NCBI GenBank assembly: GCA_903862955.1
Contig: CAIPAH010000006.1
Coordinates: 1 to 64,000 of the forward strand
Source: an uncultured Opitutia bacterium
GTDB lineage: Bacteria > Verrucomicrobiota > Verrucomicrobiia > Opitutales > Opitutaceae
Length of the DNA stretch: 64,000 nucleotides
Reading direction: 5' to 3'
Part shown: piece after piece, positions 1-64,000 of the stretch
How the letters are laid out: the number at the start of each line of letters is the position of its first letter
Position numbering within the stretch: the stretch's first letter is position 1
Notes under the pieces: generated by a model
What the model saw: only the letters and a program-made list of their open reading frames with translations
What the model was told of the DNA's origin: nothing
Databases searched by the model: none
Made by a program: the position numbers and the translations under genes

Positions 1-1920
<1,920 letters not shown>

Positions 1921-1942
1921 AAATAGGTAGTTGAAGGTGGGA

Positions 1943-3034
1943 TTAATTCGGCCCGTCTGAACTCAAAGTAAAATTGGGTTTCGTGAAATTTGCAAATTCG
2001 CTGCGGAGCCGCATCGCGCGCAGCAGGTCGCGCTGGCCGGGCTCGAACTCCCCGCGCTGCGCGTGCTGCAGGTGACCGGGCTGCGACTCGATCAGGAGGC
2101 GGTCGATCACGCAGCGGTTCGTGTCGGGAAACACGCCGAGGTCGACGCCGAGCCGGATCAGCGAGAGCAGGTTCATCGCCTCGCTGGAACTCAGCACGTG
2201 GCCGTTCTGCAGGATGCCGAAGGCGCGGCCGATCTTGTCGAAGATCTTGTTCGGGTCCGCCTCGAGGAGCTTCTGCCGCGCGTTCAGCTCGTGCTCGATG
2301 ATCGAGTTGAGCACGCTGCCCAGGCGCTTGATGATGCCTTCCTCCGACTCGCCGAGGGTCGTTTGGTTGGAAATTTGGAAGATGCTGCCGCTGGCGTCCG
2401 AGCCCTCGCCGAACAACCCACGCACGACCATGCCGAGCTGGTTCACCGCACGGACAACTTTTTCCATCTGGCTCGCGATGACCAGCGCCGGGAGGTGCAT
2501 CATCGCCGAGGCGCGCATGCCGGTGCCGAGATTCGTCGGGCAGGCGGTGAGATAGCCGAGCGTGGGCGAGAAGGCATAGTCGAGGCGGTCCTCCAGCGCC
2601 GAGTCGAGGTCGTTGATCGTGGTCCAGGCCTTCTTGAGCTGGAAGCCCGAGCGCAGCACTTGGATGCGAAGGTGGTCCTCCTCGTTGATCATGACCGAAT
2701 AGGCCTGGTCGCGGCTGATGACCGCGCCAGCGCCGGACTTGGCGCCGCTCAACTCGCGGCTGATCAGGTGGCGTTCAACGAGGATCTGCTTCTCGAGGTC
2801 GGTGAGCTCGTCGATGCTCAGGCTCAGGCTGCGCTTCATCGGCAGCGTGGCGGAAACGGCCTCGCGGCAGGTCGCGAGGATTTCCTCCCGCTGCGCGGGC
2901 TTGGCCCAGCCGGGAAAGGAATTGCCTGCCAGATTGCGGGCCAGGCGGACGCGCGTCATCAGGACGATGGCGGTCTTGCTGCTCGCGGCATCGGTAAGCT
3001 CGGAAGGAGTATCGATGAGCGAGGAGATCGTCAT
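1943..3034 (-). CDS. mcsB: Protein-arginine kinase McsB
   Basis: Phosphagen-kinase-fold enzyme that phosphorylates arginines on proteins and so marks them for ClpC-ClpP. The 363-residue product has the nucleotide-binding [10 protein letters not shown] segment, the [11 protein letters not shown] loop with the catalytic glutamate, the kinase signature [12 protein letters not shown] with the reactive cysteine, and the McsB-specific [10 protein letters not shown] and [11 protein letters not shown] stretches. The C-terminal [14 protein letters not shown] region fits the phosphoarginine-binding helix that separates McsB from arginine and creatine kinases. I chose the ATG at 3034, which lies just after the mcsA stop; an upstream in-frame ATG would overlap mcsA by 74 bases. 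It sits between mcsA and clpC on the same strand, 22 bases before clpC, so the three are probably cotranscribed. Confidence 0.94.
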
Positions 3035-3038
3035 GGCC

Positions 3039-3548
<510 letters not shown>

Positions 3549-3663
3549 GGGCGGTTGTTTAAAAACGGTTAAATTACGTGAGGGCACTATGCCATAGCCG
3601 CCCGAACTGGCAAGCGTGCGTGCACAATGCAGCTGATCGGCACCGCCGCGCGCCACCCAAGTC

Positions 3664-3686
3664 TTTTCCGGATTTCACCCGGAAAA
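3664..3686. terminator. Possible terminator hairpin between ilvE-like gene and mcsA
   Basis: Perfect 8-base arms (TTTTCCGG and CCGGAAAA) around a 7-base loop, just past the stop of the aminotransferase gene. No long T run follows on the minus strand, so termination is uncertain. Confidence 0.4.
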
Positions 3687-3692
3687 TCCGTC

Positions 3693-4559
3693 TCAAATCC
3701 GCGTGCCCTCGACGAGCACCCGGCGACGAAACGCCGCCAGCACCTGCTGCGTGATCGGGCCGGGCTTGCCGGAGCCGATGACGCGGCCGTCGAGCTTCAC
3801 CACGGGGATCACTTCCGCGCCGGAACCGGTGAGGAAGCACTCGTCGGCAACCCAGACATCATAGCGCGTCATGTCCGCCTCGCGGATCGGCAGCTTGAGT
3901 TCCTGCGCGATGGAGAAGATCGTGGAGCGTGTGACGCCCTTGAGTGCGCCCTGCGAGGCGGCCGGGGTGATGAGTTCGCCCTTGTGGACGATGAAGATGT
4001 TGTCCGCGGTGCACTCGGCGATGTAGCCTTGGTCATTGAGCATGATGCCCTCGAGCGCGCCAAACTGCTTCGCCTCGATCTTGCCGAGGATGTTGTTGAG
4101 GTAGTTCAGCGACTTGACGGTGGACGGCAGCGCGGCGGGGTTGATGCGGCGCGTCGGCACGGTGACGATCGCAAGCCCGTTGTCGTAGTGCTCCTTCGGA
4201 TAGAGCGAGATCTTCGACGCGATGATGAACAGCGACGGCTTCGCACACAGCCACGGCGCCAGGCCGAGATCGCCCACGCCGCGCGTGATCACGAGGCGGA
4301 TATAGCCATCGGTGAGACCGTTCTGCCGGCACGTTTCACAGGTGACGTCGCTCAGTTCCTTGCGCGAAAGCGGCATCTGCAGCAGGATGGCCTTGGCGGA
4401 GTATTCGAGGCGCTCCAGGTGCTCCTCGAGACGGAAAACGTTGCCGCCGTAGAGTCGGATGCCCTCGAAAACGCCGTCGCCGTAGAGGAGACCGTGATCG
4501 AACACGGAGATCTTCGCATCGGCTTCATCGACGAATTTGCCATCCAGGTAAATTTTCAT
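3693..4559 (-). CDS. ilvE: Class IV PLP aminotransferase, branched-chain amino acid type (IlvE-like)
   Basis: Predicted cytoplasmic fold-type IV transaminase for the last step of leucine, isoleucine and valine synthesis. The 288-residue product begins MKIYLDGKFVDE and has the family N-terminus FDHGLLYGDGVFEGIR, the TRGVGDLG stretch, KSLNYLNNILGKIEA with the catalytic PLP lysine (the K of VKSLNYL), EGIMLNDQGYIAECTADNIF and the C-terminal TGSGAEVIPV motif. The ATG at 4559 gives the normal family length; the frame extends upstream only into low-complexity sequence. D-amino acid transaminase and 4-amino-4-deoxychorismate lyase share this fold, but the EGIR and SLNYLNN stretches favour IlvE. It is divergent from the downstream pseudopilin gene. 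Confidence 0.9.
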   Translation of the reverse strand: MKIYLDGKFVDEADAKISVFDHGLLYGDGVFEGIRLYGGNVFRLEEHLERLEYSAKAILLQMPLSRKELSDVTCETCRQNGLTDGYIRLVITRGVGDLGLAPWLCAKPSLFIIASKISLYPKEHYDNGLAIVTVPTRRINPAALPSTVKSLNYLNNILGKIEAKQFGALEGIMLNDQGYIAECTADNIFIVHKGELITPAASQGALKGVTRSTIFSIAQELKLPIREADMTRYDVWVADECFLTGSGAEVIPVVKLDGRVIGSGKPGPITQQVLAAFRRRVLVEGTRI

Positions 4560-4665
4560 GACCGGCCATGCTAGGGGACCAGACAAAGTCTTGTCGAGTC
4601 CCGGGCGCGGATTCCGCCCGCACCGCCACCGGAGGAGAAGCCACCGTCCCCACTGCCCATTTCCC

Positions 4666-5421
4666 ATGACCACCCCACCCTGTCCTCACGCCCGCGCGGG
4701 CTTCACGCTGATCGAATTGCTGACCGTGATCGCGATCATCGGCATCCTCGCCGCCATCATCATCCCCACCGTCGGCACCGTCCGGGAAAAGGCCCAGCGC
4801 ACCGTCGACGCGAGCAACCTCCGCGAAATCGCGAAGGCCGCCATGATCTACGCCAGCGACAACAACGACCGCCTGCCCGATCCCGTCGCGCTCCAACAGC
4901 AGGGCGTCCTCACCGCGCCGTCCCTCGCCTATCTCTGGCCCGCCATCCTCGCGCGCAACGGCATGCTGAACGACCCCACGTTCTACTATGCCAAAAACGA
5001 CCCGCTCTTCAACGGCACCTATCCCGACGCCATCCTCGCCAAGACCGACGCCACCCGCCGCACGCTCGACACCACGTTCACCGCCAACGCGGCGTTAAGC
5101 TGGGAATTTGTCGGCGGCTTGAAGATGGGCGACCCGGCCACGACGCCAGTCGCGTTCACGCGGGGATTGACCACCGCGGGGACGTGGGATGCCGCCAATG
5201 GAGTCTACAAGGAAGCCGGCGGCCAGGTCGTGTTTCTCGGCGGCAACGTCGTGTTCTACCCCGACACCGTGCAGAAGTTCGTCTCCAACAGCTCGGGCCG
5301 ACTCGTGGACAGCGTCCTGCAGGCCATCCCCGCCAACAGCGGCAATCCCGCCCGGGTGTATGCCACCGCCAACGGCGGAACCGGCACGCCCGACGGCGCC
5401 GTCGCCGAGGCCGGGCCCTGA
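4666..5421 (+). CDS. Type IV pilin-like (prepilin N-terminal methylation motif) protein
   Basis: A 251-residue pseudopilin. A short basic leader is followed by the prepilin peptidase site and hydrophobic helix (GFTLIELLTVIAIIGILAAI, beginning near residue 12). The G before FTLIE is the cleavage and methylation point. The rest is a soluble domain that includes DNNDRLPD and a Gly-rich end, as in the H-X9-DG type secretion pseudopilins that are very abundant in Planctomycetes and Verrucomicrobia. An upstream ATG at 4558 is less likely because it would add a 36-residue arginine-rich extension before the leader. No pilus or type II secretion genes are nearby, so its partner machine is unknown. Confidence 0.88.
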   Translation: MTTPPCPHARAGFTLIELLTVIAIIGILAAIIIPTVGTVREKAQRTVDASNLREIAKAAMIYASDNNDRLPDPVALQQQGVLTAPSLAYLWPAILARNGMLNDPTFYYAKNDPLFNGTYPDAILAKTDATRRTLDTTFTANAALSWEFVGGLKMGDPATTPVAFTRGLTTAGTWDAANGVYKEAGGQVVFLGGNVVFYPDTVQKFVSNSSGRLVDSVLQAIPANSGNPARVYATANGGTGTPDGAVAEAGP

Positions 5422-5516
5422 GCGCTCAACGGCAGGCGCGACTGTGAAACAAGCTCACGGGCGGGCCATTTACCGCTTTCCCCGGGCGGGGGCGGTCGTC
5501 AACCTCCCGGGTCCGC

Positions 5517-7286
5517 ATGACGACTGCCGCTTCCGCGACCGCCAAACCCGACCTAGCCGTCCCGGCTCCCACTCCGATCTACGTGGTCGGACACAAGAAC
5601 CCGGACGCCGACGCGATTTGCTCGGCCATCGCCTACGCGGCCTACAAAACCCAGCGCGGCGAACAGGGTTACGTCGCTGCGCGGTGTGGCAATTCCAACG
5701 CCCGCATCGACACCATTCTCGCGCGCTTCCACCAGCCCCTGCCGCTGTATCTCAGCGATGTCAGCCCGCGCGTGCGCGACCTCATGACGACCGACGTCGT
5801 GTCGGTGCCCGAGTCCGCCACCTGCGCCGAGGCACTCGAGCTGATTGACCGCCACGACATCCGCTTGCTGCCGGTGCTCTCGCCCCGCCGCGGCATCGTC
5901 GGCACCGTCTCGCTCGCCGCGCTCGGCAGCAATTTCATCCCCCGCGCCCACGAGCCGCGCCTCATGCGGCAGGTTAAGACTTCACTCGCCAACATCACCC
6001 GCGCCCTCCGCGCCCGGCCGCTCCACCTCGTCGGCGAGCGCAAGATCGAGGATTTGTTTGTCCGGCTCGGCACGATGGACATCCGTTCGTTCTGGAGCAT
6101 TTCCGAGCGCGAGAAAATCCCCGCCGATCAGTCGCTCATCATCGTCGGCGACCGCCGCGACGTTCAGAAGCGCTCCATCGAACTCGGCATCCGCGCCCTC
6201 GTCATCACCAGCAACCTCGAGGTCGAACCCGAGATCATCGAACTCGCCAAGGCCAAGGGCGTCAGCCTCATCAGCAGCCCCTACGACTCCGCCACGACCG
6301 CCTGGGTCGTCCGCACGGCGTCCACGATGGATCGCGTCATCGACCGCAAGTTCGCCACCATCAGCGCCGACGCCCGGCTCACCGACGCGCGCAAGAAATT
6401 TGCCGCCGGCTCCCCCCACGCGTTGCTCGTCACCGACGACGACGGCACGCTCCAGGGCATCCTGACCAAGAGCGACCTGCTCAAGCCCGTCCGCACCCGC
6501 CTCGTCCTGGTCGACCACAACGAAATCACGCAGGCCGTCCCGGGCGCGGAGGAGGTCACGGTTACCGAGATCATCGATCACCACCGCCTCGGCGCGCTCA
6601 ACACCCAGCAGCCCATCCTGTTCATCAACGAACCCGTGGGTTCGACGTGCACGATCGTCGCCGACCTTTTCCGGCGCGAGGGCCTCACCCCGTCGCGCGA
6701 GATCGCCGGCATCATGATGGCGGGGCTGATTTCCGACACGCTCCTGCTCAAGGGGCCAACCACCACGCCGAAGGACGGCGCCATTCTCTCCTGGCTTTCT
6801 GGCCTTGCCGGCGTCGACCCGCTGCAGCTCGCCGACGAGATTTTCAGCTCCGGCTCCGTCATCCTCGCGAATCCACCCGCCAAGGTCGTCCGCTCCGACT
6901 TCAAGATTTATGAGGAGGAAGGCGTCCGTTTCGCCGTTTCGCAGGTCGAGGAACTGGGCTTCGGGAATTTCTGGCAACACGCCCGGCCGATCGCCGACGC
7001 CCTGCAGGAACTGCGCAACGACGAGCGCCTCGCGTTCGCCTGCCTGCTCGTCACGGACATCAACACCCAGAATTCGCTCATGCTGGTCAAGGCCGACGAG
7101 GGCGTCATCCGCCGCATCTCCTTCGCGCACGTCGAGCAGGACGAGATCTTCGACCTGCCCGGCATCGTCAGCCGCAAGAAACAGCTCATCCCCTACCTCG
7201 GCAGCCTGCTCCGCGAAATGGCCGCCGACGGCCAGCTGCCCACGCCCGCTGGTCCGTCCACGGCGCCGTTCCGCAAGAAAAAGTAG
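5517..7286 (+). CDS. ppaC: Manganese-dependent inorganic pyrophosphatase with CBS-DRTGG regulatory insert
   Basis: Family II inorganic pyrophosphatase of the DHH phosphoesterase superfamily, 589 residues, cytoplasmic. The catalytic half begins with GHKNPDADAI (25-34), is interrupted by a CBS domain (about 86-135), a DRTGG-like domain (about 185-270) and a second CBS domain (about 275-325), and resumes with VDHNE, the DHH motif IIDHHRLG and PVGSTCT. A DHHA2 domain forms the C-terminus and ends in a lysine-rich tail. In characterised clostridial homologues the CBS-DRTGG insert binds adenine nucleotides and tunes activity, so this enzyme is probably regulated by AMP/ATP or diadenosine polyphosphates. 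It stands alone as a single gene between the pseudopilin and a serine hydrolase. Confidence 0.93.
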   Translation: MTTAASATAKPDLAVPAPTPIYVVGHKNPDADAICSAIAYAAYKTQRGEQGYVAARCGNSNARIDTILARFHQPLPLYLSDVSPRVRDLMTTDVVSVPESATCAEALELIDRHDIRLLPVLSPRRGIVGTVSLAALGSNFIPRAHEPRLMRQVKTSLANITRALRARPLHLVGERKIEDLFVRLGTMDIRSFWSISEREKIPADQSLIIVGDRRDVQKRSIELGIRALVITSNLEVEPEIIELAKAKGVSLISSPYDSATTAWVVRTASTMDRVIDRKFATISADARLTDARKKFAAGSPHALLVTDDDGTLQGILTKSDLLKPVRTRLVLVDHNEITQAVPGAEEVTVTEIIDHHRLGALNTQQPILFINEPVGSTCTIVADLFRREGLTPSREIAGIMMAGLISDTLLLKGPTTTPKDGAILSWLSGLAGVDPLQLADEIFSSGSVILANPPAKVVRSDFKIYEEEGVRFAVSQVEELGFGNFWQHARPIADALQELRNDERLAFACLLVTDINTQNSLMLVKADEGVIRRISFAHVEQDEIFDLPGIVSRKKQLIPYLGSLLREMAADGQLPTPAGPSTAPFRKKK

Positions 7287-7307
7287 CGACCCGGCCGGTT
7301 CCCCGCC

Positions 7308-8564
7308 ATGCCCCGTTGGCTCAAACTCACCCTCATGATCGGCGGCGGGAGCATAATCTTGGTGGTCGGCGCAATCTTCGCGCTGGCCTGGCTCGCATTC
7401 AAACTGCGCCCCGATCCCGCCCGCAATGCCGCGCCCGCCGAGGCTTCCGCTGTCGGTCCCGCAGTGATTGGCGCGCAGGATCTCGGTGCCCTGCTCGAGA
7501 CCATCCGCGTTGACGCGAAGGTCCCGGCCCTCGCCGCCGTCGTCCTGCGGGGCGACCAAATCGTGGCCGCAGGCGTGACCGGGGTGCGCGAGGCGGGCCG
7601 CCCAGAGCGCGTGACGATCAACGACCAGTTTCACCTGGGTTCGGACACCAAGGCGGTGACCGCGACGCTGATCGCCCGGCTCGTGGAAAAGGGAAAATTG
7701 CGCTGGGACACGACGATCGGCGACGTCTTCGGCCCGACCGTTTCACCGCTGGATCCCGCCTGGCGCGCAGTGACGCTCACGCAATTGCTGCACCATCGCG
7801 CCGGAGTTCCGGCCGATTTGAGCGCAGACGGCCTCTGGGGTCGGCTGTGGAAACAAAACGGAACTCCGGTGGAGCAACGCATGGAACTGGTTCGTGGCGT
7901 GCTCGCTCGTCCGCCGGTGAACACGCCCGGCACACAGTATCTTTACAGCAACGCTGGCTACTCCCTCGCCGGCGCGATGGCCGAAACCGTGATGCACCGC
8001 AGCTGGGAAGACCTGATTCAGGCCGAGGTTTTCGAGCCGTTGGGTATGAAGACGGCGGGTATCGGCCCGCCCGGAACGCCGGTCAGCCACGACCAACCGC
8101 GCGCCCATGATTTTCTCGGTCGCGCCGTCCAGCCCGGCCCCGGCGCCGACAATCCTGCCGCCATCGCTCCAGCCGGGATGGTCCACGTTTCACTGCCGGA
8201 TTGGGCCAAGTTCGTGGCACTTCACCTCCGCGGTGACACCGCCAACCCGCACCGTCAGGTCGCGCTGTTGTCCGCAGACTCCTTCGATTTTCTTCACCGG
8301 CCCGCTGACGGTGCCGGCATGCGCTACGCCTGCGGCTGGGGCGTGGCCGAGGCACCGTGGGCGAAGGGTGACGGGGCCGGCGCGCGCGGGATGCTCCTCT
8401 CGCACGACGGGTCGAACACGATGTGGTATTGCTCCGCGCTGCTGGTGCCCGAACGCGACTGCGCCATCCTCGTCGTCTGCAACCAAGGCGGCGCCCACGC
8501 CACCAAGGCCTGCCACGCCGCCCAGTTGGCGCTCCGGCAGCAGTTTCTGCCATCCGCCCGCTGA
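7308..8564 (+). CDS. Serine hydrolase of the beta-lactamase/transpeptidase-like (class C) family
   Basis: A 418-residue protein with an N-terminal membrane anchor or uncleaved signal (hydrophobic 7-32), so the catalytic domain is probably periplasmic. The class C-type SxxK motif is seen as GSDTKAV (S112, K115) and the YxN motif as YSNAGY (about 214-219). LSHDGSNTMWY near the C-terminus fits the third, HxG-type motif. Such proteins include esterases, D-alanyl-D-alanine hydrolases and other amidases, and the true substrate cannot be read here. It starts 21 bases after the pyrophosphatase stop and may be cotranscribed with it. Confidence 0.88.
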   Translation: MPRWLKLTLMIGGGSIILVVGAIFALAWLAFKLRPDPARNAAPAEASAVGPAVIGAQDLGALLETIRVDAKVPALAAVVLRGDQIVAAGVTGVREAGRPERVTINDQFHLGSDTKAVTATLIARLVEKGKLRWDTTIGDVFGPTVSPLDPAWRAVTLTQLLHHRAGVPADLSADGLWGRLWKQNGTPVEQRMELVRGVLARPPVNTPGTQYLYSNAGYSLAGAMAETVMHRSWEDLIQAEVFEPLGMKTAGIGPPGTPVSHDQPRAHDFLGRAVQPGPGADNPAAIAPAGMVHVSLPDWAKFVALHLRGDTANPHRQVALLSADSFDFLHRPADGAGMRYACGWGVAEAPWAKGDGAGARGMLLSHDGSNTMWYCSALLVPERDCAILVVCNQGGAHATKACHAAQLALRQQFLPSAR

Positions 8565-8639
8565 CGCGCCGCACGGTTGCTGAGACGCGCCAAAATGTGG
8601 CGTTGCCTCGCGCCCGCGGGCCCCGCAATTTGCCGCGTT

Positions 8640-10430
<1,791 letters not shown>

Positions 10431-10457
10431 CCCAGGTGAGGCCGCGCTGCGTGCGCG

Positions 10458-10715
10458 TCAGGACTTGGGCGCCGGCGTCGCCGAGTCGGTCGACGGCGTG
10501 GTGTCGCTGGCCTTTTTCTTGTGATGCTTTTTGTGGCCCTTGTGGCCGCTCTTTTTCGGTGTGGCATCTCCCGCCGGGGCCGGGTTTGCGGCAGCGGGCT
10601 CCGGCGCCGGCGTGGGAGCCGTGGGAAGCGACACCGTGGCGGGCGCGTCCTCAGCCCGAAGGCCGATCGACGAAACGCCCACAAAGAGGGAAATGAGAAT
10701 GAGGATTTTTTTCAT
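10458..10715 (-). CDS. Small secreted Ala/Pro/Lys/His-rich protein, unknown function
   Basis: An 85-residue product with a good signal peptide (MKKILILISLFVGVSSIGLRA, likely cut before EDAPA). The mature part is low complexity: an Ala-Pro-Glu rich half, then a basic cluster (KKSGHKGHKKHHKKKA) and a Ser-Thr-Pro tail. No domain is recognisable. The basic patch could bind nucleic acid, phosphate or metal at the cell surface, but this is only composition. A ribosome-binding-like purine stretch is not obvious. The 3' end meets the 3' end of glnS convergently with a 27-base gap, so the gene is likely real and monocistronic. Confidence 0.65.
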   Translation of the reverse strand: MKKILILISLFVGVSSIGLRAEDAPATVSLPTAPTPAPEPAAANPAPAGDATPKKSGHKGHKKHHKKKASDTTPSTDSATPAPKS

Positions 10716-10843
10716 GCGAAAACGAAGACGATGGAACGGGCGGAAAGTTACCCTGTGAGCGGCCGCCGGCGTCAATGCCCAATTCTCCCGGCAGCGATTT
10801 GAGTCCGCCAGGGAAGCACCCGCTGGCTTTCCCCAGTCGCCCG

Positions 10844-12250
10844 TCAGCTATCGCCTGCGGTCGCCAGCAGCCGGGCGAGCCGTTGTTCCACCCGCTCGCG
10901 GCCGAAGACCCGGAACATGCCCGTGATACTCGGGCCGACGTTGGTCCCGGACAACGCCAGTCGCGCAACTGCCTGGTAGTCGCCAAAGCCGAGGCCACCC
11001 TTAGCCGCAAGTTCCTTGATCGCGGCCTCGATGGCTGCATCGCTCGCGAAGTCCATGGCCGGCAGGGCCGCCATCAATTCCTGCAGTCGCTCCTTCGGCG
11101 CGCCCTTGGTCATGACCTTTTCGCGCACCTTGGCGTCGGTCGGAAACTCGTCCGTGAAAAAATAAACGGTGTAGGCCGGCAACTCCTCGAAGCTCTTGAG
11201 CTTGGACTGGCAGAGCTGCATGACCGCCTGAAAATACGCTTCCGGCGCGGCCAGCGCGGCTTTCGCCACGGCGTTGTCGCCCAAGCTGCGGAAGAAATCC
11301 CGGGCGCGGCCCAGGAACTCCTCCGGCGGCAACGCCAGCAGGTAGGCCATGTTCATGTGCGCGAGCTTCTTCTCGTCGAACCGCGCATTGCTCTGATTCA
11401 CGCCGAGCAAATCGAACAGCCGGATGATGTCCGCGATCGGCATCTTTTCGCGGTCATCGCCCGGATTCCAGCCGAGCAGCGCGAGGAAATTGACCAGCGC
11501 CTCCGGCAGATAGCCGCGCTTCTGGTATTCCTCGACGAGCGCGCCCTGGTCGCGCTTGGACATCTTGCCGGGGCCGTTCTGCTTCAGGATCAGCGGGATG
11601 TGGGCGAACTTCGGCACCGGCGCGCCGAACGCCTTGAAGAGCTCCACGTGCTTGCTCGTGTTCGACAGGTGATCCTCGCCGCGGATGACGTGCGTGATCT
11701 TCATCGTCAGGTCGTCGACGACGTTCACGAGATGAAAAACCGGGTTGCCGTCCGAGCGGACGATGACGAAATCCTCGTCTTCCACCCGCTCCACGCGGCC
11801 GCGGATCAGGTCGTCGATGACCGTCGGGGCGACTTTCACCTTCGTGACGGTCTTCTTGCGGTGCTCGTCGTAAACCTCCGAGCGCTCCCCGAGCAGCTTG
11901 AACCAGACCGCCCCGTCCTTCTCATAGGTGCGGCCCGCAGCCTTCAGTTTGCCGAGATAGTCGGCATAAATTCCTGCGCGCTCGCTCTGCAGGTAAGGAC
12001 CGAAATCCCCGCCGCCGGACCCGCCGACCTTGGGACCCTCGTCCCAGTTGAGCCCCAGCCAGTTGAGCGCGTCGTAGATGACGTTGTAGAACTCCGCGCT
12101 GTTGCGCTCCTTGTCGGTGTCCTCGATGCGCAGGATGAACACGCCGCCCGTGTGCCGGGCATACAGCCAGTTGAACAGGGCCGTGCGGGCGCTGCCGATG
12201 TGGAAGAAACCCGTGGGACTGGGGGCAAAGCGGACGCGGACTTGGGACAT
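10844..12250 (-). CDS. gltX: Glutamyl-tRNA synthetase
   Basis: Class I synthetase that charges tRNA-Glu, 468 residues, usual length for bacteria. [20 protein letters not shown] gives the HIGH-type motif as HIGS (17-20), LRIEDTD follows (about 41-47), and KMSKRDQG (about 229-236) is the KMSKS loop. The C-terminal helical cage domain contains the usual [11 protein letters not shown] stretch. The start is the ATG at 12250; upstream codons in frame carry no family sequence. It is divergent from the M14 peptidase gene, with about 58 bases between starts, so the two probably share a promoter region. Confidence 0.96.
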
Positions 12251-12308
12251 GGCTCGGGAACTCGATTGTGGCTTGTGCTTCGGGAAAACGGCCAGCAAGA
12301 ACCACCGC

Positions 12309-13085
12309 GTGTCCCCTGTCAAAGCCGCACCCCTCGACCCCGCCGCCGTGGCCGCCCGCTTCGCCGCGGCCGGCAGCGCCGCGGGTTTTCGCTTGGAGCG
12401 CTACGGTGACACCACCGCCGGCCCGTTGATCGCGCTGACGAAGCGCACGCCCGGGCCGCGTCCCCGGATCTACTTGTCGGCTGGCATTCACGGCGACGAA
12501 CCCGCGCCGCCGCTCGCCCTGGTGGAGTTGCTGGAAAGCGGCTTGTTCGACGAGAGGGCCAACTGGTTCATCTGCCCGCTGCTCAATCCCAACGCCCTCG
12601 CACGCGGCGTCCGGGAAAACCTGGATGGCCTCGATCTCAACCGGGATTACAAGGATCTCGCCTCAGCCGAGGTGCGCGCCCACGTGGCCTGGCTGCAGCG
12701 CCAGCCGCGTTTCACCGTCACGCTGTCCGTGCACGAGGATTGGGAGTCGGTCGGCTACTACCTCTACGAGCTCAACCCCGACCAGCGTCCGACGCTGGCC
12801 GAGTCGTTGCTCGCCGCCGTCACACCCGTCTGCCCGATCGACCCCAGCCCGTTGATCGACGGCCGCGAGGCCCGCGGGGGCATCCTGCGTCCCGTTAGCG
12901 ATCCGCTGCTGCGCGAGAAGTGGCCCGAGTCGATCTACCTGCGCGCGCACTACACCACCCTGACCTACACGCTGGAGTCGCCCTCCGCGTTCCCGCTCGT
13001 GCAGCGCATCGCCGCGCACCGGGCCGCGTTGGAAACCGCCATCGCCCTCACAGTCGAGGAATTCAAACGCCACCCTGCTTCGTAG
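12309..13085 (+). CDS. M14-family zinc carboxypeptidase-like protein
   Basis: A 258-residue metallopeptidase-like protein. The zinc ligands of the M14 and succinylglutamate-desuccinylase fold are visible: [11 protein letters not shown] gives H61 and E64, SVHED gives H142, and the catalytic glutamate is in TLESPSAFP (E223). DLNRDYKD (109-116) is the substrate carboxylate-binding loop of the family. No signal peptide is seen, so it acts in the cytoplasm. The start is uncertain: GTG at 12309 is chosen because it avoids overlap with gltX; an ATG at 12249 in the same frame would add 20 residues and overlap the gltX start codon. Confidence 0.85.
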
Positions 13086-13907
13086 CTACGGTTTGATTCC
13101 TCGCGCGGCGCAAAACTCCCGCAAGTCCTCCGGCAGCGGAGCGGTGAAGACATACGGCAACCCCGCCTTCCGCAGGTCGATCTCCGCGCAATGCAGTGCC
13201 TGCCGGGGCAACAGCAGCCGGGCCGCCAAGGCCTCCGTCCATCCGTGATCGATGAAATCCAGATACAGCCGGGCGTCGGGGCCGTAGATTTTATCGCCCA
13301 CAATGGCATGTCCCAGCCATTGGGCGTGGGCGCGGATCTGGTGCTTGCGGCCGGTTTCCGTGACGACCCGCGCGAGGGTAAATCCGCCTCCCCGGTCCAG
13401 CGGCGCGAAATGTGAAATGGATGCCTGTCCGTCGTCGCGCACTGTCGATTTCACGAACACCGGGCTGGACGTGTCGTCGCCCAGCGGCTGGTTCACCGTC
13501 ACGGGGCCGGCCAGTTCGCCCGTCAAAATTGCCTCGTAGGCTTTCCCCACCTTGCGCTGCTGCATCGCGGTCTGCAGCCGGCTGGCCATCTTCGCATCCT
13601 TCGCGAGCACGACGATGCCGCTCGTTTCGCGATCGAGCCGGAACACGAGGTGCATCACGGGGAGCTGCGTGTATTCGCGGGCGGCGCCCACCAAGCTCGA
13701 CCACGGGCCGGCCTTGGACGGGTGGCAGACGGCATCGCCGGGCTTGGACACCACCAGGATCCGCTCGTCCTCGAACACGATCCAGCGGCGAACCTCCTCG
13801 AGCGTGATCATGCGCACCGGCCCTTGCTTCAGCCGGCGCGGCCAGGCGCAGGCGCGCCCGGAAATCGCCATGAAATCCACCCGCTCGACCGGTTGCTCGG
13901 TGCTCAC
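13086..13907 (-). CDS. RluA-family RNA pseudouridine synthase
   Basis: Predicted enzyme that isomerises uridine in rRNA or tRNA; 273 residues. The catalytic aspartate lies in VFRLDRETSGIVVL (D92), preceded by VVSKPGDAVCHPS and followed by KAYEAILTG and GRKHQIRAHAQWLGHAIVGD, all hallmarks of the RluA/TruC group. No S4 domain is present. The start is taken as GTG at 13907 because it forms a GTGA overlap with the stop of the upstream dehydrogenase gene (13904), a sign of translational coupling; the frame runs much further upstream but only as antisense-like sequence. The target uridine cannot be told from sequence. Confidence 0.9.
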   Translation of the reverse strand: MSTEQPVERVDFMAISGRACAWPRRLKQGPVRMITLEEVRRWIVFEDERILVVSKPGDAVCHPSKAGPWSSLVGAAREYTQLPVMHLVFRLDRETSGIVVLAKDAKMASRLQTAMQQRKVGKAYEAILTGELAGPVTVNQPLGDDTSSPVFVKSTVRDDGQASISHFAPLDRGGGFTLARVVTETGRKHQIRAHAQWLGHAIVGDKIYGPDARLYLDFIDHGWTEALAARLLLPRQALHCAEIDLRKAGLPYVFTAPLPEDLREFCAARGIKP

Positions 13908-14722
13908 GGCCGCACCTGCTTCGGCTGGTAGCGCGCCAGCACCTTCGCCGCCGCGCGGGCGACGAAAGGTTTGGGCAATTTGGAGCCGACAAAGGCCGTG
14001 ACCTTGTTCTTCCACCCCGTCACGAGTTGGCTTCGACCGGAGCCGAGGGCGCGCAGAGAGAGTTCCACGACTTCCTCGCTGGTCATGCTCAAGGCCGGTG
14101 AGACCGAACCCGATTGCAACCCGGCGCGCTGAGAAAAATTTGTCGTCGTCGGCCCCGGGCAAATCGCGAGCGAACGCACGCCCGTGCCGCGCAGCTCCTC
14201 GTTCAGCGCGAGGCTCCAGTGGAGCACAAACGCCTTGGACGCGCCGTAGGTTGCCATGTAGGGCGTGGGCTGGAATGCCGCGGTCGACGCGACGTTGAGG
14301 ATCGCCCCGCCCCTCGCCTTGAGCACCGGCAGCAACCGGCCGGTCAGGTCGACCAACCCGCGGATGTTCACTTCGATCAGCTCAAGCTGATGCTCCAGAT
14401 TGGGTTCGGGAAACCGTCCGTAGGCCCCAAAACCGCTGTTGTTGATCAGCAAAACCCGGCCGGGCGGCACAGCCTGTGCTAGCCACGTCGTGACATCCCC
14501 GGCGACCCGGGCGATTTCGGCCGGGTGGGACAAATCACAGCTCAAATGGTTCAATTTTAGGCCGATAATATTTATGTCCGGCGTCCGCCTTGAGAGGTTG
14601 CAAACGAACAGCGCTGGATTCAGTTTCCCCATCAGCTCAATGAACGATTTTCCAATACCGGAAGATCCCCCCGTTACCACGGCGGCCGAAAAGGATTGGA
14701 GCACTTCACGCGGTGAGGGCAC
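13904..14722 (-). CDS. Short-chain dehydrogenase/reductase (SDR)
   Basis: NAD(P)-dependent oxidoreductase of 272 residues. The cofactor motif TGGSSGIG lies at 17-24, NNSG at 94-97, and the catalytic triad is S146 (VAST), Y159 and K163 (YGASK). PGPTTTNF follows, as in classical SDRs of the DltE/YqjQ type. The C-terminal helix is basic and amphipathic. It lies immediately upstream of the pseudouridine synthase gene with a 4-base overlap. The substrate is unknown; membrane-lipid or keto-acyl reductions are common in this subgroup. Confidence 0.9.
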   Translation of the reverse strand: MPSPREVLQSFSAAVVTGGSSGIGKSFIELMGKLNPALFVCNLSRRTPDINIIGLKLNHLSCDLSHPAEIARVAGDVTTWLAQAVPPGRVLLINNSGFGAYGRFPEPNLEHQLELIEVNIRGLVDLTGRLLPVLKARGGAILNVASTAAFQPTPYMATYGASKAFVLHWSLALNEELRGTGVRSLAICPGPTTTNFSQRAGLQSGSVSPALSMTSEEVVELSLRALGSGRSQLVTGWKNKVTAFVGSKLPKPFVARAAAKVLARYQPKQVRP

Positions 14723-14797
14723 AAAATTGAGCGGGACTTTTCCGTCCGGCGGGCATTTCCCACCGGGCTTGGTTCAACCCAGACTAAACCCAGAAAC

Positions 14798-15172
14798 ATG
14801 AACAGCCAAAACAACCACGAACTGATCGTCTCCGGCATTCACCTCGAGCTGACCCCGTCGCTCAAAACCTTTGTGAAGGAAAAAGCCGACCGATTGTTTC
14901 GACACCAGGAGCGCATCGTGCGCATCCGGGTGGAGTTGGAGTGCGACGCCAAGGCCGACGTCGGCGCCCGGTTCAAGGCCAAGGGCCACATCGCCCTGCA
15001 CGGTCCGGACATGAACGCCACCGTGGAGGCCGAGGAATGCCACAAGGCCGTGGCCCTCCTGATCGACAAGCTCGATCGCATGCTCGAAAAACGCCACCTC
15101 CTGCACAAGGTGAAGCGGAATCATCCCCACGCCGTGGAGTTCAACGGCGTCGAGTTGCCCAAGGCGGTCTGA
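14798..15172 (+). CDS. hpf: Ribosome hibernation-promoting factor (HPF/RaiA family, short form)
   Basis: A 124-residue ribosome-associated factor. It starts with the family beta-strand IVSGIHLELTPSLKTFVKEKADRL and continues with RVELECDAKAD and a KGHIALHGPDMNATVEAEECHKAVALLIDKLDRML core, matching the S30AE domain. There is no long C-terminal dimerisation domain, so it is the short type, which binds single 70S ribosomes or promotes 100S formation with a partner. The lysine- and histidine-rich KRHLLHKVKRNHPHA tail fits rRNA binding. A strong terminator follows 26 bases after the stop, so this is a single-gene unit, likely induced in stationary phase. Confidence 0.92.
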   Translation: MNSQNNHELIVSGIHLELTPSLKTFVKEKADRLFRHQERIVRIRVELECDAKADVGARFKAKGHIALHGPDMNATVEAEECHKAVALLIDKLDRMLEKRHLLHKVKRNHPHAVEFNGVELPKAV

Positions 15173-15198
15173 CCTTCCCGCAGTCGCTCGCAGTTTCG

Positions 15199-15227
15199 AA
15201 AACCCGCCGGAAGCCGGCGGGTTTTCT
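15199..15227 (+). terminator. Rho-independent terminator of hpf
   Basis: Perfect 12-base stem (AAAACCCGCCGG with CCGGCGGGTTTT) and a 3-base AAG loop, with the T run built into the 3' arm. Confidence 0.85.
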
Positions 15228-15253
15228 TGCGTCCACCCCGCGCGCCGCCTGAC

Positions 15254-17443
15254 ATGCCCGACGTGATTGGCGACGTCATCTGGTCCACCCCCGGCCAAGG
15301 CTCGGCTGACTCCCTGCCGCTCGGCAACGGCAACCTCGCCGCCAATGTCTGGACCGAGCCCAGCGGCGATATCGTCCTCTACTTGGCCAAGAACGACGCC
15401 TGGGACCATTTCGGACGTCTCATCAAGCTCGGCCGGCTGCGCCTGCGGGTGGCGCCGAGCCTCACCGCCGCCGGCAAATTCGAGCAGAAACTTTCCCTGG
15501 CTGACGCCGCGATCACCGTCACCAACGGCGACGCCAGCATCCGCCTCTGGCTCGACGCCCACGGCTCCCGCTTGGTGATCGAGGTCAACGCCACCACGCC
15601 CGTGCACGTCACCGCCAGCCTCGACCCGTGGCGCACCGCTGCGCGCGAGATCGGCGACAAGGAAGCACACGGCGCATGCGGACTCGAGGGTGGCCCGGTC
15701 AAACTTATCGCCCTGCCGGACCAAATCGACGGCAGCGATCCCCACGCCGTCATCTGGTTTCAGCGCAACGAAACGTCTATCTGGTCCCTTACGCTCGACC
15801 AGCAAGGACTGAGCGACTTCAAGCCGCGCGCGAAAGATCCGCTGCTGAACCGGACTTTCGGCGGCTGCATGGCGGCCACCGGCTGGGTGAAGACCAGTCC
15901 CTCCAGCCTCGCCACCCCCGCAGCCGTGACGACGGCGACTTTGATCGTCACGGCTCACGCCGCGCAAACCACCACGCCCGGCGAATGGGTGGAGCAGGTT
16001 CGCGCCGCCTCGACGGCGAACGCCGCGCAATGGCCCTCAGAATTGTGGCGCGACCATGTGCAGTGGTGGTGGGAATTTTGGGGCCGCAGCCATATTCGCC
16101 CCCGCGCCCGCGCCGCCGACTGGGGTCAGGCGGACATGGTCGGCCAGCAAAGCGCGTGGCAGCGCTACCTCGTCGCCTGCTGTGGCCGCGGGCTTTACCC
16201 GGTGAAATTCAACGGCGGCCTTTTCACCGCCGACTGGGGACTCAAGAACGAGGCGTTCGATGCCGACTATCGCCGCTGGGGCGGCGGCTACTGGTTTCAG
16301 AACACCCGCCTGATCTACTGGGCGCTGCTCGCCAACGGCGACTACGAGCTCATGCGTCCCTTGTTCCGGATGTATCGCGACATGTTGCCGCTGGCCGAGC
16401 ACCGCACGCAGGCGTGGTATGGCCACGGCGGGGCGTTCTTCCCCGAGACGCTCTACTTCTGGGGCACGCACCTGCCGTCAAATTACGGCTGGGACCGCAC
16501 CGGCAAGGCCACCGGTGAAATCGAGAACCGTTACATCCGCCGTCACTGGTCCGGCGGGCTGGAGCTCGTAGCGCTCATGCTCGAAACCCATGCGCACACC
16601 GGAGACACCGCGCTGCTCACGGACGAACTGCTGCCTATCGCGCGGGCCGTGCTAGATTTCTACGCGCAACATTACACGAACGACGCCGCCGGAAAACTCT
16701 ATGTCGTCCCGGCGCAGGCACTCGAGACCTGGTGGGATGCCGAGAATCCCATGCCCGAGATTGCCGGCCTGCACTCCGTGCTCCCGCGGCTTCTCGCGCT
16801 CGACTCGATTTCATCCGCCGACGCCGAAGCGTGGCGCGCACTTGCCTCTCGGCTCCCTCCCCTGCCGACCGGCCCGCGCGACGGACGGAAAATTCTCCTG
16901 CCCGCCGCCAAGCACGAGGCGGTGCCCAGCAACTCGGAAAATCCCGAACTCTACGCCGTGTTTCCCTTCAAGCTGTTCAGCCTCGGCCAGCCCGACTTGG
17001 ACGTGGCGCAGTGGACCTTCGCGCGGCGGATGTTTCCCGACACCGGTGGCTGGCGGCAGGACGCGGTGCAGGCCGCGCTGCTCGGCCTCACGGAGAATGC
17101 GACATTCTACGTCGCCAAAAATTACAACGACCCCGCGAACTTCGCCGCTACCTTCAAGGGCTTCTGGGGCCCGAACTACGACTGGGTGCCGGACTTCGAC
17201 CACGGCAGTGTCACGCAGCTCGCGCTGCAAACGATGCTGGTGCAGACCGTGGGCGAAAAAATCCATCTCTTCCCCGCCTGGCCCGCCGACCGCTGGGACG
17301 TGAGTTTCAAGCTCCATGTCAGCGGCCAAACCACCCTCGAGGGCGAGCTCAAGGATGGCGCGCTCGTCCACCTGACCGTCACGCCTGAATCCCGCCGGAA
17401 GGATGTCGTCGTGCTGCTGGGCATGGACAAGTCCGCCCTTTGA
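15254..17443 (+). CDS. DUF5703 / GH95-like glycoside hydrolase
   Basis: A 729-residue protein. The N-terminal beta-sandwich segment has the DUF5703 signature: SLPLGNGNLAANVWTEPSGD followed by YLAKNDAWDHFGRLIKLGRL (about 30-70). The central and C-terminal part reads as an (alpha/alpha)6-barrel: NGGLFTADWG, YRRWGGGYWFQNTRLIYWAL, then HRTQAWYGHGGAFFPETLYFWG, and a C-terminal beta domain ending HLTVTPESRRKDVVVLL. This matches relatives of alpha-L-fucosidase and related enzymes in GH95-type clans. No signal peptide is visible at the chosen ATG (15254); upstream there is no earlier in-frame start with a leader. The substrate is unknown, though a plant or algal polysaccharide is likely given the lineage. 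Confidence 0.82.
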   Translation: MPDVIGDVIWSTPGQGSADSLPLGNGNLAANVWTEPSGDIVLYLAKNDAWDHFGRLIKLGRLRLRVAPSLTAAGKFEQKLSLADAAITVTNGDASIRLWLDAHGSRLVIEVNATTPVHVTASLDPWRTAAREIGDKEAHGACGLEGGPVKLIALPDQIDGSDPHAVIWFQRNETSIWSLTLDQQGLSDFKPRAKDPLLNRTFGGCMAATGWVKTSPSSLATPAAVTTATLIVTAHAAQTTTPGEWVEQVRAASTANAAQWPSELWRDHVQWWWEFWGRSHIRPRARAADWGQADMVGQQSAWQRYLVACCGRGLYPVKFNGGLFTADWGLKNEAFDADYRRWGGGYWFQNTRLIYWALLANGDYELMRPLFRMYRDMLPLAEHRTQAWYGHGGAFFPETLYFWGTHLPSNYGWDRTGKATGEIENRYIRRHWSGGLELVALMLETHAHTGDTALLTDELLPIARAVLDFYAQHYTNDAAGKLYVVPAQALETWWDAENPMPEIAGLHSVLPRLLALDSISSADAEAWRALASRLPPLPTGPRDGRKILLPAAKHEAVPSNSENPELYAVFPFKLFSLGQPDLDVAQWTFARRMFPDTGGWRQDAVQAALLGLTENATFYVAKNYNDPANFAATFKGFWGPNYDWVPDFDHGSVTQLALQTMLVQTVGEKIHLFPAWPADRWDVSFKLHVSGQTTLEGELKDGALVHLTVTPESRRKDVVVLLGMDKSAL

Positions 17444-17448
17444 GGTGA

Positions 17449-17467
17449 GTCGCGCGCCCCGCGCGAC
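17449..17467. other. Short GC hairpin after the DUF5703 gene
   Basis: Seven-base arms (GTCGCGC and GCGCGAC) with a 5-base loop, six bases after the stop. No T run follows. It may weaken readthrough or stabilise the 3' end. Confidence 0.4.
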
Positions 17468-17550
17468 ATTCCGATTTGCAATTTTGCCGCGCGCGGAGCG
17501 TCCGGCCCACCTCAGTCATACGTCATCCCAGCATTGCACACCCGGCGCGG

Positions 17551-18801
17551 ATGACTACCAAGCTGGTCATGGCCAGCGCTGAAACCGCCGTTCCCGGCGA
17601 ATCCCATCCCATCGAGCAGACCGTCCTCCCGGTGCTGCTTGCGATGAGCTTTTCCCACCTACTCAACGACACGATCCAGTCGCTGCTGCCGGCCATTTAC
17701 CCGCTGCTGAAGGAAAACTACCACCTTACGTTCGCGCAGGTCGGGCTGATCACGCTCTGCTTCCAAGCCACGGCCTCCCTGCTCCAGCCGGTCGTCGGTT
17801 TCTATACCGACCGCAAACCCAAGCCCTACTCCCTCGCGGTCGGCATGGGGCTCACACTGACCGGTTTGGTCATGCTGTCCCGCGCCTCGGACTACCACCT
17901 GATCCTCGTGGCCGCGGCCATGGTCGGCATGGGTTCGTCGATCTTCCATCCCGAGGCCTCGCGCATCGCCCACATGGCCGCGGGCGGGCGCCACGGGTTT
18001 GCGCAGTCACTGTTTCAAGTCGGCGGCAACCTCGGGTCCTCGCTGGGGCCAATCGCCGGCTTGGTCATCGTGGCCCACGGCCAGACCTCGATCCTATGGT
18101 TCAGCGCCCTCGCCGCGCTCGGCATCTACATCCTCTACCGCGTGGGCGGCTGGTATCAGCGTAACCTGGCCCGCCACCTGGAGCGCACAAAGGCCCGCCG
18201 AATGGCCGCCGCGAACCTGATTCCCCGCCGCACCGTCATCTTCTCCATCGCAATCCTGCTGCTGCTCATCTTCTCGAAATACGTCTACCTCGTCAGCCTC
18301 TCCAACTACTACACGTTCTACCTCATCGATCACTTCCACCTGACGACGCGGGAGTCACAGCTGTGCCTGTTCGTCTTCCTGTTCTCCGTCGCCGCCGGCA
18401 CGTTCGCCGGCGGCCCGCTCGGTGACCGTTTCGGCCGGAAATACGTGATCTGGTTTTCGATCCTCGGCGTCGCGCCGTTCTCGCTGCTGCTGCCGCACGT
18501 CAACCTGGTGACCACCGTCATCCTCACCGTCTTCATCGGCGGGATCCTGTCGTCCGCGTTCTCGGCGATCCTCGTCTATGCGCAGGAGCTGATTCCTGGC
18601 AAAGTGGGCCTCGTCGCCGGGCTGTTCTTCGGCTTCGCCTTCGGCATTGGCGGGCTGTCCTCGGCGGCGCTCGGCAAACTGGCTGACCGCACGAGCATCG
18701 AGCACGTGTTCTTCCTCTGCGGCTTCCTGCCGCTGATCGGCATTCTCACCGCACTGCTGCCCAACCTCGCAAAAACCAAGCCCTTGCCCCTGACCACCTA
18801 A
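17551..18801 (+). CDS. fsr: MFS exporter of the fosmidomycin-resistance (Fsr) type
   Basis: Inner-membrane major facilitator transporter of 416 residues with about 12 hydrophobic helices. The N-terminus SHLLNDTIQSLLPAIYPLL, then FQATASLLQPVVGFYTDRKP, is characteristic of the Fsr subgroup. GSSIFHPEASRIAHMAAGG and FQVGGNLGSSLGP in helices 4-5 are also family marks. GDRFGRKYV is the A-motif loop at the start of the second half. E. coli Fsr confers fosmidomycin resistance when overexpressed, and the natural substrate is unknown. The start is the ATG at 17551; the longer frame begins in a non-hydrophobic leader. Its 3' end overlaps the convergent cytidylate kinase-like gene by four bases. Confidence 0.85.
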   Translation: MTTKLVMASAETAVPGESHPIEQTVLPVLLAMSFSHLLNDTIQSLLPAIYPLLKENYHLTFAQVGLITLCFQATASLLQPVVGFYTDRKPKPYSLAVGMGLTLTGLVMLSRASDYHLILVAAAMVGMGSSIFHPEASRIAHMAAGGRHGFAQSLFQVGGNLGSSLGPIAGLVIVAHGQTSILWFSALAALGIYILYRVGGWYQRNLARHLERTKARRMAAANLIPRRTVIFSIAILLLLIFSKYVYLVSLSNYYTFYLIDHFHLTTRESQLCLFVFLFSVAAGTFAGGPLGDRFGRKYVIWFSILGVAPFSLLLPHVNLVTTVILTVFIGGILSSAFSAILVYAQELIPGKVGLVAGLFFGFAFGIGGLSSAALGKLADRTSIEHVFFLCGFLPLIGILTALLPNLAKTKPLPLTT

Positions 18802-19535
18802 GCGCGAGGGGGCGCGGCAGCGGCGGCGCGGGCCTTGGCCAACATGGCGTCCAGCACCAGCCGGGCCGCGGTCGCGGGCAGGATGCGCTCCGTGTTGATG
18901 ACCAAGTCGTAGGTGCAGGGGTCGTTGATGGCACGACCGAAGTTGGCGAGCACGTAGCGCTCGCGCGCGCGATCGGTCTCCTCGAGGGCCTTCTTCGCGG
19001 CGGCGCGCCCGCAGTGCTGCAACTCCTGCATGCGCGAGATGCGTGTCTCCAGCGGGGCCACGAGACGCAGGTGGAAGCCTTCGTGCAGGCTCCGCGTGAC
19101 GAGGTGCGCGGCGCGTCCGGCAAAGATCACGCAGCCACGTTGGGCCAGCTGGTAGATGCCTTTCGACACGCGCTGCTCCAGTTCCCAGAGCGGAGGATGC
19201 AGCCCCACGACCTCCCCGATAATGGCCTTGATCTCCGAGACTCGCTCCTCGGGGAGGAATTTCGCCAGGTGCTCGGGCAGGCTGTCCGTGCTGAGCACCT
19301 GGGTCAGCAGGTTCTTGTCGAGAAACATCCAGGAGCGGCCTTCGTGCGCCATCTCGGAATCCAGGAGCGGCAGCAGGTGCTGGCCGAGCGTAGTGGCACC
19401 GGCGCAGGCCTCGCGGGAAATGGTGAGAAACGGGTAACCGGAGTCGCTGAACGCGGGATGGGTGCCACTGGCCGGGGCGCCCAGGCGCGTGTTGAAGATC
19501 GTGAGTCCGTGTTCGAGGTAGGTGTGCGAGCTCAT
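18798..19535 (-). CDS. Cytidylate kinase-like family protein
   Basis: A 245-residue protein of the cytidylate-kinase-like family (PF13189 type). FLTISREACAGATTLGQHLLPLL near residue 36 fits the family's start (where the usual G-x-G-K P-loop is replaced by an ACAGATT variant), followed by DKNLLTQVL, RGCVIFAGRAAHLVTRSLHEGFHLRLVAPLETR and the DPCTYDLVINTERI end. Many members occur in anaerobes and Verrucomicrobia near signalling or CBS genes and their substrate is not known. The variant P-loop makes ordinary CMP kinase activity doubtful. It converges with the exporter gene. Confidence 0.78.
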   Translation of the reverse strand: MSSHTYLEHGLTIFNTRLGAPASGTHPAFSDSGYPFLTISREACAGATTLGQHLLPLLDSEMAHEGRSWMFLDKNLLTQVLSTDSLPEHLAKFLPEERVSEIKAIIGEVVGLHPPLWELEQRVSKGIYQLAQRGCVIFAGRAAHLVTRSLHEGFHLRLVAPLETRISRMQELQHCGRAAAKKALEETDRARERYVLANFGRAINDPCTYDLVINTERILPATAARLVLDAMLAKARAAAAAPPRA

Positions 19536-19726
19536 GGGGCAAATGAGTTGGGGAAGTTTCTGGGGACCAACGGGCGGCCGCGCACGGGAAGGAATCTCGG
19601 GTGATCGGTCTCCCTCACTGGGCAGTATAGTCCGCCCGCCACCACCCCGCCACAGGATTTGCTGCGCATCCCTTGCTCTGGCTCAGGCCCAATCGCAGGG
19701 CCGGCGCCTAGCGCGCCGCCCGGAAA

Positions 19727-19753
19727 CAAGAAAACCCATCGAGGCGATGGGTT
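19727..19753 (-). terminator. Terminator of tRNA-Arg
   Basis: On the minus strand a 9-base stem (AACCCATCG with CGATGGGTT) around a 3-base loop is followed by TTTTCTTGTTT, directly after the tRNA 3' end. Confidence 0.8.
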
Positions 19754-19758
19754 GAAAA

Positions 19759-19835
19759 TGGTGCGGCCATAGGGAGTCGAACCCCAAACCTCCAGATTCG
19801 TAGTCTGGCGCTCTATCCAGTTGAGCTATGGCCGC
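19759..19835 (-). tRNA. tRNA-Arg (anticodon ACG), CCA encoded
   Basis: The minus strand folds into a full cloverleaf. The acceptor GCGGCCA pairs with TGGCCGC, the D arm is AGCTCAACTGGATAGAGC, the anticodon arm is CCAGA-CTACGAA-TCTGG with anticodon ACG, and the T arm has GGTTCGA. The discriminator is A and the terminal CCA is in the DNA. The A34 would be expected to become inosine and read CGU, CGC and CGA. Confidence 0.96.
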
Positions 19836-19896
19836 GCGAGGGTTGGAAAAAGCAGGGATTGGCACCCAAGTGCAAGGATAAGTTTTGCGGGCTCGG

Positions 19897-19992
19897 CGAT
19901 AAGCACTAAGCGATAAGCGTTAAGCCCGAGCCATCGCGATCGGACCTACTGGGCTTACAGCTTTCCGCTTACAGCCTAGAGCTTTCTAGCTC
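19897..19992. repeat. Degenerate heptamer arrays between tRNA-Arg and recJ
   Basis: Two arrays with a 7-base period. The first is CGATAAG, CACTAAG, CGATAAG, CGTTAAG (19897-19924). The second is GGGCTTA, CAGCTTT, CCGCTTA, CAGCCTA, GAGCTTT, CTAGCTC (19951-19992). The last unit contains the recJ stop codon (CTA at 19986-19988 on the plus strand). They resemble short tandemly repeated heptamers of cyanobacteria. Confidence 0.75.
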
Positions 19993-21710
19993 GCCGCCGG
20001 GCGCCAGTCGATGAGTTCGAGCTGCAGCAACTTGCGGTCGTTGAAGTGATTCCACGTGATCTCCACGGCGAGATCGAGCGGCACGTTCACGGGAGGCAGC
20101 CGGTCCGCAAGTTTCCACGCCACGCCATGCAGCCGGCGGCCCTTGCCGTTGTCGAAGTGAAAGCGGAAGTGCAGCGTCTTGAACACCTCGGGCGGCTGCC
20201 GCAGGACCACGCCCTTCACGCCGAAAACCGGCTCGGGATTGCCCTGGCCGAAGGGATGGAGGACTTCGAGTTCCGTCATCAACTGCTCGCACACCTGGTC
20301 CGCCTGCAGCCACGCGGCGAGGTCGAGCTGGCGCTCGAGGAGGTCACTGCCCGCCGCGGCCCGGACCGCCTCGGCAAAGCGCTCGCGGAACGCCGGCAAC
20401 CGCGTCTTCTGGATCGCGATGCCCACTGCCATCGGGTGCCCGCCCCAGCTCGCCAGCTCGCCGCCGCAAACGCCCAAAATCTCAACCAGGTTAAGCCCCT
20501 CGACGCTGCGACCCGAACCCTTGGCCAGGTCGCCTTCGTTGCCCAACACAACACACGGGCGGTTGTATTTGCGCGATACGCGGCCTGCCACGATGCCCAC
20601 GACGCCCGGATGCCAGGCCTCGCTGAACAGCACGATGCCGGGCGACGCGGCATACTCCGTCTCGATCATCCGCTCGGCCTCTTCCGTGATCTTGCGCTCG
20701 ATGTCCTGCCGCTCGCGGTTGAAGACGTCCAGCTGCCGGGCGGTCTGCTCGCAGAATTTCACGTCCTGGCTCAGCAGCAGTTCCACGGAAAGCGCCGCGT
20801 CGGCGAGTCGGCCCGACGCGTTGATACGCGGCCCGAGCCGGAAGGCGATGTCCACGGGATGAATGCCCTGTTCCGGCTTCACGCCGGCCACGCTCATCAG
20901 TGCCCGCAATCCCGGTCGCGCCGCTTCCTGCAAAATTCGCAGCCCGTGACGCGCGAGGATCCGGTTCTCACCGATCAGCGGCACGAGATCGGCGACCGTG
21001 CCGAGCGCCACCAGGTCGAGTTGGTCGCGCAGCTTCATGGCCAGCGCGACGGGATGATTCTCGGCGCGCAGCTGCTTGAGGAGCCCGTGGGCGAGCTTGA
21101 AAACCAATCCCACCGTGCACAGGTCCCGCCACGCCGCATCGGCGCCGGAGTCGTCGGCGTGGACGTGCGGATTGATCAGCAGCCCCTGCGCCAGCGGACG
21201 CTCGGTGGAGCGATGGTGGTCAATAACGATGACGTCGATGCCCTGTGCGCAGAGGTAGGCAACTTCGTCATGTGAGTTCGTGCCACAATCGAGCGCGACG
21301 AACAGCGCGGGTTTGCCGGCGGCGAGCGCGCGGTCAATGGCACTGCGGGACAGGCCGTAGCCGTCTTCCGAGCGTCGCGGCACCACATACTGCGGCGACA
21401 ACCCGAAAACGCGCAGGAACCCCACCAGCAGGGCCGTGCTGCTCACGCCGTCGACGTCGTAGTCGCCCAGCACGGCGACGGCCTCGCGGCGTTCGATCGC
21501 CCCGCGCAGGCGCGTGGCGGCGGCCTCGAGGCTGCGGAGCAGAAATGGGTCGTGCAGCCCGGCGAGGGTCGGCGCGAGGAACTTGGCTGTGGCGGCGGGC
21601 TCATGATGGCCGTTGCGCAGCAGCAGCTCGGCCAGCACGGCGCTCACGCCCGCATGGGCGCGGACGGCCTCGATCTCGGGGGCCGGGAGCGGAGTGTAGA
21701 TCCAGCGCAT
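19986..21710 (-). CDS. recJ: Single-stranded-DNA-specific exonuclease RecJ
   Basis: DHH-superfamily 5'-3' exonuclease of recombination and mismatch repair; 574 residues. The DHH domain has LGDYDVDGVSSTALL and VIVIDHHRS with intervening DCGTN, and the DHHA1 domain contains the RLADAALSVELL and GVVGIVAGRVSRKYNRP stretches plus GRSVEGLNL and GGHPMAVGI. The C-terminal OB-type domain ends WNHFNDRKLLQLELIDWRP. I chose the ATG at 21710 (MRWIYTPLP), which matches the family N-terminus; an ATG at 21788 would add 26 residues. It is the last gene of a yajC-secDF-recJ run, 92 bases after secDF. Its stop lies inside a heptamer repeat array. Confidence 0.94.
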   Translation of the reverse strand: MRWIYTPLPAPEIEAVRAHAGVSAVLAELLLRNGHHEPAATAKFLAPTLAGLHDPFLLRSLEAAATRLRGAIERREAVAVLGDYDVDGVSSTALLVGFLRVFGLSPQYVVPRRSEDGYGLSRSAIDRALAAGKPALFVALDCGTNSHDEVAYLCAQGIDVIVIDHHRSTERPLAQGLLINPHVHADDSGADAAWRDLCTVGLVFKLAHGLLKQLRAENHPVALAMKLRDQLDLVALGTVADLVPLIGENRILARHGLRILQEAARPGLRALMSVAGVKPEQGIHPVDIAFRLGPRINASGRLADAALSVELLLSQDVKFCEQTARQLDVFNRERQDIERKITEEAERMIETEYAASPGIVLFSEAWHPGVVGIVAGRVSRKYNRPCVVLGNEGDLAKGSGRSVEGLNLVEILGVCGGELASWGGHPMAVGIAIQKTRLPAFRERFAEAVRAAAGSDLLERQLDLAAWLQADQVCEQLMTELEVLHPFGQGNPEPVFGVKGVVLRQPPEVFKTLHFRFHFDNGKGRRLHGVAWKLADRLPPVNVPLDLAVEITWNHFNDRKLLQLELIDWRPAAS

Positions 21711-21802
21711 GGTGCCAAGTTCGGGCGCGTTATCCTCAAGTCGCGACGGCGGCCGGAACAATTCCGAAAGCCGCCGCGCGTCAGGCAACCCGCCCTAGCT
21801 GG

Positions 21803-24406
21803 TTAATGCGAGGCCTTGCTGGAGCCGGTCCACTCGTATTTCGGGGCGACGTCCGCGTGGGCTTCCACGTGCTTCCGGTCGCCCTTGTGCCACCAGTAGA
21901 ACACCTGGGACGCGATGAAGATCGCGGAGAAGGTGGAGGTGACGATGCCGACGAGGAAGGTGAACGCGATGTCGCTGAGCTGGCCGGAGCCGAAGACGAA
22001 GAGCGACATGGCCGCCAGGAACGTCGTGGTCGACGTCATGATGGTGCGGGCGAAGACCTTGTTGATCGCGCTGTTGATGATGTCACGCAGCGAACCCGTG
22101 GGGTTCAGCTTCAGCTCCTCGCGGATACGGTCGAACACGACGACGGTCTCGTTGATCGAGTAACCCGCGATACACAGGATCGCCGCGACCATGGGCGCGT
22201 TGAACTGGCGCCCGGTCAGCACGAAGATGCCGATGGTCATCAGGATGTCGTGGAACGTGGAAAACATGGCGCCCACGCCGAAGCCGAACTCAAAGCGGAA
22301 GGCGATGTAGAACAGGATCGTCAACATGGACACGCCCACCGCGAGGAGGGCGTTCTGCTTGATCTCCGAACCGACCGACGCGCCGATGTGATTCTGGCCG
22401 ACCTGCTCGATGCCGGAGTTGGGAAACGCCTTCTGCAGCGCCTCGAACACGACCCCGGATTTACCCTCGGGCGTCTCGATGTTGAGCGTTTGTTTGCCCT
22501 CGGCGAGGGACTTGACGGTGGTGATGCTGATCCCGTTGACGCCGCAGGCGGTCGCGACGGAACGGATCTTCGCCTCGTCGGGCGTCTGCGTGAAGCGGAC
22601 GCTGACCGCGTCACCGCCCGCGAAATCGATGCCGTAAATCTTGTCGCCCTTGAACAGCACCACGGCGACGCCGATGGCCACGAGCGTGAAGGAGCCGATG
22701 AAGGCCGCCTTGCCGTATTTGATGAAGTCCACGTGGATGCTCTTCAGCAGGTGCCGCATCGTGATCTTCTTGAGCGTCTGGGATTCGATCAGCAGCTCGA
22801 GCACGAGGTGGGCGGTGATCAGCACGGAGAATAGCGTGGAAAGCACGCCGATCGCCAGCGTGATGCCGAAGCCCTTGATCGGGCCGGTGCCGAGCCAGAT
22901 CATGATCGCGCAAATGATCAGCTGCACGGCGTGGGCGTCGAGGATGGTCCACAACGCCTTGCTGTAGCCGACCTGGTTGGCGTTCAGGAGCGACTTGCCG
23001 AGGGCAAGTTCCTCACGCATGCGCTCGAAAATCAGGATGTTCGCGTCCACCGCCATGCCGACGGTAAGCACGATGCCGGCGAGGCCGGGCAGCGTCATCG
23101 TCGCGCCGAAGCTCGCCATGACGGCGAGGATGACGAGCAAGTTGACCGCGAGCGTGATCACGGAAACGAGACCGCCCGTGGTGTAGAAGGTGATCATGAA
23201 CGCCGCGACGAGCACGGTGCCGATGACTGCGGCCTTCAGGCCGCTATCGACGGCGTCCTGCGCGAGCGTGGGTCCGACTTCATACTGCTCCTTCACGACG
23301 AGGGGCAGGTCGAGCGGGTTGTTGAGCACGTTCGCGAGATCGAGCACCTGGCGGTCGGTGAACCGGCCGGTGATTTCCGCGGACGGGCTGTCGATTTCCT
23401 GCTGCACGGTCGGCGCGGAGTAGAGCTGGCCGTCGAGCACGATCGCCATCTGGCCGGGCCGGCCGGAAGCGCCGAGGGCGGCGATTTCCTTGGTGACGGC
23501 GGCGAAGCGTTTGCGGCCCTCGGGGGTGAACTGCATCGTAACCTTGGGACGGCCCGTCATCGGGTCATTGACGGCGCGGGCCTCGGAGATGATCTCGCCG
23601 GTCATCTCGGGGATACGGCGGATGAAGAGCTCTGGCGGCTGGCCACCGTTGCGGCCCTCGTCATCGCGCTCGGTCATGATCTCGTAGCCGGGAGGCGTGT
23701 CGACGCCGGGCCCGGGGACTGCATTCGGGTAAACGAGGCGGAAGCTGAGCTGCGCCGGCGCCTTGAGCACGTCGACGATGTCGGGGTTGTCCTTGATGTT
23801 GACGCCCGCGAGCTGGATCTCGATGCGGTTGGTGCCAACGGGGCGGATCAGGGGCTCTGCGACGCCGTAGCGGTTGATGCGCTTTTCGATGATCTCGATG
23901 GCCTTGGTGAGCTTTTCCTTGCGCTCGTCGCCCTGGTATTTCTCCGCGGCCTTGGGATCGACCTCGAGCGTGACGGCGACGCCGCCCTTGAGATCGAGAC
24001 CGGCCTGAAGGCGGCCGTTGCCGGAGCTGGGAAAGCCGATGGCGAGCATCGCCTCGTCGAGCGAGCTGCCCTTGGTGCGGCGCAGGAGCTCGTTCAGGAC
24101 GATCTCATTGCGGCGGTCGACGTTCTTCAGGCTGGCCTCGAGCCGGTAGTCCGGGAAGTGGGCCGAGAGGTCGATGGTGCGCTCCTTGGCGATGCGCTTG
24201 AGGGCGACAAAATCGCTGGGGGCGGTGCCGGCCTTGGTGCGGGCGGCGGCTTCGTCGAGGAGGGATTTGAACTCGGGGGCTTTCGCGGTGACATGCGCGC
24301 GCGCGTAGTCGGCGAACGGCGTGTCATGGAGGGGCAGCAGGGTTGATACCGCCCAGGCCACGAGGAGGAGGCTGAACGTGATCTTCCAGAGGTTGCGTCG
24401 GAACAT
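21803..24406 (-). CDS. secDF: Protein translocase SecD-SecF fusion
   Basis: An 867-residue fusion of SecD and SecF, the membrane subunits that use the proton motive force to help SecYEG export. The SecD half has a first helix at 9-27, a long periplasmic P1 region including GLDLKGGVAVTLEVD, and the cluster VLTVGMAVDANILIFERMREE in its fourth-fifth helices. The SecF half begins near residue 550 with KYGKAAFIGSFTLVAIG, has YGIDFAGGDAVSVRF and ends with GYSINETVVVFDRIREE. Twelve helices are expected. Fusion is common in Verrucomicrobia, Bacteroidetes and Bacilli. It lies 70 bases downstream of yajC. Confidence 0.95.
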   Translation of the reverse strand: MFRRNLWKITFSLLLVAWAVSTLLPLHDTPFADYARAHVTAKAPEFKSLLDEAAARTKAGTAPSDFVALKRIAKERTIDLSAHFPDYRLEASLKNVDRRNEIVLNELLRRTKGSSLDEAMLAIGFPSSGNGRLQAGLDLKGGVAVTLEVDPKAAEKYQGDERKEKLTKAIEIIEKRINRYGVAEPLIRPVGTNRIEIQLAGVNIKDNPDIVDVLKAPAQLSFRLVYPNAVPGPGVDTPPGYEIMTERDDEGRNGGQPPELFIRRIPEMTGEIISEARAVNDPMTGRPKVTMQFTPEGRKRFAAVTKEIAALGASGRPGQMAIVLDGQLYSAPTVQQEIDSPSAEITGRFTDRQVLDLANVLNNPLDLPLVVKEQYEVGPTLAQDAVDSGLKAAVIGTVLVAAFMITFYTTGGLVSVITLAVNLLVILAVMASFGATMTLPGLAGIVLTVGMAVDANILIFERMREELALGKSLLNANQVGYSKALWTILDAHAVQLIICAIMIWLGTGPIKGFGITLAIGVLSTLFSVLITAHLVLELLIESQTLKKITMRHLLKSIHVDFIKYGKAAFIGSFTLVAIGVAVVLFKGDKIYGIDFAGGDAVSVRFTQTPDEAKIRSVATACGVNGISITTVKSLAEGKQTLNIETPEGKSGVVFEALQKAFPNSGIEQVGQNHIGASVGSEIKQNALLAVGVSMLTILFYIAFRFEFGFGVGAMFSTFHDILMTIGIFVLTGRQFNAPMVAAILCIAGYSINETVVVFDRIREELKLNPTGSLRDIINSAINKVFARTIMTSTTTFLAAMSLFVFGSGQLSDIAFTFLVGIVTSTFSAIFIASQVFYWWHKGDRKHVEAHADVAPKYEWTGSSKASH

Positions 24407-24476
24407 GTTGGGATGTGGTTAAAGCGGGGGTGCAACGCCCGGCGCACGCGCCAGGGCCGGTGCCAAACGGGGAAAC

Positions 24477-24821
24477 TTACTTCTTGTCGCTGCCGGCCTT
24501 GTTGACGACGGCGGTGACGAAGCTCTTGCCGACCTCGATCTTGGTGTTCTCGGCAATGCGCACGACGAAACGATCGTCCTTCACGTTGGTGATCGTGCCG
24601 TAGATGCCGCCGCTCGTGACGATTTCGTCACCGGTGCTCAGCGCCGCCAGCATCTTTTCCTGTTCCTTCTGTTTCTTCCGCTGCGGGGCGATCATGAAGA
24701 AATACATCGCGGCAAACAGCAGGACGTAGAAGATGATCATCGTGCTGCCGCCGGGGCCGGACGGGGCGGCGGCTTGGGCCAAAATTGCGGGCGCGTCGGT
24801 GATGAGGGACATTTTCGTCAT
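24477..24821 (-). CDS. yajC: Preprotein translocase accessory subunit YajC
   Basis: A 114-residue inner-membrane protein of the SecDF-YajC complex. A single helix (IIFYVLLFAAMYFFMIAP, about 29-46) is followed by the typical QRKKQKEQEKMLAAL cytoplasmic stretch and the small beta domain (GDEIVTSGGIYGTITNVKDDRFVVRI). Two ATGs are possible (24821 and 24812). The frame upstream of 24821 shows no family sequence. It starts the yajC-secDF(-recJ) operon, divergent from speA. Confidence 0.94.
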   Translation of the reverse strand: MTKMSLITDAPAILAQAAAPSGPGGSTMIIFYVLLFAAMYFFMIAPQRKKQKEQEKMLAALSTGDEIVTSGGIYGTITNVKDDRFVVRIAENTKIEVGKSFVTAVVNKAGSDKK

Positions 24822-24911
24822 TGCGTGTTGAGGGTTTTGAAAAAAGAAAACATACATCCTAACGGGCTCCCCTTGGGCCATAGCAAGCCATAACTCCCCC
24901 ACCGCCCCGCG

Positions 24912-26855
<1,944 letters not shown>

Positions 26856-26881
26856 CCCGCCCGCCGCGGGGCGCCGCATTC

Positions 26882-27637
26882 ATGGAAACGACTGATCCCA
26901 AGGCCGGCGAACGCGCCTACTACGCGAACCTGAGCCCGGAGGGCCTGCAGCACGCCCGGAAAAAGCCGTTCAGCGACGCCCGCGTCGGCCAATACCTTTC
27001 CGACATGGCCGCGCTGCTCGCGATGCTGGAGCCCGCGCCCCGCCGCATTCTCGACCTCGGTTGCGGCACGGGCTGGACGTCCCGCATGCTGGCGCGTGCC
27101 GGCTACGAGGTGACCGGCGTAGACATCTCGGCCGACGCCATCGGCATCGCGCAGGAACTCGCCAACGAGGAGTGCCTGCCCAACGCCACCTTCCTCGTCG
27201 GCGACTACGAGACCGTCCTGCCGGCCAACACCTACGACTACGTCCTCTTCTACGACGCGTTGCATCACGCCGAGGACGAGGCCGCCGCGCTCCGCACCGC
27301 CTGCAATGCGCTGAAGCCCGGCGGGGCCCTGTTCGCCTTCGAACCCGGCAAAGGCCACCATCACAGCGCCGGCTCGCAGCACGCGATCAAGCAGTATGGC
27401 GTGCACGAAAAGGACATGCCCCCGAGCCACATCTGGGCGGTGGGGCGCAAGGCCGGGTTCACGCGCAAGCTCGTCCTTCCCACCCCGCACGACATCAACC
27501 GCCGGCTCTACCGTCGCGATTACCACGCTTCCTCCGCCGCCGGCCGCGGCTGGCTGGAAAAGCTCTGGGGCTACTACCGCGCCGTCGGCTCGATGCTGTT
27601 TCCATCGAAGGGCGCGCTGACCATCCTCTGGAAGTGA
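26882..27637 (+). CDS. Class I SAM-dependent methyltransferase
   Basis: A 251-residue methyltransferase. The SAM-binding motif I is RILDLGCGTGWTSRML (about 55-70), motif II includes VTGVDISADAIGIA, and the post-motif VLFYDALHHAEDE fits motif IV. GFTRKLVL marks motif VI near the C-terminus. The substrate is unknown; small molecules or polysaccharide precursors are possible. It follows speA by 26 bases and may be cotranscribed, but no polyamine methylation link is known. Confidence 0.86.
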   Translation: METTDPKAGERAYYANLSPEGLQHARKKPFSDARVGQYLSDMAALLAMLEPAPRRILDLGCGTGWTSRMLARAGYEVTGVDISADAIGIAQELANEECLPNATFLVGDYETVLPANTYDYVLFYDALHHAEDEAAALRTACNALKPGGALFAFEPGKGHHHSAGSQHAIKQYGVHEKDMPPSHIWAVGRKAGFTRKLVLPTPHDINRRLYRRDYHASSAAGRGWLEKLWGYYRAVGSMLFPSKGALTILWK

Positions 27638-27704
27638 CGTCGCTGGGCTGAATGTTCGCCACGCGTGACTTGCGTCGAAGGCGGTCGAGGACTGCGCTGC
27701 GTCC

Positions 27705-29747
27705 ATGTCGCGCCTCCCCTGCCTCGGCCTGATTTTGCTCAGCGTGTCATTGTCCGCAGCGGAGACGCCTCCGCTCCCGCCCACGCCCGCTCCCGAGTTT
27801 GCCGAGGCGCAGGCGTGGTTCGGCCAATTCCAAACCACCCCGGCCACGACGTCGGCGAGCCTGCCATTCACCTTCACCTACGACGGCCAGCCGTCGGCGA
27901 AGCTCCTGTCCGGGTGGACGGCCACGCACTCGGAACGCGCGCTCGACGCCCAACGGCAGGAATGCGTCCTCACGTTCACTGATCCGAAATCCGGCCTGCA
28001 GTTGCGGTGCGTGGCCGTCAGCTATCGCGACTATCCCACGATCGAGTGGACGCTCTATTTCAAAAACACCGGCTCCGCCGACACCCCAATCCTCGCCGAC
28101 ATCAACGCAATCGACGCCCGCTGGGCCAGCGAGGGCGCGGAAGACCCCGTGCTGCACCACGAAAACGGCACCTTTTTTCCGTTCTCGGCCACGGACTTCA
28201 TGCCGCACGACACGCCGCTCGAGGCCGGCAAGCCGCTGCGGCTCATCCCGCTGCTCGGCCGGCCCAGCGGCGGCGTCATGCCGTATTTCAACCTCGCGCG
28301 CAGTCCCGCCAGCGGCGTCATCGTCGTCGTCGGCTGGCCGGGCGCCTGGGTCGCCGAATTCGCCCATGGCGAAAAGGAGGGCGTCCACGTCACCGCCGGC
28401 CAGGAGCGCGTGCACCTGCGGCTGCATCCCGGCGAGGAGATCCGCTCGCCGCTGATGGTGGTGCAATTCTGGCGCGGAGACTGGATTGGCGCGCAGAACA
28501 CTTGGCGGCGCTGGATGCAGGCCCACAATTTGCCGAAGCTCTTCGGCGGCCCGCTGCACCCGGTGCTGTGGCCCAGCAGTGGCGGGCAGACGGACAACAT
28601 GGTCCAGGCCACCGAGGCGAACCAGCTGCTCTACATCAACCGCTACCTCGAGGAAAAATTCCCGATCGAGGGTTGGTGGATGGACGCCGGCTGGTATGAA
28701 AACGCCGGCCGCTGGCAGGAGCCACTCGCGTTTCGGGTGGACCGGAAGCGCTTCCCGCGCGGGCTGCGCTACGTCACCGACTACGTGCACCAGCACGGGC
28801 TCAAGACCCTGCTCTGGTTCGAGCCCGAGCGGATCATGCCCACCAACGAGCTGTTCAAGACGCACCCCGACTGGCTCTTCCCGAACCTGATCACGAAGCG
28901 ACTCTCAAAGTTGTTTTACTTCGGCAATCCCGCGGCCTTGGCGTGGCGCACGGACGAGGTCAGCCGCGTCCTCGATGAGGAGGGCATCGACGTTTACCGG
29001 AACGATTTCAACGTCGTCGAACCGGTCGAACTCTGGCGCAGCCACGACCCGGAGGACCGGCAGGGCATCATGGAGAATCACCACGTCGTCGGCTACCTCG
29101 CCTACTACGACGCGCTGCTCCGCCGCCATCCTGGCTTGATGATCGATTCCTGCGCCGGTGGCGGCTCGCGCAACGACCTCGAGACGATGCGCCGTGCGCT
29201 GCCGTTCTACCGCTCCGATTACCTCTTCGATGTCGTTTCGAATCAGTGCCAGAGCTACGGCCAGGCGCTCTGGCTGCCGTTCAACGGCACGGTTCCCGGT
29301 GAAAAACAGTTCAGCACCTACGAACTGCGCAGCGATTTCGCCTGCCCGGCCGTGTTGCCGTGCTGGAACCTGCCGGATCGCACCCTGCCCTACGACCTCT
29401 TGCGCAAGACCGTCCGCGAATGGCAGGAATACGCGCCCAACTACTTCGGCGATTTCTACCCGCTCACCCCGCCCAGCCTCGCGCCCGATGTCTGGGTCGC
29501 GTGGCAATTCAACCGCCCCGAGGCCGGCCGCGGCGTCGTGCAGGCCTTCCGCCACGACCAAAGCAGCTACACGTCCGCGCATTTCAAACTCCGCGGCCTC
29601 GACCCCGCCGCGCGCTACCGCCTGACCGACGTCGACGCGCCCAACACGCCAAAAACCTTCACTGGTCGCGAACTCATGGAGGCCGGCTTCGACGTGCTCG
29701 TGCCCGAAAAGCCCGGCGCCGTGATCATCAACTACCAGAAATTGTAG
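27705..29747 (+). CDS. GH36-type alpha-galactosidase, secreted
   Basis: A 680-residue glycoside hydrolase with a signal peptide (about 1-20, cut near SLSAAET). It consists of an N-terminal beta-sandwich followed by the (beta/alpha)8 barrel with the GH36 landmarks: WWMDAGWYEN, LKTLLWFEPERI, the nucleophile in VYRNDFN (D434) and the acid/base in CAGGGSRND (D491). A C-terminal beta domain ends in VIINYQKL. This should remove terminal alpha-galactose from raffinose-type sugars or galactomannan in the periplasm. The stop codon is the TAG of a palindromic repeat that follows (29743-29767). An MFS permease of convergent orientation lies just beyond. Confidence 0.9.
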   Translation: MSRLPCLGLILLSVSLSAAETPPLPPTPAPEFAEAQAWFGQFQTTPATTSASLPFTFTYDGQPSAKLLSGWTATHSERALDAQRQECVLTFTDPKSGLQLRCVAVSYRDYPTIEWTLYFKNTGSADTPILADINAIDARWASEGAEDPVLHHENGTFFPFSATDFMPHDTPLEAGKPLRLIPLLGRPSGGVMPYFNLARSPASGVIVVVGWPGAWVAEFAHGEKEGVHVTAGQERVHLRLHPGEEIRSPLMVVQFWRGDWIGAQNTWRRWMQAHNLPKLFGGPLHPVLWPSSGGQTDNMVQATEANQLLYINRYLEEKFPIEGWWMDAGWYENAGRWQEPLAFRVDRKRFPRGLRYVTDYVHQHGLKTLLWFEPERIMPTNELFKTHPDWLFPNLITKRLSKLFYFGNPAALAWRTDEVSRVLDEEGIDVYRNDFNVVEPVELWRSHDPEDRQGIMENHHVVGYLAYYDALLRRHPGLMIDSCAGGGSRNDLETMRRALPFYRSDYLFDVVSNQCQSYGQALWLPFNGTVPGEKQFSTYELRSDFACPAVLPCWNLPDRTLPYDLLRKTVREWQEYAPNYFGDFYPLTPPSLAPDVWVAWQFNRPEAGRGVVQAFRHDQSSYTSAHFKLRGLDPAARYRLTDVDAPNTPKTFTGRELMEAGFDVLVPEKPGAVIINYQKL

Positions 29748-29767
29748 GTCGGGCTTTACGCCCGACA
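29743..29767 (+). repeat. Palindromic repeat TGTAGG-type at the 3' end of the alpha-galactosidase gene
   Basis: TGTAGGTCGGGCTTTACGCC and onward form 7-base arms (GTCGGGC and GCCCGAC) around TTTAC. The TAG inside it is the stop of the preceding gene. The TGTAGG and GGCTTTACGCC parts recur in the palindrome inside the helicase gene (32432-32496). It may also act as a terminator. Confidence 0.7.
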
Positions 29768-29773
29768 GGTGGG

Positions 29774-29805
29774 CTCGTGCCGCGGGTAGCGCCGCGACGA
29801 CTCGG
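29774..29805. repeat. 32-base repeat, copy 1 (intergenic)
   Basis: It matches 31126-31157 at 29 of 32 bases, with the three differences all transitions. Copy 2 encodes the conserved C-terminus of the helicase gene. Read on the minus strand, copy 1 would encode SSRRYPRHEP, like the helicase SRRYPRHEW. Confidence 0.7.
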
Positions 29806-29809
29806 GAAT

Positions 29810-31057
29810 TCAAACCATCACCGGTGCCACCCGGCGCAGCCGATGGACGTTCGCCGCTGCAACAAACACCAGCACCCCCGCCACCGCACACGCGGCCTCG
29901 GTCACGAGCATCCCACGGTGCCCCAGCCGCGTGTCCACGGCGGCCAGCACGAGTCCCATATACCAGATCGGCGAATTCGAGAGGGACGCGAAGCCGTTGT
30001 ATTTTGTCGCCGCATTGCCGGCCCCGATCGCATCCAGCACAAACCCGGTGAACGCCGCATAGGTCAGTCCGGTCGTGAACGAATAGGCCATGTTGCCCCC
30101 GATATAGACCGGCAGGGTCGCCGGCAGATAAGCCATCGCCAGCGCCACCCCGGCCATCACCAAGCCGTAACCGATGTAGGCGCGCCGGGATCCCCAGCGA
30201 TTGCAGCCATAACCGCCAATGATGCAGCCCGCCATGCTGACCAGCCCGGCCAGCAAACCCTGCACCCACTCGACCGTCTCCGCCCCGGCGCCCCAATGCG
30301 CCGCGATCTCCGCCTGGGTGAGCACGGCCGACGCCGCCCCGGTGCCCACAGGGATCACGCAGAGCACCGCACAAAGGAAACCCGTGCGTGACCACATCAC
30401 CGACCAGAGATCGGTCCCGAGATTGCGAATCGCCCCGCCCAGCGAGGTCCCGCGGGATTCCGCCGGAACATCCGGCAGGAAAAGCAGGGCAAAATTGCAC
30501 GCCAGCATCACCGCCGCCAAAACCGCCCCGGCCTGCCAGGCCGCGGGGAGAACATTCAACAGCCAGAGGCCGAGCCCGCCACCCAGGGCCGAACCGCCGA
30601 GATTGCCCGCCTGAAACCAGCCGCTCGTCCGCCCCCGGTCACTTTCAAGCGTGAGGTGGGCGACAAAGGCTTCGACGGCAAATCCGACAAACGTGCAGGC
30701 CACGCTCGTGGCCACGATGATCGCCTGCATCAGCGGTAAGGTGGCGGGCCCCAGCGGCAGCGTCGCCATCGCCATGAGTCCCACCGCCACGGTGCTGCAG
30801 GCAATCAGATACCAGCGACGACGCGTCAACGTCGTGTCCGCGACCGGCGCCCAGAAGAATTTCCACACCTGCGGCAGCACCGAGAGCGCCACCAGCTCCG
30901 CACCCTGCTGCACCGACAGGCCGTGATTCGTCGCCATGAACGCCAGCGCCACCGTGACAAACCCGGTGCCCGCCCCGAACGGGATGATCAAAATCGTGTA
31001 GACGAATGGATGACGCGAATCACGAGGCGGAGGCTCCAGCCCGGCGGCATGTGGCAT
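29810..31057 (-). CDS. MFS permease (AmpG/PAT-like)
   Basis: Inner-membrane transporter of 415 residues with about 12 helices. It opens with the cytoplasmic tail RDSRHPFVYT and the helix ILIIPFGAGTGFVTVALAFM, then LSVLPQVWKFFWAPVADTTLTRRRWY, which is like the AmpG and acetyl-CoA transporter group; the loop after helix 4 has TLESDRGRTSGWFQAGNLGG. The substrate is not readable; muropeptides or sugars are possible. The gene is convergent with the alpha-galactosidase and lies 60 bases downstream of the helicase gene on the same strand. Confidence 0.84.
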   Translation of the reverse strand: MPHAAGLEPPPRDSRHPFVYTILIIPFGAGTGFVTVALAFMATNHGLSVQQGAELVALSVLPQVWKFFWAPVADTTLTRRRWYLIACSTVAVGLMAMATLPLGPATLPLMQAIIVATSVACTFVGFAVEAFVAHLTLESDRGRTSGWFQAGNLGGSALGGGLGLWLLNVLPAAWQAGAVLAAVMLACNFALLFLPDVPAESRGTSLGGAIRNLGTDLWSVMWSRTGFLCAVLCVIPVGTGAASAVLTQAEIAAHWGAGAETVEWVQGLLAGLVSMAGCIIGGYGCNRWGSRRAYIGYGLVMAGVALAMAYLPATLPVYIGGNMAYSFTTGLTYAAFTGFVLDAIGAGNAATKYNGFASLSNSPIWYMGLVLAAVDTRLGHRGMLVTEAACAVAGVLVFVAAANVHRLRRVAPVMV

Positions 31058-31116
31058 CCGGGCAGCGTGCGGGCCGGCAACCCGCGCTCAAGGCAATTTG
31101 CCTCCGGCCGGCTCCA

Positions 31117-33705
31117 TCACCGCCACTCGTGTCGCGGGTAGCGTCGCGACAACTCGGCTTTGATCTTCGGATACTGCTCGCGCCAGAAATTGGTCAGATC
31201 GTCCGTCACCTGGATGGGCCGCTGGTTGGGCGCGAGCACTTCGATTTTCACGGGCACGCGGCCGTGTCCAAGGGTGAACTTCCCCTCGATGCCGTAGAGC
31301 TCTTGGATCCGCGCACTGAGCACGGGCGGACCGGCATTAGCATAGGTGATCTTCGAGCGCCGGCCGTTGGCCATGGTGAGCTTCTCCGGCAGGTAATCGT
31401 CGAGCACGGCCAACTGCTCTGCTGTCAGCCAGTCGCGGAGCACCGGCATGACCGGCTTGTCCTTGATGTCGCGGTAACCGAGTTCGCCGTAGCAAATCTG
31501 CTCGATGAGCGTCGCGCGGTCGGCGTCGGTCAACGGGTTCACTTCCAACTCGGGAAACCACTCCGCCAGCCGGTTCACCCGCGTGATCCACTGCTCCACC
31601 GATTCGTCCCACGCCTCCAGCTTCAGCCGGCCCGCCAGCACTTCCTTGGTGAGAAGCGCCGCGGCCTCGTTGAGTGGCGCCTCGTCGCTGCTGCTCTTCG
31701 CCTCCAGCACCAGGTCGCGGAAGCGCCGCTCGCGACGGGACACCACGCGCTTGATGGACTCGTCGAACGTCACCGCCCGGACCTCGCAATAGTCGTCGGG
31801 GAAAATCTCCTTCAGCCATGCCTCGTCGATGGCGGTGGCGAGGGAGAGCAACACGCTGACCTCGCCGCCGCGTCCACCAACTTCGCTGATCTCCGCGGCC
31901 ACGAACAGCGGCACTTTCTGGATCCCGCTCTCGCGGGCGAGCACGCCCTTGCGGTGGTGTACCAGCTCACAGCGCAGCGTCCCACCATCGAGCCGCTTCG
32001 CCAGCTGGTCGGAGAAGCCCGCCAGCACGCACTTGCGCACCTCCGCGCCATCCGTGCGGCGTTCGCTCACATCGAGACCCTCCTTGGCCGCGATCTCGAG
32101 GAACTGCTGGAACAGCGGCCCCACCTGCCGCGCACCCTGCGCGTGCAGGCCGAGCCGGCGGCACGCGTCGAGCGAGTAGTTCGCCTGGTCCGCAAACCGC
32201 CACGCCCGCATCAGCAGGAAAAAGTCGCTCTCGTGTTCCTCGCCCAGCGTGTCTTCGCGCGCCTGCTCCACCGCCTTGGGCACGCCGCGCAGCAGGAAAT
32301 TCCGCCCCTGCGTGAGCGCCGCCATCAACGCCACCGGCCGCACGCAGCCGCGTTCCTGCGCAGCCAGGAACATCCGCGCATACCGCGGGTGCACCGGGAA
32401 ACTCAGCATCGTCCGCCCGATTTCGGTGATGGCTGTAGGAGCGGCTTTACGCCGCGATTCCTCCGTGTCGTCGCGGCGTAAAGCCGCTCCTACAGCGCCC
32501 AAATCCGCTAGCAGGGTCTCCGCGCGCTCCAACGCCTTCGGATCGGGTTTCTCGAGCCAGGGAAAATTGGCGATGTCATCGATTCCGCTGGCCTTCAGCG
32601 TCAGCACGACCTCCGACAGATCGAGCCGCTTCACCTCCGGCAGCTCCTGCAACGCCCGCTGACCGTGCTCGCGTTCCGTCCACAGCCGCACGCACACACC
32701 CGGCGTCGTGCGGCCCGCGCGACCCGCGCGCTGGTCGGCGCTGGCGACGGAGATTTTCTCGATGAGCAACGTGTTGATGCCGCGGTGCGGGTCGAAACGG
32801 GCCATGCGGGCGAGGCCGGAATCAATGACGGTGGTGACACCGTCGATCGTCAGCGAAGTCTCGGCCACATTCGTCGAGACGATGATCTTCCTCGTCTCGT
32901 ACCGTGCCACCGCCCGGTCCTGCTGTTCCGGCGGCAATTCGCCATGCAACGGAAACGCCACAAAATCGCGCAGCGCCCGGGAGCCCTGAATCGCCTGCAC
33001 CGTCCGGCTGATCTCGTAGGCGCCGGGCATGAAGACGAGCATGTCACCCGCCGACTCGCCCGCGACGCGCTCGCACTCGCGCGCGGCGACGTCCCAAACG
33101 GGCTCGTCGTCGAAGTTCACCGCCTTCGGCAGATACTCGAGGCGCACGGGAAAACTCCGACCCTGCGAGACGAGAATTTCGCACGGCGCCAAGTAGGTCT
33201 TCAGCAACCCCGCATCCAGCGTGGCCGACATGACGATCAATTTCAGGTCGGGCCGCGTCGACCGCTGGAGCTGCAGCGCCCGCGCGAGCGAGATGTCGCC
33301 GTAGAGATGGCGCTCGTGGAACTCGTCGAAAACGATCGTGCTCACGCCGCGCAGCTTCGCATCGAACGACATCTGTCGGAGGAGAATGCCCTCGGTGACG
33401 AAGCGAATCCGGGTTTTTTCGCTCACCCGCGACTCCAGCCGGATCTGATAGCCGACGACTTCGCCCAACCCCGTGTCCATCTCCTCCGCCACGCGCTTCG
33501 CCAGCATGCGCGTCGCCAGTCGGCGCGGCTGCAGCACCACCACCTCGCCCTTTTCGCCCAGCAGCCCGTGGCGCAGCAGCATCTGGGGAATCTGCGTCGA
33601 CTTGCCCGAGCCGGTCGGCGCCTGCACGATCAACCGCCCCGACGCCCGCAACGCCGCCACGACTGCGGACTCGAGTTCGTAGATGGGCAGGTCGCGGGGG
33701 GACAT
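31117..33705 (-). CDS. hrpB: HrpB-type DEAH-box ATP-dependent helicase with an in-frame palindromic insertion
   Basis: A superfamily 2 helicase of 862 residues. RecA domain 1 has Walker A QAPTGSGKST (28-37), LQPRRLATRML, the DEFH box (127-130, VFDEFHERHL) and MSATLD; domain 2 has STNVAETSLTIDGV and QRAGRAGRT. The HrpB-specific C-terminal domain ends KAELSRRYPRHEW, like the RYPKHVWP of enterobacterial HrpB. RNA or nucleic acid remodelling is expected; the cellular role of HrpB is unclear. A palindromic element at 32432-32496 lies in frame and adds about 22 residues (near 403-424, including GAALRRDDTEESRRKAAPTA) between the HA2-like and following parts. Apart from that the gene is intact. Confidence 0.9.
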   Translation of the reverse strand: MSPRDLPIYELESAVVAALRASGRLIVQAPTGSGKSTQIPQMLLRHGLLGEKGEVVVLQPRRLATRMLAKRVAEEMDTGLGEVVGYQIRLESRVSEKTRIRFVTEGILLRQMSFDAKLRGVSTIVFDEFHERHLYGDISLARALQLQRSTRPDLKLIVMSATLDAGLLKTYLAPCEILVSQGRSFPVRLEYLPKAVNFDDEPVWDVAARECERVAGESAGDMLVFMPGAYEISRTVQAIQGSRALRDFVAFPLHGELPPEQQDRAVARYETRKIIVSTNVAETSLTIDGVTTVIDSGLARMARFDPHRGINTLLIEKISVASADQRAGRAGRTTPGVCVRLWTEREHGQRALQELPEVKRLDLSEVVLTLKASGIDDIANFPWLEKPDPKALERAETLLADLGAVGAALRRDDTEESRRKAAPTAITEIGRTMLSFPVHPRYARMFLAAQERGCVRPVALMAALTQGRNFLLRGVPKAVEQAREDTLGEEHESDFFLLMRAWRFADQANYSLDACRRLGLHAQGARQVGPLFQQFLEIAAKEGLDVSERRTDGAEVRKCVLAGFSDQLAKRLDGGTLRCELVHHRKGVLARESGIQKVPLFVAAEISEVGGRGGEVSVLLSLATAIDEAWLKEIFPDDYCEVRAVTFDESIKRVVSRRERRFRDLVLEAKSSSDEAPLNEAAALLTKEVLAGRLKLEAWDESVEQWITRVNRLAEWFPELEVNPLTDADRATLIEQICYGELGYRDIKDKPVMPVLRDWLTAEQLAVLDDYLPEKLTMANGRRSKITYANAGPPVLSARIQELYGIEGKFTLGHGRVPVKIEVLAPNQRPIQVTDDLTNFWREQYPKIKAELSRRYPRHEWR
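31126..31157. repeat. 32-base repeat, copy 2 (inside hrpB 3' end)
   Basis: Partner of 29774-29805. It contains an inverted repeat (TGTCGCG and CGCGACA, 8-base spacer) and encodes ELSRRYPRHE of the helicase. Confidence 0.7.
32432..32496. repeat. 65-base palindromic element within hrpB
   Basis: Perfect 26-base inverted arms (32432-32457 and 32471-32496) with a 13-base centre. Each arm begins GCTGTAGGAGCGGCTTTACG and continues CCGCGA. The arms share TGTAGG and GGCTTTACGCC with the repeat after the alpha-galactosidase gene. The helicase frame stays open through it. Confidence 0.92.
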
Positions 33706-33782
33706 CGCAGGGGGAATTCAACAGCGAGCCCGCCAAGCGCAAGGAGAACGACGCTCTGGCCGCCGCCCGGCCGAATCGCGCG

Positions 33783-33813
33783 TTGACGCCGCCGGTTCGG
33801 TTCCGCCTAGATT
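33783..33813 (+). promoter_or_regulatory. Possible sigma-70 promoter of the S41 protease gene
   Basis: TTGACG and TAGATT with a 19-base gap lie about 13 bases upstream of the ATG at 33826. Spacing is longer than ideal. Confidence 0.3.
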
Positions 33814-33825
33814 GAAATCATCGTG

Positions 33826-36315
33826 ATGATCGATCGGCGACGCGCCACGGGCCTTCTTTTCAGCTTGGTGGTGGTCCTGCATGCCGCCGTGCTGCCATTG
33901 GCGCACTCGGCTTCGATCAGTGCGCAGCTCACGACCAAGGAAAAGAACCAACTGCAGCGCGAGGCCCGCATGGTCGTGGATCTCGTGCAGAACCTGCATT
34001 TCTCCGGCGGAACCTTCTATGACATCAAGAACCAGGAGATCATCGACCGATACCTCAGCGAACTCGACCCCGCAGGGGAAATCTTCTCCCCCGATGACGT
34101 GAAGTTCATTCACCAGCGCTTCGACCGCAGCCTGAAGTCCGTCTACCTTTTCCGCGGCGACCTCGAGCCGGCCTTCGAGATTTTCGACCTCTACGCGCAA
34201 CTCGCCCGCGCGCGCTTTGCCTGGGTCAACCGGCGCCTTAGCGGCGACTTTGATTTTACCGTCGACGAGACCTATTCCGAACCGCGGCCGGGCGTGCCCC
34301 CCTCATCAGGGCTGAGCCTGGACAAACGCTGGGAGCTGCGGCTCAAGGATGAAATGCTCCACGAAATCCTCTCGGGCCGCACGCCCGACGAGGCCCGGGC
34401 GAAGCTGCGGGAAAACTACGCCGAGGTGGCCAGCACGATCAGCGCCTTCGATTCGTTTGCCGTCCGCGAGCACTTCCTCGACGCCGCCATCCGCTGTTTC
34501 GATCCCCACAGCGGCTACTCGTCCGCCGACTCCACCCGTGAATTCGCCGTGAACATGAAAGGCACGATCACCGGCGTCGGCCTCGCCATGCGCAAGGAGC
34601 ACGGGGATTGCATCGTCACCGAGGTCAACGCCGGCGGACCGGCCGACCTCCACTCGAGCGTTGCCCCCGGGGACCACATCGAGGCGCTGGCCCAAGGCGA
34701 TGGGCCGTGGGTGGAGACGCACGGCCAGCGGCTGCGGGAAACCGTGGCGATCATGCGCGGGCTCGACCATGAAAAGCTGCGCATCGCCTACACGACGCCG
34801 GGAAAACCGGAGCGCAAGGAGGTCACCTTGGAACGAGGCCGCGTCGTGCTCAGCGGCGACCGGGCCCACGGCGCCATCAGCCAGGTGCCCGTCGACGCGA
34901 CGCATTCCATTGCGATCGGGTGGATCGTGCTGCCCGCATTCTACGCGGGCGGGGAAGGCGACGACACCACGAGTGCGTCCCGCGACGTCCGCGAGCTGAT
35001 CGACCAAATGACCGCGGCCAAAATCAGCGGCTTGGTGCTCGATCTGCGCGGCAACCCCGGCGGCGCGTTGACCGAGGCGGAGGACATGTGCCGGCTCTTT
35101 CTGCCGCAGGGAACCGCCCTGCTGAGCCGTGGCATCAACGGCGCCCTCAAACGCCACACCTTCAAGGAGGACAAACCCCACTTCGACGGGCCACTCGTCG
35201 TGTTGACGTCACCGTTCAGCGCCTCGGCGTCCGAAATTTTCGCCGGCGCGATGAAGTATCACCATCGGGCGCTCATCGTCGGCGGGCCCGCGACCTTCGG
35301 CAAGGGTACCTCACAGAACTACATCGACCTGGCCAAGGCCCAGAACCTGACCGGCGACAGCGTCAAAGACTGGGGCATGCTGCGACTCACCGCGGAACGT
35401 TTTTACCTGCCCGATGGCACGGCCATCCAGCGCCGTGGCGTCCCCTCGGACGTGATTCTGCCTGGCTTCGTCTCGCCCGGCCAGCTGCGCGAGGCGGACC
35501 TGCCCCACGCATTGCCCCCGGAGGACGTGACGCCCCCCGCTGATCCCTCGCCCGAGCCTGCCGCGAAACCCGCGTTGTCCACGGAGCAGCTGCGCGCGCT
35601 CGAGGCCCTCGCCACCGAGGATTTCGGGACATTGCCCGAGTGGAAGTCGTGGCAGAAGGATCACGAATTGCGCTGGGTCAAAGCCGACCGGCACACCCGC
35701 AGCCTGCTGAAGGAAAAGCGCAGCAAGGACTGGGAGACGTTGTTGACGGAGTTCAAAACCGCCCGGCAGACCCGGCGCGAATTTGCGACCCATTCCGCCT
35801 ATCCCACCCAGCGGGTGGACCTCGCGCTTGTCCGCGACGCCGCGGATTCCCATCAGGCCAAACTGCGCGCCCTTCAGGCGGCCGGGAGCCAGACCGCGCT
35901 GCACCGCCTGCAAAACGGCGTTTTCCTCGTGGACACGGAGCACGGGCACCTGCGCGATTTGCGGCTCCAGGATTTCGATTTCCTCCCGCTGGCGAGTGAC
36001 GCCGAATCCCTGGCGGAAGCGTTTAGCCAAGGCAGCGGCCGGAAAGTGACGCCCGGGGACATGCGGGCGACCCTGCAGCAACTGGCGTTGTTGGACCCGA
36101 AGACGGATGAGGCGGTGCTGGCGGTGACCGCAAAACTGGCCGGGGCTCCCGCGGATTCACCCGCCACGCGCAACGGCACCGAGGCCCTCCTGCTGCGCAT
36201 CACGGAGCTGGAGCCGGAACTGCGCGAGGAGCTTCCGGGCTTTGACGTCCCAATGCGCGAATGCCTGCGCCTCTCCGCGCGCTGGGCCAATCAACCGGCC
36301 AGCTCGCAACCTTGA
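33826..36315 (+). CDS. prc: S41 tail-specific carboxy-terminal protease (Prc/Tsp-like)
   Basis: Periplasmic C-terminal processing protease of 829 residues. A signal peptide (MIDRRRATGLLFSLVVVLHA to about 28) precedes a helical Prc N-domain (DLVQNLHFSGGTFYDIKNQEI), a PDZ domain (about 240-330) and the S41 catalytic domain. The Ser-Lys dyad is S467 in SPFSASASEIF and K493 in ATFGKGTSQ. The C-terminal DUF3340-like region is present. The usual PDZ-controlled gate is expected to act on proteins with nonpolar C-termini. An in-frame GTG lies one codon upstream of the chosen ATG. The Sel1-repeat gene follows in the same frame, immediately after the stop. Confidence 0.92.
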   Translation: MIDRRRATGLLFSLVVVLHAAVLPLAHSASISAQLTTKEKNQLQREARMVVDLVQNLHFSGGTFYDIKNQEIIDRYLSELDPAGEIFSPDDVKFIHQRFDRSLKSVYLFRGDLEPAFEIFDLYAQLARARFAWVNRRLSGDFDFTVDETYSEPRPGVPPSSGLSLDKRWELRLKDEMLHEILSGRTPDEARAKLRENYAEVASTISAFDSFAVREHFLDAAIRCFDPHSGYSSADSTREFAVNMKGTITGVGLAMRKEHGDCIVTEVNAGGPADLHSSVAPGDHIEALAQGDGPWVETHGQRLRETVAIMRGLDHEKLRIAYTTPGKPERKEVTLERGRVVLSGDRAHGAISQVPVDATHSIAIGWIVLPAFYAGGEGDDTTSASRDVRELIDQMTAAKISGLVLDLRGNPGGALTEAEDMCRLFLPQGTALLSRGINGALKRHTFKEDKPHFDGPLVVLTSPFSASASEIFAGAMKYHHRALIVGGPATFGKGTSQNYIDLAKAQNLTGDSVKDWGMLRLTAERFYLPDGTAIQRRGVPSDVILPGFVSPGQLREADLPHALPPEDVTPPADPSPEPAAKPALSTEQLRALEALATEDFGTLPEWKSWQKDHELRWVKADRHTRSLLKEKRSKDWETLLTEFKTARQTRREFATHSAYPTQRVDLALVRDAADSHQAKLRALQAAGSQTALHRLQNGVFLVDTEHGHLRDLRLQDFDFLPLASDAESLAEAFSQGSGRKVTPGDMRATLQQLALLDPKTDEAVLAVTAKLAGAPADSPATRNGTEALLLRITELEPELREELPGFDVPMRECLRLSARWANQPASSQP

Positions 36316-36348
36316 CTCGGTCGCGGACCTCCCAATTCACTTCCTGCT

Positions 36349-39159
36349 CTGAGCGCTGACTCCCAGCCCACCCGTTCTGCCCTCCTGATCGCAGCAACTG
36401 CGACAGCCCTGGCCGTCCTCATCTCGCCGCTGCGCGGGTCAGTCGCCGGCGCCCCGTCAGCCATCGACGCCAAGGCCGGCAGCAGTGACGCAAAAGCGGC
36501 GGCAGCCAAGCCGAAGCACGACCCGGCGGCGGAAAAATACTGGGAAGCGGTCCCGCTCATGCAGAGCAAACGGGCTGACGAGCGGGCCGCGGGTCTGGCA
36601 GCCCTCAAGGTTTCGTCCGATCTCGAATTCACGCACGCCCAGGTGCTGCTGGGGAACTGCTACCTCACCGGCTTCAACGGCATGAAGAAGGATCCCCGCA
36701 AGGCGGCCAACCTCTTCCGCCTCGCCGCCGAGCGCGGCAACGCGTTTGGCATGGTCAGCCTCGGGGTGTGCTACTTCATGGGCGAAGGCGTCAGCAAGGA
36801 CGAGGGCAAGTCGATGAAATGGCTGAACGCGGCGCTCGCGCCCGACGCGGACTATTCCTCGCCGCAGGCACCCGTGGAAGTGATGAAGGCCGAAATGACG
36901 GCCCATGCCGACGCCGACGTCGCCGGCTCGATGGAAGCTGACCCGGTGAGCGAGCGCCAGGCGGCGGCACACAGCATTCTGGGTGTCCTGTATACCCAGC
37001 AGAAAAAGCTGCCGGAGGCGCAGGCGCATTTCGTGGCGGCGGCGACCGCCGGGCCGAACGGACGAAGCGGCATCCTGATGGCGTCGGTGGCGGCCGCCGT
37101 GAACTATGCCTTCGGCCAGGGCGTGCCGCGCGACATGGCCAAGGCGAATGAAATGCTCGAGCGCAGCAAGATGCTCAGCACCCGGCTGGGCGTCACCCTC
37201 GTGCAAAACTCCGTGGCGATGAAGCTCACGGACAGTTTCGCAGCGGCGGAGGTGGAGGACCAGATGAAGGAAGTTTTTGGGCGGCTGCAGAGCGAACTCC
37301 AGTTGAGCATCGCCAACTCGCTGGCCGACAAAAAATCGAAGACCTACGACCTCGCCGAGGCGGCCAAGTGGTATGAAGTCGCGGCGGAGAACGGCCAGGT
37401 CTGGGCGATGCTGCCTCTCGCGTTCATTTACTACCGCGGTGATCTCGGCCGCCCCGAACCTGAGAAGGCCTTCAAGTGGTTCGAGGCGTCCGGCAGCGGC
37501 AACAAGCCGAAGCATTTTCTCGGCGTGGCCAACCTGGCGATTTGCTACCAAAACGGCCTCGGGACGGCGAAGGACACCGACAAAGCCGCCGAGCTGTTCA
37601 GGAAATGGCGCAACACCGACATCGTCTGCTACCTCGGATCCATCGGCCAGTGCCCGGCGAAGCCGATGACCTACGAGGAAGTCTTCGCGCTGAACGAAAC
37701 GTGGGCCAAAAAAATGAAGGACCCCCAGGCGCAATACCTGATGGGCGTGAGATATCGCCGGGGTTGGGGCGTGCCCACGGACTATGTTGAGGCGACGAGC
37801 TGGTTCAAGAAAGCCGCCAAGACCGGTCACGGCGAAGCGCTCAACCAATTGGGCGAATTGGTGGACTTCAGCACGATCATCTCGGTCAAAGGCTCGGGTT
37901 CCAGCGACAAGATGTTTAAGGCGCCATTGGAGTATTACCAAAAGGCCGCCGCGGCCGGGAGTGTCCCCGGGATGTTGAACTATGCCCGCATGCTCCAAAA
38001 CGGTTTGGGCGCCCCCGAAAATGTCCCCCAGGCGGAGGCACTCTACCGTCAGAGCCTGACCTTGGATTCCTCCGCCGTCTTCGCCCACCTGAGCCTGGGC
38101 ATCATCGAGGAAGCGAAATTACGGGCCGCCATCGCGGCGCACCAAGATGCCTCCGCCGCAGTCGCCCGGTCCGAAATGCTCGAGCACTACGAGGCCGCAC
38201 GGGCCTTGGACGATCCACGCGCCGCGACCAATTTAGGCATCATTTACCTGCAGGGCGAGCTGGTCGAAAAGGATCTCCGCAAGGCGTATGCCTGCTTGGA
38301 GGATGCCGCCGCGCGCGGGTCCGCCATCGCGCATTACGCGCTGGGACTCATGCATGAACGCGGCGAAGGCGTGCCCGTCACCTACACCGAAGCCGCCTAT
38401 CATTACCGGCTGGCCGCGCTGGAAGGTAACGCCGACGCGCTGCGCCGCCTGATCAATTTCTATCTCTCGGGCCAGGGCGTGTCGCTCGACCTCGACCAAG
38501 CGGCGTTCTGGCTGGATCGGATGCAAAAGATGACGGGCAGCCAGCAGGTGCTGACCACCTATTGCGATGTCATGCTGAAAAAGCACGCCTACGAGAACGC
38601 CCTGACCATGCTCAAGGATCTCACGAATTCGCGCGATCCGCAGATCGCCGGTTTCGCGTATGACCGGCTTTCCGTCTGCTACACCGAGGAATTGGGCGTC
38701 AAGGCCGACCCGTCGCAGGCCAGGAAATACAGCGAGAAAGCCATCAAGCTGGGCTTTGGCGATGCGCTGACACGGCTGGCCATCCGCCAGAAGAACGAAG
38801 GCCACATGGCCGACGCGGTGGCCAATCTTCGCAGGGCTCTCCCGACTTCGCGCCTGGCGAATTATCACCTCGGGCTGATGTATTACAACGGCGACGGCGT
38901 GCCGAAGGACGAGGCCCAGGGAGTGAAATACCTGCAATCGGCTGCTGAAGCCAACCACACCGGTTCCCAGGTCTTCCTCGCCAACCTCACGTTGCACCAT
39001 TCACCCTCGGCGCCCTCGCTGCAGCAAGCGATCAACTATGCCTCGCAAGCCGAAGCCAACGGGCGCGCGGAAGCGGGGGCGGTCCGTGAGGAATTGGAAA
39101 AACGCCAAAGAGGCGCCGAAGACGGATCCGACGCAGTCGCACGCCCCCGATCTTCCTAG
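36349..39159 (+). CDS. Large Sel1-repeat (TPR-like) protein, probably exported, non-canonical start
   Basis: About 936 residues if started at CTG 36349, or 866 from the first ATG (36559). The body has many Sel1 units, for example AVLLGNCYLTGFNG-type and AAERGNAFGMVSLGVCYFMG and ALGLMHERGEGVPV, an alpha-solenoid used for protein-protein contacts. The codons before ATG 36559 keep clear coding character and encode a signal-like leader (SALLIAATATALAVLISPL, then GSVAG) and a linker with KPKHDPAAEKYWEAVPL. Between the upstream TGA and that leader there is no ATG, GTG or TTG. It follows prc in the same frame 34 bases on, so coupling or readthrough is possible. Confidence 0.75.
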   Translation: MSADSQPTRSALLIAATATALAVLISPLRGSVAGAPSAIDAKAGSSDAKAAAAKPKHDPAAEKYWEAVPLMQSKRADERAAGLAALKVSSDLEFTHAQVLLGNCYLTGFNGMKKDPRKAANLFRLAAERGNAFGMVSLGVCYFMGEGVSKDEGKSMKWLNAALAPDADYSSPQAPVEVMKAEMTAHADADVAGSMEADPVSERQAAAHSILGVLYTQQKKLPEAQAHFVAAATAGPNGRSGILMASVAAAVNYAFGQGVPRDMAKANEMLERSKMLSTRLGVTLVQNSVAMKLTDSFAAAEVEDQMKEVFGRLQSELQLSIANSLADKKSKTYDLAEAAKWYEVAAENGQVWAMLPLAFIYYRGDLGRPEPEKAFKWFEASGSGNKPKHFLGVANLAICYQNGLGTAKDTDKAAELFRKWRNTDIVCYLGSIGQCPAKPMTYEEVFALNETWAKKMKDPQAQYLMGVRYRRGWGVPTDYVEATSWFKKAAKTGHGEALNQLGELVDFSTIISVKGSGSSDKMFKAPLEYYQKAAAAGSVPGMLNYARMLQNGLGAPENVPQAEALYRQSLTLDSSAVFAHLSLGIIEEAKLRAAIAAHQDASAAVARSEMLEHYEAARALDDPRAATNLGIIYLQGELVEKDLRKAYACLEDAAARGSAIAHYALGLMHERGEGVPVTYTEAAYHYRLAALEGNADALRRLINFYLSGQGVSLDLDQAAFWLDRMQKMTGSQQVLTTYCDVMLKKHAYENALTMLKDLTNSRDPQIAGFAYDRLSVCYTEELGVKADPSQARKYSEKAIKLGFGDALTRLAIRQKNEGHMADAVANLRRALPTSRLANYHLGLMYYNGDGVPKDEAQGVKYLQSAAEANHTGSQVFLANLTLHHSPSAPSLQQAINYASQAEANGRAEAGAVREELEKRQRGAEDGSDAVARPRSS

Positions 39160-39399
39160 GGTCTCAGCAGTTAAAACAGGGCGTCTGGGCGACAATGCTT
39201 CGTGCAACCCGGGTGCGGTTGGAACCGCGGCGGCGTGAACAACCGGTGAGCCAGTTTATGCCCAAGTTATTCACCGGCGGGCGCGGTGAAGAAGTTGTTA
39301 AGAACAAAACCTTCACTTCGGAAACGGACGTCACAGGTTCGTCACGTTCCTTGATAGAACAGTCGCAGCGCGGCGGCCTGAAAAACCCGCCGGATGCAC
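39160..39399. other. Gene-free stretch upstream of the candidate structured RNA
   Basis: No coding frame with family-like protein. A small hairpin GCGGTT-GG-AACCGC is near 39217. It may hold the promoter or 5' part of the RNA; TTGATA at 39351 and GATAAT at 39406 are possible promoter pieces but not correctly spaced with one another. Confidence 0.4.
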
Positions 39400-40213
39400 G
39401 ACTGGGATAATCCCGGGCGACCGGGGAATGGTCGGTGGCAGCTGGTGCCGCCGTCCCCTTCAGCGCGCGTTAGCGGGTTGATAGGCAGATATCACCAGCT
39501 CCTCTGGCCGGAGTCGTGTCCGGTCAGTTCATCCACGAATCAGGAGCTGAGCGGCCAGGCGCGATCAGAAACCGCGTCCAAGCCGAGTTAGGCCCACGGC
39601 CCGTTTCGAGCCGTGCGCCGACACAGTTACCCCAGAGGGTTATGGTTGCTACTGTGCAGACCAGAACGCAGTCGCGTTTCCCGGCGGGCCAACCCCCGCC
39701 AAAAGGCCCGGTTCGCTTCCGCGAGCAGGGCGCGCAAGGGAAGCACGGCAGCGGGGAGTGAGCGGGCCCGGCAAAGCCCGTCAACCTCCTCAATGGGGCA
39801 GCGTGAAAAAGCACGCCGCCACACTGCAAAACGAACGCAACCTGAGAGTTAAGAGGTCAGACCCGTAACGCAGGGCCAACGGCCAGCCAAAAGCTGGCGC
39901 CGTCCCAGTGGTAACGGTGCCGACGCGAAGTAAGAATTGCAGACGTGTCCGCACCACGTCCGGCGCGCCGCTCCCGGCAGGGGGCGTCCGAACTGGGCGA
40001 AGAGGCCTCACTCAAAAGATCCCGGCCGGCAACGGCCAGGACGGTCCCGCCATGAGACCGAAACATCCGCATGCCGCGGAGAGTGGCGTCGGGAAGCACA
40101 CCGCCCGCGAAAGCGAGCGCGCCCAAGCGTGTGCGATCGGGAAAGAGCGAGTGGCGAACGCCCACCCCCAAATTTGGCCTCGGGACCGCAAGGTCCCGGG
40201 GCCTTATTTTTTT
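39400..40213 (+). ncRNA. Candidate large structured RNA, not assigned to a known family
   Basis: About 800 bases with no credible protein frame but many stems: CAGCTCCT with AGGAGCTG (39496-39503, 39542-39549) stacked on CTGGCCGG with CCGGTCAG (39504-39511, 39520-39527); CACGGC with GCCGTG (39595-39615); GCGTG with CACGC (39801-39816); GCCAGC with GCTGGC (39882-39898); GACGTG with CACGTC (39942-39960). GNRA tetraloops occur in plus-strand sense: GGCCG-GCAA-CGGCC (40024-40037) and CGC-GAAA-GCG (40106-40115). A 12-base stem with a GCAA loop followed by a T run (40176-40213) is a strong 3' end. The tetraloops and terminator fix the strand. I find no RNase P, tmRNA, rRNA, 6S or SRP motifs. The 5' end is uncertain. 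Confidence 0.65.
40176..40213 (+). terminator. Rho-independent terminator of the candidate RNA
   Basis: GGCCTCGGGACC pairs with GGTCCCGGGGCC (one G-T pair) across a GCAA loop and is followed by TTATTTTTTT. Confidence 0.88.
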
Positions 40214-40238
40214 CCGCGGCCGCGGAAAGAAATAAGGC
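40201..40238. repeat. 38-base palindrome overlapping the terminator
   Basis: GCCTTATTTTTTTCCGCGG and CCGCGGAAAGAAATAAGGC form two 19-base arms with one mismatch. It shares GCC with the preceding terminator stem, so the two hairpins compete; on the minus strand the tail is also T-rich. Confidence 0.8.
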
Positions 40239-40252
40239 GATGACCGGCGGCC

Positions 40253-40397
40253 AATGACTAATGCCGAATGGCTGTCTGCCACCTCACGGCGCCTGGAACT
40301 GCCGCGAGCGCGCAAACGCGGCTTGCATGCGGGACCCGCAAGCACCTGTGCTACTGCTGCGTTGATTTCGACATTAGACATTAGTCACTAGTCATTC
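40253..40397. repeat. Heptamer arrays between the RNA and the esterase gene
   Basis: AATGACT, AATGCCG, AATGGCT (40253-40273) and, opposite in sense, GACATTA, GACATTA, GTCACTA, GTCATTC (40370-40397), which ends at the ATG of the next gene. Confidence 0.7.
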
Positions 40398-41204
40398 ATG
40401 CCCCCTCTTCCACTTTGGCCCAATGGCGCTCCCGGCGCACTGGGCGATCAGCCGCAGGACCAGCCCTCCCTCACAAGTTTTCCGCCGACATCAAAATCCC
40501 CCGGCGCCAGCGTCATCGTGTTCCCCGGCGGTGGCTACGGCATGCTCGCCCCACACGAGGGCGAAGGTTACGCGCACTGGCTCGCCGCGCAGGGCATCCA
40601 TGCCTGGGTGCTGCAGTATCGCCTCGGTCCGCACGGCTACCGTCATCCGGCCATGCTGAACGACGCCGCGCGCGCGGTCCGCACTGTTCGCCATCTCGCC
40701 CGCCAGCAGAAGCTCGATCCCGCCCGCATCGGCGTGATGGGTTCGTCCGCCGGCGGACACCTCGTCGCCACGATCCTCACGCAATTTGACGCCGGGCAAA
40801 ACGGCTCCGCCGACCCGATCGAACGCGAAAGCAGCCGGCCCGATCTCGGCATCCTGTGCTATCCCGTGATCACCCTGCGTGAGCCGCACGCGCATCTCGG
40901 CTCGCGGGAAAATCTCCTCGGTCCCTCGCCCAGCCCCCAAGCGATCGACGCGCTGTCCGCCGAATTGCAGGTCCGGGGCGACAGCCCTCCCGCTTTCATC
41001 TGGCACACGGTCGCCGACAATGCCGTGCCGGTCGAAAATGCCCTCCTTTTCGCCGCGGCGCTCCGCCACGCCGGCGTGCCATTCGCGCTGAGTCTCTACG
41101 AAAATGGCGTGCATGGCTTGGGGCTCGGCACACCCGAGAACCCCGCACCGCCGTGGACGGTGGATTGCCTCCACTGGCTGCGTGAACGGAGGTTCGTGGT
41201 CTAG
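40398..41204 (+). CDS. Alpha/beta hydrolase, acetylesterase/BD-FAE-like
   Basis: A 268-residue esterase. The oxyanion-hole stretch VIVFPGGGYGML (39-50) and the nucleophile elbow GSSAGGHL (S117) match the family of acetyl-xylan and ferulic acid-type esterases; the acid and base residues are likely in HTVADNAVPVEN and NGVHGLGLG (His). LWPNGAPGALG at the start is characteristic of the xylan-associated group. No signal peptide is visible. The start is taken as the ATG right after the GTCATTC heptamer repeat. Confidence 0.87.
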   Translation: MPPLPLWPNGAPGALGDQPQDQPSLTSFPPTSKSPGASVIVFPGGGYGMLAPHEGEGYAHWLAAQGIHAWVLQYRLGPHGYRHPAMLNDAARAVRTVRHLARQQKLDPARIGVMGSSAGGHLVATILTQFDAGQNGSADPIERESSRPDLGILCYPVITLREPHAHLGSRENLLGPSPSPQAIDALSAELQVRGDSPPAFIWHTVADNAVPVENALLFAAALRHAGVPFALSLYENGVHGLGLGTPENPAPPWTVDCLHWLRERRFVV

Positions 41205-41419
41205 TTCGCGTTCGCGCACCGCGCCCACGCCGTAAGTGGCTCAACCGTAGCTTCTCGTGGACCGGGCGGGGCGCTCCGTCCGCAGGCAGCTGACGGTCCG
41301 CCACGGTGTTGCGGGCGGCCCATGTAACGAACGGATTTTCCCGCGCCTTCCGCCTTGCGTTCGCCCCACCCGCTCTGCACGTTCTTCCTTTTTCCCAAGG
41401 ACAGAACGCCTCCGTGCAC

Positions 41420-43240
41420 ATGAACCAGAACATCCGAAACATCGCCATTATTGCCCACGTTGACCACGGCAAGACCACGCTCGTCGACAAGCTGCTCAAG
41501 GAGGGCGGCGTTTTCCGCGCCAACCAGCAGGTCGAGGAACGCGCCATGGACTCCATGGACCTCGAAAAGGAGAAGGGCATCACCATCAAGGCGAAGAACA
41601 CGTCCGTGCACTGGCACGACAAGACCATCAACATCGTGGACACCCCCGGTCACGCCGACTTCGGCGGCGAGGTTGAGCGCGCGCTCCGCATGGTGGATGG
41701 CGTGCTGCTGGTCGTGGACGCCTATGACGGTCCCCAGGCCCAGACCCGCTTCGTGCTCCGCAAAGCCCTCGCCCACGGCCTCAAGGTCGTGATCGTCATC
41801 AACAAGATCGACCGCGAGAACGCCGAGCCCGCCAAGATGTATGACAAGGTGCTCGAGCTGCTGATGGAGCTAAACGCCAGCGAGGAGCAGTTCGACGCGC
41901 CCGTCGTCTATGGCTCCGGCCGCGACGGCTACATGATGTTCCACCTCGGCGAGGAAAAGAAGGACATGAGCCCGCTGTTCCAGACCATCCTCGACCACGT
42001 ACCGCCCCCGTTCGCCAAGCCGAGCGAGCCGTTCCACATGCTCGTGTCCAACATTGATTGGAGCGACTACGTCGGCCGTATCGCCGTCGGCAAGATCCTT
42101 GGCGGCACCGCCCGGGTCGGCGACCCGGTCTTTGTCATCCGCCACTCGGACGCCAAGCGCGTGCGCGCCAAGATCAGCAAGATTTTCGAGTTCACCGGCC
42201 TCGGCACCGCCGAGGCAGAGACGGGCATCGCCGGCAACATCGTCGGCATCGCCGGCTTCGAGGATGTCGACATCGGTGACACCCTCACCGCCGAGGAGAA
42301 CGGCCACGCCCTCCCCTTCACCCAGATCGACCCGCCGACCCTCGAGATGCAGTTCTGCGTCAACGACGGCCCGCTCGTCGGCAAGGAAGGTAAGCTCGTC
42401 ACCTCGCGCCAGCTGCGCGAGCGCCTGTTCCGCGAGCTCAAGACCAACGTCTCGATCTACATCGAGGACTCCGACAAGGCCGGCGTGTTCAACGTCAAGG
42501 CCCGCGGCGCGATGCAGATCGCGGTGCTCGTTGAAACGATGCGCCGCGAGGGCTTCGAGCTCCTCGTCTCCCGCCCGACCGTGATCGAGAAGACCGTGGA
42601 CGGCGCCCGCCATGAGCCGTTCGAGACCGTCTGGATCGAAGTGCCGGACGAGTGCGTCGGCGCCATCATGTCCAACCTCGCCAACCGCAAGGGCATCCTC
42701 ACCAACATGGAGAAGCTGTCGCACTCCACGATGATCGAGGCGACCATCACCACGCGCGGCCTGATCGGCATGGAAATCGACGTCGTCAACGCCACCAGCG
42801 GTCGCGGCGTGCTCAGTCACTTGTTCAAGGAATACGGCCCCTACGCGGGCGAGGTCCTCACCCGCATCACCGGCACGCTCATCGCGACCGAGGCCGGCGA
42901 GACCACCGCCTACGCGCTCGTCATGTGCCAGGAGCGCGGCAAGCTCTTCGTCGGCCCCGGCGAGCAGGTTTACGAGGGCATGATCGTCGGCGAGAATCCC
43001 CGCAACGAGGACATCTCGATCAACGCCGTCCGCGAAAAGAAGCTCACCAACTTCCGCTCCCAGGGTGAAGGCGTCGGCGTCGGGCTCACCCCCGCGACGA
43101 AGCTCTCGCTCGAGCGCTCGATCGAATACATCGCCGCCGATGAATTCGTCGAGGTGACGCCGAAGAACCTCCGCCTGCGCAAGCGCATCCTCAGCCAGAC
43201 AGAGCGCCGCAAGCACGAGCGCTCCGGCAAGGCCGATTGA
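41420..43240 (+). CDS. typA: Ribosome-binding GTPase TypA/BipA
   Basis: Translational GTPase of 606 residues that binds the 70S A site and is involved in stress and cold adaptation and 50S assembly. The G domain has G1 AHVDHGKTT (12-20), G3 DTPGHADFGGE, G4 NKID and the switch I MDSMDLEKEKGITIKAKN. Domains II, III and V and the BipA C-terminal domain are complete; GLIGMEIDVVNATSG and the lysine- and arginine-rich end are typical. The start is ATG 41420 because the earlier ATG (41306) gives a non-family leader. A terminator follows the stop by 16 bases. Confidence 0.96.
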   Translation: MNQNIRNIAIIAHVDHGKTTLVDKLLKEGGVFRANQQVEERAMDSMDLEKEKGITIKAKNTSVHWHDKTINIVDTPGHADFGGEVERALRMVDGVLLVVDAYDGPQAQTRFVLRKALAHGLKVVIVINKIDRENAEPAKMYDKVLELLMELNASEEQFDAPVVYGSGRDGYMMFHLGEEKKDMSPLFQTILDHVPPPFAKPSEPFHMLVSNIDWSDYVGRIAVGKILGGTARVGDPVFVIRHSDAKRVRAKISKIFEFTGLGTAEAETGIAGNIVGIAGFEDVDIGDTLTAEENGHALPFTQIDPPTLEMQFCVNDGPLVGKEGKLVTSRQLRERLFRELKTNVSIYIEDSDKAGVFNVKARGAMQIAVLVETMRREGFELLVSRPTVIEKTVDGARHEPFETVWIEVPDECVGAIMSNLANRKGILTNMEKLSHSTMIEATITTRGLIGMEIDVVNATSGRGVLSHLFKEYGPYAGEVLTRITGTLIATEAGETTAYALVMCQERGKLFVGPGEQVYEGMIVGENPRNEDISINAVREKKLTNFRSQGEGVGVGLTPATKLSLERSIEYIAADEFVEVTPKNLRLRKRILSQTERRKHERSGKAD

Positions 43241-43255
43241 TCCGCCGAACCAACT

Positions 43256-43289
43256 AAAAAAGGCGCGCCCGCAACGGCGCGCCTTTTTT
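43256..43289. terminator. Rho-independent terminator of typA, likely bidirectional
   Basis: AAAAAAGGCGCGCC pairs with GGCGCGCCTTTTTT around a 6-base loop. The A and T runs at both sides make it work for the convergent gcvT-gcvH operon too. Confidence 0.9.
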
Positions 43290-43298
43290 GCGTCAGGC

Positions 43299-43317
43299 GC
43301 GGGATCCGTGATCCCGC
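43299..43317. repeat. Palindrome GCGGGATC-CGT-GATCCCGC
   Basis: Perfect 8-base arms with a 3-base loop, between the terminator and the gcvH stop. Confidence 0.7.
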
Positions 43318-43327
43318 CCCACAACGT

Positions 43328-43711
43328 TCAGCTGACCGATTTCTCGTACGCCGGCGCGTCCATCAGCGCATTCGCGTCGGCGGGATTCGTGAGCTTGAGC
43401 TTCAGCATCCAACCGTCGTCGTAGGGCGACTTGTTGACCGTCTCCGGGGCGCTTTCCAACGCGGGATTCGTCGCGATCACCGTGCCCGCCGCTGGCGCGT
43501 AGAGATCGCTGGCGGCCTTGACCGACTCGACCACGCCAAAGGTTTCGCCGGCCTTCAAGACCGCGCCCACCTTGGGCAGCTGCACGTAAGTGATGTCACC
43601 GAGCGAGTTCTGGGCATAATCGCTGATGCCAACGGTCGCTGTGCCGTCGCCGGCAACCTTTAGCCATTCGTGGGATTTTGCGTAGCGGAGACCGGGGGGG
43701 ACGTTACTCAT
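43328..43711 (-). CDS. gcvH: Glycine cleavage system H protein
   Basis: Lipoyl carrier of the glycine cleavage system, 127 residues. [19 protein letters not shown] places the lipoylated lysine at K65, and the C-terminal [15 protein letters not shown] is family-typical. The start overlaps the gcvT stop by four bases (ATGA), so translation is coupled. The aminomethyl group made by the P-protein (not in this window) passes to T-protein via this lipoyl arm. Confidence 0.95.
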
Positions 43712-44811
43712 GAGGTTTTCTTTAGTTCCACGAAGGGAGGTTTGACCAGTTGCAAATTGAGTTTTGTCCCGCGGATATCGACCGCGAGCGGGGCGGAGAC
43801 TGCAGCGGACGAAATGAGCGCCGACCCGATCGCCTCGTTGAGAATGGGTGAAAGCGTGCCGGAAACGACTCGGCCGACGGCGGTTCCATCGGCGCCCACC
43901 ACCGGCGTGTCGGCGCGCACGATCCGGCGGTCACCGGTCTTGAAGTAGATGATCTTCTGTTTTGAGCCGGCTGCCTTCTCGGCCACCAGCGCCGCGCGCC
44001 CAATGAAGTCGACGCCCTTGTCGAGCTTCACGGTCCAGCCCAAGCCGGCCGTCAGCGGCGAAATATCCTGCGTGATCTCGTGCCCGTAGAGAGGATACCC
44101 TGCCTCCAGCCGGAGGCTGTCGCGGGCGCCCAGGCCCGCCAGCTCCAGTCCGAAAGGTCCGCCGGCCGCCAGGACCTTCTCGGCGAGTTCGACGACGTTG
44201 CCCGCCGGGCAATACAGCTCGAGGCCATCCTCGCCGGTGTAGCCTGTGCGGCTGATCAGGCAGGGCACGCCCGCCACGTCGTCCGACGTGAAGTGATAGT
44301 ATTTCAGGTCGGCCAGCGGCGCCGCGGTCAGCGTTTGCACTAGCGCCACCGCCTTGGGCCCCTGGATCGCCAGCTCGCCGTATTCCTCCGAGAGATCGTC
44401 GATCGTGCAGTTGAATCCCTTCACCTGCTGCTTGATCCAGGCGACGTCCTTCGCGATGTTGCCGGCGTTGATGCAGAGGAGAAAATCGTCCTCCGCGCGC
44501 TTGTAGATCAGCAGGTCATCCACCACGCCACCACTTGGGTAACACATCGGGGTGTAGAGCACCCGGCCGGGAAAAAGTTTCGTGACGTCGTTGGTGACGA
44601 GATGATTGAGAAACTTGGCCGCCTCGAGGCCGTAGACGTCCACTTCGCCCATGTGGCTGACGTCGAACAGCCCGGCGGTGCGGCGCACGGCCTTGTGCTC
44701 CTCGAGGATGCTCTTGAACTGCACGGGCATCTCCCAGCCGGCGAAATCGACGAGCCGGCCGCCGTGCGCGGCATGAAAATCGCGCAAGGGAGTGCGCTTG
44801 AGGTCGCTCAT
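43708..44811 (-). CDS. gcvT: Glycine cleavage system aminomethyltransferase (T protein)
   Basis: Transfers the aminomethyl group from the H protein to tetrahydrofolate, releasing ammonia; 367 residues. It has the family N-terminus [21 protein letters not shown], the folate-binding [10 protein letters not shown] and [13 protein letters not shown], and [13 protein letters not shown], which positions the conserved residues of the barrel-like domain. It is the first gene of gcvT-gcvH; the glycine dehydrogenase genes gcvP are not in this window. The start ATG at 44811 gives the usual N-terminus. Confidence 0.95.
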
Positions 44812-44919
44812 CCCGTCAGACTAGGCGCGCACGGCGGAACCGCCGCAAGGCTGTTTTGGACCCTCCTCCCGGCCTGCAGTTTGTATTCGCAACGCCCATC
44901 CACTGCATAAACTGGGGTC

Positions 44920-45993
44920 ATGCATTGGCTTGTCACCGCGATCATCCTGACCGTCGGCCTGTCGTTCGTCTGCTCCCTCTTCGAGGCCATCGTGCTGAGC
45001 ACTACGATGGCGGACATCCAGTCCCTGAAGCGCAGCCATCCGCGCCGGGGCGAGCTGCTGGAAATGCTCAAACAAGGCGTGGGCCAGACGATCTCCGCCA
45101 TCCTCACCCTCAACACCATCGCCAACACCCTCGGTTCCCTCCTCGTCGGCGGACTCGCCGCGCACCTGTTGAGTGACACTGGGCTGGGCATCCTCACTGC
45201 CGCCCTGACGCTCGTGATCCTGGTCTTTTCCGAGGTTCTGCCGAAGAGCCTAGGCGTTGCCTACTGCAAGACCTTGCAACCCTTCGTCGTCTACCCGCTG
45301 TGGTGGCTGCGCCGGTTCCTGTCGCCCGTCACCTACCTGTCCAATCTCATCGTGCGGCCCTTCATCCCGGCCAAGCACGATGGCCACGCGTCAGACGAGG
45401 AAATCATCCTGCTGGCCGAGCGCGGCGCCCAGCAGGGCACGCTCAGCAAAAGCGAGTCGAGCATCATCACCAACGCGCTGGCGCTCGATGACATCCGCGT
45501 CGGCGAAATCATGACGCCCCGCACGGTCGTGACCGCCCTCAAGAAATCTGCGACCATCGGCGAGGTTTTCCGTGAATTTCCCAACCTGCCCTTCGGCCGC
45601 ATGCCGGTCTATGGCCGCAATCTGGACGATATCACCGGCCTCGCGCGTCGCCGCGATCTGCTCAAGGCGAAGGCCAATGACCAGGACCTCGCGCTGGTCG
45701 AATCGGTGGTGCATGAGATTCATTTCATCCCCGACACCGTGACGGTCGCCAACGCCCTGCAGGTTTTCCTGAAAACGCACCAACAGCTGCTCGTGGTGGT
45801 GGACGAATTCGGCTCCACCGCCGGCGTGGTCACGATGGAGGACGTCATGGAGCAGCTCCTCGGCCGGGAGATTTTCGAGAAGGACGACGTGGCCGTCGAC
45901 ATGCGCGAACTCGCCCGGGCCAATCAGCAGAAGGTGGCGCGCAGCCGCCGGAACGACGCCCCCAGCGTCCCGCCGTTCGCGCCCAAGAACTGA
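44920..45993 (+). CDS. CNNM/CorC-type transporter (DUF21 plus CBS pair)
   Basis: A 357-residue inner-membrane protein. The N-terminal DUF21/CNNM domain has about four helices with VLSTTMADIQSLK, LTLNTIANTLGSLLVGGLA and VFSEVLPKSLG, followed by two CBS domains (about 190-310; GEIMTPRTVVTAL, then FGRMPVYG, then VDEFGSTAGVVTMED). The C-terminal transporter-associated domain of CorC is missing; the protein stops shortly after the second CBS. Family members extrude magnesium or cobalt or act as gated transporters. It stands 10 bases upstream of lgt and probably shares its transcript. Confidence 0.88.
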   Translation: MHWLVTAIILTVGLSFVCSLFEAIVLSTTMADIQSLKRSHPRRGELLEMLKQGVGQTISAILTLNTIANTLGSLLVGGLAAHLLSDTGLGILTAALTLVILVFSEVLPKSLGVAYCKTLQPFVVYPLWWLRRFLSPVTYLSNLIVRPFIPAKHDGHASDEEIILLAERGAQQGTLSKSESSIITNALALDDIRVGEIMTPRTVVTALKKSATIGEVFREFPNLPFGRMPVYGRNLDDITGLARRRDLLKAKANDQDLALVESVVHEIHFIPDTVTVANALQVFLKTHQQLLVVVDEFGSTAGVVTMEDVMEQLLGREIFEKDDVAVDMRELARANQQKVARSRRNDAPSVPPFAPKN

Positions 45994-46003
45994 GCGACCC
46001 GCC

Positions 46004-46840
46004 ATGTTCCTCGCCTATTGGGTCGACGACCTCCCGCCCTTCCTCGGCCCGCACTGGGGCAATTTTGGCATTCGCTACTACGGTCTGTCCTACGTGCTCG
46101 GCTTCGTCGTCGGGGCGTGGCTGCTGATGCGTTACGCCCGTGCCGGTCGCTCGCAGCTGCCCGCGGACAAGGTCACTGATTTCATGGTGGCGCTGGTGCT
46201 CGGCGTGATGCTGGGCGGGCGGATCGGTTCGTTCCTTTTCTATCACCCGGAGCAACTGCTGCACGACCCGCTGAGTTTTTTCCGCGTCTGGGAAGGCGGC
46301 ATGGCCAGCCACGGCGGCATGATCGGGGTCGCGGTGGCCGTCGCCTGGTATAGCCGCGCCAGCAAGATTCGGTTCCTGCATCTTGCCGACCTGGTCTGCT
46401 CGGTGGCGCCCGCCGGCCTGCTGTTCGGGCGCATCGCCAATTTCATCAATGGTGAACTCTGGGGCAAACATACCCGCGTGCCCTGGGCCGTGATTTTTCC
46501 CAAGAGCGAGGAGCCCAGCATGCCCGTCCGCCTGATGTTTCCCCGCCATCCATCGCAACTCTACGAGGCCGCGTTGGAGGGCGCGCTGCTGCTCGCCTAC
46601 CTGCAGTGGCGCTTCTGGCGCAGCGACACGGTGGCGATGCGCCCCGGTCGCCTGTGCGGGGAGTTTCTCCTCGGCTACGCCTTTGCTCGCATTTTCTGCG
46701 AGGTGTTCCGGGAACCCGACGTCGGCGTCGACCTCATCCTCGGCCTGAGCCGCGGGACGTTCTATTCGCTGTTCATGATCGTCGCCGGGCTGGTCCTCAT
46801 CCTGTGGCCTTCGCGGCCCCTCGATAAAGCCGCCCGCTGA
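46004..46840 (+). CDS. lgt: Prolipoprotein diacylglyceryl transferase
   Basis: Seven-helix inner-membrane enzyme that attaches diacylglycerol to the lipobox cysteine, the first step of lipoprotein maturation; 278 residues. RYYGLSYVLGFVVGAWLL, GVMLGGRIGSFLFYHPE, SHGGMIGV and the invariant GRIANFINGELWGKHT are present. It starts 10 bases after the CorC-type gene and ends 2 bases before the convergent glgC stop. Essential in most Gram-negative bacteria. Confidence 0.95.
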   Translation: MFLAYWVDDLPPFLGPHWGNFGIRYYGLSYVLGFVVGAWLLMRYARAGRSQLPADKVTDFMVALVLGVMLGGRIGSFLFYHPEQLLHDPLSFFRVWEGGMASHGGMIGVAVAVAWYSRASKIRFLHLADLVCSVAPAGLLFGRIANFINGELWGKHTRVPWAVIFPKSEEPSMPVRLMFPRHPSQLYEAALEGALLLAYLQWRFWRSDTVAMRPGRLCGEFLLGYAFARIFCEVFREPDVGVDLILGLSRGTFYSLFMIVAGLVLILWPSRPLDKAAR

Positions 46841-46841
46841 C

Positions 46842-48131
46842 TCAAACCACCGTTCCTGCCGGGATCGTCGTGCCCTTGGGCACGACCAGCACGCCATCGC
46901 GGATGATCACGGCGCCGTTGGCATAGGTGCCGTCGGCTTTGCCCTCCACGTTCAACACGCAGCCGTCGCCAATGCGGGCGTTCTTGTCGATGATGGCGCC
47001 CTTCACCCGGCAATTGCGGCCCACGCCCAAGTGCGGCCGGCCGCGCGCGAGATTCGCCGCCAGCTGGTCGTCCGTCTCGTAGTAGTCCGCGCCCATCAGC
47101 ACCGTGTCCTCCAGCGATGAGCCTTCGCCCACGTAGGAGCGGATGCCCAATACGCTGTGTTTCAGGGTCGAATCCGTCAGGATGGAACCATCGCCGATGA
47201 CCACGTGGTCAATGGCACACTTGTTGAGCTTCGACGCCGGCAGGTAGCGGTCCTGCGTGTAAATGGGCGCCGTGGGATCAAAGAAATTGAACGGCGGCAG
47301 CGGCTGCGCCAGCGCCAGGTTGGCCTCGAAGAACGCACGCACCGTGCCGATGTCCTCCCAGTAACCTTCGAAGATGTAGGCGAAGAGCTTCTTTTTCCCG
47401 AGCAGACCCGGGATGATCTCCTTGCCGAAATCGGTCATCGTGTTGTCGAGCGCATCCGCCATCGCCTGGCGGTTGAACACGTAGATGCCCATGGACGCCA
47501 GGCAGCGCCTCTCCGTCGACGGCGTGGCCAGGCGGGCCTCCACCGCCGCGCTGAGCGTCAGGCTGTCGATCACGGACTGTTCCTTCGGCTTCTCCACGAA
47601 ACGCTCGATGGCCAGGTCATCGTGGACCTGCATCAGCCCCAATCCCGCGATCTTCGAGACGGGAAACGGCACCGCGGCAATCGTCACGTCGGCGCCGGTG
47701 GCCAGGTGCTGCTCGATGATCTTCCGGTAATCCATCCGGTAGAGCTGGTCACCCGAGAGGATCAGCACGAGGTCGTGCGGGAAATTGCGGAAGTGAATCA
47801 AGTTCCGGCGCACCGCGTCCGCCGTGCCCTGATACCAGTGCGCGCCCTTCTCCGTCTGCTCCGCCGACAGGATGTCCACGAATCCGCCGCCAAACGCGTC
47901 AAAGTGATATGTCCCCTGCACGTGCCGGTGCAGCGACGCGGTCTGGAACTGCGTGAGCAGGAAAATCCGGTTGATGTCCGAGTTGAGGCAGTTGCTGATC
48001 GGAATATCGACAAGACGGTATTTTCCAGCGAGCGGGACTGCCGGCTTGCAACGCTCCGTGGTCAGCGGATGCAGACGTGTGCCTCGACCGCCGCCCATGA
48101 TGACGGCCAGCACTCGTTTTTGGGTGGTCAT
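46842..48131 (-). CDS. glgC: Glucose-1-phosphate adenylyltransferase
   Basis: Makes ADP-glucose, the committed step of glycogen synthesis; 429 residues. The N-terminal nucleotidyltransferase domain has AVIMGGGRGTRLHPLT with the substrate-binding KPAVPLAGKYRLVDIPISN, SGDQLYRMDY, the catalytic FVEKPKEQ and AHWYQGTADAVR; the C-terminal left-handed beta-helix (DHVVIGDGSI onwards) is complete. The nucleotide-activator site residues are not resolved here. The start ATG at 48131 follows no clear ribosome binding site; a TTG four codons upstream is less likely. Divergent from glmS, 80 bases apart. Confidence 0.95.
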   Translation of the reverse strand: MTTQKRVLAVIMGGGRGTRLHPLTTERCKPAVPLAGKYRLVDIPISNCLNSDINRIFLLTQFQTASLHRHVQGTYHFDAFGGGFVDILSAEQTEKGAHWYQGTADAVRRNLIHFRNFPHDLVLILSGDQLYRMDYRKIIEQHLATGADVTIAAVPFPVSKIAGLGLMQVHDDLAIERFVEKPKEQSVIDSLTLSAAVEARLATPSTERRCLASMGIYVFNRQAMADALDNTMTDFGKEIIPGLLGKKKLFAYIFEGYWEDIGTVRAFFEANLALAQPLPPFNFFDPTAPIYTQDRYLPASKLNKCAIDHVVIGDGSILTDSTLKHSVLGIRSYVGEGSSLEDTVLMGADYYETDDQLAANLARGRPHLGVGRNCRVKGAIIDKNARIGDGCVLNVEGKADGTYANGAVIIRDGVLVVPKGTTIPAGTVV

Positions 48132-48211
48132 GGTGGAATACAAGATGGGAATTCCTAAAGCCTTGCTCCACGTTTGCGCGAGACCCTAATTTCGCCAGTT
48201 TATTTCTCACC

Positions 48212-50062
48212 ATGTGCGGCATCGTCGGCTATGTTGGAAAACAAAAAGCGGCTCCGCTCATCCTCGAGGGCCTGAAGCGGCTCGAATACCGCGGCTATGA
48301 CTCGGCCGGTGTGTGCGTCGCCCAGGGCGGCCAGCTCGAGGTCGTGAAGAAAGCCGGCCGCGTCGAGATCCTGGCCAAGGAGGTCGCCGTGCACCGACTC
48401 GCCGGCACGACGGGCATCGGCCATACGCGCTGGGCCACGCACGGCGGCGTCACTGACGCCAACGCCCATCCCCATCTCAGCAGCGACGGGAAGTTCGCCC
48501 TGATTCACAACGGCGTCATCGAGAATTACGCGCAGATGAAGACCTTCCTCGCGCGGCGCGGGTTCACTTTCCAGTCCGAAACCGACACCGAGGTGCTGTG
48601 CAACCTGATCGCCTATCACTATGGCAAGGAACCCGCCGCGCCCGGCCAGAGCCGTTTCCTCGAGAGCGTCCGCAAATCCCTCCGCCACGTCGAGGGCACC
48701 TACGGCATCGCCGTCCTCTGCCTCGACGCCCCCGGTGAAATCGTGGCCGCCCGCCTGGCCTCGCCGCTCATCCTCGGCGTGGGCGACGGCGAATTCATCC
48801 TCGCGTCCGATGCCTCCGCGCTCGTGAGCCACACGCAGAATGTCGTTTACCTCAAGGACGGGGAACTGGCGCACGTCACGCCGCGCGGTTTTGCACTCTC
48901 GACGCTCGACGACGTCGACGTTTCGCCCGTCGTGGACCGCATCACGTGGTCGGCCGCCGACGCTGACCGCGGGAAATTTCCGCACTTCATGCTCAAGGAG
49001 ATCTTTGAGCAGCCCGCCGCGCTGGAAAACGCGATGCGCGGGCGCTTCTCCGCCGACGGCAGCACGGCCAACTTCGGCGGGCTTAATATCACGGCGGACG
49101 AACTGGCCCGCGTGGAGCGTTTCATGTTCTGCGCCTGCGGCACGGCGTGGCACGCCTGCCTCGTGACGGAACACCTGATCGAGCGCTTCGCCCGCGTGCC
49201 CGTCGAGGTGGATTACGCGTCGGAGTTCCGCTACCGCAACTCGCCGCTCGACCCGCACACGCTGTTCTTCGTCATCAGCCAGTCCGGCGAAACCATCGAC
49301 ACGCTGGCCGCGTTGCGTGAAGCCAAGCGCAAGGGCCACCGCGTACTCGCGATCAACAACGCCGTCGGCTCCAGCATCGCCCGCGAGGCGGACGGCGGCA
49401 TCTACCAGCATGTCGGCCCGGAAATCGGCGTGGCCTCGACGAAGGCCTTCACGTCGCAGCTCCTTCTCGGCGCCATGATCGCGCTCTACGTCGCGCGCCT
49501 GCGGGATCTCAGTTTCAACGACGGCGTGGAATACGTGAACGCCCTCAAGTCCGCCCCCGACCTCGTGCGCCAGGTGCTGAAGCAGGCGCCGCGTATCAAG
49601 GCGATCGCCAAGCGATATGCGCAGTCCCGCGACATGCTGTTTCTCGGCCGCCTCGCGCTGTTCCCCCTGGCGCTGGAGGGCGCGCTGAAGTTGAAGGAAA
49701 TTTCCTACATCCACGCGGAGGGCTATCCCGCAGCGGAGATGAAGCACGGCCCGATCGCGCTCATCAGCGAGCATTGTCCCACGGTTTTCTTCGCGCCCAA
49801 GGGCGAGCTGTTCAACAAGCTCGTTTCCTCCATGCAGGAGATCAAGGCCCGCAAGGGCCCGATCATCGCCATCGTGACCGAGGGAGCCGACCTGCCCAAG
49901 GGCCTTGCCAACGAAGTCATCACCCTGCCCGCCTGCCACGAAGCGGTGCTCCCCATCGTCGCGTCCATCCCGGTGCAGCTGCTGAGCTACTACATCGCCG
50001 TCGAGCGCGGCTGCGACGTGGACAAGCCCCGCAACCTCGCCAAGTCGGTGACGGTGGAGTAA
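48212..50062 (+). CDS. glmS: Glutamine--fructose-6-phosphate aminotransferase (isomerizing)
   Basis: First enzyme of UDP-GlcNAc synthesis, 616 residues, cytoplasmic. The class II glutamine amidotransferase half begins MCGIVGYVG (catalytic C2 after methionine removal) and has GIGHTRWATHG, and two SIS domains follow (about 270-450 and 470-600), containing SQSGETIDTLAALREAKRKG and GRLALFPLALEGALKLKEISYIHAEGYPA. The last codons (SVTVE, then TAA) are the left boundary of the integrated element: ACG GTG GAG TAA here against ACG GTG GAA TGA at the right end (61030-61041). The element provides the last codon and stop without changing the protein. Confidence 0.96.
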   Translation: MCGIVGYVGKQKAAPLILEGLKRLEYRGYDSAGVCVAQGGQLEVVKKAGRVEILAKEVAVHRLAGTTGIGHTRWATHGGVTDANAHPHLSSDGKFALIHNGVIENYAQMKTFLARRGFTFQSETDTEVLCNLIAYHYGKEPAAPGQSRFLESVRKSLRHVEGTYGIAVLCLDAPGEIVAARLASPLILGVGDGEFILASDASALVSHTQNVVYLKDGELAHVTPRGFALSTLDDVDVSPVVDRITWSAADADRGKFPHFMLKEIFEQPAALENAMRGRFSADGSTANFGGLNITADELARVERFMFCACGTAWHACLVTEHLIERFARVPVEVDYASEFRYRNSPLDPHTLFFVISQSGETIDTLAALREAKRKGHRVLAINNAVGSSIAREADGGIYQHVGPEIGVASTKAFTSQLLLGAMIALYVARLRDLSFNDGVEYVNALKSAPDLVRQVLKQAPRIKAIAKRYAQSRDMLFLGRLALFPLALEGALKLKEISYIHAEGYPAAEMKHGPIALISEHCPTVFFAPKGELFNKLVSSMQEIKARKGPIIAIVTEGADLPKGLANEVITLPACHEAVLPIVASIPVQLLSYYIAVERGCDVDKPRNLAKSVTVE

Positions 50063-50073
50063 GTTTCCTATAA
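50051..50073. repeat. attL (left attachment site)
   Basis: ACGGTGGA core at the glmS 3' end, then the element arm AGTTTCCTATAA (50062-50073), which is the imperfect inverted partner (10 of 12) of TTACAGGAGACT at the other end. Confidence 0.7.
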
Positions 50074-50090
50074 CATACTCCAGCCGGAAG

Positions 50091-50378
50091 TTGTGTGCGG
50101 AGTTCTCCGTCGAGGTTGAGACGGAACACCTCTCCCTGAACCAGATTCCTGATGCCTATCAGGAGCGGCACGACATTATCCTAAGCCTTTACTGGCATGG
50201 TTATACGCCAACCACGATCGCCCACTACCTGAACCGTATCGGAATGAAAACGCCACGCGGTAAGGCGTACTATCCGAAGTTGGTTTCGGTCACTAGGGAC
50301 AAGCTTCTGAAGCGAAAGAGGCGACGGAAAAACGTGACCCTAAAGTACTCTAAAGTGACTTTTGGATACTTCGAGTAA
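50091..50378 (+). CDS. Small DNA-binding-like protein with recombinase-domain similarity
   Basis: A 95-residue basic protein from a TTG start; no ATG or GTG fits. Residues 17-70 (DAYQERHDIILSLYWHGY, then IAHYLNRIGMKTPRGKAYY) resemble the recombinase (PF07508) or helix-turn-helix part of serine integrases, but no catalytic domain is present. The tail is rich in lysine and arginine (KLLKRKRRRK). The gene starts 28 bases after the attL core and is oriented away from the glmS side. It could be a regulator or a recombination directionality factor, or a gene remnant. Base composition matches the element. Confidence 0.55.
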   Translation: MCAEFSVEVETEHLSLNQIPDAYQERHDIILSLYWHGYTPTTIAHYLNRIGMKTPRGKAYYPKLVSVTRDKLLKRKRRRKNVTLKYSKVTFGYFE

Positions 50379-50459
50379 TAGGCGGTAGTACGTCGAGTTC
50401 TGGGCGCTCGGGATGACGAATGAGGGTCGGATTATAAATATCCGATATTAAAGCCCGTT

Positions 50460-50915
50460 GTGACCTCTCAAAACGAACAGCTCCGCACCGTAATTCAATC
50501 ATACTTCCGAAACTGTGAATTGGATCAATGCCTAGGCGTGTCCTTGACGCTCAAACAATGCGTTGACGGCACATTCCTCGACGAGATCAAGGCGTCCCAG
50601 AATCTGCGCCACTTCATGAACCGGCTGAACAGTTCGGTCTTCGGCAAGGCATATCAACGGTTTCAGAAACGCCTGAGGGTGATTCCAGTGTTGGAGAGAT
50701 CTTCAACCAACCGCCTTCACTATCACCTGATCCTTCAGTCCCCCTACCCTCACGATCCAATCAAGGCTGTGGCTTTGATCGAAGACGAATGGGGAAAGAC
50801 TCGATTCGGATACCGTCAGACGCACGTCCACCAGCAGATAGACCACGGTTGGACCGACTACATCACCAAATCCGCCAGCGATGGCGTCGACTGGGAGAAT
50901 TACCACTGGAGCTGA
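50460..50915 (+). CDS. Small HUH-endonuclease-like (Rep/relaxase) protein
   Basis: A 151-residue protein, GTG start. It has the metal-binding HUH motif as LHYHLIL (H87, H89) and a single-tyrosine motif YITK (Y134, K137), the arrangement of rolling-circle Rep and mobilisation enzymes. LTLKQCVDGTF near residue 30 fits the first strand motif. It would nick a single strand at the element's origin, for replication or transfer. It is small for a complete Rep, with no helicase part. The 197 bases downstream are non-coding and carry the likely target dyads. TATAAATATCCG upstream (50432 on) is a possible -10 region. Confidence 0.7.
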   Translation: MTSQNEQLRTVIQSYFRNCELDQCLGVSLTLKQCVDGTFLDEIKASQNLRHFMNRLNSSVFGKAYQRFQKRLRVIPVLERSSTNRLHYHLILQSPYPHDPIKAVALIEDEWGKTRFGYRQTHVHQQIDHGWTDYITKSASDGVDWENYHWS

Positions 50916-51014
50916 CGGGTACAAACCCCTGCTGCCATCCCTCAGTCCCCCAAGGATTCACTTCGGCGATCCCTTGATAGAATCTATTACCCATTATCCA
51001 GATCACTCCAGAGG

Positions 51015-51055
51015 GGATCAGATCACTAACAGTCACTATCTGATGAGACTGATCC
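51015..51055. repeat. Nested dyads in the HUH-RHH intergenic region (candidate origin or operator)
   Basis: ATCAGAT (51017-51023) with ATCTGAT (51038-51044), and GGATCAG (51015-51021) with CTGATCC (51049-51055). CAGATCACT also recurs (51000 and 51020). Suited to binding by the RHH protein or as the nick-site hairpin. Confidence 0.5.
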
Positions 51056-51112
51056 AACCTGATAACACCAGAACAGCACTGATCACCTTTAACCCCAGAT
51101 AAGACCCTACCG

Positions 51113-51388
51113 ATGACAGAGACCTCAATTACTCGTCTGATGAACTTCAGAATACCGATAGACCTAAAGGATCGGTTTCAGGATACCTGCCGTAGGAATA
51201 GGACCAGGATGTCATCCGAACTAGTCCGACTGGTGAACCATTACTTGATCGAGGACTTAAAGGAGCAACAGGTCTACCAGACCACTTCGATTCCGACTTA
51301 TCCCACTAAGGCGAATAAGAGCACCCACCTCGACGCGAGCACGGGACTAAGCGTCGGCAGTCAATCTCGATGGGAGGACACCTATTGA
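51113..51388 (+). CDS. Ribbon-helix-helix DNA-binding protein
   Basis: A 91-residue protein. The N-terminal LMNFRIPIDLKDRFQDTCRR then MSSELVRLVNHYLIED matches the MetJ/Arc/CopG RHH fold. The rest is disordered and polar. As in many plasmids it should repress its own promoter or Rep expression by binding the dyads just upstream. Its TGA overlaps the start of the next gene (TGATG). Confidence 0.75.
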   Translation: MTETSITRLMNFRIPIDLKDRFQDTCRRNRTRMSSELVRLVNHYLIEDLKEQQVYQTTSIPTYPTKANKSTHLDASTGLSVGSQSRWEDTY

Positions 51389-51567
51389 TGAAAGCGACCA
51401 AGCAGACCAAGACCGACCTCCTGACACTGATTCGAGAGTCCAAGCAGACACAATTTGAAGTGATTGAACCAGTCACGCCCGAGACAGTGGGCAAGATCCT
51501 ACCGATGCTGAAGAAAGAGGCAGGACAGTCAGCGTACCTGACCGTGATCGTGATCCGGCACGGTTAA
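51388..51567 (+). CDS. Small protein coupled to the RHH gene, unknown function
   Basis: A 59-residue product (MKATKQTKTDLL...), starting in the TGATG overlap with the RHH stop, so coupled to it. No domain is recognised; residues 25-55 (EVIEPVTPETVGKILPML...) look like a small alpha/beta fold. The stop (TTAA) is shared with the convergent gene at 51564. It could be the toxin or co-regulator of an RHH pair, but no such family is recognised. Confidence 0.55.
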   Translation: MKATKQTKTDLLTLIRESKQTQFEVIEPVTPETVGKILPMLKKEAGQSAYLTVIVIRHG

Positions 51568-52130
51568 CCACTTTTTGGTGCCTTGGGATCGTACAGGAAT
51601 GTGGGTTCACCATCCTTCAAACGTAGCAGTAGGACGCCGTTTTCCTTCACCCATTTCAGGGGGATGGATTTTCTGTATCTCTGCGGATAGGGATCTGGGA
51701 AATTAGCCAACCAATCTGAGAAATGCTCCTTGGATGCCGTCCCGCCATGGACGTACCTCAACTCCACATTGCTAAGGTAATCCGAGTGATTAAAAAACAG
51801 ATGTCCGACTTGCATATCAGTATTCAACTTCTGGAGTCCCGTTTCCTTATGATACTGATATTCGTAGGCTCCATCATCTATCGCGGACTTAACTTCGTAG
51901 TCCTTTAAATCCGTGCCGCTTGTTCCCTTTAGCCCTGAATCTTGGACCAAAAGTGAAGCTAGAACCTCCCAGTCTGAAGGCGTAATAACGCTGCCGACAC
52001 GTATATTCCGAGAGATATAAAAACGAAGCTTACCCTGTAGCGGTCCAAACAAGTAGGCGTGAAAAAACATCAACGATTTCTCGAGCTCAAGGACAGGTAA
52101 TCCGCCTCTAATCAAGACAGGCATGTTCAT
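51564..52130 (-). CDS. Probable type II restriction endonuclease (PD-(D/E)XK-like)
   Basis: A 188-residue protein from ATG 52130; the frame extends to a TTG at 52163. D74, E79 and K81 in GTDLKDYEVKSAIDDG fit the PD-(D/E)XK catalytic core, and the EVKSA box is common in type II enzymes; a hydrophobic YQYHKETG and HVGHLFFNHSDYL-like stretch follows. No family name is certain. It lies 74 bases downstream of the methyltransferase gene on the same strand with a hairpin between, which suggests paired but unequal expression. The specificity cannot be read. Confidence 0.6.
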   Translation of the reverse strand: MNMPVLIRGGLPVLELEKSLMFFHAYLFGPLQGKLRFYISRNIRVGSVITPSDWEVLASLLVQDSGLKGTSGTDLKDYEVKSAIDDGAYEYQYHKETGLQKLNTDMQVGHLFFNHSDYLSNVELRYVHGGTASKEHFSDWLANFPDPYPQRYRKSIPLKWVKENGVLLLRLKDGEPTFLYDPKAPKSG

Positions 52131-52165
52131 TTTGACACGGCGTAGCAACTTCGTGCAAAACAAGC

Positions 52166-52189
52166 GGCTCGCTCCCCAAAACGCGAGCC
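52166..52189 (-). terminator. Hairpin between methyltransferase and endonuclease genes
   Basis: GGCTCGC and GCGAGCC arms with a 10-base loop; on the minus strand it is followed by GCTTGTTTTGC. A weak terminator here would limit endonuclease transcription from the methyltransferase promoter. Confidence 0.5.
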
Positions 52190-52204
52190 CGCATTGGCGC
52201 TAAC

Positions 52205-53407
52205 TCAATGCGGATTACCAGTGAGCAGCGGATTCAGCAGCGTATCTCTGATAAAGCTGACAACAGGTACAACAACCCCATCACCGGCAAAGTGGTATGC
52301 GGCATTGTAGTTAGCCGGGAGCTTAAAGTTTTCAGGTAGCCCCATCAGCCGTGCTGCTTCTCGTGGAGAAAGCAGTCGTGATCTAATCCTGCGCGGACTC
52401 ACAACCATAATTGTCTGCCGGGAAGAGCCTCCGCCCGGAGTTCGCAAACAACCTGCAACCTCATCAAATCTTACCTCTGCTCGCTGATGCTTTTTCGAGG
52501 TCACTCTTTTTGTGCGGGGATCAGTTTTCTTCTCGCTTCTCGTTCGCCGGTAGATGGCACCGATCTTCTTCGCTCGTTCTGTTCTGGCTGCAGCCACGGC
52601 GGAATCTACCTTCATGCGGTTACGATCACTCATCATTCGCAGCAGATTTCTTGTTTCAGCCTGCGTATGCCACTTCACTCCTGTTGGTCTGTCTTGAATC
52701 AAATCCGCAAGGACGTTTTCACGAGGAGGAGGTAATGGCAAATTCCACCATACCCAGTTTCGCCGAGCTCGACGGGAGAATTTCTTAACAGCCTCAACAA
52801 GCCCCGGGGGATGCCAGTGAGTATTCGGCATTGGACTGAGCAAATTGTGCGGGATTTCTACTTCAGGGCTTACGCCAATGGCAAAGAACCTTGGACGCGA
52901 TTGTGGAACAAAATCGACTGCATCAATGATAACAAAACCGAATCGGTAATTTGCCGCTGCGAAAGTGTCGGCGATTATCGCTACGTCCTCCTGATCATTG
53001 GCGGTCAAAGTCCCAGAAACATTTTCGACAGCGATAATCCGCGGACCGCGATCTATCGCGATAAGCTCATTCAACAAGTCCCAGAAGGGATAAAAACACC
53101 CGCTCCGATGACCATTTAACCCAAGTTGCTTACCAGCTTGAGAGAGGTCTTGGCAGGGGAACGATGCCCAGGCGAAGTCTGCTCTACGTGGCAATTGCCC
53201 CAATTGTCCATCCGCGTGAATTTCCCTCGGAAGGTCGGCTAAAGTGACCAAAGCAATGTCCTTACCATTCGGCTCATGCTTCCAGTTTCGGCGATAAATC
53301 TCCCGCTTCTTCTCATCGAAATCATTCGCGAAAAGGCATTCCCACTCAGGTCCAAGACCTGCTCTGACCATCCCACCTCCAGCGAAGAATTCGAAATACG
53401 ACGGCAT
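52205..53407 (-). CDS. DNA cytosine-5 methyltransferase
   Basis: Type II 5-methylcytosine methyltransferase of 400 residues. Motif I FEFFAGGGMVRAG (6-18), motif IV ASFPCQDLSQ with the catalytic C85, motif VI VENVSGT, motif VIII QSRPRFFAI, motif IX LLSPREAARLMGLPENF and motif X FAGDGVVVPVV are all present in order. The variable region between VIII and IX is long and basic and sets the recognition sequence. With the downstream endonuclease-like gene it forms a restriction-modification pair. No Vsr endonuclease is found. Confidence 0.93.
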   Translation of the reverse strand: MPSYFEFFAGGGMVRAGLGPEWECLFANDFDEKKREIYRRNWKHEPNGKDIALVTLADLPREIHADGQLGQLPRRADFAWASFPCQDLSQAGKQLGLNGHRSGCFYPFWDLLNELIAIDRGPRIIAVENVSGTLTANDQEDVAIIADTFAAANYRFGFVIIDAVDFVPQSRPRFFAIGVSPEVEIPHNLLSPMPNTHWHPPGLVEAVKKFSRRARRNWVWWNLPLPPPRENVLADLIQDRPTGVKWHTQAETRNLLRMMSDRNRMKVDSAVAAARTERAKKIGAIYRRTRSEKKTDPRTKRVTSKKHQRAEVRFDEVAGCLRTPGGGSSRQTIMVVSPRRIRSRLLSPREAARLMGLPENFKLPANYNAAYHFAGDGVVVPVVSFIRDTLLNPLLTGNPH

Positions 53408-53497
53408 TGTGAAAACAGTTAACCTAGAAAGTTATTTTCAACCAAATTCGCGCCGAGCATCGAAAGATCCTTTGGAATCAATCTGCTCAAAGACACA

Positions 53498-53710
53498 TCA
53501 ATTCCTGCCTTTTTCCTGCCCGCGGTTGATCAGGATGCCGAATTCCTCTTCAAAGCGAAGCCGCAGAATCTGATTCGATGAATTGGGAGTTACGGCGAAG
53601 ACTCCTTCCTCACCAGCTGGACCCAAACAGAACCCTTCTAGCCCTGCGAAATCACCCGCAAGGATGATAACGCTCTTGTTGGTCGGGTCTGGTAATTTTT
53701 CCGAGGGCAT
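53498..53710 (-). CDS. Small protein, unknown function
   Basis: A 70-residue acidic product (MPSEKLPDP...NKSVIILAGDFAGLEGF). Its SVIILAGDFAGLEGFCLGPA stretch looks like a small beta-barrel such as SH3 or KOW folds. It lies upstream of the methyltransferase on the same strand and within the element. Codon use fits the element. Confidence 0.5.
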   Translation of the reverse strand: MPSEKLPDPTNKSVIILAGDFAGLEGFCLGPAGEEGVFAVTPNSSNQILRLRFEEEFGILINRGQEKGRN

Positions 53711-53729
53711 GGTTTAACGGGAGTCGATC

Positions 53730-54002
53730 TTACCGGACCGGGAATGAGGTTTCCTTCTCGGACTTGAGGACAAGACCCATGTCTTCAGCCTTCTTCTTCG
53801 TCTTCTCGATTAGCAAGTCTAGCCCTTTACGGTTATGAGGAGCTGTCACTGACCATGCTGGATAGTCCACTTCTGATTCTGTGATGTGTGGGCACAACGT
53901 AGCCTTAAGGCGTTTAGGCGTATACTTGTCCCAAAATATTGAACCAAGGACCTTGCCCCCATCAGGGTCGATGAAGGAGAGTGAATAGACGGTGACAGTC
54001 AT
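53730..54002 (-). CDS. Small protein, unknown function
   Basis: A 90-residue product (MTVTVYSLSFIDPDGGKV...). It is a compact alpha/beta sequence with a lysine-rich helix (IEKTKKKAEDMGLVL). It lies 19 bases upstream of the previous small gene on the same strand and is divergent from the replication gene, so the three minus-strand genes could share one promoter in 54003-54136. No family recognised. Confidence 0.5.
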   Translation of the reverse strand: MTVTVYSLSFIDPDGGKVLGSIFWDKYTPKRLKATLCPHITESEVDYPAWSVTAPHNRKGLDLLIEKTKKKAEDMGLVLKSEKETSFPVR

Positions 54003-54136
54003 TGAAGAATGTGCTGATTCTTAACCAACCACAAGTAACTGTAAATCAGTTATTTCCAGCAGCTCTTTTCGGCGCAAACATTCACAAATACCAATGGGTA
54101 TGGTAGTCTAGAATTCCCAAATTGCCCAAGGCATCG

Positions 54137-57100
54137 ATGCCCTCCCCTGTTGTCAAATCCCCCAGACAGCATCTCCGCCTTTCCGTAAACCCTGCGTTGG
54201 TCGACAAGATTGCGCCAACGGACAAGAGGTCGTTCAGCAGAGGATTTCAGCCGGAGATGTTCACGATTCAGGAACTGGCAGAAGTCGTCAGTGATCTTGG
54301 TTACGCCTTCAGTTACCAGTTCATCGGAGGCGTCAGGAAGACACGCAACTTTCTTGCCTCTGATTTTCTGGCGGTGGATGTCGATGAGAACTGGAGGATT
54401 CCGGAGGCTCTGAAACATGAAGTTGTCCAAAAGTACGGGTCCCTACTTTACACGACCCCTTCGCACACTCCCGACAACCATCGATTCCGCGTCGTCTTCG
54501 CCTTACCGAGAACGATCACCGATTCCCGAGAGTTACGCGCCGCTGCGTATGCCCTCACAAGGCACCTTGGTGGCGATACCTCGGCTACAGATGCCGCCCG
54601 TATCTTCTACGGATCGAGCGGTTGCTCCTGCCATCTACTAGGCAGGCAGATTTCAGATTCCTTCCTCAAGGAACTTATCGACGACGGATATGCAGCTCCT
54701 GCTCCCGACTCGATCGCAAGGTTAAACCAATTGGTGACAGTTCGGTCCCGACTGAGGCTTGACCGAAGCCACCAGTTCAAGACCCGTGACGGCAAAATGG
54801 TCAAAATCGGCGAGGTTAAAGACCACGTAAGCGTCTATTGCCCGTTTCATCCAGATACGAATGCCAGCGGTTTCATCGCCCGCAGCATCAAGCGCCGGAC
54901 ATTCTTCCACTGTTCCACTTGCCGCGCCACATGGTACATCAAGGGGCAGACGCCGGACGACTACGACTTCAATGGATTTGAAGCCCTCGCCAGAACTGCA
55001 AAGGCAAAGACTCAACTCAAAGCTGCTAGTGACCTTGGGGGACTAGAGAATTTCTCAAAAGAAGCCACAGCATGGGAAGTCCAGGGGATCACTATCTCTG
55101 AAGACCGTTACCTGAAGCTCGATTCTATCCCCACCGGATTGACCTTCATCAAGAGCCCCAAAGGTTCAGGGAAGACAGAATTCCTCCGCAGGGTAACCGC
55201 CAAGGCGACTCAGGGCAAAAGTGCCGCAGACCTGTTGGATTACGTCTCGATTGGGGATAACCGTGCTTCAAAACAACTTTTCCCGAGTCCAAACGTTCTC
55301 CTGATCGGGCATCGGCAGGCACTGATTCGAGAGCTCAGTCAGAAGCTTGGATTAAATTGCTACCTCGATGACGTGGCGGACAAGACTCTCTCCGATGGTC
55401 AGCAAGATCGAAAGCGCCGTTATGCCGTCTGCGTGGACAGTCTTTGGAAGGTGAGGCGCACCCCAGAAGATAAAAAGAAGCCTTATGCGGTTAAGCCCTA
55501 TGATTTGGTGGTAATCGATGAGGTGGAGCAAGTCCTCGCCCACTTCATGTCGGACACTCTGGGCGAAGGACGCTTCAAGATGTTCGGCTACTTCTGCGAA
55601 TTGATCAGTAGAGCAAACGTGGTCGCTCTGGACGCCGACCTTGGATGGATCTCCTTCAACACCATCGTCTCCATCGCGAAGCACTGGCACCCAAACCAGC
55701 AAAGAAAGATACCCGTTCAGGTGTACTTGAACGACTGGAAGAAGAAGGGGGACACGCTTCACTTCTACAAATCGCAGTCCCACCTTGTCGAACTGCTGAA
55801 GCTACGAATCCTAGCTGGCGAGCGGGTCTTTGTGACCTCGAACTCCAAGAGGAAGATCAAGGCTATCTCCAAGGCAATTGAGGACCTATTCGAGAAGATG
55901 CCAAAAGATAAGCCGAAGATGCTGGTGATCACGTCGGAGAATTCCAAGTCGGCACAGATTCAAGAGTTCATTATCAATGTGAAGACGGAGATCCTGAAGT
56001 ATCAGGTGATCCTGACTTCACCCTCCCTCGGCACTGGTCTTGATATCACGTTCGAAAATGACTCACGGGAGATCGATGCCGTCTTCGGATTCTTTGAGAA
56101 CCTCATCAATACCCACCTAGAGATCGACCAGCAACTGGCGCGAGTCAGGAACCCCAAAGAGACGCACGTCTGGGTATCTGCCACCCAGTACAACTTCGAA
56201 ACCGAGTTTGCGGCAGTGAAAGAGGATTACCTTCTTCACAGCTTTAGGTCATCGTTCTTCGGCGGATATCCCGAAGAAGACGTTTCGGTGACCCCTGATT
56301 GGCTACGCCTCTTCGACACAATGGCAGCGATGATCGTTGCCCATCAGAGAGCATCGAAGAACCGCCTGCGCATCAATTTCCTCGATTACCGAAAAAGCAG
56401 GGGCACCAAGATTGAAGAAGTCACCACCGACGATGACCTCGCAAGGGAAGGCTCGGCGTTCTTGTCCGTTGGGAAGGCTAAGCTGGCAGACGAAGAGATC
56501 GCTGAGGTCCTTAATGCGACGACACTCTCGGCAGAGGAAATGGACTCCATCAAGGAGAGGATGGACAGCAACGATAGCGTGGTGGATCGCGCCGAGATAC
56601 TATCCTACTACCGCACAAATCTGGAGAAGTTCTATGGGACCACTGCAACCAAGGCACTCGTTGTCCTAGACGACAGCGGACGGTTTAGGAAGAAAGTCCG
56701 AGCTTTTGAAACTCTAGTGAGCCTAGACCTCATGAAGAAGGCTCAAGAACGGAAGGAGTCGCTTAAGTCGAAACCCGAGGCTCAGGCGTTCAAGGAGTCG
56801 CTCTATCACAGTTGGGACAGCGCCCATCTGCTGCTCCATGAATTGCTCTCAAGCACTCCGATCTTCCGCAACAATGCCTTCAGTTCTGGCTTGTTCACCT
56901 TCAAGGATCTGAAGCGCTTCGCCGACATATCGCTCAAGAGAAAAAAGTTCACGGATACCCATCTGGGAATAAAGGTCCGACGCGATATCAGTTCGAAACC
57001 TGTCCAGCAGTTGAGGGAGGTGCTTGATTGCGTCGGATTGGATTACTGGAGGGCAAAAGTGAGGGTAGTCGCAGGAAAGAAGCACTACAGTTATCGCCTG

Positions 57101-57271
57101 AACCCAAAAACCCTCGCGCTGATGAAAAACATCCTGACGGTTCAGGATAAGGCACGCCGTCGGCAGATTGGTGCCGATGTCAGTCCGATGCCTGTCGTGA
57201 TCCCTTCGGTCCTTCGGAAGAAGGAGAGGCTAGAGCATTTGAAGAGGATAAGTGGGTCCATTTTGGTTTAA
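54137..57271 (+). CDS. CyRepA1-like primase-helicase replication protein
   Basis: A 1044-residue protein that reads as the replication initiator. An AEP-primase-like domain has FLAVDVDE (80-84), NHRFRVVFAL and DAARIFYG; a zinc finger follows (C235-PF-H238 ... C259-ST-C262); then a superfamily helicase with Walker A SPKGSGKT (340-347), LLIGHRQALI (about 388-397) and the DE box VVIDEVEQVLAHF (459-471), and SPSLGTGLDI. The HRQ and DEVE boxes and overall size match the CyRepA1 plasmid family, related to herpesvirus origin-binding helicases. The start is ATG 54137 with AAGG upstream; a TTG at 54122 is possible. Confidence 0.85.
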   Translation: MPSPVVKSPRQHLRLSVNPALVDKIAPTDKRSFSRGFQPEMFTIQELAEVVSDLGYAFSYQFIGGVRKTRNFLASDFLAVDVDENWRIPEALKHEVVQKYGSLLYTTPSHTPDNHRFRVVFALPRTITDSRELRAAAYALTRHLGGDTSATDAARIFYGSSGCSCHLLGRQISDSFLKELIDDGYAAPAPDSIARLNQLVTVRSRLRLDRSHQFKTRDGKMVKIGEVKDHVSVYCPFHPDTNASGFIARSIKRRTFFHCSTCRATWYIKGQTPDDYDFNGFEALARTAKAKTQLKAASDLGGLENFSKEATAWEVQGITISEDRYLKLDSIPTGLTFIKSPKGSGKTEFLRRVTAKATQGKSAADLLDYVSIGDNRASKQLFPSPNVLLIGHRQALIRELSQKLGLNCYLDDVADKTLSDGQQDRKRRYAVCVDSLWKVRRTPEDKKKPYAVKPYDLVVIDEVEQVLAHFMSDTLGEGRFKMFGYFCELISRANVVALDADLGWISFNTIVSIAKHWHPNQQRKIPVQVYLNDWKKKGDTLHFYKSQSHLVELLKLRILAGERVFVTSNSKRKIKAISKAIEDLFEKMPKDKPKMLVITSENSKSAQIQEFIINVKTEILKYQVILTSPSLGTGLDITFENDSREIDAVFGFFENLINTHLEIDQQLARVRNPKETHVWVSATQYNFETEFAAVKEDYLLHSFRSSFFGGYPEEDVSVTPDWLRLFDTMAAMIVAHQRASKNRLRINFLDYRKSRGTKIEEVTTDDDLAREGSAFLSVGKAKLADEEIAEVLNATTLSAEEMDSIKERMDSNDSVVDRAEILSYYRTNLEKFYGTTATKALVVLDDSGRFRKKVRAFETLVSLDLMKKAQERKESLKSKPEAQAFKESLYHSWDSAHLLLHELLSSTPIFRNNAFSSGLFTFKDLKRFADISLKRKKFTDTHLGIKVRRDISSKPVQQLREVLDCVGLDYWRAKVRVVAGKKHYSYRLNPKTLALMKNILTVQDKARRRQIGADVSPMPVVIPSVLRKKERLEHLKRISGSILV

Positions 57272-57472
57272 ATTATTAATTATTGATTAGTTATCCTTGA
57301 GGGTCCCGGTGGGGTTCTAAGGTCTGATTATCTACTGTATAAAAGATAACCAGATGCCCTAACGCATTGGGGCGCATCTGTTAGAAATAGCTCACTTCGG
57401 GATTTACGTTTGGACTGATGTTGTTATATTAGTTATTCACTAAAACATACTCAGTTAACCCCACCACCCTCT
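57272..57472. other. AT-rich intergenic region after the replication gene
   Basis: Contains TTAGTTAT twice (57289 and about 57430), GATAACCAGAT, and an inverted repeat CAGATGC/GCATCTG (57351-57380). It may hold a terminator, the Tyr recombinase promoter or an origin or resolution site. Confidence 0.4.
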
Positions 57473-58069
57473 ATGCCCCTCGGAAAGCAATCAAAGGTCC
57501 TCTCGGACAAACAGGTAGACTCCATGGCAGACTACCTCTGCAAAGGCAGGAATGGGGTCAGAAACCGCACTGTGTTCCTTCTGTCGGTTAAGGCAGGTCT
57601 CCGCGCCAAGGAGATAGCCGCCGTCCAATGGTCCATGCTGATGGGACCTGATGGACAGCTCGGGGACACGATCAACCTTACGAACGTCGCCTCCAAGGGT
57701 AGCTCCGGGAGGGTCATCCCAATCAACAAGGTCCTCCGGCAGTCACTGATGACCCTCTGGGAGCAGGAGTCGCAGGAGCCAGGGTTCAGCCCCAAGTGGC
57801 AGGTCCTCCGGTCAGAACGCTCAGAAAGGGTCTCTGCCCAAACCGTGGTCAATATGTTCCAGCGTTGGTATAGGACCCTAGGCTATGTGGGCTGCTCCTC
57901 ACACTCGGGACGTCGGACCTTCATCACAAACACATCGAGGAAGATTTCCTTGGTTGGCGGTTCACTTCGGGACATTCAGATTCTAGCCGGTCACAGGAAC
58001 CTCCAGACCACTCAGCGTTACATTGACTACGACACCGACAGCCAAAGGAAGGTTGTTAACCTTGTCTGA
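57473..58069 (+). CDS. Short tyrosine recombinase (catalytic domain only)
   Basis: A 198-residue site-specific recombinase. The catalytic residues are R44 (AGLRAKE), K75 (ASKGSSG), H144-x-x-R147 (HSGRR), H174 (AGHRN) and Y183 (QRYIDYD). The N-terminal core-binding domain of typical phage integrases is missing. Because a complete serine integrase lies at the element end, this protein more likely resolves dimers or acts on a second site than integrates the element. The preceding 200 bases are AT-rich and could contain its binding site. Confidence 0.85.
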   Translation: MPLGKQSKVLSDKQVDSMADYLCKGRNGVRNRTVFLLSVKAGLRAKEIAAVQWSMLMGPDGQLGDTINLTNVASKGSSGRVIPINKVLRQSLMTLWEQESQEPGFSPKWQVLRSERSERVSAQTVVNMFQRWYRTLGYVGCSSHSGRRTFITNTSRKISLVGGSLRDIQILAGHRNLQTTQRYIDYDTDSQRKVVNLV

Positions 58070-58078
58070 GGGTAAACT

Positions 58079-59209
58079 TCAAACACGCGAGATCTGGTAG
58101 GCTACGGGAACAGCTTCCCAGCCATTGATATCCCAATTTAACCACGCCTCTAGGTTGCCGCCTTCTGCCCTCAATCCTTGAGGATCACGAATTAGCCTTA
58201 TCGCCGAGACTAGAATCAAACCCGTGTTACCTTTCTCGCTACGGTGTAATTCCACTTCATTTCTTGTCATGAGGAATGAGTCACAGAGATCACTTGTAGT
58301 GCCTTTAACCTCAATTTTTAGTGTTTTCTCATCACGCGTAGCGAGCAGATCGAACGAGTTTCCCGATGACAAATTGGTACACTCGTACCCCTTGCCCACC
58401 AAGTATTGGAATGCTAATTCCATCGCACGAAGTTCAACTTCCTTACGCTCAGGAGCGGTGAGCCCGAATCCCTGTCTACGGCGAGCAGCAATTAGTGGGC
58501 GAACGAGCGTGACGATTGCTTCGCGATCTTGCTCTCCCTGGGAGACGTCCCTCTGATTTAATTGAGCCAGGTAAATCTCCCCCAGCCTCTCAGCCGCCCC
58601 AAAGAGAACTGAGTCTAGATCGACCGAAGACAGCTTATCGGAGGGAACCCTCCGGGCTATCGCGGTAGCTTTTTCGAACGTCCTGGGTAAAGCCGCATGC
58701 GCTCCGAGAGAAATCTCATCACCGTATGGTTCTATGGTCTTCCATTTTTGTAGGATTACCGATCTAGCCCATAAAGTTCGGCGCTTCAGCTCTTCGTCAG
58801 AAACGGCGCGCAGATCTCCGTTTTTCCAGATGGTACTACCGCAACCAACAGTAACAAAAACGCCCGATCCATCAGCCGCGAAATGAATCACCAGATAGAA
58901 GCCTTCTCGCGGATTTGGTGACATGGTCCTGGAGAACATGCGGACCCACGGAGCTTCCGTTTTTCTACCTATTCCATCCGATCCCTCGACCTCGAGATCA
59001 TCAAATACTTGATCGAACGCTTTGCTAAGGCGAGGCAGTCGGAATTCTATCGCCTGCTTTAGGTCCTTCCTAATCAGGACTCCGCGCTCCTTCATTTCGT
59101 CTGTATTTGACGATGAATACTTTAGCTGAAGCTGGCATATCTTTACCAGGGTTTCGACAAGGCTGGATGCCTGAGTGTGATCAGAAGAAGCATCCGTAGT
59201 GGAAACCAT
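58079..59209 (-). CDS. MrcB_N plus DUF3883 nuclease-like protein
   Basis: A 376-residue protein. The first 210 residues resemble the MrcB-like N-terminal domain (VIHFAADGSGVFVTVGCGSTIW at 108-128). The C-terminal 110 residues are DUF3883-like: ERKEVELRAMELAFQYLVGKGYE, FDLLATRDEKTLKIEVKGTT with D287, E300 and K302 in a PD-(D/E)XK arrangement, and LMTRNEVELHRSEKG. Such combinations occur in type IV or associated defence genes. It is a single gene opposite to its neighbours in the element. Its role is inferred from domain co-occurrence and no restriction activity is proven. Confidence 0.65.
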   Translation of the reverse strand: MVSTTDASSDHTQASSLVETLVKICQLQLKYSSSNTDEMKERGVLIRKDLKQAIEFRLPRLSKAFDQVFDDLEVEGSDGIGRKTEAPWVRMFSRTMSPNPREGFYLVIHFAADGSGVFVTVGCGSTIWKNGDLRAVSDEELKRRTLWARSVILQKWKTIEPYGDEISLGAHAALPRTFEKATAIARRVPSDKLSSVDLDSVLFGAAERLGEIYLAQLNQRDVSQGEQDREAIVTLVRPLIAARRRQGFGLTAPERKEVELRAMELAFQYLVGKGYECTNLSSGNSFDLLATRDEKTLKIEVKGTTSDLCDSFLMTRNEVELHRSEKGNTGLILVSAIRLIRDPQGLRAEGGNLEAWLNWDINGWEAVPVAYQISRV

Positions 59210-59354
59210 ACCACTTTCCCAATCTCACAGATCCGGTTCCCATGGAAGCCAAGAAACCATCTGTAAACTAGCATTCAGTGTAATAAGACCTCAAACCCAC
59301 TAGAGACAATTAATCGGAATTTACATCGAGCTCGCGCGAGTTAAATTTACTAAA

Positions 59355-60980
59355 TTGGACACTCTCCACATTTACACTCGGGTCAGTTCGGCGGCGCAGG
59401 AGGACGATGGCACGTCGCTGGACACGCAGAAGGACCTTGGCACCAAGAAAGCAAAAGAACTTGGGATGGTTCCAAAGGTTTGGAATGAGGGTGGTGAATC
59501 CAGTCGATTCGATGACCTCAAGAACCGGGAGGTTCTACGCAACCTGCTCGAAGCCGTAGACGCGGGAAAGGTTCAGCACCTATGGGTCTATAACCCAGAC
59601 CGCCTATCTCGCAATGAGACGACTTGGGGGCTGATTCGCCTCAAGTTGGTCAAACAGAACGTCAATCTGTACACGCCGACGGGCAGATTCATCCTATCAA
59701 GTCCCACGGATAAACTTCTGCTGGGCATTCTCAGTGAAATCAGCTCCTACGATAATTCGTTGAGGGCGGAACGCAGCCGCCACGGAAAGTTCAGCCGTCT
59801 AAAGCAGGGTTATTGGATGGGCGGTCCCCCACCCTATGGCTACCAGATCGAGAAAAAGAAGCTCGTCGCCAATACGGATGAGGCAAAGTGGGTGAAGTAC
59901 ATCTATGTGAGCTACTGTGAAGGCGTGACGGTCCAGAAGATCAAAAAGCACCTGATGGAAAACGGTGTCAGGACGCGCCGAAAAAAGAGCGTTTGGAGCA
60001 ATGGATCGATTGAGGCATTGCTGACGAATACGCATTACTCCGGGCACTACGTGATCCGTGACAAGAAGACCGGAGAGAACATCCGCTGCCATTGCCCCAC
60101 CATCCTCTCACCCACGCTCGTTCAGGAAACTGCCAGAATTCGAGCACTACGGTCCAAACGCCGGGTTCGTGAGAGTAACCAAAAGCATTTCTATTTGCTG
60201 AGGGACTTCCTCGTCTGTGATCACTGCGAGAGTCGGTTCAGTGGCAGGACCTACGCGAAGCAGTACAGATCCGTCTATTACTGCCCTAGGAAGGAACGGA
60301 ACTTCGTGAACCTCGGCACTGATAAGGTGAAGAAGTGCTCAAACAGTCGGTACCTCAAGATTGCTGAGACCGATGACCTTGTTTGGAAGACGGTGGTTAA
60401 GGTGCTTTCGAACTCAGCTCAGTTCAAAGAGTGGTTCAAGAAGGATACCCTTGGAACGAAAGGCTCCTTCTCGGACCGTACCATTGAGGCGAATCGCCTT
60501 CAGACACAGCTGAAGAAATTGGACGCCGAGATCCAGAGCGTCGGCGAGTCCCTGACAACCCTTGAAGCAGACAGGCTCATTGCCCGTAGATCCCCCGACG
60601 AAGTCACGAAGATCATTACCGAGATTGAGAAGCATCGAGTTGGTCTTCGCGCCAAGCGTCAGGACACTGAGGGTAAGATTCGGGCTCTAGAATCTCGCCA
60701 GAAGTGGATCAACTGGGTCACCGAGTTTGGCGAGAGGATCAACCAAATGAACGATTTCACCCCCAAGGAACGCCATGAACTCTTGGGACGGGTTGTTGAG
60801 GACATCCACGTCAGGACCCTTGGGGTCCGGTCCCACCGCTTGACCATCCAGTTTAAACTGCCGTACCACGGAGACAGGTTCAACTGGATCGACCCCAAAA
60901 ACCGCTCCAAGGGGTTCAATATCGCAGGCGGAACTAACGTGATCGAGGTCGCCGTAACAGATGCTAAAAAAAAGCATTAA
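59355..60980 (+). CDS. Large serine integrase of the element
   Basis: A 541-residue serine recombinase. The catalytic domain has IYTRVSSAAQEDD with nucleophile S11, and NPDRLSRNETTWG with R83 and R86. The recombinase domain follows (GGPPPYGYQIEKKK and IKKHLMENGVRTRRKKSVWS), then a zinc ribbon (C288-DH-C291, later C pair) and a coiled coil with a long C-terminal arm. A TTG is the only start that fits the family N-terminus. It lies about 50 bases before attR and directs integration at the glmS 3' end. GC content is lower than in the flanking chromosome. Confidence 0.9.
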   Translation: MDTLHIYTRVSSAAQEDDGTSLDTQKDLGTKKAKELGMVPKVWNEGGESSRFDDLKNREVLRNLLEAVDAGKVQHLWVYNPDRLSRNETTWGLIRLKLVKQNVNLYTPTGRFILSSPTDKLLLGILSEISSYDNSLRAERSRHGKFSRLKQGYWMGGPPPYGYQIEKKKLVANTDEAKWVKYIYVSYCEGVTVQKIKKHLMENGVRTRRKKSVWSNGSIEALLTNTHYSGHYVIRDKKTGENIRCHCPTILSPTLVQETARIRALRSKRRVRESNQKHFYLLRDFLVCDHCESRFSGRTYAKQYRSVYYCPRKERNFVNLGTDKVKKCSNSRYLKIAETDDLVWKTVVKVLSNSAQFKEWFKKDTLGTKGSFSDRTIEANRLQTQLKKLDAEIQSVGESLTTLEADRLIARRSPDEVTKIITEIEKHRVGLRAKRQDTEGKIRALESRQKWINWVTEFGERINQMNDFTPKERHELLGRVVEDIHVRTLGVRSHRLTIQFKLPYHGDRFNWIDPKNRSKGFNIAGGTNVIEVAVTDAKKKH

Positions 60981-61008
60981 ATTCGATTCTCTCATCGGAG
61001 GACGTATG

Positions 61009-61037
61009 TTACAGGAGACTCAGATTACCACGGTGGA
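61009..61037. repeat. attR (right attachment site)
   Basis: Element arm TTACAGGAGACT (61009-61020) then the core ACGGTGGA (61030-61037), followed by AATGAGTTCC of the ancestral glmS end. Confidence 0.7.
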
Positions 61038-61129
61038 ATGAGTTCCGCCGAGTCGGGCTCCTCGATGGAAGGGCCCTCATTCGCCTTGCCGCTGCGCACC
61101 CGGCCACGCATAAGCCACAGCCTCCGCCG

Positions 61130-62611
61130 ATGAACATCCACCCTACCCGTGAAGCCTTTCTCCGCCTCGCTGCGCAGGGCAATGTCATCCCGGTTTACAC
61201 CGACTTGATGGCGGACTTCGAGACTCCGGTCTCGGCCTATGCGAAGCTCAAGGAGGCCGGGCCCTCCTACCTCTTGGAGTCGGTCGAGGGCGGCGAGCGT
61301 CTTTCGCGCTACAGCTTCATCGGCTGCCGGCCGCGCAAGATCTTCATCTGCGGTCCGAAGACGACGGAAATCCGCCAGCCCGGGCTGCAGACGCAAACCG
61401 TTCCGACCCCGCAGGATCCCCTCAAGCTGATCGAGGCCGAGATGGCGGGCTACAAGCCCGTCACCCTGCCCGACCTGCCGCGCTTCACGGGCGGCGCCGT
61501 GGGCTTCGTGGGCTATGAATACATCACGCGCATCGAGCCGACCGTGCCCGCCGCGCAAACCGATGACCTGAAGGTGCCGCTGCTCTATTTCATGCTTTCG
61601 GATTCGCTGCTGATCTTCGATCGCGCCAAGCAGACCCTCCGCCTCTGCGTCAACGCGCACGTGCGCGGCGACGCCGGGCACGCTTACGATGCCGCCGTGG
61701 CGGAGGTCCAGGCGCTGCACGACTTGCTCAAGCAGCCCAAGGAACTCACCCCCGCGCCGCTGATCGAGCCGGCCAGGATCGAGGTTCCGCCGGGCAATTT
61801 CACGCGGGCGCGCTTTGAGCAGTGCGTGGAGGACTCCAAGGAATACATCCGCGCCGGCGATATCATCCAGGTCGTGGGCGCGCAGCGTTTCGCCAAGCCG
61901 TTCACCAAGTCCCCGCTCGATCTCTATCGGGCGCTGCGGACGGTCAACCCTTCGCCCTACATGTTCATCCTGGAGGCAGGCGATTTCTCCATCGTCGGCG
62001 CCTCGCCCGAAGTGCACGTCCGCCTGACGGATGGATTGGTGGAAATCCGGCCCATCGCCGGCACCCGCCGCCGGGGCGCCACGCCAGCCGAGGACGCCGC
62101 GCTCGAGAAGGAGCTCCTCGCTGACGCCAAGGAAAAGGCCGAACACCTCATGTTGGTCGACCTCGCCCGCAACGACATCGGCCGCGTCTGCCAGTTCGGC
62201 AGCGTCGTGGTGCCGGATTTCATGACCGTGGAGCGCTACTCACACGTGATGCATATCGTCTCACAGGTCGAAGGACGCATCTCGCCGGACAAAAATGCCT
62301 ATGACCTGATGCGCGCCACCTTCCCCGCGGGGACGGTCAGCGGTGCGCCCAAGATCCGCGCGATGCAGATCATCTCGCAAATCGAGCAGCTCCAGCGCGG
62401 CTTCTACGCTGGCGCCCTCGGCTATTTCGGCTACGACGGCAACATGGACACCTGCATCATGCTGCGCACCGCCCTGCTGAAAAACGGCCAGGTTTACATC
62501 CAGGCCGGCGGCGGCTGGGTGGCGGATTCCGTTCCCGCCGAGGAGTATCAGGAGACCATCAACAAGGCTTCGGCGCTCTTCAAGGCCGTGGCGATGGCCG
62601 AGCAGTTCTGA
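61130..62611 (+). CDS. trpE: Anthranilate synthase component I
   Basis: Converts chorismate and glutamine to anthranilate with the TrpG subunit, first step of tryptophan synthesis; 493 residues. The N-terminal part has GPSYLLESVEGGERLSRYS, where the LLES motif forms the tryptophan feedback site. The chorismate-binding half has IRAGDIIQVVGAQRF, IRPIAGTRRRG, DLARNDIGRV, FPAGTVSGAPKIRAM and the C-terminal GGGWVADSVPAEEY. The ATG at 61130 matches the usual N-terminus. trpG is not adjacent. Integration of the element between glmS and this gene did not disturb it; about 90 bases separate attR and the start. Confidence 0.95.
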   Translation: MNIHPTREAFLRLAAQGNVIPVYTDLMADFETPVSAYAKLKEAGPSYLLESVEGGERLSRYSFIGCRPRKIFICGPKTTEIRQPGLQTQTVPTPQDPLKLIEAEMAGYKPVTLPDLPRFTGGAVGFVGYEYITRIEPTVPAAQTDDLKVPLLYFMLSDSLLIFDRAKQTLRLCVNAHVRGDAGHAYDAAVAEVQALHDLLKQPKELTPAPLIEPARIEVPPGNFTRARFEQCVEDSKEYIRAGDIIQVVGAQRFAKPFTKSPLDLYRALRTVNPSPYMFILEAGDFSIVGASPEVHVRLTDGLVEIRPIAGTRRRGATPAEDAALEKELLADAKEKAEHLMLVDLARNDIGRVCQFGSVVVPDFMTVERYSHVMHIVSQVEGRISPDKNAYDLMRATFPAGTVSGAPKIRAMQIISQIEQLQRGFYAGALGYFGYDGNMDTCIMLRTALLKNGQVYIQAGGGWVADSVPAEEYQETINKASALFKAVAMAEQF

Positions 62612-62813
62612 GCCTCAGAGCCGGCCAGATGTGCGCCACCGTGGCGCTCGATCAGGGGTAATTGTGCCAAATTCGCGCCCCGCGTGAGGGATTTGTCGCG
62701 TCCTTGCCCGGTATTCCCCCGTAACAGGATTGGAACGGCCTAAGCTCTCGTCCCGGGAACAAACCGCCCGCTTTGGGCCTCTACTCTACAACCCGTTTCC
62801 CAGCATTTTACTC

Positions 62814-63881
62814 ATGCCCGCTAAATCAAAGTTCCAAGACACCGCGGTCGAGATCGATGAAGCTCCCGCTGCCCTGCGCGCCGAACTGCCCGACGCTCCC
62901 CCTTCTTTCCTGGAAAAACCCGATCGTTCCGCGCCCGAGGCGCCCATCCCTCACGGCGAGCGCAGCAACCTGCAGCTCTATCTCCAGGAGATTGGCAAGA
63001 CGCCCCTCCTGACGGTGGCCGAGGAAATTACCCTCGCCCGGCGCATTCGCCGCGGCGACAAGGCGGCCCGCGATCACATGATCTCGGCCAACCTGCGCCT
63101 CGTGGTGAAAATCGCGATGGACTACAAGGACTTCGGCCTGCCCCTCCTCGACCTCATCAGCGAGGGCAACATCGGCCTGATCAAGGCGGTTGAGCGCTTC
63201 GACCCCCGCAAGGGTGGCAAGCTCTCCACCTACGCCGCGTGGTGGATCAAGCAGTCCATCAAGCGCGCCCTCGCGAACCAGTCCAAGACGATCCGCCTGC
63301 CCGTCCACCTCGTGGACAAGATTTCCAAGATGCGCCGCACCGCCATGAAGCTCACCGAGGAGCTCGGCCGCGAGCCCACCGATGAGGAGTTGGCGATCGA
63401 GTTGCAGATTCCCACCAGCAAGGTCGCCCACCTCAAGTCCGTGAGCGTGCGCCCCGCTTCGCTCGATGCCCCCGTCGGTGAGGACGGTGACTCGGCGACG
63501 TTCGGCGAGATCGTCGGCGATGACAACGCCATCAGCCCCTACGACGGCCTGCGCGACAAGAACCAGAACTCCGATCTCTACGCGATGGTCGACTCGCTCG
63601 ACGAGCGCGAAGCCGAGATCATCCGCCTCCGCTTCGGCCTCGACGGCAAGGACGAGCTCACGCTGGAGGAGGTCGGCAAGAAATTCCACGTCACCCGCGA
63701 ACGCATCCGCCAGCTCGAATACCTTGCGCTGTCCAAGATGCGCCGCGCCATGGCCAAGCACGAGGCGGTCCGCACCTCCGAGGAAATCGAGGAGGATGAG
63801 CGCGTGCGTCAGCGCAACGCTGTCATCCGCGACTTCATCGAGGCCAAGTCCCGCAAGACCCCCAAGGCCGGGCGAAACTGA
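62814..63881 (+). CDS. Sigma-70 family RNA polymerase sigma factor (RpoD/group 2 like)
   Basis: A 355-residue sigma factor with regions 1.2 (LQLYLQEIGKTPLLTVAEEI), 2 (NLRLVVKIAMDY, then LLDLISEGNIGLIKAVERFD and AAWWIKQSIKRAL), 3 (LVDKISKMRRTAMKLTEELG) and 4 (EAEIIRLRFGLDGKDELTLEEV then VTRERIRQLE). Region 1.1 and the non-conserved insert of a large RpoD are absent. It is either the primary or an RpoS-like general stress sigma factor; length alone does not decide. The start is taken at MPAKSK. A terminator follows. Confidence 0.88.
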   Translation: MPAKSKFQDTAVEIDEAPAALRAELPDAPPSFLEKPDRSAPEAPIPHGERSNLQLYLQEIGKTPLLTVAEEITLARRIRRGDKAARDHMISANLRLVVKIAMDYKDFGLPLLDLISEGNIGLIKAVERFDPRKGGKLSTYAAWWIKQSIKRALANQSKTIRLPVHLVDKISKMRRTAMKLTEELGREPTDEELAIELQIPTSKVAHLKSVSVRPASLDAPVGEDGDSATFGEIVGDDNAISPYDGLRDKNQNSDLYAMVDSLDEREAEIIRLRFGLDGKDELTLEEVGKKFHVTRERIRQLEYLALSKMRRAMAKHEAVRTSEEIEEDERVRQRNAVIRDFIEAKSRKTPKAGRN

Positions 63882-63908
63882 GCGAGTTCATCAGCCAGAA
63901 TTAACAAG

Positions 63909-63932
63909 GCCGGCAGCCATGCCGGCTTTTTT
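63909..63932 (+). terminator. Rho-independent terminator after the sigma factor gene
   Basis: GCCGGCA pairs with TGCCGGC around GCCA, then TTTTTT. Confidence 0.88.
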
Positions 63933-64000
63933 GTGTCCGCCCATCCGATCACCGAAAGAACTTCCTGACCTAACCTGATTGTTGCCCGCGGACGGGCAAA

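Follow-up and report, generated by a model that had tools for sequence, protein, structure and literature searches.

MISL RNA in the Opitutaceae: additional pseudoknots, a conserved 5′ extension with a boxA-like word, and upstream DnaA-box-like sites

Introduction

MISL RNA (Rfam RF03079) was reportedly first described by Weinberg et al. in 2017 (NAR). We found no paper on its function in the open-licence literature. The sole paper that we found to use the term "MISL RNA", to judge from the sections available, is the Ribonanza study (PMC10925082), which includes chemical mapping of a MISL window; the word MISL is absent from the available extracts of a cryo-EM paper (PMC12286853).

The transcription of rRNA operons offers a second point of reference. 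According to the excerpted text of PMC5725501, boxA in nascent rRNA is bound by NusB and NusE (S10), and the Nus complex blocks Rho-dependent termination on rRNA; the gamma-proteobacterial boxA consensus given there is GYTCTTTAANA, and the authors state that their survey left non-coding RNAs unconsidered. DnaA, in turn, is known to regulate transcription from its own promoter and from others (excerpts of PMC8203912 and PMC4447404).

Here we analyse 64,000 nucleotides from an uncultured Opitutia bacterium of the family Opitutaceae (contig CAIPAH010000006.1; hereafter the window, to whose positions all coordinates refer), in which a preliminary description had singled out 39400–40213 as a large structured plus-strand RNA, possibly undescribed. 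MISL is a known Rfam family; to its description we add further elements of the fold, a predicted transcript that is longer and has an rRNA-type leader, upstream DnaA-box-like sites and the usual gene context. The leader, the sites, the fold and the neighbourhood suggest how and when this orphan RNA may be made, and supply testable leads.

Identification, sense and extent of the RNA

The RF03079 model matches the plus strand of the window at 39405–40162, scoring 522.8 bits where the gathering threshold is 274.6, and cmscan covers the model whole, from position 1 to 751 of 751 and without truncation; that the stretch belongs to the MISL family is virtually certain. Thirteen of the 175 RF03079 consensus pairs are non-standard in this copy, which is the only one in its genome. 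The full-length match above the gathering score rules out an undescribed RNA family, and on this point the preliminary description was wrong: the Rfam check gave RF03079, an outcome that the description had itself named as refuting. In its other particulars it fares well. A large structured plus-strand RNA is borne out by the full-length match and by a plus-sense covarying fold, and the proposed limits fit closely the MISL match together with the terminator at 40176–40213. It had also correctly seen none of the landmarks of OLE, GOLLD, ROOL, RNase P, tmRNA, 6S, SRP or rRNA, none of which gave an Rfam match in the MISL region at E ≤1; the only other match there to that threshold is to ctRNA, at 18 bits and far under its cut-off. 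Elsewhere in the window, the sole other above-cut-off Rfam match is a minus-strand tRNA-Arg with anticodon ACG at 19759–19835.

In the paired columns, G-U cells outnumber A-C cells by 423 to 186, in favour of the plus sense. Folding of 39350–40205 gives a z-score of −7.0 for the plus strand and −3.8 for the minus strand (20 shuffles per strand).

At the 3′ end lies a plus-strand intrinsic terminator (40176–40213), with a stem of 12 pairs at 40176–40203 closed by a GCAA loop and followed by TTATTTTTTT; this is the 12-base terminator already noted, and the GCAA and GAAA loops noted with it are visible in the sequence. Terminator-like sites number four in the 1.25-kb region, against 1.9 expected from shuffles; 37 of 41 loci have such a site no more than 200 nt from the end of MISL, as compared to 35 of 343 random stretches. 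At the 5′ end, conservation extends upstream of the Rfam start to about 39346, which had been missed.

Reading frames had been called poor on both strands, and they are: an open reading frame of at least 20 aa retains both its start and its stop in at most 11 (plus) or 7 (minus) of the 37 host-family sequences, and a single stop column is common to up to 31 of the 37 on the plus strand and 29 on the minus strand. On these counts we rejected a conserved open reading frame.

Secondary structure and pseudoknots

The Rfam structure was projected onto an alignment of 37 host-family sequences. Its nested pairs are standard in 90.3% of cells, as compared to 82.1% after shuffling and 37–42% when slid; 96 of the 175 change on both sides, and there are 570 double-changed cells against 173 in shuffled alignments, with no measure reached in any of 500 shuffles. 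Covariation in homologues, which had been put forward as a check, is thus present. The poorest helices are helix 3 (70%), helix 21 (75%, with two pairs that are never standard) and helix 10 (78%), and outside the host family the nested structure is paired in 77% of cells.

Four pseudoknots beyond the Rfam model as displayed by cmscan are supported by the alignments. Each was assessed in the 37 host-family sequences and again in 22 other rows that had not been used in helix discovery and may include some host-family members (one duplicate row was removed, leaving 59 of 60). PK1 joins 39514–39518 to 39534–39538 (UCGUG/CACGA) and is paired in 96.2% of host-family cells and in 109 of 110 cells of the other rows, as compared to 17–46% when slid. 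PK2 joins 39824–39830, with one base skipped, to 39937–39942 (CUGCAA/UUGCAG), paired in 96.8% of host-family cells and 104 of 128 others (slid, 33–47%). PK3 joins 39644–39649 to 39837–39842 (GGUUGC/GCAACC), at 99.5% and 120 of 132 (slid, 27–43%). PK4, between 40048–40053 and 40083–40088 (CGCCAU/GUGGCG), is paired in 100% of host-family cells but has only one double-changed pair among its six; in the other rows, 126 of 132 cells are paired (slid, 12–70%).

An additional nested helix on the plus strand pairs 39671–39674 and 39676–39681 with 39739–39744 and 39746–39749. In the host family it is paired in 88.3% of cells, with nine of its ten pairs double-changed; it is unsupported outside the host family, where its two parts are paired in 34% and 62% of cells as compared to 31–53% and 29–58% when slid. 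Taken jointly, the 33 pairs of the added helices are paired in 95.2% of cells (86.2% shuffled, 32–50% slid) and include 102 double-changed cells against 26 in shuffled alignments; of the five measures, four were never reached in 500 shuffles and one was reached a single time.

The scan for further helices used loose thresholds and has a high false-positive level. Nine scrambled pairing rules yielded 0–17 stems of the same class (12 new ones with the real rule), with 0–4 free of conflict (real rule, three); the best scrambled stem had three covarying pairs and 17 double-changed cells, as compared to 6 and 32, 3 and 26, and 3 and 22 for the best real stems. Because scrambled rules give similar numbers of stems, we claim only helices that were tested separately; PK2, PK3 and PK4 lay outside the top class of the scan and were chosen by eye from its candidate list. 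Since pseudoknots cannot be represented in a covariance model, those who first described MISL may have drawn these already, and PK1–PK4 may be in print.

Distribution

At E ≤0.001, searches with the Rfam model find MISL in 28 of 57 relatives, 80 of 150 host-family genomes and 30 of 387 genomes from across the phylum (26, 79 and 27, respectively, above the gathering score; the window's own genome is included in each count), and in none of 14 control genomes. These searches used stricter filters, which lose weak matches. Presence is patchy within genera, and the 70 of 150 sampled host-family genomes that have no match under these filters suggest that MISL is dispensable. Eighteen of the 70 were searched again with laxer filters and none gave a match over the cut-off; at E up to 10, three of them gave matches of 8.8–14.2 bits, none near the typA gene described below, which we take to be chance because 2 of the 14 control genomes scored at the same level. 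Weak or decayed MISL copies in these 18 genomes were rejected on those grounds; cmscan of four typA loci returned nothing up to E 0.5. The earlier suggestion that the RNA may belong to the core of its lineage is therefore borne out only in part.

A pattern for the conserved core, which matches 46 of 48 MISL sequences, also occurs in named genomes, at least 119 times. Among these, the 80 matches listed carry either titles that we take to denote Verrucomicrobia/Opitutae-type groups or plain "bacterium". Of 16 core-pattern loci submitted to cmscan, 15 exceed the gathering score and L206 alone falls short of it. Some genomes have two MISL matches (e.g. G438, G455 and G515).

The 5′ leader and promoter

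The conserved 5′ extension occupies 39346–39404, immediately upstream of the Rfam start, and consists of GTTCCTTGATAGAACAG followed by a stem. Within it, a boxA-like word, GTTCCTTGATA, lies on the plus strand at 39346–39356, near the predicted 5′ end of the transcript. A strict pattern for this word is found at 28 of 31 host-family loci and at all 10 others, with 0.003 expected per 250 nt; a relaxed pattern, which is the strict one widened by hand to include its three misses, is found at 41 of 41 loci against a background of 0.017 per 300 nt. The leader stem, P0 (39360–39404, plus strand), pairs CAGTCG at 39360–39365 with CGACTG at 39399–39404 and, inside these, CGGCGG at 39371–39376 with CCGCCG at 39387–39392; across the 31 host-family regions it has four double-changed cells in the outer part and 13 in the inner part, counted without a shuffle control.

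A comparison with rRNA leaders was possible in one genome. No rRNA genes were found in the window's own genome, and 16S rRNA was found in one of 15 relatives, G361, the only one in which rRNA leaders are readable; by eye, both of its rRNA leaders contain GATCTTTCACAG, and its MISL leader contains GATCTTTGACAG. The host-family word differs at two positions from GYTCTTTAANA, a consensus that is gamma-proteobacterial (PMC5725501), and it sits in an inverted repeat, GTTC/GAAC, whose purpose could be a different one. The word might accordingly be part of the RNA fold or of some other signal and not a NusB/S10 site at all, a reading that we consider unlikely given that, outside the host family, the inverted repeat is often absent and GTTCTTTGA or GATCTTTGA is retained, and that the word nearly matches that of the G361 rRNA leaders. 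From these comparisons, a boxA leader on MISL appears quite probable.

All ten loci outside the host family have −35-like words of the TTGAC or TTGCA type before the boxA-like word, 36–37 nt away in seven and 51–53 nt away in three (noted without a background count); in the latter three, a small hairpin can be seen by eye between the two elements. No consensus sigma-70 promoter was found in the window. Because the −35-like words precede it so shortly, transcription should begin close to boxA. NusB and S10 would then bind the boxA-like word and make the polymerase resistant to termination, as it is on rRNA operons, by which, we propose, the long untranslated MISL RNA would escape being cut by Rho. 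If true, boxA would be found to serve a large RNA outside the ribosome as well; among the matches listed in our literature searches, no paper combined boxA with ornate large RNAs.

Upstream DnaA-box-like sites

Upstream of the leader, the window has a DnaA-box-like site, TTATTCACC, on the plus strand at 39267–39275. In the 350 nt upstream of the 41 loci, the word TTATTCAC occurs 57 times, as compared to 0.12 expected, and is present at 36 loci (28 of 31 in the host family and 8 of 10 elsewhere). These sites seem to go with MISL, being present where the neighbouring genes differ. A perfect DnaA box, TTATNCACA, is found at 13 of the 41 loci, namely 5 of 31 in the host family and 8 of 10 outside it. 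At the dnaA loci of nine genomes, TTATTCACA is found in six and TTGTTCACA in two more, and the ninth locus (G014), cut by a contig end, shows no box; in several relatives (dnaA loci L314 and L317–L321), the dnaA match is preceded by TTATTCACA at a distance of about 60 nt. A box ahead of dnaA fits DnaA autoregulation.

DnaA control of the MISL promoter is, on this evidence, close to an even proposition, a little short of one. If it holds, DnaA would tune the promoter and tie MISL output to replication or growth. There is a real possibility that a regulator other than DnaA binds the upstream TTATTCAC sites: the usual host-family site is TTATTCACC, mostly ending in C against the A of the DnaA box, the perfect TTATNCACA is confined there to the five loci just mentioned, and some of the sites are palindromic (e.g. 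in G030 and G314). What speaks against another regulator is that TTATTCACA stands at 8 of the 10 loci outside the host family, the same word as at six of the nine dnaA loci.

The sites are also clustered, with two or more at 25 of 41 loci when a looser word is used, as might be expected if they marked a replication origin or a DnaA sink that MISL merely adjoins. That reading is improbable: MISL lies off the cumulative skew minimum in three complete genomes (a coarse test, with 20 × 20 kb sampling), it has no regular proximity to dnaA, and the TTATTCAC sites occur with differing neighbour genes. We rejected the replication origin on the skew test, coarse as it is.

Gene neighbourhood

In the host family, MISL usually lies between two genes. 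In the window, hrpB, encoding a DEAH-box helicase (TIGR01970 over cut-off), is on the minus strand at 31117–33705, and typA/bipA, encoding a translational GTPase (TIGR01394 over cut-off), is on the plus strand at 41306–43240, the coordinates being those of the listed reading frame, whose true start probably lies inside. Among 31 host-family regions (from 29 genomes, with flanks of up to 8 kb), 28 have typA downstream in the orientation of MISL and 27 have hrpB upstream in the opposite one; outside the host family, neither is found near MISL in any of 10 regions, within the available flanks, some of them short.

A cis-acting leader or attenuator of typA would account for a same-strand typA downstream in those 28 regions, at its nearest 110 nt from MISL. 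We nonetheless rejected it as very improbable, on the strength of MISL's own terminator in 37 of 41 loci and of the variable distance to typA, which reaches 4741 nt with other genes intervening; in the 10 regions outside the host family, typA is absent from the available flanks, some of them short.

All 18 MISL-lacking relatives that were examined possess typA, and eight of them keep hrpB within 10 kb, with gaps of 74–1129 bp between the aligned parts. In none of these eight hrpB–typA gaps is there a boxA, any DnaA-box-like site or the core of MISL, AGACCCGT: in these 8 of 18 relatives, the whole MISL cassette is absent as a unit.

Other genes share the interval. Between hrpB and MISL, the window encodes an S41 tail-specific peptidase and a long Sel1-repeat protein (33823–39159), which have few homologues near MISL in other regions; between MISL and typA it encodes an alpha/beta hydrolase (40398–41204), with similar reading frames in eight other regions and, by eye, in the hrpB–typA gap of the MISL-lacking G028. 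Two second MISL copies, G199b and G372a (loci L071 and L076), lie away from hrpB and typA and keep boxA; no upstream DnaA-box-like site was found for them with the looser word.

MISL on RNA-phage contigs

In two IMG/VR contigs, MISL in sense orientation adjoins, on the 5′ side, ssRNA-phage sequences that differ between the two. L132 carries it at 1–567, from model position 144 and continuous to about 610 (254.5 bits, below cut-off), next to a phage part with a maturation protein by Pfam. L325 carries it at 62–813, from model position 1 to about 734 (543 bits), next to a phage part with a replicase by Pfam and a maturation protein below its cut-off. Further pattern matches, L326 and L327, have no MISL.

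Two such contigs and the patchy presence of MISL within genera might suggest an RNA carried by phages or plasmids, as GOLLD and ROOL are, yet we hold this to be very unlikely for MISL: it has a usual chromosomal place in the host family, blastn finds no match to it among 50,697 phage records and 72,556 plasmid records, an absence on which we rejected phage or plasmid origin, and the two contigs look like cDNA chimeras whose MISL break points differ. Differing break points with MISL 5′ in both would be expected if reverse transcriptase switched templates at the 5′ end of a phage RNA, so L132 and L325 are probably cDNA or assembly chimeras; capture of host MISL RNA by ssRNA phages is an alternative that we do not favour. 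Because the contigs carry ssRNA phages, we infer that the libraries behind them were made from RNA and that MISL was present in them as RNA.

Discussion

Our best explanation of the locus, which we hold to be probable on balance, is a free-standing gene whose untranslated product, an RNA of about 0.86 kb, acts in trans and is made by rRNA-style antiterminated transcription, possibly under DnaA control. The more specific proposal, that MISL is made via an rRNA-type boxA antitermination leader from a DnaA-governed promoter and has a knotted core absent from the Rfam model, we advance only tentatively. If it is true, a large structured RNA would be wired to both the replication-initiation and the ribosomal transcription machinery of Verrucomicrobiota. 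The folded RNA may act as a ribonucleoprotein, perhaps at the ribosome, as its boxA and usual place beside hrpB and typA faintly hint; a ribosome-linked action is a guess, and one that we think rather doubtful.

Comparison with known systems

MISL resembles OLE, GOLLD and ROOL in its size class, its ornate fold and a function that is unknown or only partly known, and differs from them in that the window's MISL region has no match to their Rfam models at E ≤1. RF03079 itself is matched at full length (522.8 bits over 751 model positions), whereas the 5′ extension, boxA, stem P0 and the pseudoknots are all absent from the model in its cmscan display. From rRNA operon leaders, in which a hairpin precedes boxA, the MISL leader differs in that MISL is not an rRNA and its NusB/S10 site is a predicted one; the likeness lies in a boxA-like word soon after the promoter of a long untranslated RNA, a word that in G361 is near-identical to that of both rRNA leaders.
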